Source: a bacterium
GTDB lineage: Bacteria; Cyanobacteriota; Vampirovibrionia; Gastranaerophilales; Gastranaerophilaceae
Reading direction: 5' to 3'
DNA length: 32,602 bases
NCBI GenBank assembly: GCA_017505585.1
Contig: JAFVOZ010000006.1
Coordinates: 1-32,602 of the forward strand
The notes under the pieces are model-generated. The model made no database searches. It was not told where the DNA came from and worked only from the letters and a program-made list of their open reading frames with translations. This document shows, piece by piece, positions 1 through 32,602 of this stretch; position 1 is the first letter of the stretch, and the number at the start of each line of letters is the position of its first letter. A program made the position numbers and the translations under genes.

Positions 1-1
1 T

Positions 2-3000
2 GCAGCAGGTGGTATTGCAGGTACTATCACGGGTAATATTACAAATGCTTATTCTAAAGGTGATATCCAAGGAACAGGTTCACTGGAAAGCACTACAGGC
101 GGTATTGCAGGTACAATCACAGGTAACATTTCAAATGCTTGTTCTGAAGGTGTAATAACTGGTTACCTCTACACCGGCGGTATTGCAGGCTTAGCAAATA
201 GCAACTCTTCTATCTCAAATACATATTCAACAGGTAGTGTGGATTCAGAACTCGATGCCGGCGGTATTGTAGGCAAACTAACAAACGGCACAATCACGGA
301 TTCATATTCATCAGGACATATAACAAGTGTTCGCAGATATGCAGGCGGTGTTGCAGGTATAATGACGGGCGACATAAGAAACGTATGCTCATCAGGAAAC
401 ATAACCGGTAGTCACGCAGGCGGTATTGTAGGTGAAATTGAAGGCAATATTGCAAACGCTCACTCAACAGGCATTATATCAAGTGCAAGTTATGCAGGCG
501 GTATTGCAGGCAAAATCACAGGTGATATTACAAATTCTTATTCAACAAACGGCGTAACAAGCCAAACCGGAGGCGCAGGCGGTATTGCCGCTTGGGCGAA
601 AGGTAATATAACAAATGCATATTCTCTTGGCAACATAAAAGGCAAAGGCTCAGCAACCGGCGGTATTGCAGGTGAAATTACGGGCAATATTTCAAATACT
701 TATTCCAAAGGTTCCGTTGAAGGCGAATACACCCAAGCAGGCGGTATTGCAGGTAAAATCACGGGCAATATTTCAAATGCATATTCTGAAGGCGCAATTA
801 CGGCATATACTAACGCAGGCGGTATTGCAGGCTATATTGAGGGCGATATCACAAACGCATATTCAACAGGTAATATATCAAGCTCCGTGCTTGATAATGG
901 TGGTTGGTCAGGTGGCATTGCAGGCGTAGCAAAAGGCAATATCACAAATGTGTACTCAACAGGTAACATATATACAAATGCAGGTTCCTATGCAGGCGGT
1001 ATTGTTGCTAAAATTACAGAAGGCACAATATCAAATGCATTCTCAACTGGATTCATCGGCGGATATTATTCAGGCGGCATTGCAGGTTTAACAGAAAACG
1101 CCGTAATCAAAAATGTTTATGCAACTGGTAATCTTGGTGGCAGCACAAATGGTGGCATTGTATGTGATGTTACTGGCACACTTGAACTTTCAAACTACGC
1201 ATTTAAACACCAAGAAGGTTTGAATTCAGATGGTATAGGCAGTGCAGCTGGCGCAACGGTTACAGGTGCAAACTTAATTGCATTTAAAGATGCTGAGTGG
1301 TTTGAAAACTCTGCAAATATTAAAGGTATATTGAACGCAGACATCACAGGTGCTTCGCCTTGGGGATTTGATGCTGTTCCTGGTACATCAATTGAACTCA
1401 ATAATTCAATGTATGTTCAAGGCGCAAGCGCAATGACGGAAGCAGAAGCAATCGAAGCTGGTTACACTGTTGTTAAAACCGCAAAAGAACTTCAGGTGGC
1501 ACTTGAGGCAAACCAAAATGTAATGCTCTTTGGCAATATTGATATGTCTGAATTTGCTTCTTGGTCAGGCATACAAACAACATACACAAGCACATTCGAC
1601 GGCAACGGATTCACAATTTCTAATTTGACAGGTACAAAAGGATTATTTACAAATATAGATGGTGCAAGCATTAAAAATGTAGATCTTGAAAATGTAAATA
1701 TACAAAGTGCTTACACTAAAGACCAAGATATATGCGTTGGTGCAGTTGCTTGTAATGCTTGGAATTCAACAATAGAAAATATAGGCATAACAGGCCATGT
1801 TGAAAGTACTGGATACGCAAGTGGTGTTATTGGTGACTTTTTAGGTGGCACAATTACTAATGTTAATTTCAAAGGAGAAATTGTTTCAACAAGTGCAGAC
1901 GCGAGTGGTATTGTTGGAAAAGTTTCGTCAGAATCTATTATTAAAGATATTCAATTTGAAGGCAAAGTATTAAGTGCACAAAATAGCAGCGGTATTGTTG
2001 GTTCTGCAAACAGCAAGGCAACTATCCAAAATACAATTGTAAACGCAACCATAAAAGCCGAAAACTCTGCTGGTGGTATTGTTGCGAATACTTCCAACGA
2101 TACAACAATTGAAGGTGCATACTTCAACGGTGATGTTGAAAACACTGGCTCAGGTGGAACTGGTGGCATTATTGGTGCTGCTGCATATAGTACAACGATT
2201 AGGGAAGCGCATGCGACAGGTTCGGTTAAAGGCGCTAACAATGTTGGTGGTTTTGCCGGCACAACAGCAAATAGTGGCTTGATAACAATTGAAAATTCTT
2301 CAGCTTGTATGAATGTTGAGGGTGTAAACTACGTTGGCGGTTTTGCTGGTTCCCTATGTTACGCCGCAGTATCTAATTCGTACTTTGAAGGAAATGTAAC
2401 AGGTACGAAATACGTTGGTGGTTTCGCAGGTGTGCTTGCTGGTAGTAGCGAAATTACAAATTCTTACACGAATTTAATGACTGGCGGGGTTGTTTCCGGT
2501 AATGCTAATGTTGGCGGATTTGTGGGAGAATTTGGTTACGATTCAAAAATCGATGGCGTTGTTTCAAAATCAACTGTTATTGCGACAGGTAGCGGAGCAA
2601 CAAACCTTGGCGGGTTTGCCGGTATTACAACCGACAATTATACTCTCACAAATTATGCATATCTCGAACAAACAAACGAAGGTGTTAGAAACTTTGACGG
2701 CATAGGCAGCTCTAATGATGAAGCAGTGGATTACTCTAAGGGTGTAAACTGGTTCAACAATGTTACCGAAATGGATGCAATTCTAAACGCAGGGCTTGAA
2801 GAAGGCGCAAAAGTATGGAACTTCTCTGGTGCTGAAACCGTTTCGGATTCTGAAGATGTGTTTGCAGGTGCAATTGGCGGAGCAGGTGTTAGCGGACTTT
2901 CAAAAGCTGAAGCAATAGCACAAGGTTTCACCGTTGTTGAAACAGCACGAGAATTGCAAGACGCAATCAATGCAAATAAGAAAATAATGCTGTTTGAAAA

Positions 3001-6000
3001 TATTGACCTAAGCTCAATTGCAAATTGGTCAGTAAGCGGAACATACGCTAACCAATTTGAAGGTAACGGCAAAACAATTTCAGGGCTCACAGGCGGAAGC
3101 TTGCTTGGCACAATCGGCACAGGCGCAAGCGTAAGTAACTTAATAATTACCAATGCAAATGTAACAACAGGCACAGGCGCGATTGCAGACAGCGCGGAAA
3201 ACGCATCTTTCAGAAATATTTCTGTTTCAGGCTCCGTGACAGGCGTTAACAACGTTGGTGGTTTGGTTGGATATGTTACAGGTTCTGATTTTGCAAAAAT
3301 TACAAGCGAAGTGAACGTTTCAGGTTCAAGCAATGTTGGCGGCATTGTTGGGCATTCAGAAAGTTCAGATTTCTCTGAAGTAAATGTTAGCGGAACAATT
3401 CAAGCAAGCACCGGCATCGCAGGCGGTGTTGCAGGTAACATGTCAGGCGACAGAGTTAAATTTGCAACAATTTCTGCAACAATTTCAGGCGCAGGCACAC
3501 TTGGCAGTGTTGCAGGTAGAGCGAATGACACTTCAATTGAAAATATCCATGTTACATCCAGCGCAAATATCACAGCAAGCGGCGGTTTGATTGGCGGAAT
3601 TGTTGGTACAACAAGCGGAACAATGAACTTCTCTGAAATCCTCATGGAAGGTACTATTTCGGGCGGTTCAGATTGCGTTGGCGGTATCGTTGGTGAAGCT
3701 ACAATATTAAATGCAAATAAAATCAAAATTACAGGAAGTATCACAAGCACAGGCAACAACATAGGCGGTATTGCAGGCTCGGCTCAAACCGTCAATATCA
3801 ACGATGTTGCGATTGAAGGTGCAATCACAGGTAAAGATTACACAGGTGGCATTGCAGGTAACATTTCAGAAAGCGGAACAATTTCAAATATCACCATAAC
3901 AGGCAAAGTTGCGGGTAAAGAACACACAGGCGGTGTTGCAGGCAGTGCAACAAAAGTTGATTTTGCAAATATTAAAGTTGTAAATAAAATCACGGGTGAA
4001 AATTACTCAGGCGGCATTGCAGGTTATATGCAAGACGGCAAAATTGAATTTGCCATTGTTAAAACAACAATTCTTGATGCAGATGACAATGCAAATTATG
4101 ATTGTTTTGGCGGTGCAGTCGGCAAATTTACAAGCACACTTAATGACGAAGGCGAAACAATTACTTTTGCAAAATCAGTTTCAATTAACGCTACCGTAAT
4201 CGGTAAAAATAATATCGGCGGCTTTGCAGGTTTAATTGAAAAACAAGGCACTGCAAACCTTAATATTGATACAATCCAAATTTCAAAAGGAAAAACTGTT
4301 TCAGGCGAAAATTATGTTGCAGCACTTGTTGGTGAAATTCAAGACACAAGCACGGGCAAATTAACCATTACAAACATTTCTTCAAATACTACCGTTACAG
4401 GAAAAGACTATACAGCAGGCATTATCGGCAAATACAAAAGCACTGCAGGCGGAACAATCGAAATACAAGATTCTTACTCAACAGGAAATATCACAGGTAA
4501 AGCCTACACTGCTGGCATTATCGGCTCTATGACAAACGGCACGATTACAAATACTTATTCAACAGGAAATATCAAAGGCGAAAATAATGTCGGTGGTATT
4601 GCAGGCTACGCGGATGGCATAAGTGAAATTCAAAATTCATATTCAACAGGAAATATCAAAGGTGTAGATAATGTTGGCGGTATTTTAGGTAATGCAACGG
4701 TTGCTGTTCAAGTAACAGGCGTAACAAACAGTATCACTCTCACTAATGTATCGTCTTCAGGCAAAATTGAAGGTAATGATTATGTTGCAGGCATTATTGG
4801 CGCAGCAAATTATCAAACAACTAATTTGACAAATGTATACTCATCATCTGAAATTTCAGGTGCAAACAAAGTTGGCGGTATTGCAGGATATATCGGTGGC
4901 AACATTACAAATGCGCTATATGAAGGCACAATAAAAGCAACTGGCGACATGGTTGGTGGTATTTTAGGCGGTGCTCTTGATGTCGGATATGGTCGTGTAA
5001 TCAATAATGTAACAGCAAGAGGAAATATTGAAACAACAGGCACAATGGCTGGTGGCATTGCAGGATATATTTCAGGATACACAATTGAAAACGCAATTTC
5101 CGGTGCAAATGTTAAAGGCGGAAGCTTTGTTGGCGGTTTTGTGGGTTACGCTGGAGAATTTGAAACCACTATAATCAAAAATTCTTATGTAACAGGCCTC
5201 GAAGGTGACACGGTTAAAGTTTCAGGCGGAGATAATGTCGGCGGTTTTGTGGGTCAAATGCAAAAAGGCGCAGTCGAAAATTCTGGTGCTGATGCTGAAG
5301 TAATAGGCAATAATTATGTCGGCGGTTTTGTGGGTTCAGCAATCTCTGCAACTCAAGAAGGCGCAAGCATTGCAAATTCTTATGCAACAGGCTCAGTAAC
5401 AGGTAATTCAAATGTCGGCGGTTTTGCAGGCTCTCTTGCAGGTGCAAAAGTTACAAACAGCTTTGCGGGCTACCTGAAAGAGAAAAATCAAACAGACTTT
5501 ACCGTGACAGGTAATTCAAATGTCGGCGGATTTGCAGGTTTTGCAACTTCAAGCAATATAACATATTCATTCTCTGAAGGAACAATTAAAGCAGGCGAAG
5601 ATATTGGCGCAACTTCAGCATTTGGCGGATTTATCGGCGCAATTGGTGCAAATTCAATAGCAGGTATTCCAACTTCAATTGCAAATGTATACTCAACAGC
5701 AAAACTTTCAGATAATATAACAACTGGCGCAAGAGGTGGATTTATTGGCGAAGTTCAAGCTAATGCAGTGCTTGAAGTTACAAATTATGCATTTGTTCAA
5801 CAAGCAGTGACAGGTGTTCAAGGAACTTATGGCATAGCACAAATTGCAAGCTCGGCAAGCGTTGCGGGCAAACTTCTTGCGGCTGAAAAAGATAAAGATT
5901 GGTTCAATAACAGCGCAAATGTAGGTTCAATACTAAACGCAGGCATAGAAGAAAGCAAAGACATTGTTTGGAATATGCATGTAACATCAAATGGTATGCT

Positions 6001-9000
6001 TTCAGAAAAACTCACAGAATGTGTGGGTGTAAATGCTGTCACAGAAAATGAAGCAATAGTTGCAGGCTTCACTGTTGTTAGAAATGCTCAAGAACTCCAA
6101 GAAGCACTGACAGGCGCAGATGGCTACAAACAAAATATTATGCTCTTTGGCGATATTGATTTATCTGATTTGAGTCAAATCGATCAAGTTTGGAACTCAA
6201 TTTCAAGCTACAGCGGTATATTCGACGGTAACGGATTCAAGATTTCAAATATTAATGAAGCATTATTTAATGAACTCACAACCCGCACCGAAACCGTAAC
6301 TGAAAACGGCATAGAAGTTACAAAGACATACAGCGCAGAAATCAGAAACTTAACTCTTGAAAACGTAAACATCTCTATTGATTCAGATAGCAATAATATC
6401 GGTGTAATTGCAAATTCTGCAACCGGAGCAATAATCAAAAACGTAACTCTCAATGACTCAATAATTACAATAACTAATTCATATGGCAACGTTAGCGATG
6501 TTGGCACTATTGTTGGTTCTGCAGAAAATACCACTTTTGAAGATATCAATATTTCAGGAGCAATAAACCATTATTCAGAATCCGGTTACTGTCTAAATGT
6601 TGGTTTTGTTGCTGGCTCTGCCAACAATTCAACATTTGCAAATATTGAATTAAGCGGAACAATCGACGCAAAACATGGCGAACATATAGGCTCCTTAGTA
6701 GGTCAAGCTTCAGGAATTACTGTCAATAACGTAAGTTCAAATGCGGAAATTATTGGTAATGCGCGCTTAGGCGGCATTATTGGTCAACTTGGAGAATCTT
6801 CAACAAACGAAACAAAACTTACAGCCGTTGCATTTAATGGCAATATCAGTTGCACAACATGTACATCTGGCGGTATTGTAGGTATAATCTCTTCAAGTGA
6901 AAATAGCAAAAATATACTCATTGAAAAATCATACTCCAATTGTACAATCAATGGAAATACAGAAACTGGTGGTATTGTTGGTAAAATAGAAAACACCGGC
7001 GGAACAATAACCATAAAAGAATGTTTTGCTCTTGGCAACATTATGGGTGATGGTTATATCGGCGGTATAGTCGGCTACATGAACAACACTGCAATAGATT
7101 CTTGCTGGTCAAGCGCAGATGTATCTCTGAGAAATGGATATGGCACAAATATAGGCGGACTTGTTGGTTATGCAGGAAATAGCACCATCACAAACTCTTG
7201 CAACATGGGCAATGTTTCCGGTAGCGAAAACATCGGTGGCTTGGTTGGTAAGGCTTCAAACACAACTATTTCTAATAGTAATGTAACTTACATTGAAAAA
7301 GAAAATGACACAAAAGGCTTAAGCATAACAGGCAACGCTTATGTTGGTGGATTTATTGGTTATGCAGAAAATAACACAATCATCACAAACAGTTTTGTAA
7401 AATATGAACCATTAGAAACAGACAGTAAGCATACATTGAATATATCAGGCACAAATTCCGTTGGCGGTTTTGCGGGCTATTTAAACAATTCTGCAATTTC
7501 TAATTCGTATTCTTCTGGCACCGTGAGTGGTACAGGCGGATATTATGGAGGTTTTGCAGGAATTGCAGTCGATTCAAGAATTGAAAACGTGTTCTCAACT
7601 ACTCAAGTTGAAACAAATGGCGCATATCGAGCTGGTGGATTTATTGGCGCAGTAACAAGTCCAAGCAAACTTGATAATTATCATTTCATAAGCCAAAAAA
7701 ATCCAGATGTACAAAGCACCCATGGTATAGGTTCTGGCGTTGAAAATATTACAGGCATTGAAGGCATTGGCGGCGCAGAAGCAAAAGCCGTAAAAGATGC
7801 AAACTGGTTCACGCAAACTGAAAACATTGCAAGTGTTCTAAAAGTGGGCGACACAGAAAACGTTTGGGATTTCAATGTTTCAGGCAACCCAGTTGGCGAA
7901 ATTGGAAATGCTGCATCAGAAATTGTCGGCATAAACGGTATCACTGAAGCAGAAGCAAAAGCGCAAGATTTCACCGTTGTTAAATCTGCACTTGAACTTC
8001 AAAATGCATTGAAAAACGGCGAAAATGTAATGCTGTTTGCTGATATTGATATGAATGACCTTGTTGGTGATTGGGAAACAATTAAATCATACACAGGCAC
8101 ACTCGATGGTAATGGATTTACAATTTCAAATGTTAATAAAGCATTATTTGATGAACTTACAACAAAAACTAAAACCGTTGTTGAAAACGGCGACGAAGTT
8201 GAAAAAACATACATAGGTACAGTTCAAAACTTAAACCTTGAAAATGTAAATCTCACAACATCAATCAATGTTGATACAGATGCAATTATAGATGCAAGCG
8301 CAATTGCAAACAGCGCAAACGGAGCAATATTTGATAACATCAACATTGAAGGTAACATTAACGGTGGTTCATACTCACAAATCGGCTTCATTGCAGGTAC
8401 TGCGGTTAATTCGACATTTAACGATATTGCAATTAATGGCTCAATTTCAGGTGAAGCTGAATTAGGTCTTGTTGCGGGTCAAACAACAGGAACTAACAAG
8501 TTCACAAACATCACGCTTGCAGGTAGTGTAACAGGTTCTTCTGTTTCTGTTGGTGGTGTCGCAGGTAATGCCGACACGTTCATTGCAGAAAATATAAAAT
8601 CAAGCGCAAATATCAGCGGTGATAACTTCGCAGGCGGTATTGTCGGATACGTCGAAGCAAATAGCACTATCAACAATTGCGAAATCACAGGAAACGTTGC
8701 AGGCTGCAACGATGTTGGCGGTATTGCGGGCAGCTTTACCGGCGAAATTAATAATTGTGCTGTAACCGGAAATGTGGCTGGCAACAACGATATTGGTGGC
8801 ATTGTTGGCATGCTGTATGGAACAATTTCAAATTCATACACCACTGGAAATGTTACAGGTGTTAATTCTGTGGGTGGTATTGCGGGCAATACCAACGGTG
8901 GCAATATTAATGATTGCTTTGCTACAGGTACTATTGAAGGCTACACATTCACCGGTGGTATAACTGGTAGTCTTTCTGGCAATCTTTCAAATAGCTATTT

Positions 9001-10640
9001 TGCAGGAACTATTAACACAGGCTCTGGCATAGAATATGTTGGCGGATTAGTTGGTGTACACTTGAGTGGAACTATTACAAATTGTGTATTCCGCGAACAA
9101 GCTAATAACAAGAACTTAAATCTTGCACAAAATGCTAATGGTATAGGTTTTGGTACAAACACTGATATTTCAACAGATCGTACATACGAATCTGCAAACT
9201 TCGTAAAATCTGCTGATTGGTTCACAAACAAAGATAATCTTGAATCCATTATTGGCGAAAATTGGAACTTCAACACAATTCAAAATGCTGATGTCGCAAG
9301 TAAATATTCTGAACTTGTTGGTGTAAATTTAATTACAGAAGCTGAAGCTATTGCTCAGGGTTATACTGTTGTTAAAACTGCAAACGAACTTCAAAAGGCA
9401 CTTGAAAACGGCGATAATGCAATGCTGTTTGCAGATATTGACATAAATGACCTTGCTGACGGTTGGGCAACAATTGCATCCTACACAGGCACATTTGACG
9501 GTAACGGTTTTACAATTTCTAACTTAACTGGCTCACAAGGTTTATTTGAAACACTCACTGGCACGGTTCAAAACTTGAAACTAGAAAATGTAAATATAAA
9601 ACTTGTTGTTCAAGAAGGAATAACAGAATACGACACTGGCGCAGTTGCAGGAAAAGTTAGCGGTGGCAAAGTTTCAAATGTAACCGTTACAGGCACAATA
9701 GACGGCACTGGCGCAAGCGGATACACCGGCGCTATTACAGGTAGACTATCAAGTGGCGAAATCACAAACTGCGCATACCAATTTGGAGTCGAACTCATAG
9801 ATAGTGAAGCCGACAAAACAAAACCTGAAAGCTGGAAAGCAACAGGTAGCATTAAAGGCGAATACACTGGCGGTATCGTAGGCGCAATTGGCGGCGGCAC
9901 AATTAGCGGTTGCAAAATTGAAGCTGGCATCCAAAGCTTTAAAACCACAGACGATAATGGCAACATTATCGAAAATAGTGTTGAATATATCGGCAAAATC
10001 TCTGGCACAACGGTTGGTGGTATCGCGGGTTATGCCATAGACGGTAAAATTGTAGGCTCCAGTGTTAATGCTAATATTAACATCGATGAACACTCAAGCG
10101 GCACAGCAGGCGGCGTTGTTGGCTATATTAATGATATGAGTGTTAACGGAATAACAATTGTTGGTTGCACTTCTTCAGGAAGCGTAAGTGGCACTTGCGC
10201 AGGTGGCGTTGTTGTTATGGCTACTGGCGAAAGAAAAACAACAATATCAGACTGCTTCTCAACAGCCACAGTAACTGGTGACCACGCTGGTGGTTTTGCC
10301 GGAGTTGTAAACGGAACGCTTATTGAAAATTCATACGCAGCAGGCAACGTTACTGGCACAATAAATGCCGGCGGCTTTATAGGTAAACTTACAAACTGTT
10401 CAACAGTAAAAAATTCTTACTGTGCGGGAAATGTATATAACAATAATTCAGAAGGCGCATACGGTGGCTTTATAGGTTATATTGAAACAGCAGCAATGGA
10501 ATTCGCTGCGGTTAATATTCATAATGTTGTTTCAAGAAGCCAAGTGAAAGCAACTGCTGGTGCTTGCGGTGCATTTATCGGAAACATCGCGGAAGGCTCT
10601 TATGTTTCATTGAATACAGAAGCAAGATATGCCGCAGGAA
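2..10640 (+). repeat. GLUG-type tandem repeat array within the giant gene
   Basis: Dozens of repeats of roughly 22-45 codons follow one another, each with a glycine pair followed by I/V/F and a second glycine, then a turn, then N-x-YSTG or a variant. Variants change along the gene: GGIAG dominates the start, NVGGFAG and VGGFVG the middle, and GGIVG/GGIAG later parts. Some repeats are close at base level, for example ggtaattcaaatgtcggcgg occurs at both 5403 and 5511. Recent duplication or gene conversion is inferred from that. The repeats are coding, imperfect and without unique spacers, so they are not a CRISPR array. Confidence 0.85.
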
Positions 10641-11671
10641 AAGCTGGCAATTATGCATACGCCCTTCAAGAAAATACCGATCTCAATGATGGTATCGGCA
10701 TCGGCATCAAAACAGGTGTAGACGGCACAACCGTACACTTTATGAATACTAAAAACAATGCGGTACTATCATATACGGTTGCTCAAAAAGACGCAAGTTG
10801 GTTCCAAGAAACAAAAGGATTAAATACAATCCTTAACGGCACAGGAACAGTTGATGCGGAAGGCAATGAAATAACCCTTGAAGGCGACGATGCACACTGG
10901 AAATTTGGTTATGAAGTTTACACGGAAGTAACTGAAACAAACGAAAATGGCATCAAAGAAACCAAAAAGGTATACAAAACTTTAGCTCTTGAAAACCCTG
11001 TTCTTACAGGCAATGTTACAGGTAATGCAAGCTTAACCGCAGCTGAAGTGGTGGCTGTTTATGACAACTTGAATATGGGCAGCAAGAAATCTCACAGCAC
11101 AATATTTGAAGGACAAGTACTGCCTGATGGCGAAGCCGACAACACAGTTAGAATAGATACAAGCTTTGATTTAAAAATTAAAGTTGACGTAGACGGCGAC
11201 GGCGACTATGACGGTAAATTCGGTGAAGATATAACCATTGACATATTATCAAGTAACGATATAGCAAAAATTAAGGAAGAAAATCTTGCTATATTGAACA
11301 GCTTGAAAAAAGCAATTGATACAAAACAACAATACATCGATGATGAAAAAGCAAAACTACTCGACAAAGAAAAAAGATTGGAAAAACTCTTAACCGGCGG
11401 CGCGTCCAGCTCAAGCTCAAGCACCGGCGCAATGAAGAAAACTCACTCAACTTCAAATATCAATAAGCAAGAGTTTAACAATGCCGTATCAGACCTTGTT
11501 CAAGCTTTAATGGAAGTTATTCAAGGCTCATTGCTTTCCGGTAAAAACAGCAACTCTGATTTCTACAATATAATGAACTTAATGGGCTTCCCAACAAACT
11601 TATTATCAGGCTCGAGCACAGGCTTAAGCGGCTCTTCTTGGAGCGGCGGCAGCGGGCTGTCTTCTAAATAA
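2..11671 (+). CDS. Giant GLUG-repeat surface/secreted protein, 5' end missing
   Basis: The frame is open from base 2 to the TAA at 11669-11671, so at least 3,889 residues are visible and the true start is upstream of the window. The protein is almost wholly short repeats of the form GGIAG-x-G-x-I-x-N-x-YSTGNI, the GLUG motif known from bacterial adhesins and IgA-peptidase-like surface proteins; such repeats are expected to form a long beta-solenoid. Larger modules are superimposed (see repeat entries). The C-terminal part differs: one Ca-binding-like DVDGDGDYDG (11186-11215), a charged predicted coiled coil (about 11261-11395), a serine run (about 11402-11432) and a Gly/Ser tail ending in SSK. 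I see no LPxTG signal, no final TM helix and no autotransporter barrel, so the export route must be encoded in the missing N-terminus or be unusual. An adhesive or envelope role is inferred; repeat-family assignment is firm, function is not. Confidence 0.9.
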   Translation, partial: AAGGIAGTITGNITNAYSKGDIQGTGSLESTTGGIAGTITGNISNACSEGVITGYLYTGGIAGLANSNSSISNTYSTGSVDSELDAGGIVGKLTNGTITDSYSSGHITSVRRYAGGVAGIMTGDIRNVCSSGNITGSHAGGIVGEIEGNIANAHSTGIISSASYAGGIAGKITGDITNSYSTNGVTSQTGGAGGIAAWAKGNITNAYSLGNIKGKGSATGGIAGEITGNISNTYSKGSVEGEYTQAGGIAGKITGNISNAYSEGAITAYTNAGGIAGYIEGDITNAYSTGNISSSVLDNGGWSGGIAGVAKGNITNVYSTGNIYTNAGSYAGGIVAKITEGTISNAFSTGFIGGYYSGGIAGLTENAVIKNVYATGNLGGSTNGGIVCDVTGTLELSNYAFKHQEGLNSDGIGSAAGATVTGANLIAFKDAEWFENSANIKGILNADITGASPWGFDAVPGTSIELNNSMYVQGASAMTEAEAIEAGYTVVKTAKELQVALEANQNVMLFGNIDMSEFASWSGIQTTYTSTFDGNGFTISNLTGTKGLFTNIDGASIKNVDLENVNIQSAYTKDQDICVGAVACNAWNSTIENIGITGHVESTGYASGVIGDFLGGTITNVNFKGEIVSTSADASGIVGKVSSESIIKDIQFEGKVLSAQNSSGIVGSANSKATIQNTIVNATIKAENSAGGIVANTSNDTTIEGAYFNGDVENTGSGGTGGIIGAAAYSTTIREAHATGSVKGANNVGGFAGTTANSGLITIENSSACMNVEGVNYVGGFAGSLCYAAVSNSYFEGNVTGTKYVGGFAGVLAGSSEITNSYTNLMTGGVVSGNANVGGFVGEFGYDSKIDGVVSKSTVIATGSGATNLGGFAGITTDNYTLTNYAYLEQTNEGVRNFDGIGSSNDEAVDYSKGVNWFNNVTEMDAILNAGLEEGAKVWNFSGAETVSDSEDVFAGAIGGAGVSGLSKAEAIAQGFTVVETARELQDAINANKKIMLFENIDLSSIANWSVSGTYANQFEGNGKTISGLTGGSLLGTIGTGASVSNLIITNANVTTGTGAIADSAENASFRNISVSGSVTGVNNVGGLVGYVTGSDFAKITSEVNVSGSSNVGGIVGHSESSDFSEVNVSGTIQASTGIAGGVAGNMSGDRVKFATISATISGAGTLGSVAGRANDTSIENIHVTSSANITASGGLIGGIVGTTSGTMNFSEILMEGTISGGSDCVGGIVGEATILNANKIKITGSITSTGNNIGGIAGSAQTVNINDVAIEGAITGKDYTGGIAGNISESGTISNITITGKVAGKEHTGGVAGSATKVDFANIKVVNKITGENYSGGIAGYMQDGKIEFAIVKTTILDADDNANYDCFGGAVGKFTSTLNDEGETITFAKSVSINATVIGKNNIGGFAGLIEKQGTANLNIDTIQISKGKTVSGENYVAALVGEIQDTSTGKLTITNISSNTTVTGKDYTAGIIGKYKSTAGGTIEIQDSYSTGNITGKAYTAGIIGSMTNGTITNTYSTGNIKGENNVGGIAGYADGISEIQNSYSTGNIKGVDNVGGILGNATVAVQVTGVTNSITLTNVSSSGKIEGNDYVAGIIGAANYQTTNLTNVYSSSEISGANKVGGIAGYIGGNITNALYEGTIKATGDMVGGILGGALDVGYGRVINNVTARGNIETTGTMAGGIAGYISGYTIENAISGANVKGGSFVGGFVGYAGEFETTIIKNSYVTGLEGDTVKVSGGDNVGGFVGQMQKGAVENSGADAEVIGNNYVGGFVGSAISATQEGASIANSYATGSVTGNSNVGGFAGSLAGAKVTNSFAGYLKEKNQTDFTVTGNSNVGGFAGFATSSNITYSFSEGTIKAGEDIGATSAFGGFIGAIGANSIAGIPTSIANVYSTAKLSDNITTGARGGFIGEVQANAVLEVTNYAFVQQAVTGVQGTYGIAQIASSASVAGKLLAAEKDKDWFNNSANVGSILNAGIEESKDIVWNMHVTSNGMLSEKLTECVGVNAVTENEAIVAGFTVVRNAQELQEALTGADGYKQNIMLFGDIDLSDLSQIDQVWNSISSYSGIFDGNGFKISNINEALFNELTTRTETVTENGIEVTKTYSAEIRNLTLENVNISIDSDSNNIGVIANSATGAIIKNVTLNDSIITITNSYGNVSDVGTIVGSAENTTFEDINISGAINHYSESGYCLNVGFVAGSANNSTFANIELSGTIDAKHGEHIGSLVGQASGITVNNVSSNAEIIGNARLGGIIGQLGESSTNETKLTAVAFNGNISCTTCTSGGIVGIISSSENSKNILIEKSYSNCTINGNTETGGIVGKIENTGGTITIKECFALGNIMGDGYIGGIVGYMNNTAIDSCWSSADVSLRNGYGTNIGGLVGYAGNSTITNSCNMGNVSGSENIGGLVGKASNTTISNSNVTYIEKENDTKGLSITGNAYVGGFIGYAENNTIITNSFVKYEPLETDSKHTLNISGTNSVGGFAGYLNNSAISNSYSSGTVSGTGGYYGGFAGIAVDSRIENVFSTTQVETNGAYRAGGFIGAVTSPSKLDNYHFISQKNPDVQSTHGIGSGVENITGIEGIGGAEAKAVKDANWFTQTENIASVLKVGDTENVWDFNVSGNPVGEIGNAASEIVGINGITEAEAKAQDFTVVKSALELQNALKNGENVMLFADIDMNDLVGDWETIKSYTGTLDGNGFTISNVNKALFDELTTKTKTVVENGDEVEKTYIGTVQNLNLENVNLTTSINVDTDAIIDASAIANSANGAIFDNINIEGNINGGSYSQIGFIAGTAVNSTFNDIAINGSISGEAELGLVAGQTTGTNKFTNITLAGSVTGSSVSVGGVAGNADTFIAENIKSSANISGDNFAGGIVGYVEANSTINNCEITGNVAGCNDVGGIAGSFTGEINNCAVTGNVAGNNDIGGIVGMLYGTISNSYTTGNVTGVNSVGGIAGNTNGGNINDCFATGTIEGYTFTGGITGSLSGNLSNSYFAGTINTGSGIEYVGGLVGVHLSGTITNCVFREQANNKNLNLAQNANGIGFGTNTDISTDRTYESANFVKSADWFTNKDNLESIIGENWNFNTIQNADVASKYSELVGVNLITEAEAIAQGYTVVKTANELQKALENGDNAMLFADIDINDLADGWATIASYTGTFDGNGFTISNLTGSQGLFETLTGTVQNLKLENVNIKLVVQEGITEYDTGAVAGKVSGGKVSNVTVTGTIDGTGASGYTGAITGRLSSGEITNCAYQFGVELIDSEADKTKPESWKATGSIKGEYTGGIVGAIGGGTISGCKIEAGIQSFKTTDDNGNIIENSVEYIGKISGTTVGGIAGYAIDGKIVGSSVNANINIDEHSSGTAGGVVGYINDMSVNGITIVGCTSSGSVSGTCAGGVVVMATGERKTTISDCFSTATVTGDHAGGFAGVVNGTLIENSYAAGNVTGTINAGGFIGKLTNCSTVKNSYCAGNVYNNNSEGAYGGFIGYIETAAMEFAAVNIHNVVSRSQVKATAGACGAFIGNIAEGSYVSLNTEARYAAGKAGNYAYALQENTDLNDGIGIGIKTGVDGTTVHFMNTKNNAVLSYTVAQKDASWFQETKGLNTILNGTGTVDAEGNEITLEGDDAHWKFGYEVYTEVTETNENGIKETKKVYKTLALENPVLTGNVTGNASLTAAEVVAVYDNLNMGSKKSHSTIFEGQVLPDGEADNTVRIDTSFDLKIKVDVDGDGDYDGKFGEDITIDILSSNDIAKIKEENLAILNSLKKAIDTKQQYIDDEKAKLLDKEKRLEKLLTGGASSSSSSTGAMKKTHSTSNINKQEFNNAVSDLVQALMEVIQGSLLSGKNSNSDFYNIMNLMGFPTNLLSGSSTGLSGSSWSGGSGLSSK
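1190..10910 (+). repeat. Higher-order modules (linker plus header) in the giant gene
   Basis: A longer unit recurs on top of the short repeats. A header reads A-E-A-x-A-x-G-F-T-V-V-K-x-A-x-E-L-Q, then MLF-x-DID, then a TFDGNGFTISNL-like stretch, then LENVNI. It begins near 1433, 2897, 6038, 7940 and 9332. Before each header sits a linker with NYAF-x-x-Q, DGIGS, a Trp-Phe pair and ILNAG...WNF; the WF pair lies near 1296, 2748, 5898, 7801, 9215 and, without a following header, near 10797. Header-to-header spacing is about 1.46, 3.14, 1.90 and 1.39 kb, because the number of short repeats inside each module varies. The sixth linker closes the array before the unique C-terminus. Confidence 0.8.
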
Positions 11672-11706
11672 AATGTAAAGGTTTTGTAAATATCAGATCA
11701 AACAAA

Positions 11707-11752
11707 GCAATTCTTCCTTATGTATTTTTTTTATTAATATGTAAGGAAGGAT
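11707..11752 (+). promoter_or_regulatory. Leader hairpin masking a Shine-Dalgarno, copy 1
   Basis: Bases 11710-11726 can pair with 11736-11752 (17 pairs, three of them G-U; the perfect core is cttcctta/taaggaag) around a T-rich loop. The right arm contains AAGGAAGG, the only Shine-Dalgarno for the ATG at 11762. No T tract follows the stem, so it does not look like a normal terminator. A very similar 45-nt element lies on the minus strand at 31415-31459, again ending in GGAAGG just before a start codon. Control of translation, or a small dispersed hairpin repeat, are both possible. Confidence 0.5.
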
Positions 11753-11761
11753 AGAATTATT

Positions 11762-11941
11762 ATGTATAGTGAATGCTTTGTAAATTACGTATTGAAACAA
11801 AATTTATCACAAGAAGAGAAAAAAGTTAAAAAACATTCTTGCAAAAAACTCTCATTCTCACAAAACCCTCTCGCGTATCTTTGCAGTAAAATGTTAGAAG
11901 GTAATAAATACGCACAGGTTTTAGTAACGAGTGGTAAATAA
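11762..11941 (+). CDS. Small hypothetical protein, 59 aa
   Basis: An ATG at 11762 opens a 59-codon frame ending in TAA at 11939-11941. It was chosen because a good purine-rich Shine-Dalgarno (AAGGAAGG) lies 11 bases upstream and because the frame overlaps the GTG start of the next gene by 11 bases, the layout of translational coupling. The product is lysine-rich and hydrophilic in the middle (residues 17-31) with four Cys and no TM segment or signal peptide. I do not recognise a family. It could be a leader ORF that helps translate the downstream folate gene, whose own start lacks a clear ribosome site, or a real small protein. Confidence 0.45.
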   Translation: MYSECFVNYVLKQNLSQEEKKVKKHSCKKLSFSQNPLAYLCSKMLEGNKYAQVLVTSGK

Positions 11942-12467
11942 AAAAGAATTACGGCTACAGAACAAAAAAATAAGGCATGAACTTTTTTTGAAAGGGCAAA
12001 TTGCAAACATTTCAAAAAGTATTGTGCACAAAATCGAAACCTCTGATTTCTTTCAAGAGGCAAGGCATATTATGCTTTTTTGCCCAAAAGAAGAAGAAGT
12101 TGATTTGCTTCCGCTTATGCGCCATAAAGAAAAAACTTTTTATCTGCCAAGAATTAAAGAATCAGAGCTTGAAGTGTGCAAATTTAATCTTGGGGATGAG
12201 CTTAAAATATGTAAATTCGGCGTCAGAGAACCTGTCTGCGAAGCACTTAATGAGCTTAGCTTGCTGGATTTAATTTTCGTACCCGCGCTTGGAGCAGATA
12301 AATTCTGCAATAGACTTGGCTATGGTGGAGGGTTCTACGATAGATTTTTAGCACAAAAAAGCATTCGGGCTAAAAAAATTATAGTCATTCCAAAAGCTTT
12401 GATAAACGAAAAAATAGAATGCAATGATTTTGATATAACTTGCAATGATGTGATTTCGGAAGAATAA
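11931..12467 (+). CDS. 5-formyltetrahydrofolate cyclo-ligase
   Basis: The 178-residue product matches the 5-FCL/MTHFS family, which converts 5-formyl-THF plus ATP to 5,10-methenyl-THF in the cytoplasm, returning a stored folate to one-carbon metabolism. Seen motifs: a basic start KKELRLQNKKIR (residues 4-15) that contributes to ATP binding in the family, VPALGAD (117-123), and the signature GYGGGFYDRFL (130-140). Length is normal for the family (about 180-200). The start is a GTG inside the end of the 59-aa ORF; no strong Shine-Dalgarno precedes it, so coupled translation is likely. It converges on the helicase gene with a 64-base gap that holds no clear terminator. Confidence 0.88.
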   Translation: MVNKKELRLQNKKIRHELFLKGQIANISKSIVHKIETSDFFQEARHIMLFCPKEEEVDLLPLMRHKEKTFYLPRIKESELEVCKFNLGDELKICKFGVREPVCEALNELSLLDLIFVPALGADKFCNRLGYGGGFYDRFLAQKSIRAKKIIVIPKALINEKIECNDFDITCNDVISEE

Positions 12468-12531
12468 AGCACGCAAAACTCATGAAGCAATTCGCACCAA
12501 GAAAAATTCTGCGCTTAAAACATTGTGGACC

Positions 12532-15108
12532 CTAAAAAGGCTTAATGTCTGCCGTTTCAAAATCTAATTTTTTAACTCCGATTCTTGAAAATTCTACATG
12601 GTACTCAGAAGGCGTTCCTTGAGGGGTTTTTATAACATCTTTAATTGTGCCGATACCAAATTGAGTATGGAAAACTCTTGTGTTTACTGCAAGTGGAGTT
12701 TTCGTGATTGGGCGTGCCATAGGACGAGCTTGCGCTTGCTCTTTACATTTTCTGATCAAATCGCTCACAGAAACTTGAGGTTCTTGCACTTTTTTAGTCT
12801 GAGCTTGCGCTTGCGCAGAAACTCCGTTGGATGTTGTTTGAGACTTTTTCACAACTTGGACACGAGGTTCAGTACGCACAACATTTGTTGTTTTATTTTG
12901 CGCCTTAACCCTTGCAATACTACTCAAAAGTGAAGTATTTCCACCACTTGTGCTTTGTGCACTTGCAGAAGCCGAAGAAGATATAAAACTCTTGTTTGTT
13001 GGTTTTGAATTGTTTGAGAAATTTTTATATCCAGAATTTTGCTTCGGATATCCACCTCTTGTTTCATAAACTTTTCTGATTCCTGAACTTGCACTCGTTT
13101 GAGCCTGAGCGTCAGATATTTCTTTATCAAGCAAATTAGCAGGAATTTCCGCGATAAACCTTGAAGGCGGGAACATTTTCATCTCACCCCAAACATATCT
13201 TTGGCGGGCTGACACAAGATACAGTTTTTCTTTCGCTCTTGTAATTCCCACATACATCAATCTTCTTTCTTCTTCAAGTTCACCTCCGTTTGAAGTGTAT
13301 GAAATGGCGCGAGAATGCGGGAAAATACCTTCCTCAAGCCCAATTAAAAATACTGTTGGGAACTCTAAGCCTTTTGCCGAGTGCAGTGTCATAAGAGTAA
13401 CGGATTTATCGCCTTCAACCATTGAATCAATGTCAGACACAAGAGCAACTTGCGTAAGGAATGTGCCGAGCATATTTGTGCCTTCTTCAAGCTCAAGATT
13501 AAATTCGTCTTGTTCAAATTCACGGGCAACATTTATAAACTCTTGCAAGTTTTCAATTCTTGATTCCGCTTCAACTGAATCTTCCGCTCTTAATTCCTTT
13601 AAATAGCCTGAATCTTCCAATGTTTTTATAACAATTTCACTGAGTGGCGTTGTGTTTTGAATAAGACTTAAATTGTGAATTAAATCCGCAAAAGTTCTTA
13701 AGTTTGCCTTGCAAGAAGCATTAAAATTATCATATTCTTCAATTTTTTCAATAACTTCAAAAAGTGAAATGTCCTCTTCATCTGCAATTTCTGCAAGCTT
13801 TTTGATTGTTGTTTCGCCAATCGCACGTTTTGGAACATTAATCACTCTTCTTAAACTTTGGGAATCGTTTTTATTATAAATGAGTTTTAAATATGCAAGA
13901 ATATCTTTAATTTCTTTTCTTTCATAGAACTTCAAACCACCAACAACTTTATATGGAATAGAAGAGTGCATAAGGGCTTCTTCAATGCCTCTTGATTGCG
14001 CATTTGTTCTGTATAAAATTGCGACATCTTCAAGATTATAATTTTCAGACATTAGATTTTTAATGTTTGAGGCAACGTATTTCGCTTCTTCGATATCAGA
14101 AGCTGCCTCGTAGATTGAAATTTTTTCGCCGTCACCTTTGGTTGAATAAAGAACTTTGTCAATTCTTTCGTTATTATTTTCAATAACACAGTTTGCAGCT
14201 TTTAAAATTGTGCCCGTTGAGCGGTAATTTTGCTCGAGTTTAATAAGTTTTGAATTTTTGTAATCTCTTTGGAAACCAAGAATGATTTTAAAATCTGCAC
14301 CACGCCAAGAATAAATTGATTGATCAACATCGCCCACGACAAACAAGCTCGTATCAGGAAGTTCAACCTTATCGTCACTAAAGAGCATTCTGATAAGCTT
14401 ATATTGCGCTTGGTTCGTGTCTTGGAACTCATCCGCCATAATGTGCTTGAAACGTGTTTTATAAATATTTCTCACTTCTTCATTTGTTTCAAGCAGATTT
14501 ACACAAAGAAGAAGCATGTCATCAAAATCGATGGCATTATTTAAAGAAAGCTGTTTTTCATATTCCAAATAAACTTCGGCAATTTGCTGAGATTTATGGT
14601 CACGCGCAAATTGAGCATAAGTTGAAGCTGTTTGCATTTTATTTTTAGCATTTGAAATAATTGTTTTGACGAGTTTCACATCATAGATTTTGTCGTCTAA
14701 ATTGAATTTTTTGACAGCATTTTTGATGACTGTTTTTGTGTCTGTGTCATCATAAATGACATAGTTATTATCCCAATGTCTACCGTCACGTGTTTTATAT
14801 TCAGACAAATGTTTTCTCAGAATTCTTCCGCAAATGTTATGAAATGTGCCAACCCACATGCGCTTAACGGTGCCTTCACCAAGATAGCCCGCAAGACGCT
14901 CTTGCATTTCTTTTGAAGCTTTGTTTGTAAATGTTACGGCAAGAATTTCGTTCGGGCTTACACCAGATTTTACAAGATGTGCAATTCTTGTGGTCAAAAC
15001 TTTTGTTTTGCCACTGCCCGCTCCCGCAAGCGTCAAAACTGCACCCTGCACCGCATTGACTGCCTCGAGTTGCTTTTCGTTCAAACCTTCCAAATAGCCC
15101 TTGTCCAT
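12532..15108 (-). CDS. pcrA: UvrD/PcrA-type ATP-dependent DNA helicase
   Basis: The 858-residue superfamily-1A 3'-5' helicase shows all the standard motifs: Q-motif LNEKQLEAV (9-17), Walker A AGAGSGKT (28-35), motif Ia VTFTNKASKEM (58-68), Walker B DEFQD (226-230), motif III GDVDQSIYSWRGA (259-271), NYRS (294-297), the TLHSAKGLEF motif V and RRLMYVGITRAKEKL motif VI. A Gly/Ser/Asn/Gln-rich linker of about 130 residues follows, then a small C-terminal Tudor-like domain (NTRVFHTQFGIGTI), which in PcrA/UvrD binds RNA polymerase. Role: nucleotide excision repair, clearing stalled forks and RNA polymerase. The ATG has no evident Shine-Dalgarno. It is the only minus-strand gene between plus-strand blocks. 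PcrA versus UvrD naming is a matter of lineage. Confidence 0.93.
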   Translation of the reverse strand: MDKGYLEGLNEKQLEAVNAVQGAVLTLAGAGSGKTKVLTTRIAHLVKSGVSPNEILAVTFTNKASKEMQERLAGYLGEGTVKRMWVGTFHNICGRILRKHLSEYKTRDGRHWDNNYVIYDDTDTKTVIKNAVKKFNLDDKIYDVKLVKTIISNAKNKMQTASTYAQFARDHKSQQIAEVYLEYEKQLSLNNAIDFDDMLLLCVNLLETNEEVRNIYKTRFKHIMADEFQDTNQAQYKLIRMLFSDDKVELPDTSLFVVGDVDQSIYSWRGADFKIILGFQRDYKNSKLIKLEQNYRSTGTILKAANCVIENNNERIDKVLYSTKGDGEKISIYEAASDIEEAKYVASNIKNLMSENYNLEDVAILYRTNAQSRGIEEALMHSSIPYKVVGGLKFYERKEIKDILAYLKLIYNKNDSQSLRRVINVPKRAIGETTIKKLAEIADEEDISLFEVIEKIEEYDNFNASCKANLRTFADLIHNLSLIQNTTPLSEIVIKTLEDSGYLKELRAEDSVEAESRIENLQEFINVAREFEQDEFNLELEEGTNMLGTFLTQVALVSDIDSMVEGDKSVTLMTLHSAKGLEFPTVFLIGLEEGIFPHSRAISYTSNGGELEEERRLMYVGITRAKEKLYLVSARQRYVWGEMKMFPPSRFIAEIPANLLDKEISDAQAQTSASSGIRKVYETRGGYPKQNSGYKNFSNNSKPTNKSFISSSASASAQSTSGGNTSLLSSIARVKAQNKTTNVVRTEPRVQVVKKSQTTSNGVSAQAQAQTKKVQEPQVSVSDLIRKCKEQAQARPMARPITKTPLAVNTRVFHTQFGIGTIKDVIKTPQGTPSEYHVEFSRIGVKKLDFETADIKPF

Positions 15109-15124
15109 AATTTAATTATTAACC

Positions 15125-15155
15125 AAATAAAAAACAATGCAATAATATTAAGTTT
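15125..15155 (+). promoter_or_regulatory. Dispersed upstream element, copy 1
   Basis: An A-tract (aaataaaaaa, 15125-15134) is followed directly by a 21-base motif at 15135-15155 that matches 16349-16369 at 20 of 21 positions. The core contains the palindrome TAATATTA. This copy sits in the divergent gap between the helicase gene and the metalloprotease-like gene, ending 101 bases before the ATG at 15257. It may be a regulator site or an AT-rich promoter up-element; no protein is known to bind it. Confidence 0.45.
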
Positions 15156-15204
15156 TAGTCTTGATTATTCCTTTAAATGCTTATGTCTGTGTTCAAAAAA
15201 GTTT

Positions 15205-15224
15205 TTTTCATGTTTTAATGAAAA
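15205..15224. other. Short hairpin in the divergent intergenic region
   Basis: ttttcat (15205-15211) and atgaaaa (15218-15224) form a 7-bp AT-rich stem with a six-base loop, about 33 bases before the ATG at 15257. It lies in the 148-base gap between two divergent genes. It is weak and could be chance in AT-rich DNA; listed because the gap otherwise holds only the dispersed element. Confidence 0.25.
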
Positions 15225-15256
15225 CAGTGTTAGGTATTAAGAAAGAATAGGTCGTC

Positions 15257-16114
15257 ATGAATATAAGCCCGACCAAAAGTTTTAGGTTTACAAAAACCGG
15301 CAGGAAATTAAACCAAGCCTCAAAAGCAACTCGAAAGATGTTCAATTTCAAGGGATTGTCCTGTATGGAAATAGAGCAAAAATTGCTAAAAGAAGACAAG
15401 ATAATTGCAAATTTTAAAAACAATCAACTGGTTGCGGATGCTGTAAACACAACGGTGAATATTTTCAAAAAAATTTTAGGAGGAAATTATTTGCCAAGCG
15501 AAGTGCATTTTACAAGCTTCAAAGATACTCATCCAAAACACACAAATGCATTAGGAATTTTTTGTCCCGACAAAAAATCAATCGGAATCAATGCTGATTT
15601 CAAGTGTTTCGACAATTTTAAGAATTTAAAACGTGCCAAGCTAGGTGACTTCAATTTCTTACTATGGGACAATGAAAAATCAACCTTGCACCCGCTTCAC
15701 ACTTTTATACATGAGTTTGCACATTGCGCTCATTATAAAAATTTACTTAAAAACGGCAATACTGATTGCTGGAATTGGCTTGGCGAAAAAAATACAAAAG
15801 GCTTGAACTATACATCACAAAGTGGCACTTATGGCAAATATTCAACAAGTGATCTCAAGGAGTATTTTGCAGAAGTAATGACAAAAGAGATATTAGAAAA
15901 CGTCCCTTCTGAATATCCAAGCAAAAGTATTGATACAAGCAGAATTGATTTAAGAGCAATCAAGCCTGAAGATTATATACACGCTGGCGAAATAAATACT
16001 TACCATATATGGACAGGCAATAAAGCGGAGATTGAAAAAAATTTAGGAGAAATGGTAGAATTAAACAGTCAGCTTACTGATGTCAACAGAATTATACGCA
16101 GTTTCATCATATAG
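15257..16114 (+). CDS. Putative zinc metalloprotease-like protein (HExxH)
   Basis: The 285-residue protein carries HEFAH at residues 152-156 and a downstream EYFAE at 202-206. Together these give the ligand pattern of gluzincin metalloproteases (two His of HExxH plus a later Glu, with the first Glu catalytic). A stretch SGTYGKYS just before EYFAE resembles the S-x-Y...E-x-F-A-E arrangement of HEFGH-type domains seen in phage and toxin-like proteins. There is no signal peptide or TM helix; the N-terminus is basic (KSFRFTKTGRKLNQ). I cannot name a family or substrate. A small TM protein follows after nine bases, so the two are probably co-transcribed. The ATG has no strong Shine-Dalgarno. Confidence 0.6.
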   Translation: MNISPTKSFRFTKTGRKLNQASKATRKMFNFKGLSCMEIEQKLLKEDKIIANFKNNQLVADAVNTTVNIFKKILGGNYLPSEVHFTSFKDTHPKHTNALGIFCPDKKSIGINADFKCFDNFKNLKRAKLGDFNFLLWDNEKSTLHPLHTFIHEFAHCAHYKNLLKNGNTDCWNWLGEKNTKGLNYTSQSGTYGKYSTSDLKEYFAEVMTKEILENVPSEYPSKSIDTSRIDLRAIKPEDYIHAGEINTYHIWTGNKAEIEKNLGEMVELNSQLTDVNRIIRSFII

Positions 16115-16123
16115 GAATATATA

Positions 16124-16324
16124 ATGAAAATTGATAAAGTCAACCAATTATACAAAAACAAAATTTTGTTCAAAAAAGAAAATGGAGCAGAAAAAAACGC
16201 ACCGAGCAAAGAAAAAAACAACTCTTCAAAAAATAAAGGGGTGCGCATTGCTATTGGCGCCACTTGTTTGGCAATTGTTTATGGTTTATACATAACATTT
16301 ATTCGCAAAAGACCAAAAGAATGA
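16124..16324 (+). CDS. Small single-TM hypothetical protein, 66 aa
   Basis: The product starts with about 38 Lys/Asn/Glu-rich residues followed by one hydrophobic helix at residues 39-60 (VRIAIGATCLAIVYGLYITF) and a short basic tail RKRPKE. This predicts a small inner-membrane protein, with the very basic N-terminal part and the tail both favouring the cytoplasm. The gene starts nine bases after the metalloprotease-like gene with a tagga ribosome site, so co-expression is likely; it might be an anchor, inhibitor or substrate of that protein, which is inference only. No homologue is recognised. Confidence 0.6.
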   Translation: MKIDKVNQLYKNKILFKKENGAEKNAPSKEKNNSSKNKGVRIAIGATCLAIVYGLYITFIRKRPKE

Positions 16325-16330
16325 TATTTT

Positions 16331-16369
16331 AAATAAAAAATATGAACGCAATACAATAATATTAAGTTT
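16331..16369 (+). promoter_or_regulatory. Dispersed upstream element, copy 2
   Basis: The same A-tract as copy 1 (16331-16340) is followed, after eight extra bases, by the 21-base motif (16349-16369; one mismatch to 15135-15155). It lies just upstream of the promoter-like hexamers at 16381-16410 and 72 bases before the ATG of the DprA-like gene. Position and orientation relative to the gene match copy 1, which favours a regulatory role over chance. Confidence 0.45.
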
Positions 16370-16380
16370 AATCTCAAAAC

Positions 16381-16410
16381 TTAGACAAATTTCAAAAAAT
16401 ATGTTATATT
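16381..16410 (+). promoter_or_regulatory. Sigma-70-type promoter for the DprA-like gene
   Basis: TTAGAC (16381-16386) and TATATT (16405-16410) are separated by 18 bases, with TG one base before the -10 (extended -10). Transcription would start near 16417 and the ATG at 16442 is preceded by AAAGGA. The match is good but AT-rich DNA gives many false -10 boxes. Confidence 0.55.
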
Positions 16411-16441
16411 TAAGTTTGCAGATTTTAGTTAAAGGAAAAAT

Positions 16442-17002
16442 ATGACGGACTCAAGCGATAAAATTTCTATTAGTGTTCCAATTGATGATGACTTAGACAA
16501 AGTCCCAGAAGATGGCGGCGATGAGATTGATGTTTTAGCCCAAGAACTTGCTACAATCAGGCAAAGTGCAAAGAAAATTGCAATTATCGGCAGCCGTAAT
16601 TTAACAATTACGCACCAACAAATTATCGAAATGCTCTCGACTACTCTTGTAAAAGCAGGAAATACAATAGTGACTTCAGGCGGTTCACAAGGCACAAACG
16701 CAGCAGCAATTCGTGGCGCAATGAAAGCAAACCCTGATAAGCTCACAATTATTCTTCCTCAAACTATCGGACAACAGCCTTCAGACGTACAAGACCAATT
16801 AATCGGCGTTAAAAACATTGTTGAACACCCTGATCGCTCTATGATGACTCTTGCAGATGCATCTCGAATTTGTAACCGAGAAATTGTTGATGATTGTCAA
16901 CAACTTATATGCTTCTTATCGCATGATTCAAACACTTTACACAAAGCTGTTGAATACGCTCAAGAAAGCCACAAAATTATTACGGTGTTCTATTTAGATT
17001 AG
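16442..17002 (+). CDS. Stand-alone DprA/Smf-like Rossmann-fold protein
   Basis: The 186-residue protein has the nucleotide-fold signature of DprA/Smf and related LOG-like proteins: KIAIIGSR (residues 45-52) and IVTSGGSQGTNAAAIRGAM (76-94), close to the DprA pattern V-x-G-S-R ... G-x-A-x-G-I-D-x-x-A-H. Full DprA, which loads RecA on incoming single-stranded DNA, is usually about 290-370 residues with extra SAM and winged-helix domains; those are absent here. Small forms like this are annotated as DNA recombination-mediator protein A in Cyanobacteria. The first 32 residues are acidic and probably disordered. It has its own promoter-like region and an AAAGGA ribosome site. Whether it acts in recombination or as a nucleotide-binding protein is open. 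Confidence 0.65.
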   Translation: MTDSSDKISISVPIDDDLDKVPEDGGDEIDVLAQELATIRQSAKKIAIIGSRNLTITHQQIIEMLSTTLVKAGNTIVTSGGSQGTNAAAIRGAMKANPDKLTIILPQTIGQQPSDVQDQLIGVKNIVEHPDRSMMTLADASRICNREIVDDCQQLICFLSHDSNTLHKAVEYAQESHKIITVFYLD

Positions 17003-17031
17003 TTTAAAAAATCCTTGTATAAGTGCTTTAA

Positions 17032-17050
17032 TTCTCATTTTCCATGAGAA
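17032..17050 (+). terminator. Weak hairpin, possible terminator
   Basis: ttctcat (17032-17038) and atgagaa (17044-17050) form a 7-bp stem with a five-base loop, 29 bases after the DprA-like stop, followed by aaattttgttt. The T tract is interrupted, so termination would be partial. Confidence 0.35.
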
Positions 17051-17058
17051 AAATTTTG

Positions 17059-17096
17059 TTTACACTTATTATTTAGCAAGTACAATAATAAGTGTA
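17059..17096 (+). promoter_or_regulatory. pgi promoter overlapped by a 13-bp perfect inverted repeat
   Basis: Bases 17061-17073 (tacacttattatt) are the exact reverse complement of 17084-17096, separated by ten bases. The palindrome covers most of a promoter-like pair TTTACA (17059-17064) and TACAAT (17081-17086) with a 16-base spacer. No T tract follows, so it reads as an operator for a dimeric regulator rather than a terminator. The regulated gene would be pgi, whose ATG is 27 bases beyond the repeat. Confidence 0.55.
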
Positions 17097-17123
17097 GAGG
17101 TACTAACAACATAAGGATTAGAG

Positions 17124-18524
17124 ATGATAAAATTTAACCCTAAAAATGTGACAATTGAGGCAATCGGCGAAGAGCACGGTCTTGATTTAGAGCGCAAATT
17201 TGATGAATATGCGCCTAAGATTGAAAAAATCTTGACTGAGCTTAACCAAAGAAAAGACAAACCCGGCGCTTGGCTTCAATGGATGAACTTGGGTTATAGT
17301 GAAGAAACTGTTTGGTATGTTAAAGAATATGCCGCTATGGTTAGAGGCAGATTTGAAAATGTTTTAGTACTTGGTATTGGTGGCTCTGCGCTTGGTGGAA
17401 TTGCTGTTACCGAAGCGCTTTTAAAACCATATTGGAATTTACTTACAGCAGAGCAAAGAGATAATCTTCCAAGAATTTTCTTCCTTGATAACATTGACCC
17501 CGACCAAATGAGTGCGATGTTTGAAATGCTTGATATGAAGAAAACTTTGGTGAATGTGATTACTAAATCAGGTTCTACGGCTGAGACAATGTCACAATTT
17601 ATGATTATCAAAGACAAAATGCAAGCAATTTTGGGCGATGATTACAGAAAACACATTGTTGCAACAACAGACAAAGAAGCAGGCATTTTAAGACAAATCT
17701 CCAATGAAGAAGGATATAAAACATTTGTTGTGCCAGATGACGTCGGTGGAAGATTCAGCGTGTTTTCTGCAGTTGGGCTTGTTCCTTTTGCACTTGTAGG
17801 TATTGACATCGATGAAATTATTGAAGGCATTAAAAATATTGATTTAGCTCTTAAAAACACTGACATCAGAAAAAATATCGCAGCGCAAAACGCATTAATA
17901 CATTACTTACTAGAGCGCGAAAAAGGCAAAAATATTTCTGTTATGATGCCGTATTCCAGCCGTTTAAGATACGTTTCAGACTGGTATGTCCAACTTTGGG
18001 CAGAATCTCTCGGCAAAGAAGAAGATAGGGACGGCAACAAAGTAAACATTGGCCCAACGCCCGTTAAGGCAGTTGGCGCAACTGACCAACACTCACAAAT
18101 TCAACTTTACAACGAAGGCAAAAATGACAAAATTATCAACTTTATTAGAGTTGAAGAATTTGATAAAGAATTAGAAATTCCAAAAATCTTTGAATATACA
18201 GGAATTGGATACCTTGGCGGGAAAACCGTTAACAGCTTAATTAACGCAGAAGCAGACGCAACAGCAGTTGCGCTTTGCGACTACAACCGTCCAAATTTAA
18301 CAATCACGCTTCCAAAATTGAATGCATACCACTTAGCACAGCTTTTGTATATGCTTGAAGTTCAAACAGCAATTGCAGGCGAGCTCTATAACATCAACAC
18401 ATTTAATCAACCCGGTGTTGAGCAAGCGAAAAACTACACATACGCCCTAATGGGAAGAGCCGGTTATGAAGATAGCGCGGCAATACTAAGAGAAAAAATG
18501 GGCGAAAGCACCGTTAGTGCATAA
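17124..18524 (+). CDS. pgi: Glucose-6-phosphate isomerase
   Basis: The 466-residue enzyme interconverts glucose-6-phosphate and fructose-6-phosphate in glycolysis and gluconeogenesis. Seen: GIGGSALGG (84-92) and KSGSTAE (148-154) of the two SIS sugar-phosphate folds, GGRFS with Arg210, AESLGK with the catalytic-base Glu294, and DQHSQ with His323, which in the family helps open the ring. Length fits the shorter bacterial PGI type (about 450) rather than the 550-residue E. coli type. The start ATG is preceded by aagga. A palindromic promoter lies upstream and a strong terminator ends the transcript, so it is probably a single-gene unit. Confidence 0.95.
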   Translation: MIKFNPKNVTIEAIGEEHGLDLERKFDEYAPKIEKILTELNQRKDKPGAWLQWMNLGYSEETVWYVKEYAAMVRGRFENVLVLGIGGSALGGIAVTEALLKPYWNLLTAEQRDNLPRIFFLDNIDPDQMSAMFEMLDMKKTLVNVITKSGSTAETMSQFMIIKDKMQAILGDDYRKHIVATTDKEAGILRQISNEEGYKTFVVPDDVGGRFSVFSAVGLVPFALVGIDIDEIIEGIKNIDLALKNTDIRKNIAAQNALIHYLLEREKGKNISVMMPYSSRLRYVSDWYVQLWAESLGKEEDRDGNKVNIGPTPVKAVGATDQHSQIQLYNEGKNDKIINFIRVEEFDKELEIPKIFEYTGIGYLGGKTVNSLINAEADATAVALCDYNRPNLTITLPKLNAYHLAQLLYMLEVQTAIAGELYNINTFNQPGVEQAKNYTYALMGRAGYEDSAAILREKMGESTVSA

Positions 18525-18542
18525 CAAATAATTTTAATATTG

Positions 18543-18576
18543 AAAACCATGCAGAAATAGCCTGCATGGTTTTTTT
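18543..18576 (+). terminator. Rho-independent terminator after pgi
   Basis: aaaaccatgcag (18543-18554) pairs perfectly with ctgcatggtttt (18562-18573), a 12-bp stem with a seven-base loop, and a T run ends at 18576. It begins 18 bases after the pgi stop and separates pgi from the rubrerythrin gene. Confidence 0.9.
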
Positions 18577-18610
18577 CATGCACAATGAAAAGAATGGTAC
18601 TTCACTCTAA

Positions 18611-18631
18611 ACTTCTTTTTAAAAAAGGAGT
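18611..18631 (+). promoter_or_regulatory. Hairpin covering the rubrerythrin Shine-Dalgarno
   Basis: Bases 18611-18618 can pair with 18624-18631 (eight pairs, one G-U, loop ttaaa). The right arm contains the strong ribosome site AAAGGAG (18624-18630), six bases before the ATG. The stem is AT-rich, so any effect on translation would be modest or temperature-dependent. Confidence 0.3.
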
Positions 18632-18636
18632 CTAAA

Positions 18637-19206
18637 ATGAAACTAAAAGGCACAGAAACAGAAAAAAATTTAATGCGAGCGCTCACAGGCGAATGTCTTG
18701 CAACGAATAAATATTTTTACTTTGCAAAACAAGCAAAAAAAGAGGGTTTTGGACAAGTATCCAACATTTTCTTAGAAACCTCCGAAAACGAAAGAGAACA
18801 TGCAAAGCTTTTTTATAAATATTTAGCAGATACAACTCTTGAGGTGAATTATAATTACGCGGTAACATTCGGAACAACAAAAGAAAATTTACAAAATGCA
18901 AAAGAAGGAGAACACGAAGAAAACACCTTACTTTATCCAAGCTTCGCAGATGCTGCGCGAGAAGAAGGTTTTTTGGATGTTGCTGGTACATTCGAGCACA
19001 TAATCGTCGTTGAAAAACACCATGAAGCAAGGTACAAAAGGCTTTGGGAAAATATTGTAAATGATGAAGTATTCAAAAAAAGCTACGAAGCAACTTGGAA
19101 ATGCCTTAAATGCGGGTATATTTTAAAAGACACAAATGCGCCTGAAATCTGCCCTTCATGCAAACATCCAAAAGCATATTTCGAAATGAATTGCGAAAAT
19201 TACTAA
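18637..19206 (+). CDS. rbr: Rubrerythrin
   Basis: The 189-residue protein reduces hydrogen peroxide in anaerobes using a di-iron site, with electrons passed through a rubredoxin-like domain. Seen: a four-helix ferritin-like domain with Glu19, the E-x-x-H pairs Glu52/His55 and Glu126/His129, and glutamates around 92-95; then a C-terminal rubredoxin domain with Cys156, Cys159, Cys172 and Cys175 (CLKCGY ... CPSCKHPKAYF). All family metal ligands appear present and length is typical (about 190). The start has the best ribosome site in the window, AAAGGAG, consistent with high expression. Its stop codon directly touches the stop of the convergent map gene. It supports an anaerobic lifestyle. Confidence 0.95.
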   Translation: MKLKGTETEKNLMRALTGECLATNKYFYFAKQAKKEGFGQVSNIFLETSENEREHAKLFYKYLADTTLEVNYNYAVTFGTTKENLQNAKEGEHEENTLLYPSFADAAREEGFLDVAGTFEHIIVVEKHHEARYKRLWENIVNDEVFKKSYEATWKCLKCGYILKDTNAPEICPSCKHPKAYFEMNCENY

Positions 19207-19953
19207 TTAAAGTTTAGTTAAAATCTCATATCCATCATCAGTTACTGCAACCGTGTGTTCAAAATGCGCAGATGGAAGTCCGTCACGCGTTACGACTGTC
19301 CACTCGTCCTCAAGAACATAAACATCATCGCAGCCTAAATTCACCATGGGCTCAACCGCGATTGTCATACCGGTTTTTAAAATGACATTCGAGCCACATC
19401 TGTAATTGAAAATAAAAGGGTCTTCGTGCATGTTTCTTCCCACACCATGACCGCCATATTGACGAACAATACCCATTTTATTAGCATTTACCACATCTTC
19501 AATTGCGCCTGACATATCATCAAGTTTTACGTTATTTTTAATTGTGTTCAGACCTGCAAAAAGTGATGCTTCGCACACTTCAAGAAGTTTTTGGACTTCA
19601 GGCTTAATTTCGCCAACAGGATAAGTCCAAGCACTGTCACCCACAAGCCCGCGATAAGTGGCACCAACATCAATTGACACCACATCTCCTTCTTGCAAGA
19701 TTACATCCTTTGAAGGGATTCCGTGAACCACTTGTTCGTTTATCGAAGCGCAGATTGTTGCAGGGAAACCGTGATAGCCAAGAAAAGTTGGAATTGCACG
19801 ATTATCTCGAATTATATCGTGCGCAATTTTATCAAGCTCATAAGTTGAAATTCCGGGGCGAACAACATGCTTCATTTCATCGTGCACAAGTGCCACAATG
19901 CGCCCTGCAGTTTTCATAAGTTTTATTTCTTCTCTTGATTTTTTCTTAATCAA
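19207..19953 (-). CDS. map: Methionine aminopeptidase, type I
   Basis: The 248-residue metalloenzyme removes the initiator Met from new proteins. The five metal ligands are visible: Asp95 (SIDVGA), Asp106 (VGDSAW), His169 (GGHGVG), Glu201 (VEPM) and Glu232 (FEHTVAV), plus His78 (VVHGIP) of the active site. It is the short bacterial type Ia form without an N-terminal zinc extension. The ATG overlaps the end of adk by eight bases, the classic spc-operon order secY-adk-map. The usual next gene, infA, is absent; instead the stop abuts the convergent rubrerythrin gene with no gap and no terminator between them. Confidence 0.96.
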   Translation of the reverse strand: MIKKKSREEIKLMKTAGRIVALVHDEMKHVVRPGISTYELDKIAHDIIRDNRAIPTFLGYHGFPATICASINEQVVHGIPSKDVILQEGDVVSIDVGATYRGLVGDSAWTYPVGEIKPEVQKLLEVCEASLFAGLNTIKNNVKLDDMSGAIEDVVNANKMGIVRQYGGHGVGRNMHEDPFIFNYRCGSNVILKTGMTIAVEPMVNLGCDDVYVLEDEWTVVTRDGLPSAHFEHTVAVTDDGYEILTKL

Positions 19954-20599
19954 CTATAAACTCCTTGATATCATCCCATACAGCCTCAATTGTTTGGTCG
20001 GCATTAATAGTGTGCAAAATTCCTTTGCCTCTAAAATAATCTAAAATCGGTTTTGTTTGCTCTTCGTATGTTATAAATCTCAATTTAGCAGTTTCTTCAT
20101 TATCATCCGATCTTTGAATTAAATCAGCACCGTCCACATCGCATTTGCCTTCGATTTTTGGCTTTTTTGATATAATGTTATATATTCTGCCACAAACAGG
20201 GCAAGAACGGCGATTTATAAGCCTCTCAATAAGTGCTTCGTTTGCGATATCAAAATAAAACGCAATATTTTGGACTTCAATGCCTACTTCCTCTTGAATT
20301 TGCTCTAAAATTTTAGTTTGCTCCATACTTCTTGGGAAACCATCCAAAATATACCCATTTTTAGCATCGGGCTCTAAAAGCCTGTTTTTAATTACTCTAC
20401 CCACAAGCTCCGGAGGTACTAATTGACCTTTATCAATTTTGCGTTTAGCTTCAATCCCGTCAGGTGTTTCTGCTGCAATTTCCGCTCTCAAAAGAGCACC
20501 TGTATCAATATGCGGAATCTTCAAAAAATCAGCAAGATGAGCTGTTTGAGTACCTTTCCCGCATCCTGGGGGTCCCATTGTAATATAGACTTTTTTCAT
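19946..20599 (-). CDS. adk: Adenylate kinase, zinc-lid type
   Basis: The 217-residue enzyme balances ATP + AMP with 2 ADP. Seen: P-loop GPPGCGKGT (9-17), DTGALLR (32-38) of the AMP site, LDGFPRS (85-91), and a long LID with Cys133, Cys136, Cys153 and Asp156 (CPVC ... CDVD), the Cys3-Asp zinc-binding variant found in Bacillus and other bacteria, unlike the zinc-free E. coli lid. The ATG is preceded by an aggtagga ribosome site. It follows secY by 15 bases and overlaps map by eight, so it is co-transcribed with both. Confidence 0.96.
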   Translation of the reverse strand: MKKVYITMGPPGCGKGTQTAHLADFLKIPHIDTGALLRAEIAAETPDGIEAKRKIDKGQLVPPELVGRVIKNRLLEPDAKNGYILDGFPRSMEQTKILEQIQEEVGIEVQNIAFYFDIANEALIERLINRRSCPVCGRIYNIISKKPKIEGKCDVDGADLIQRSDDNEETAKLRFITYEEQTKPILDYFRGKGILHTINADQTIEAVWDDIKEFIVD

Positions 20600-20614
20600 T
20601 ATCCTACCTCTAAA

Positions 20615-21967
20615 TTATTGTTGTTGCTTCAGGAAGCTTTCATAATTCTTCGCCAAAAGATGTGTTTTGATTTGATTAATAAAATCAAGAGCAACACCAA
20701 CCATGATGATTATGCTGGTTGCGCCTATACCTTGGAAAGTAGTTATGTTAGTAACTCCTGATGCAACGGTCGGTATCATTGCGACAATACCCAAGCCGAT
20801 TGCACCGATAAAAGTTGTTCTTGTCAAAATTTCATCAAGTTTGTCAGCTGTAGGTTTTCCGGGTTTAATACCAGGAATTGCCGAACCGTATTTTTTGAGG
20901 TTATTTGCGATTTCTTTAGGTTGCATAGAAGGTATGATTGAAGCATAAAAGAACGTAAGAGCCACAATCAATGCGAAATAAATCACATAATACCAAGGAC
21001 TGGACGGACTTAAGAATGAATTAACAGCCGTTAAAGCTTTTTGTAAGCCAGGAGATACAATATTCATTTGTTGAACAAAACTCAAAATAGTTGTTGGGAA
21101 CAACAATATTGCAATTGCAAAGATAATTGGCATAACGCCACCCGGATTAAGCTTAAACGGAATGTTTGTGTTTTGACCGCCGTAAACTTTATTGCCGATT
21201 TGTTTTCTGGCACTCACAATTGGAACTTTGCGCACTGCATCTTGCATAATAACTACAAGAACAACAGTTGCAGCAAATATCAAAAGTAAAACCAAAAACG
21301 CAAGTTGCATCTTAACATCTGCTGAAACTAAAGTCCAAGTGTTTTTAACATATAACGGAATTCCCGCAAGAATACCGATAAAAATTATCAACGAACCTCC
21401 GTTGCCCACACCTTTTTCCGTGAGCAACTCAGCAAGCCACATAACAAAAACAGCACCTGCGGTAAGAGCTACAATTGCACCCAAGTAGAACAGAGGCAAA
21501 CTAATGCCAGGCATAATAGAACCCGGAAGTTTTGAAAGAATTGTAGCAAATACAAATGCTTGGAATAGCGCAAGAACAACTGTGAATTGTCTTGTGATTT
21601 GTTGTATCTTGCGTCTGCCTGCTTCACCATCTTCTTTTTGTAATTTTTCCAAATATGGAATAATTACCGTTAAAAGTTGAATTATGATTGAAGATGTAAT
21701 GTACGGACCAATGCCTAATGCAAAAATAGAAACTTTACCAAGTGCACCACCTGAGAACATATCCAAAAAGCCTATCAAGTTATTAGTGCCTGCCATGTTT
21801 TGAAATATTTGGTTATCTACTCCAAATATCGGTAGTTGCGCTCCAAATCTAAAGAGCGCAATTATCGCAAATGTAAAGATTAATTTCTTGCCAAGACCAC
21901 TCGAAGTCCAAGCACCCGCAAGCTGATTCATAATCGCTTGCTGATTTTGATTCATTGATTGTTGCAT
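20615..21967 (-). CDS. secY: Protein translocase subunit SecY
   Basis: The 450-residue protein is the pore of the Sec translocon in the inner membrane. About ten hydrophobic helices are visible. Family landmarks include the segment RFGAQLPIFGVD with the N-terminal TM1, GIGPYITSSIIIQLLTVIIPYLE (TM2 plug region), GGQNTNIPFKLNPGGVMPIIFA, and PGIKPGKPTADKL preceding the late helices. The N-terminus is Gln/Asn-rich (MQQSMNQNQQA). The ribosome site AGGA overlaps the rplO stop and the gap to rplO is six bases. Confidence 0.97.
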   Translation of the reverse strand: MQQSMNQNQQAIMNQLAGAWTSSGLGKKLIFTFAIIALFRFGAQLPIFGVDNQIFQNMAGTNNLIGFLDMFSGGALGKVSIFALGIGPYITSSIIIQLLTVIIPYLEKLQKEDGEAGRRKIQQITRQFTVVLALFQAFVFATILSKLPGSIMPGISLPLFYLGAIVALTAGAVFVMWLAELLTEKGVGNGGSLIIFIGILAGIPLYVKNTWTLVSADVKMQLAFLVLLLIFAATVVLVVIMQDAVRKVPIVSARKQIGNKVYGGQNTNIPFKLNPGGVMPIIFAIAILLFPTTILSFVQQMNIVSPGLQKALTAVNSFLSPSSPWYYVIYFALIVALTFFYASIIPSMQPKEIANNLKKYGSAIPGIKPGKPTADKLDEILTRTTFIGAIGLGIVAMIPTVASGVTNITTFQGIGATSIIIMVGVALDFINQIKTHLLAKNYESFLKQQQ

Positions 21968-21973
21968 TTAAAA

Positions 21974-22417
21974 TTATCCTATAATAACTTCGCCGCCTGC
22001 TGCTTCAATTTTTTCTTTTGCAGAAGCTGTAACATAATAAGCACTAACTTTAACAGCTTTTTTAATTTCACCGTTACCAAGCACTCTTAATCTTTCAGCC
22101 ATTCTGTCAACCAAGTTATTGTCTTTTAAATATTGAAGGTTTACTTCTTTAACATCTAATTTTGCAAGAGTTGAAACATTGATTTCAGCACATGGAATTG
22201 CAAAATAGTTTGTAAAACCTTTCAATTTCGGAGCTTGTCTGTATGAAGGCATTTGACCACCTTCAAAACCTCTTTTGTGAGAGTTACCAGAACGTTGTCC
22301 TTCACCGTTGTTACCACGGCAAGATGTTTTACCATGACCAGATGAACGGCCTCTGCCTACACGTTTTGATTTTTTAACAGAACCTTCTGCCGGTTTTAAA
22401 TCTTCTAAAGTTATCAT
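21974..22417 (-). CDS. rplO: 50S ribosomal protein L15
   Basis: The 147-residue protein has the typical Gly/Arg-rich extended N-terminus (GRGRSSGHGKTSCRGNNGEG, about residues 22-41) that threads into 23S rRNA, followed by the FEGGQMP motif and a globular C-terminus ending in GGEVIIG. Length is normal. It lies between rpmD (18-base gap) and secY (six-base gap) in standard spc order. Confidence 0.97.
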   Translation of the reverse strand: MITLEDLKPAEGSVKKSKRVGRGRSSGHGKTSCRGNNGEGQRSGNSHKRGFEGGQMPSYRQAPKLKGFTNYFAIPCAEINVSTLAKLDVKEVNLQYLKDNNLVDRMAERLRVLGNGEIKKAVKVSAYYVTASAKEKIEAAGGEVIIG

Positions 22418-22435
22418 TTTCTTTTGTCCTTATTC

Positions 22436-22624
22436 TTATTTAACTACTTCAACTAAGTGTGGAACTTTATTTACCATGCCCATAATTGTTGCTGATGGTA
22501 AGTGTTCAACAACTTGATTTGTTTTTTTCAAGCCAAGTGCTCTAACAACTTTGATTTGGTCTTTGCTTGAGCCAATTGTACTTTTAACAAGTTTTATTTT
22601 TATTTTTTCTTCTTTTTTAGCCAT
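22436..22624 (-). CDS. rpmD: 50S ribosomal protein L30
   Basis: The 62-residue protein carries the L30 core: IKIKLVKSTIG, then VRALGLKKTNQVVEH, then a final VNKVPHLVEVV. A short Lys-rich start precedes the core. L30 is normally absent from photosynthetic Cyanobacteria, so its presence argues against a true cyanobacterium but not against a non-photosynthetic sister clade. Gap to rpsE is 17 bases. Confidence 0.94.
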   Translation of the reverse strand: MAKKEEKIKIKLVKSTIGSSKDQIKVVRALGLKKTNQVVEHLPSATIMGMVNKVPHLVEVVK

Positions 22625-22641
22625 TTTATTTTACCTATTCC

Positions 22642-23283
22642 TTATTTTGTAAGCATTTTTGTAAGTGAAATACCACGAGATTTTGCAACATCATTGAAGC
22701 TTCTTAAGTCTTTAAGAGCGTTCAATGTAGCGTTTGCTGCGTTCAATGGTGATTTAGAACCTAAAGATTTTGCCAAAATGTTTTCAATACCAGCAAGTTC
22801 TAACACCGCACGAACCGCACCACCTGCGATAACACCGGTACCAGCTGAAGCCGGTCTTAAGATAACACTGCCCGCACCTGAAGTACCTGTAATTGTGTGA
22901 GGAATTGTTGTTCTGAAGATTGGAACATTGATAAGATTTTTTCTTGCATCTGCCACAGCTTTTTGGATTGCAATAATAACTTCAGCAGCTTTTGCAACGC
23001 CCATGCCCACAGCACCTTTTTTGTTACCAACAATAACAATTGCTCTGAAAGAAAGTTTTTTACCACCTTTAACAACTTTTGTTACACGGCGGATTTGAAC
23101 AACTTGTTCTTTCCATTCTGATTCAACTGGTTCAACAGTTTCGATTTTTCTTTTTCTTTGTCCTCTTTCGCGTTTAGAACCTTTGAGAACAGTCACTTTT
23201 TCTTCTTCTTGAGTTTCTTGAACTTCAGCAACTTCTTGAGCTACTTCAGTTTCTTGAACTTCAATGTTTTCTTTTTCTTCCAC
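22642..23283 (-). CDS. rpsE: 30S ribosomal protein S5 with acidic N-terminal extension
   Basis: The 213-residue protein contains a full S5: the N-terminal RNA-binding fold ([21 protein letters not shown] onward) and the C-terminal domain with [25 protein letters not shown]5 supports decoding accuracy and 30S assembly. Compared with about 167 residues in E. coli it has some 45 extra N-terminal residues, very rich in Glu, Val and Gln with repeated VQET-like units, before a basic patch [10 protein letters not shown]. The extension is open and in frame with no better internal ATG. It is the first ribosomal gene of this block; rplR, normally directly upstream, is missing. Confidence 0.95.
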
Positions 23284-23340
23284 GTTTATACCTTTCTGTT
23301 AGTGATTATATTTCTTTATTATCCTTTAAAATAAAACACA

Positions 23341-23370
23341 AAATTTACTGCTTTTTTAAAAAGCAAATTT
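23341..23370 (-). terminator. Weak hairpin between the malic enzyme gene and rpsE
   Basis: tgctttt and aaaagca (23349-23365) form a 7-bp stem with a three-base loop, flanked by aaattt on both sides. It begins at the stop of the malic enzyme gene. No clean T tract follows in the minus direction, so it may be only a partial terminator. The remaining gap to rpsE (about 57 bases) must hold any rpsE promoter; I see no confident one. Confidence 0.25.
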
Positions 23371-24838
23371 AATATGTGTGGGTGTTTGGATTTCTGACAT
23401 ATTCAATAATACATGCTGAAATATTTTTTGCAACATCTTTATTGAGCGCATCGGGGATAATGTATTCTTCATCAAGTTCGCTGTCTTGCACCATTGAAGC
23501 GACTGAAATTGAAGTCAGGATTTTAATGTCATCCGTAATTTTTTTCAAACCTGAATCAATAACCCCTCTAAATAACCCGGGAAACACAAGAGAATTATTT
23601 ATTTGGTTTGGAAAATCGCTTCTTCCTGTTGCAACAATTTTAGCACCGGAGGCGAGTGCAACATCTGGCATAATTTCAGGAGTTGGATTTGCAAGCGCAA
23701 AAATTACAGGATTTTGAGCCATATTTTTTACCCATTCAGAGTCCAAGATTCCGCCTTTAGAAACACCTATGAAGACATCTGCGCCATAAAGTGCTTCAGA
23801 GAGTGTACAATTTTTATTGTCCAAATTTGTTTTTAGTGCAAGCTCATCAAGATATGAGTCATTTTGGGCACGCCCAGCACGCACAATCCCATTTATATCA
23901 AACATCGTGATGTCTTTTGCACCAAGTCTTAAAAGCTGTTTACATATAGCACAACCTGCAGCACCTGCACCTGACATTATAATTTTTGCATTTTCTAATT
24001 CTTTTTTGACAAGCTTAAGAGCGTTCAAAATGCCCGCCGAAACTATTATTGCCGTTCCGTGTTGGTCATCGTGAAAAACAGGAATATTGAGTTTTTCAAT
24101 CAATTTTTCTTCAATCTCAAAACATCTTGGGGCAGAAATATCTTCTAAATTAATTCCAGCAAAGGAATTTTCAAGCAAATCTGCGATTTTTATAATTTCA
24201 TCAGGGTTTTGAGTACGCACGCAAAGCGGCATAGCGTCAACATTTGCGATTGATTTAAAAAGCGTAGCTTTGCCTTCCATAACAGGAAGCCCTGCTTCAG
24301 CTCCAATGTTACCTAACCCTAAAACCGCAGAGCCGTCGGATAAAACCGCAACGGGTTTTCTTATTTTATCTTCATTTTGAATATAAATTTTAGTTTCTAT
24401 CACTCCGCCGAAAATCTCACGAAGTTTAACTGGCTCTAACTCTTCAGGGTTTTGAATAAAACAATTTTTTGATTGAGTTGGAATATCACAATCAGCATCA
24501 ATTTCACCGCCCTCAATCAAAACACTATCTACACCCATAAAATTTGGCATAATGTTATCTATTACAAATTCAAGATCATCTTTTGCACATTCTTTAATTT
24601 CAAGGGGATAAGCATCAAGCGCATATTTCCTTTTCAAATGAATTGCACGGCTAAGCGAAGAGCGATAATCATAAGAAATTACAGCAATTGAATTTGAGCG
24701 GTTTGTAAGATCAAAAACTCTATCAAGATTATCCCTAATTTCAAGAGAACTCTTAGCAACCGAAGGAGTGTAAACAAGCGCTAAAATTTCTTTTGAATTT
24801 ATTTCAATTTTTGGGATAATTTCAATATTTTCAAGCAT
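23369..24838 (-). CDS. Malic enzyme (oxaloacetate-decarboxylating, NAD(P)-linked) with internal insertion
   Basis: The 489-residue enzyme converts malate to pyruvate and CO2 with NAD(P)+. Core features: catalytic Tyr23 in VYTPSVAK, SDGSAVLGLGNIG (167-179), general-base Lys190 in MEGKATLF, metal ligands around Glu232/Asp233 (NLEDISAPR) and Asp257/Asp258 (HDDQHGTA), Rossmann GAGAAGCAI (290-298), and ALANPTPEI. Short bacterial malic enzymes are about 380-410 residues. The excess is an insertion of about 100 residues (roughly 58-160) between the Tyr-bearing start and the core; the usual VAVISDG stretch appears to occur twice, once degenerate (IAVISYD, 51-57) and once intact (VAVLSDG, 163-169). 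The ATG overlaps the plsY stop (TAATG). Cofactor preference cannot be read. Confidence 0.9.
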   Translation of the reverse strand: MLENIEIIPKIEINSKEILALVYTPSVAKSSLEIRDNLDRVFDLTNRSNSIAVISYDYRSSLSRAIHLKRKYALDAYPLEIKECAKDDLEFVIDNIMPNFMGVDSVLIEGGEIDADCDIPTQSKNCFIQNPEELEPVKLREIFGGVIETKIYIQNEDKIRKPVAVLSDGSAVLGLGNIGAEAGLPVMEGKATLFKSIANVDAMPLCVRTQNPDEIIKIADLLENSFAGINLEDISAPRCFEIEEKLIEKLNIPVFHDDQHGTAIIVSAGILNALKLVKKELENAKIIMSGAGAAGCAICKQLLRLGAKDITMFDINGIVRAGRAQNDSYLDELALKTNLDNKNCTLSEALYGADVFIGVSKGGILDSEWVKNMAQNPVIFALANPTPEIMPDVALASGAKIVATGRSDFPNQINNSLVFPGLFRGVIDSGLKKITDDIKILTSISVASMVQDSELDEEYIIPDALNKDVAKNISACIIEYVRNPNTHTY

Positions 24839-25446
24839 TATCTGACCTTGTTTTCTTCACCTTTTATAAGTCTTTTGATATTTTCTCTGTGCAAATAGAT
24901 GATATAGAGAGCACCAAGCGCACAATATATAACATAGGAAATCGGTTGCTTAAACGCATACATTAAAAATGGAGCACATGAAACAGCAATGATTGAACCG
25001 AGGGACACATATTTTGAAATATATGTAATGATTGCCCAAATAACAGCGATTGAAACACCGGCAAGAGGACAGAGTGCAATAATTGTGCCAACACCTGATG
25101 CAACTGATTTTCCGCCTCTAAAGCCAAGGAACAATGGTTTAGAGTGTCCGATGATAACACATGTTGCAGCAAGTGGCGGCGCAATTCTATGTGCATCACC
25201 GAATTTGGAACTTAAATATGCTGCAAGCACAACAGGAAGTGCGCCTTTGATAGCGTCTAGTATCATAACAATGAAGAACCAAACTTTGCCCAAAACTCTT
25301 TTTACGTTTGTTGCGCCTGTTGAGCCTGAGCCAACTTCTCTAATATCTTGACCTGTTTTTAATTTAACAATAATGTAGCCTGTTGGAATTGAACCAATTA
25401 AATATGCAACTATTGCAATTAAAATTAAATATAAAATATAAGACAA
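24838..25446 (-). CDS. plsY: Glycerol-3-phosphate acyltransferase PlsY
   Basis: The membrane enzyme transfers an acyl group from acyl-phosphate to glycerol-3-phosphate, the first step of phospholipid synthesis. Seen: the opening AYLIGSIPTGYI, the catalytic-region motif GSGSTGATNVKRVLGK, LDAIKGALPV, and a GFRGGKSVASGVG glycine-rich loop, with about six to seven TM helices. I chose the TTG at 25446 (202 residues): it has AAGGGAG nine bases upstream and leaves one base after the der stop. A TTG ten codons upstream also opens the frame but lies inside der without a ribosome site. The end overlaps the malic enzyme start. Confidence 0.93.
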   Translation of the reverse strand: MSYILYLILIAIVAYLIGSIPTGYIIVKLKTGQDIREVGSGSTGATNVKRVLGKVWFFIVMILDAIKGALPVVLAAYLSSKFGDAHRIAPPLAATCVIIGHSKPLFLGFRGGKSVASGVGTIIALCPLAGVSIAVIWAIITYISKYVSLGSIIAVSCAPFLMYAFKQPISYVIYCALGALYIIYLHRENIKRLIKGEENKVR

Positions 25447-25447
25447 T

Positions 25448-26764
25448 TTATTTTTCTCCCTTTTCTCTAAAACCAATTCTTATCGGCGTTCCAAAGAACC
25501 CAAAGTTTTCTCTTAATTTTTTAGCAAGATATTTTTTATAACTATCTCGAATTAAATCAACATTATTTACAAAAAGCGCGAATGTTGGCGGTTTTGCCTT
25601 CACTTGAGTTGAATAATAAATTCTGAGCCTTTTACCTTTAACACTTGCCGGCGGATTAAGCTCAATTGATTCGTTTATAACTTTGTTCAAAATGCCAGTT
25701 GAAATTCTTTTGTTACGTTCTGCGGCAACAACCATTGCTTCATCCAAAATGCTTGTCAATCTTTTGCCTGTTTTTGCGCTTATAAAAAGTTTTTTAGCAT
25801 AACTTAAGAACGGAATTTCTTGTTCAACTTCTTTTTCGTATTTATGAGTTTGAACATTTTGAATTAAATCCCATTTGTTAAACGCAACAACAACGCCAAC
25901 CCCTGCTTCTTCAACAGTTTGCATAATTTTTTTATCTTGGTCTGAAATATTTTCAACGGCATCAATTACAACAACCGCGACATCTGCTTCTCTGATTGAG
26001 CGGAGCGCTCTATCCACGGCAAATGCTTCAATTCCATAGCTTACTTTTGATTTTTTTCTGATACCTGCCGTATCAATCAAAACAAATTCCTGGTCTTTGT
26101 ATGTAATTTCAGAGTTTATACTGTCGCGAGTTGTGCCTGAAATATCAGATACTATTGCTCTGTTTTCATTCAAAATTGAATTTAAGATTGAACTTTTGCC
26201 TGCGTTTGGTTTACCTACAATTGCAACTTTGATTTTTTCTGAATCGTCGTAGCTTGATTTTTTTTCGATATCTTCTGTGATTAAATCTAATAAATCACCA
26301 ACACCACCTGAGCCATGAAGCGCCGAAACCGCTTGAGGTTCGCCGAGGGATAGCTCATAAAAATCTGAAATATTTGTGATTTCATCAATACTATCGACTT
26401 TATTCGCAACAAGAATTACTTTTTTCTTTTCTCTTCTTAAAATATTTGCAATATCTTTATCATAAGGGCTCAAGCCTGATTTAGCATCAACCACAAACAA
26501 AATTAAATCCGCTTCTTCAATTGCAATTTTTGCCTGAGTGAAGATGTTTTGAACAAACTCAGATTCGGTGTCATCCGTGATGATACCACCAGTGTCTATC
26601 ATAATGAACGGCTTATCTTGCCATTCGGCGTCAAAATAAATTCTATCTCGAGTAACGCCTGCCATATCATCAACGATTGACTTGCGTTCGCCCAAAATTC
26701 TGTTTATTAATGTAGATTTTCCGACATTCGGTCTGCCGACAATTGCTATTACTTTATTTTTCAT
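25448..26764 (-). CDS. der: Ribosome-associated GTPase Der (EngA)
   Basis: The 438-residue protein has two tandem GTPase domains and a C-terminal KH-like domain and acts in 50S subunit assembly. Domain 1: GRPNVGKST (P-loop, about 10-18), DMAGVTRDR, DTGG, and NKVD. Domain 2: GKPNAGKSS, ISGTTRD, DTAGIRKK, and NKWD. The last 80 residues (from about 355) with KRLRIYYSTQVKAKPPTFALFVN are the KH-like part. Length is normal (about 430-490). The ATG follows the fliN stop by 12 bases and has no clear Shine-Dalgarno; plsY starts one base after the stop. Confidence 0.96.
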   Translation of the reverse strand: MKNKVIAIVGRPNVGKSTLINRILGERKSIVDDMAGVTRDRIYFDAEWQDKPFIMIDTGGIITDDTESEFVQNIFTQAKIAIEEADLILFVVDAKSGLSPYDKDIANILRREKKKVILVANKVDSIDEITNISDFYELSLGEPQAVSALHGSGGVGDLLDLITEDIEKKSSYDDSEKIKVAIVGKPNAGKSSILNSILNENRAIVSDISGTTRDSINSEITYKDQEFVLIDTAGIRKKSKVSYGIEAFAVDRALRSIREADVAVVVIDAVENISDQDKKIMQTVEEAGVGVVVAFNKWDLIQNVQTHKYEKEVEQEIPFLSYAKKLFISAKTGKRLTSILDEAMVVAAERNKRISTGILNKVINESIELNPPASVKGKRLRIYYSTQVKAKPPTFALFVNNVDLIRDSYKKYLAKKLRENFGFFGTPIRIGFREKGEK

Positions 26765-26776
26765 AAAATAATTATA

Positions 26777-27427
26777 CTACAAAGATTTGTCTTCAATAAT
26801 ACTTGTTATACGAAGTCCGAATTTGTCTTCTATAACTATAACTTCGCCGTGCGCAACAAGCTTTCCGCAAACAAAAAGTTCAACTTGCTCACCCGCAACT
26901 TTATTAATTTCAATAATTGAGCCTTTTTGAATGTCTAAAACTTTTTTAACCTTCATTTTGCATCTGCCAAGCTCAACCGTGATTTTTGCTTTAACATCTT
27001 GCATAATATCAAGGTTTTTCCTTGGCGTGCCAACTGCACTCACTTCATTTTCAAAACTTGCAAAGCGAATGGGTTTCACGGTTATAACTTCGTCATCAAA
27101 CTCTTCTTTAGGCTCAGCTTTTGGAGGCATAGGAGGAATTGAAGAAGCTTTGCTCTGAGATGTTTGCGCTTTAGCTTGAGGTGCTTGTGGCATATTTGGC
27201 ACTCTTTGCTGTTGCGGAGCTTGAGGCTGCTGTGGCATTCCTTGCGTTTGAGGAGTCGGAGGCACTTGTGGTTGCCCAGAACTAAGCCCCTGATTCTGAA
27301 TGTTCGGAATATTTGGAGTTTGGGGGTTTTTGCTTCCAGGCATAGCGGAAAACATACTATCAGGACCCATATTTAATGCGCCAAAATCTTGATTTTCATT
27401 ATTATTATCGTTTCCAAATCCGGACAT
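26777..27427 (-). CDS. fliN: Flagellar motor switch protein FliN with low-complexity N-terminus
   Basis: The 216-residue protein ends in a SpoA (surface presentation) domain, about residues 141-212: VKAKITVELGRCKMKVKKVL, KGSIIEINKVAGEQVELFVCGKLVAHGEVIVI, FGLRITSI. This is the C-ring domain that sets motor direction and docks export proteins. The first 110 or so residues are Gln/Pro/Met/Asn-rich and predicted disordered, longer than the short lead of most FliN; there is no CheC phosphatase domain as in FliY. The ATG has AAGGTGG four bases upstream and lies eight bases after the fliL stop, within the motA-motB-fliL-fliN run. Confidence 0.88.
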   Translation of the reverse strand: MSGFGNDNNNENQDFGALNMGPDSMFSAMPGSKNPQTPNIPNIQNQGLSSGQPQVPPTPQTQGMPQQPQAPQQQRVPNMPQAPQAKAQTSQSKASSIPPMPPKAEPKEEFDDEVITVKPIRFASFENEVSAVGTPRKNLDIMQDVKAKITVELGRCKMKVKKVLDIQKGSIIEINKVAGEQVELFVCGKLVAHGEVIVIEDKFGLRITSIIEDKSL

Positions 27428-27435
27428 TTGCCACC

Positions 27436-28098
27436 TTATTGAATTATGAATTGAGCAAAGTTAACTCTTAAAACTTCTCTTGAACCGTTAAACACGGCAC
27501 TTACCATATCTTGTATTTCTTCTTTTGCGATTTCTTTACCTGTAGGAGTTGAAAGCTCGTCTGCTGTTTTACTTGATAAAACAGAAATCACAGCATCTCT
27601 GATTGCAGGTTTATACTGTTCCATCTCGGCAATAACTGCCGCCATAGGATCAACCGGAGCAGGTGCACCATGTCCGCCATGTCCGCCGCCACCATGTGCT
27701 GCTGCATTTGCTGCTGCGTTTGCTGCTTCAACTTCTGCAATAGTTTTTGTGAGTTCAATCGCAACATTTACTTTCAAATATCTTCTTACCGCGGGGTCAG
27801 CCAAATTCAAAATAAAATCGCCCAAATCAAGCAAAATGCCTTTTTCCTCTTGGGTTACTTCCGTGCCTTCTTCAGCAATTAATTCTTCTGAAGGGTGAAC
27901 TTTTGCAATTTCTGATTTAACCGTTGATTTAACAATCGAGCTGCCAACAAAAGTCATTATCACAAAAAATACTATTAAAACCAATGTATTAACCATAAGC
28001 AGCATATTTGTGCTAATTTGTTTATCATTTTTATTTACAACCGCTTGTGGTGCTTCGTCTTTCGGTTTTACATCTTTTCCTGAAGTAGGTTTAGCCAT
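27436..28098 (-). CDS. fliL: Flagellar basal-body protein FliL, with Gly/His-rich insertion
   Basis: The 220-residue protein has a cytoplasmic N-tail, one TM helix (about 32-52) and a periplasmic domain with GILLDLGDFILNLADPAVRRYLKVNVAIEL (about 87-116) and RVNFAQFIIQ at the end, the FliL pattern. FliL surrounds MotA/MotB stators and aids their activity. Normal FliL is about 150-180 residues; here an Ala/Gly/His/Pro-rich stretch (126-148, including HGGGGHGGHG) is inserted after the first beta strands. I chose the ATG at 28098 because GGAG lies seven bases upstream; a TTG four codons earlier overlaps that ribosome site. It follows motB by 18 bases. Confidence 0.85.
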   Translation of the reverse strand: MAKPTSGKDVKPKDEAPQAVVNKNDKQISTNMLLMVNTLVLIVFFVIMTFVGSSIVKSTVKSEIAKVHPSEELIAEEGTEVTQEEKGILLDLGDFILNLADPAVRRYLKVNVAIELTKTIAEVEAANAAANAAAHGGGGHGGHGAPAPVDPMAAVIAEMEQYKPAIRDAVISVLSSKTADELSTPTGKEIAKEEIQDMVSAVFNGSREVLRVNFAQFIIQ

Positions 28099-28116
28099 TA
28101 TAAACTCCAATTTTAA

Positions 28117-28830
28117 TTAATTTAATATTATTATATCAACTCTTCTGTTTTTTGCCCTACCCTGAGAAGTTGAATTTGTTGCTATCGGCTTGATATCTGC
28201 ATAACCTGCAACGGTGAATCTTTTTTTATCAAGCTTTTTGTTAACTATCAAATAATCAGCTATTTTTGAGGCTCTGACAGATGACAATTCCCAATTTGTG
28301 CCATATTTTGCATTTTTAATCGGAAGATTATCGCTATGTCCTTCTATTCTAATGTGTTTTTGGTTTTTAGTCAAAACCTTTGCAATTTCATCCAAGGTTT
28401 GCTTTGATTTGGGTTTAATCTCAGCAGAAGCAGAGTCAAATAATAAACCTTCGCCCATTCGAACGGTGAGAGAACCTGCTTCTTTTATGATTTGGATGTT
28501 TTCATCCTTGGTTGTTTCTTTTAATTGTTTTGCAATATTGTCAAATTCGATTACCCTTATTTCTTCCGCGTCCGAAGGATTTTTAACCCCTTGCAAAAGC
28601 AAATTCACCCCAGGCTCTTCTTTATTCATTGAAATATTTTTATTTTCCTTTTGCGGTGCTGCTTCAATTGGCTTTTCGCTAAATTTTGATCGGAGTTCTT
28701 TATTTTCAGTTGTCGCACCAATATATAACATCATAAAAAGAGCAAGCAAAATTGTTGTAAAATCCGAATACGAAACAATCCACCTGTTCCGCCTTTGATT
28801 TTGATATTTTTTAAAAGAAAGAAAACCCAC
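28117..28830 (-). CDS. motB: Flagellar stator protein MotB
   Basis: The 237-residue protein begins with a basic tail and one TM helix containing WIVSYSDFTTILLALFMMLY; Asp23 is the ion-carrying aspartate of MotB. A linker follows, then an OmpA-like peptidoglycan-binding domain from about residue 120 with IEGHSDNLPI, WELSSVRASKIADYL and GRAKNRRVDI. With MotA it forms the ion channel that drives flagellar rotation. The start is a GTG two bases after the motA stop with AGGGA upstream, so the pair is tightly coupled. Ion type (H+ or Na+) cannot be decided. Confidence 0.93.
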   Translation of the reverse strand: MGFLSFKKYQNQRRNRWIVSYSDFTTILLALFMMLYIGATTENKELRSKFSEKPIEAAPQKENKNISMNKEEPGVNLLLQGVKNPSDAEEIRVIEFDNIAKQLKETTKDENIQIIKEAGSLTVRMGEGLLFDSASAEIKPKSKQTLDEIAKVLTKNQKHIRIEGHSDNLPIKNAKYGTNWELSSVRASKIADYLIVNKKLDKKRFTVAGYADIKPIATNSTSQGRAKNRRVDIIILN

Positions 28831-28832
28831 AA

Positions 28833-29648
28833 CTATCCCTTTCTGAAAAGTTTTTTGAAAATAGAATTTTGTTGTTTTGTGTTTTCAAAATCGTCTTTAA
28901 AATCTTCTAAGCCTTCTTTAACAACAATTGTGCTTTGGTTCTCGCAAATTCTGACAACTGTTTTGATTACAACTTTTTGATAATTCATCTTGTCTTTCAA
29001 AACATTTTTGTAGTTACCTGAAATCGGGAGAAAAACAAGGTTCGCAAGAGCTAAACCCCACAAAGTTGCACAAAATGCAGTTGCAATCCCAGGCATTAAT
29101 TGGTTAATACTTTGTGCGGAAGACGCTATTTGCATTAGCCCGGCAATTGCTCCGATAATACCAAAAGTTGGGGCATAGCCACCCATTTCTTCAAATATTT
29201 CAATATTTGTGTTGTCTTCTTTGTTTACAAAATCCATGTAATTTAAAAGATTTTGTTCAAGTTGCTCAGGGTCATTTATATCAATGCAACTTTTAAGGCA
29301 TTTGCGTAAAAAATGGTTTTCAATTTTAGGAACAATTTTTTCCAAGCCCAAAATGCCGTTCTTTTTAACAAAAACAGAAATTTCAGATAAAAGTTCTATA
29401 TCCTCATAAGAATTAATTTCTTCCGATAAAATAAGCTTTTTGGTACTTCTTATTGCATTAAACACCTTTGGAATTGAAAAATTCAGGGAGCACGCGCAAA
29501 GCGTTCCTCCTAAAACTATCAAAAGCGCATTCGGTTCAAAAATATCAACAAGACCTTTTGATTTAAGAACAAAAGAAATTGAAATCAAAGAAAACCCAGC
29601 AACAATTGCCACAATATTTCCTAAGTTTAAATATCTTTTTTTGCGCAT
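28833..29648 (-). CDS. motA: Flagellar stator protein MotA
   Basis: The 271-residue protein has four predicted TM helices (about 11-29, 38-56, 155-175, 186-207) and the MotA/PomA signature EMGGYAPTFGIIGAIAGLM before TM3. The cytoplasmic loop between TM2 and TM3 carries the charged residues that contact FliG in the family. It makes the stator ring with MotB. Length fits the PomA-like group (about 250-270). The ATG is three bases after the stop of the MerR-like gene, so they are one transcript. Confidence 0.93.
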   Translation of the reverse strand: MRKKRYLNLGNIVAIVAGFSLISISFVLKSKGLVDIFEPNALLIVLGGTLCACSLNFSIPKVFNAIRSTKKLILSEEINSYEDIELLSEISVFVKKNGILGLEKIVPKIENHFLRKCLKSCIDINDPEQLEQNLLNYMDFVNKEDNTNIEIFEEMGGYAPTFGIIGAIAGLMQIASSAQSINQLMPGIATAFCATLWGLALANLVFLPISGNYKNVLKDKMNYQKVVIKTVVRICENQSTIVVKEGLEDFKDDFENTKQQNSIFKKLFRKG

Positions 29649-29651
29649 TTA

Positions 29652-30290
29652 TTAAAACTCTTGATTGTTATTTTTTACATACAAGCCTAGGGCAAAAGGT
29701 TTATAGGAATTTACTTCCGACTTAAGAGCGTAATTTTCTTTGTTTAAATTATTGATTTTTTCTCTAAGGCTTTCGTTTTCGGTTTTTGCTCTTATAAGCT
29801 CCATTATAACTTCGTCTAAACCGTCCATTTTTTCGGAAAGGAGAGCATTCATTTTGGAGATAATATTTTCTTCAACTCTTGCAAGTCCATTTTCAATTTT
29901 TGCAAGTGCAGTGCCTTGGGAAGCAACAGGGCGGGATGTTTGAGGTATTATTTGTTGCTTTCTGTTTACTTCACTAATTTCAGCTTGAACTTGTTTTTTG
30001 GCTTGAATTAAATTTCTTTGATTTTTAAGCAAGGCAGATGTTTCTTCGGACATAAATGTTTTTTCTCTTGCAGGTTGAACTTTTTTGGTGCCAAACAAGT
30101 TTTTAACCTTTTTCAAGATTTCTACATCCGCTTTTGTAAAATATAAATTACCAAACTCATCTTGTTTTGGCTTTAAATTTGTTTTTTCACATAATGTTAA
30201 TATTTCTGTCATGCTCGCGTCTAGTAATTCTTGTACCTTCATGGCACTTATAACTTCGTTATTTACCCTAAAATCCCTTACTCTAGTCAA
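29652..30290 (-). CDS. MerR-like helix-turn-helix protein with C-terminal coiled coil
   Basis: The 212-residue protein opens with a MerR-type winged-helix pattern: KVQELLDASMTEILTLCEKTNLKPKQDEFGNLYFTKADVEILKKV (about residues 18-62). The middle is Gln/Lys-rich, and residues about 130-195 form a charged heptad-like coiled coil. DNA binding is inferred from the N-terminus; the coiled coil suggests a dimer. It leads the motA-motB-fliL-fliN run, so it may control motility genes. The start is uncertain: TTG at 30290 has AAGAGG nine bases upstream, while the ATG at 30242 matches the domain start better but has no ribosome site. A TATAAT box lies 30 bases before the TTG. Confidence 0.6.
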   Translation of the reverse strand: MTRVRDFRVNNEVISAMKVQELLDASMTEILTLCEKTNLKPKQDEFGNLYFTKADVEILKKVKNLFGTKKVQPAREKTFMSEETSALLKNQRNLIQAKKQVQAEISEVNRKQQIIPQTSRPVASQGTALAKIENGLARVEENIISKMNALLSEKMDGLDEVIMELIRAKTENESLREKINNLNKENYALKSEVNSYKPFALGLYVKNNNQEF

Positions 30291-30320
30291 TTTTCAAAAC
30301 CTCTTAACCCGTTCTTTAAC

Positions 30321-30350
30321 ATTATAGATTAAAAATAAATAAAAAACGAA
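30321..30350 (-). promoter_or_regulatory. Promoter for the MerR-like/motAB/fliLN run
   Basis: On the minus strand a perfect TATAAT lies at 30326-30321, with a poor -35 (TTCGTT, 30350-30345) 18 bases upstream in an AT-rich stretch. Transcription would start near 30314, ahead of AAGAGG (30305-30300). No sigma-28 motif (TAAA...CCGATAA) is seen. Confidence 0.5.
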
Positions 30351-30396
30351 TTATTAAGTATTATGAAGTTAAAAATATTCAAAAGCACTTAGTTGC

Positions 30397-31407
30397 TTAA
30401 ACTTGCGCCGTAGCATAAGTGCCAGGTGTTGGTACTTGTTGTGCTTGTTTCAAAAGAATTTCTTTTGCAACAAGCGCGTCTTCTGCGTATGTTTCACTAC
30501 TTGTGTTTGCTTGAATATTATTCAAAAGAGCTGTTGTTTCTTCGTTGCCTGCAGCATAACCAACATTTAGAATTGTAAGCGCCATTTGTCTTACCGACGC
30601 CGAAGGGTCTTTTAAAGCTTTATTTAACAACGCCGTAAGAGCAGGATCTTGCTTTCTTGCTTCAAGTTCTTTGAATCTGTTAAGGAGCTCTGTTGTGCCC
30701 ATTAGGCGAACCTTAGGGTCATTATCATTTAAATAATTTTCCAAAGTTCTTATATATTCATCATTCAAAGGTGCCACGTCTTTAGGTTTTTCTTCTTGTT
30801 TTGGTGCTGCTTCTGCTGTTTGTTGAGTTTGATTTGCACCTTGCGTATTTTGGGTTTGCAATTGTTGCGCCCCAGGCATTTGTACGTTCATTTGCTGAGT
30901 TTGCACTGCAGGATAAGCATTTTGAGGTGCGGGCATTTGGGGCACATTCACGGCATTTTGCGGAACATAGGCAGGGTATGTTGTCGCAGGGTTTGTGTAA
31001 TATGTGTTTTGCGGATAAACAGGTGCGCCGTTTGTGGTTGTCGGATTGAATATATTAATGTTGACCGCCCCACCTGAGGGAATATTTAGCCCTTGAGGGT
31101 ACATTGGCATTGCTTGAGCTTGTTGCGGGAACACTTGTTGTGTTGGTATTTGCTGCATTTGCATAGGTTGAGCCTGAGCCGTTTGAGTTTGTTGTTGAGG
31201 TTGCATTAGCTGAGGCGCAGGTTGCGTTTGTTGTTGTGCCATTTGCAACTGCATTGGTTGGGATTGCACAACAGGTGCTTGGTTTGTATTATGTGCAATC
31301 GGATTCGCAACAGGAGGTTTTGGCATATGCACCTGATTTGTTTGATTATATGCTGAAACCGGTTGAATTCCTTGACTTGAATACGAATTGTTGTTAATTG
31401 CTTGCAC
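30397..31407 (-). CDS. Gln/Pro-rich protein with C-terminal HEAT-like repeats
   Basis: The 336-residue protein has two parts. Residues 1-200 are low complexity, rich in Gln, Pro, Met, Ala and Asn, with runs such as QPMQLQMAQQQTQP and an island VNINIFNPTTTNG. From about residue 215 to 320 helical repeats read like HEAT/armadillo units: LENYLNDNDPKVRLMGTTELLNRF and LNKALKDPSASVRQMALTILNVGY, with the D-P-x-V-R turn typical of HEAT. Such repeats bind other proteins. There is no signal peptide. The GTG start has AAGGAAGG seven bases upstream, and that ribosome site lies in a hairpin element shared with 11707-11752. Function unknown; place between a flagellin-like gene and motility genes suggests but does not prove a motility link. 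Confidence 0.75.
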   Translation of the reverse strand: MQAINNNSYSSQGIQPVSAYNQTNQVHMPKPPVANPIAHNTNQAPVVQSQPMQLQMAQQQTQPAPQLMQPQQQTQTAQAQPMQMQQIPTQQVFPQQAQAMPMYPQGLNIPSGGAVNINIFNPTTTNGAPVYPQNTYYTNPATTYPAYVPQNAVNVPQMPAPQNAYPAVQTQQMNVQMPGAQQLQTQNTQGANQTQQTAEAAPKQEEKPKDVAPLNDEYIRTLENYLNDNDPKVRLMGTTELLNRFKELEARKQDPALTALLNKALKDPSASVRQMALTILNVGYAAGNEETTALLNNIQANTSSETYAEDALVAKEILLKQAQQVPTPGTYATAQV

Positions 31408-31414
31408 TATAATA

Positions 31415-31459
31415 CCTTCCTTTATGTATTAATAAAAACATTTAAAGGAAAATAATTGC
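31415..31459 (-). promoter_or_regulatory. Leader hairpin masking a Shine-Dalgarno, copy 2
   Basis: Read on the minus strand from 31459 to 31415, this 45-nt element starts GCAATT, has a left arm ttcctttaaatgt, a loop and a right arm acataaaggaagg. Eleven pairs form with a two-base bulge. It shares GCAATT, the 12-base stretch TTTTTATTAATA and GGAAGG with the element at 11707-11750, in the same order and orientation to the downstream start codon (here GTG at 31407). Confidence 0.5.
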
Positions 31460-31477
31460 CTATTTTTTAAACAAAAA

Positions 31478-32401
31478 TTAAGCATCCCAAATTTTGGACA
31501 TTATCTGTGCGTATTTCGAAGTTGAAAGACCCATACCATATGCAGCAAGACTTGAAACATAATTTGCCATCATGCCAGTTGAGCTTTTAATCATTTTCAT
31601 TGCAGCGCTATAGTCGCCCGTGCCAGAAAAAGAAATAGCGTCTTTGACAGAATTTGAAGCTGCTTCATAATTTTGTGTCAATATGTTTTTATTTGTTTCT
31701 AAATCGGAATTGTATTTGTCTATGTTTTTAACCAAAGTTTCAACTATACCGTGCGCAGAGTTTAAATCTTCAGCGCCGTCAACCGTTACATTAAAACCTG
31801 ATATTGAAAGGGTTGTATCAAACTCAAGCACTGAACCTTCAGTTCCTTCAAAACCTATTTGCGCCCTTGCAGTATCTATATATTTTTCATTTACCTCTTC
31901 GTCGAGCACGTAAGTTCCGTCTTCTTCTCTTTTAAATTTTTGAATACTTGAAGGCTTATAGTCATGCTCTCCGAAAACATTTGCACCGTCGTATGTTGTG
32001 CCGTTTTTTAATTCATACAATTCACCAAGCAATTCATTGATATTTGCTTGCGCCGCATCAAATTCAGCAGAGGTGGAAGATTCAGTCAAAGTGTTTAATT
32101 CGTTTTTTATCTCTTGAGCAATTGATTTCATGCCGTCTAATGAATTTTGCGCAACTGATATGAGAGCAATGCCATTTTGCGTGCTTTTTTGAATTTCAAA
32201 ATAATCACCTAATCTGTAATCAAAATCAATTGAGGATGCGTAAGTGTCTTTGTCAGAGCTTATCTCACTTCCGTTAGAATGTGCAAAGCCGGAATATTGT
32301 TCAGCTTTAGCCTGCCTCTCATAAACAGAGGTAAGGGTATTTGTTCTATACAATCCTATCGCGCTAACCATATCATCCTTCTGAATACTTAGTTTACTCA
32401 T
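31478..32401 (-). CDS. Divergent flagellin-like protein
   Basis: The 307-residue protein resembles the flagellin/FlgL helical rod: residues about 66-145 contain FEIQKSTQNGIALISVAQNSLDGMKSIAQEI, ANINELLGELYELKNGTTYDGANVFGE, close to the family pattern of an N-terminal rod (NAQDGISLxQTAEGAL ... T-x-F-N-G). The C-terminal third is again helical (ETLVKNIDKYNSDLETNKNIL onward). It lacks the usual flagellin start (MRINTN...) and the DADxAxE ending, and it contains no Cys. Filament or hook-junction protein is the best guess, helped by motility genes downstream; another coiled secreted protein is possible. The ATG at 32401 has AGGGA too close to it; an ATG at 32371 has AGAAGG at ideal spacing and may be the true start. 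Confidence 0.5.
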   Translation of the reverse strand: MSKLSIQKDDMVSAIGLYRTNTLTSVYERQAKAEQYSGFAHSNGSEISSDKDTYASSIDFDYRLGDYFEIQKSTQNGIALISVAQNSLDGMKSIAQEIKNELNTLTESSTSAEFDAAQANINELLGELYELKNGTTYDGANVFGEHDYKPSSIQKFKREEDGTYVLDEEVNEKYIDTARAQIGFEGTEGSVLEFDTTLSISGFNVTVDGAEDLNSAHGIVETLVKNIDKYNSDLETNKNILTQNYEAASNSVKDAISFSGTGDYSAAMKMIKSSTGMMANYVSSLAAYGMGLSTSKYAQIMSKIWDA

Positions 32402-32439
32402 TCCCTAATACGGCAAAAAATAGCAAACAATTTAAAAAT

Positions 32440-32456
32440 TGTAACAATTTGTTACA
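32440..32456. promoter_or_regulatory. 17-bp palindrome upstream of the flagellin-like gene
   Basis: tgtaacaa-t-ttgttaca is a perfect 8-1-8 palindrome 38 bases before the ATG at 32401. Its first 13 bases recur at 32588-32600, at the window edge. This is a candidate operator for a dimeric regulator of the flagellin-like gene. The 201-base region 32402-32602 holds no gene that I can see. Confidence 0.5.
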
Positions 32457-32602
32457 TATAAGCAAAAAGTTTTAAGCAATTTTGCAGATTTTTCAAGTAA
32501 GCTTTTGGCATACAAATTAAAGGCACATATCAATATCTTCCTAACAGAATTTATTCCGCTTCAAAATTTTCTTCTCTCGTAAAAAAATGTAACAATTTGT
32601 AA

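What the first reader, a model, noticed from the sequence alone, without database searches (positions are those of the whole stretch)
2..11671. Giant repeat protein with nested modular architecture
The visible part alone is 3,889 residues. Short GLUG repeats are packed into larger modules, each with a header (AEAxAxGFTVVKxAxELQ ... DGNGFTISNL) and preceded by a linker (NYAF ... DGIGS ... WF ... ILNAG ... WNF). Five headers and six linkers are seen, with 1.4 to 3.1 kb between headers. GLUG repeats are known, but this two-level design with a regular Trp-Phe linker suggests a rod of several beta-solenoid blocks joined by defined joints.
Basis: partly seen in the sequence, partly recalled or inferred. 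Interest (0 to 1): 0.55.

Follow-up and report, generated by a model that had tools for sequence, protein, structure and literature searches.

The report
Giant beta-helix protein, flagellin-like start
The window holds the back part of a very large bacterial protein built from repeated beta-helix blocks; the same blocks are carried by the flagellar filament and flagellar tip proteins of its relatives, so it is probably a huge flagellum-linked surface arm, not just another repeat adhesin.

Summary
In detail: a 5'-open frame at 2-11671 (3,889 aa), five headers, six linkers, 1.4-3.1 kb between headers; held-out headers are recovered at E 1.7e-24 or better. Each header is the helical N-cap and first rungs, and each linker the flexible tail, of a GLUG beta-helix block like that of M26 IgA1 proteases: a known domain type. 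The new part is the carrier. The 5' end probably lies on another contig of the same genome (G000:C9); synteny with a same-genus genome supports one gene of at least 5,387 aa. Its N-terminus resembles the D1 half of flagellin (E 4e-6 and 7e-10 with a local flagellin profile) without D0; its C-terminus shows no detectable flagellin or FliD homology. The same header-GLUG block sits in the variable region of two flagellins of this genome and in giant FliD (filament cap) proteins of relatives, up to 11,061 aa with 12 headers. Best reading: GLUG blocks are interchangeable surface passengers of flagellar axial proteins, and the window protein is a D0-less flagellin-like giant, probably exported by the flagellar system and used as an adhesive or spacer arm. 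Export, location and function are inferred. The source looks like gut Gastranaerophilales (inference).

The parts
2..11671 (+). 3' part of the giant GLUG protein gene, 5'-open at the contig edge, 3,889 aa visible
1427..1732 (+). header 1 (beta-helix N-cap), residues 476-577
   Evidence: profile match
2891..3184 (+). header 2, residues 964-1061
6032..6352 (+). header 3, residues 2011-2117
7934..8233 (+). header 4, residues 2645-2744; modelled as helix-strand-helix cap then rungs
9326..9631 (+). header 5, residues 3109-3210
1193..1411 (+). linker 1 (NYAF..GIGS..WF), approximate ends
2651..2866 (+). linker 2, approximate ends
5783..6016 (+). linker 3, approximate ends
7676..7921 (+). linker 4, approximate ends
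9089..9316 (+). linker 5, approximate ends; modelled at low confidence with short helices
10649..10981 (+). linker 6, approximate ends
10982..11668 (+). C-terminal tail without GLUG: acidic stretch, coiled-coil-like stretch, Ser/Gly-rich end; conserved in genome G001 (last 199 aa 64% identical); no detectable flagellin or FliD homology
31478..32401 (-). flagellin-like protein lacking the D0 half at its N-terminus; matches the giant's N-terminal domain (P0003)
26777..29648 (-). flagellar genes fliN, fliL, motB, motA (context)

Best explanation
The window holds the 3' part of one giant surface protein of at least 5,387 residues. It begins with a flagellin-type D1 segment (without D0), carries at least nine GLUG right-handed beta-helix blocks, each opened by a header-type N-cap and, in the window part, closed by a flexible WF tail ('linker'), and ends in a conserved non-GLUG tail. 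The blocks sit where flagellins carry their surface-exposed variable domain. Most likely the protein is a flagellin-derived accessory protein, exported without a signal peptide by the flagellar type III system and held at the flagellum, with the string of blocks reaching outward as an adhesive or spacer arm. Shown: block anatomy, predicted fold type, the same block in flagellins and FliDs, D1-like N-terminus. Inferred: that the N and C parts are one gene, the export route, the location, adhesion.
For: Block. One gene: in both genomes the N part runs off a contig end and the C part off a contig start, and the segment with both parts is inverted as a unit between the two genomes. Flagellin-type N-terminus: Flagellin_N matches the G001 giant at E 5.5e-5 (profile 54-136; under the curated cut-off) and the G000 giant at E 0.013; a local profile of 130 rows gives E 7.1e-10 and 4.1e-6, against a best shuffle of 0.17 and 0.031 in two runs. 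Same block in two flagellins of the same genome and in flagellins of relatives. Same block in giant FliD proteins. No hydrophobic signal-like stretch in the first 60 aa and no LPxTG in the last 200 aa; a pilin-like control scores 3.03. No secretion partner among the neighbouring genes.
Against: The C-terminus gave no flagellin match in four profile tests and neither end matches FliD profiles. hmmscan of the N-terminal 252 aa alone gave no flagellin hit at E 1. D0, which flagellin needs to polymerise, was not detected. No sigma-28-like site upstream. The gene is not inside a flagellar operon. N and C parts are on separate contigs with no overlap. Only 2 of 383 family genomes carry this protein's own ends strongly.
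Confidence: 0.5

Rival explanations
1. An ordinary large GLUG adhesin of the cell surface, exported by some other route, whose N-terminal helices only resemble flagellin.
For: C-terminus not flagellin-like; D0 absent; no flagellar promoter. In the same order, other GLUG giants are pilin-like (6,347 and 4,702 aa), so the block is not tied to flagella.
Against: No signal peptide-like stretch, anchor or secretion partner seen; N-terminal match to flagellin is well above shuffles in both species; the first block starts shortly after the D1 segment as in flagellins.
Confidence: 0.3
2. A diverged giant FliD (filament cap), like the 6-11 kaa GLUG FliDs of relatives.
For: Same block and similar size as true giant FliDs; some of those are so diverged that FliD_N is barely or not found.
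Against: Neither end of the window protein matches profiles of classical or diverged giant FliDs better than shuffles; the FliD_C search of the genome does not return it even at E 10; G001 has a normal 589-aa FliD elsewhere.
Confidence: 0.08
3. The N part (C9) and the C part (C54) are two separate giant genes, or the contigs are chimeric.
For: No overlap between the contig ends; genome 72.9% complete in 99 contigs.
Against: Same split, same flanks and same inverted unit in a second genome, where both parts are conserved: 60% over 1,275 aa and 54% over 558 aa.
Confidence: 0.12

Closest known systems
GLUG / M26 IgA1 protease beta-helix domain (Pfam PF07581, tail of PF05342)
   Same: Block fold and header: VIA-align Z 27.8, rmsd 2.8, 263 aligned to 7uvk over model 10..459; PDB 3n6z E 4.4e-17 with a weak separate stretch over the header.
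   Different: No M26 protease domain found in the visible part; the block is repeated at least nine times in one chain.
Giant flagellins (Thomson et al. 2018, PMC6248924; abstract and passages seen)
   Same: Flagellin-type N-terminal region with a very large repeated passenger in place of D2/D3; in G000, G001 and relatives true flagellins with frames of 555-2,085 aa carry large inserts.
   Different: The window protein lacks detectable D0 and a flagellin C-terminus, is at least 5,387 aa, and the passenger is a GLUG beta-helix.
Flagellinolysin and other flagellins with a domain in the hypervariable region (Eckhard et al. 2017, PMC5595980; abstract and passages seen; 61 domain families reported)
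   Same: A foreign surface domain inserted between the conserved flagellin halves.
   Different: Passenger is a repeated beta-helix, not a metallopeptidase; 'GLUG' does not occur in that paper's main text; whether it is among the 61 families I could not see.
FliD filament cap (HAP2; review PMC8306008, passages seen: extra head domains D4/D5 in H. pylori FliD, mucin adhesion by P. aeruginosa FliD)
   Same: Relatives carry the same header-GLUG blocks inside FliD, up to 11,061 aa.
   Different: The window protein's own ends are not FliD-like.

Membership tests
GLUG beta-helix (PF07581) | GLUG motifs above the Pfam cut-off | tested here: met
   145.8 bits against 20.5; 11 stretches
GLUG beta-helix (PF07581) | right-handed beta-helix fold | tested here: met
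   AlphaFold model only, mean pLDDT 82.6; Z 27.8 to 7uvk
Flagellin | N-terminal D1 helical region | tested here: met
   E 5.5e-5 and 0.013 with PF00669 (both under its curated cut-off), 7.1e-10 and 4.1e-6 with a local profile
Flagellin | N-terminal D0 helix | tested here: not met
   Matches start at profile position 49-55; none in the first 140 residues
Flagellin | C-terminal D1/D0 region | tested here: not met
   No match above shuffles; hhalign probability 2.3; a resemblance by eye remains
FliD | FliD_N and FliD_C domains | tested here: not met
M26 IgA1 protease | metallopeptidase domain | tested here: inconclusive
   Only the M26_N tail overlapping header and GLUG rungs matched; part of the gene is missing
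Flagellar type III substrate | export through the flagellum | not testable with these tools
   only the absence of a signal peptide-like stretch was seen

The most novel reading that the evidence does not exclude
In this bacterial order one beta-helix block is swapped among three flagellar axial carriers: the filament (flagellin), the tip (FliD, up to 11,061 aa) and a third, D0-less flagellin-like giant seen in the window. The bacteria would then build flagella with very large outward arms on shaft and tip, exporting single chains of 5,000-11,000 residues through the flagellar channel.
Probability: 0.4. Interest if true: 0.8.

Novelty: new variant of a known kind. Interest (0 to 1): 0.6.

Why it matters
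Giant flagellins and domain insertions in flagellins are known, and FliD is a known mucin adhesin, but GLUG beta-helix passengers in flagellins and multi-thousand-residue FliD caps were not found in the papers searched (open-licence papers only). If these are exported intact, they test the size limit of flagellar type III export and suggest that gut members of this order use flagella as adhesive or sensing arms. The header-to-tail block gives a defined unit to express and assay.

Tried and rejected
Flagellin homology of the C-terminal tail: looked plausible by eye (ID-TSF, then a helix) but failed, so it is not claimed. FliD membership of the window protein: rejected. Sigma-28 promoter upstream of the giant: none. 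A TGTAACAAANTGTAAAA motif upstream of the diverged flagellins is degenerate (3 mismatches) before the G001 giant and its genome-wide count at 3 mismatches is not above the backward control, so it is not used. Overlap between the C9 and C54 contig ends: none. Defence systems (PADLOC): none. NCBIfam hits to ZmpC/ZmpD are 17.9-26.2 bits against a cut-off of 3000 and cover only the header/rung region. The flagellin C44 model is of low confidence outside the beta-helix (mean pLDDT 67.3, the D0 ends mostly under 50) and is not used as proof of D0/D1. The G035 frame found did not pass my frame filter and was not looked at further.

Full report
1. What is there. The frame at 2-11671 is open to the contig edge and ends in a stop; 3,889 residues are visible. 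The window is the whole of contig C54 of genome G000 (1.22 Mb, 99 contigs, 72.9% complete). Leave-one-out profiles recover every header (E 1.7e-24 to 1.6e-36) and every linker (E 2.7e-14 to 2.3e-5); 50 shuffles of the protein gave nothing better than 0.047 and 0.84. Pfam finds Glug at 6.3e-44.

2. What the headers and linkers are. A model of module 4 with header 5 (591 aa, nine rows in the alignment, mean pLDDT 82.6, pTM 0.72) shows header = helix 10-15, strand 19-21, helix 24-32, followed by a beta-helix to about residue 395; the linker, about 396-471, is mostly at pLDDT 33-64 with short helices at 432-445 and 457-464; the next header is again around 90. The best solved neighbours are M26 IgA1 proteases (7uvk Z 27.8, rmsd 2.8, 263 aligned, model 10..459; 3n6z Z 25.2, rmsd 3.4, 273 aligned). 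By sequence the same alignment finds 3n6z at 4.4e-17, with a separate weak stretch over the header (i-Evalue 0.082), and 6xjb at 1.8e-15 from the header's strand onward. So header and linker are the cap and tail of a known domain type, and the joint looks flexible.

3. The 5' end. GLUG matches in G000 lie on C54, C9, C44 and C87. C9 carries a 1,498-aa frame with a start codon, running off the contig end; it starts without a hydrophobic stretch and has four header-like starts, two of them with the N-cap part. The same-genus genome G001 has the N part at the end of C6 and the C part at the start of C5. Gene order shows that the segment holding the N part, the C part and the 5-formyltetrahydrofolate cyclo-ligase gene is inverted as a unit between the two genomes. 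This is best explained by one gene of at least 5,387 aa (1,498 + 3,889) with a gap; it is not proven, and the contig ends do not overlap. The count of at least nine blocks is four headers on C9 plus five in the window. In G001 the contig breaks in a tandem copy of a block: spacing 861 bases, exact run of 95 bases, and 83-100% identity in 60-base windows from offset 2380. Blocks are therefore being duplicated, and block number probably varies between strains; that was not measured.

4. The carrier. The own-genome search showed that C44 (786 aa, complete) and C87 (628 aa, cut) are flagellins with one header-GLUG-linker block between the conserved halves: Flagellin_N 4.9e-29 and 5.3e-30, Flagellin_C 3.7e-8 for C44. 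In 59 relatives searched with the window protein's C-terminal 491 aa, 13 had a match, mostly to GLUG rungs. Of the GLUG frames I fetched from these, those in G025 (two), G041, G006, G031, G034 and G049 have flagellin ends; G046 has a flagellin split in two overlapping frames. Of nine GLUG flagellin frames tested with the window's header profile, seven carry a header including its N-cap part and two do not (one has a partial match, one none).

5. The window protein's own ends. The N part of the giant matches Flagellin_N only over the D1 portion (G001 E 5.5e-5, profile 54-136; G000 E 0.013; both under the curated cut-off). A profile of 130 flagellin rows from this order gives 7.1e-10 and 4.1e-6, with the best of 500 shuffles at 0.17 and of 1,400 at 0.031. 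The D0 part is not seen. The window's own diverged flagellin (31478-32401) has a similar limit (matches begin at profile 60 with Pfam, 31 with the local profile). hmmscan of the N-terminal 252 aa alone gave no flagellin hit at E 1. The C-terminal tail gave no flagellin match in four tests. FliD profiles, classical and diverged, do not match either end. In 383 family genomes the N-terminal domain was found in 6 and the C-terminal domain in 4, but strongly only in G000 and G001; this carrier is narrow.

6. Giant FliD proteins in relatives. GLUG is present in 36 of 286 genomes of the order. I fetched 13 places around long frames plus one short one and listed their frames. With Pfam on the ends: G063:C1, 6,603-aa frame, FliD_N 9e-16 and FliD_C 2e-35; G139:C4, 6,018 aa, 3.8e-16 and 9.3e-33; G256:C4, 2,425 aa, 1e-15 and 1.6e-36 with four GLUG stretches; G087:C2, 6,214 aa, FliD_C 1.4e-13; G087:C5, 11,061 aa, FliD_C 1.1e-7; G134:C1, 8,905 aa, FliD_C 1e-5; G176:C9, 6,511 aa, FliD_N 3e-4 (under cut-off) and the Flagellin_IN motif 2.5e-9. 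G319:C68 (4,930 aa, 5'-open) has FliD_C at 5.5e-39. The last 1,000 aa of the G260:C26 frame gave Flagellin_IN and no FliD_C. G319:C67, G082:C34, G249 and G270 were not given to Pfam. The short G228:C7 frame ends like a flagellin (by eye). The window's header profile finds 12 headers in the 11,061-aa protein, 9 in the 8,905-aa one, 9 in G176, 7 in G087:C2, and 0 to 7 with N-cap in the other nine long frames. In G249, G260 and G270 a normal-sized FliD frame (about 490 aa) lies next to the giant on the same strand. FliD_C over all 286 genomes: 139 with a match at E 0.01, 115 over the cut-off; by my reading of the listed rows (the list is cut) about 36 frames in 31 genomes are 1,000 aa or longer. 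Not all of these carry GLUG: of seven further giant FliDs fetched, two have several GGxxG rungs (10 and 8), one five, and four none or one. The giant cap is thus a wider habit than the GLUG block. Pilin-like GLUG giants also exist (G048:C1 6,347 aa, G045:C34 4,702 aa), so the block is not restricted to flagella.

7. How it most likely works. Established knowledge: flagellins and FliD are exported by the flagellar type III system, and their middle region is displayed on the filament or tip (PMC6248924, PMC8306008, passages seen). Shown here: the same block occupies that middle region in flagellins and FliDs of this order, and in the window protein's N part it follows a D1-like segment. Inferred: the window protein is exported the same way and displays a string of beta-helix blocks; flexible linkers let the string bend; the blocks bind a glycan or protein, or hold a binding site away from the cell. 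How a D0-less protein is anchored is unknown; co-assembly with the other D0-less flagellin-like protein of the window is a guess.

8. Known or new. GLUG domains, giant flagellins and flagellins with foreign domains are known. In the library, 'flagellin' with 'GLUG' gave 0 papers, 'GLUG motif' 2 (archaeal genome papers by title), 'flagellin, hypervariable, beta-helix' 1 phage review, 'FliD' with 'giant' nothing relevant by title in the 10 listed of 32, and two stricter FliD searches nothing on giant caps. Melainabacteria are known to be flagellated (PMC3787301, PMC7018530, passages seen). I rate it a new variant of a known kind; the giant FliD caps are the more surprising part.

Noticed in passing
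G087:C5 (L229/L230), G134:C1 (L231/L232), G063:C1 (L233/L234) and others: Giant FliD filament-cap proteins of 2,425 to 11,061 aa; about 36 FliD frames of 1,000 aa or more in 31 genomes among the listed rows, alongside normal FliDs of about 480-620 aa. Some carry GLUG blocks, others different repeats.
   Followed up: partly
G048:C1 (L051/L052), G045:C34 (L053), G045:C21 (L054): Very long GLUG proteins (6,347, 4,702 and 2,402 aa) that start like type IV pilins or pseudopilins.
   Followed up: no
G001:C1 (L160 6899-11830), G001:C11 (L161 1-5058): Flagellins of 1,644 and 1,686 aa with a mostly non-GLUG insert rich in GADT/GNDN-type repeats, in the same genus as the window.
   Followed up: no
G046:C1, L057 5659-8511 and 8495-12046: A GLUG flagellin split into two overlapping frames, the first with the flagellin N end and the second with the C end, while the same-genus G041 has one frame of 1,557 aa; a frameshift, real or sequencing error.
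   Followed up: no
window 32440-32456 (-), G000:C67:1722, G000:C79:2470, G001:C6:277, G001:C17:33496: Motif TGTAACAAANTGTAAAA, exact or near-exact, before the diverged flagellins in both genomes; genome-wide counts at 3 mismatches are not above control.
   Followed up: partly
G001:C6 (L082), offsets 2374 and 3235 of the giant gene: Recent tandem copy of one beta-helix block, 861 bases apart, with a 95-base exact run at which the contig ends.
   Followed up: partly
window 15257-16114 (+): 285-aa frame without a Pfam family match, between uvrD and a dprA-like gene; not matched in the G001 contigs compared.
   Followed up: no
G049:C157, L064 4046-5701 (-): A 552-aa GLUG protein with helical-looking ends that Pfam does not recognise as flagellin or FliD.
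   Followed up: no
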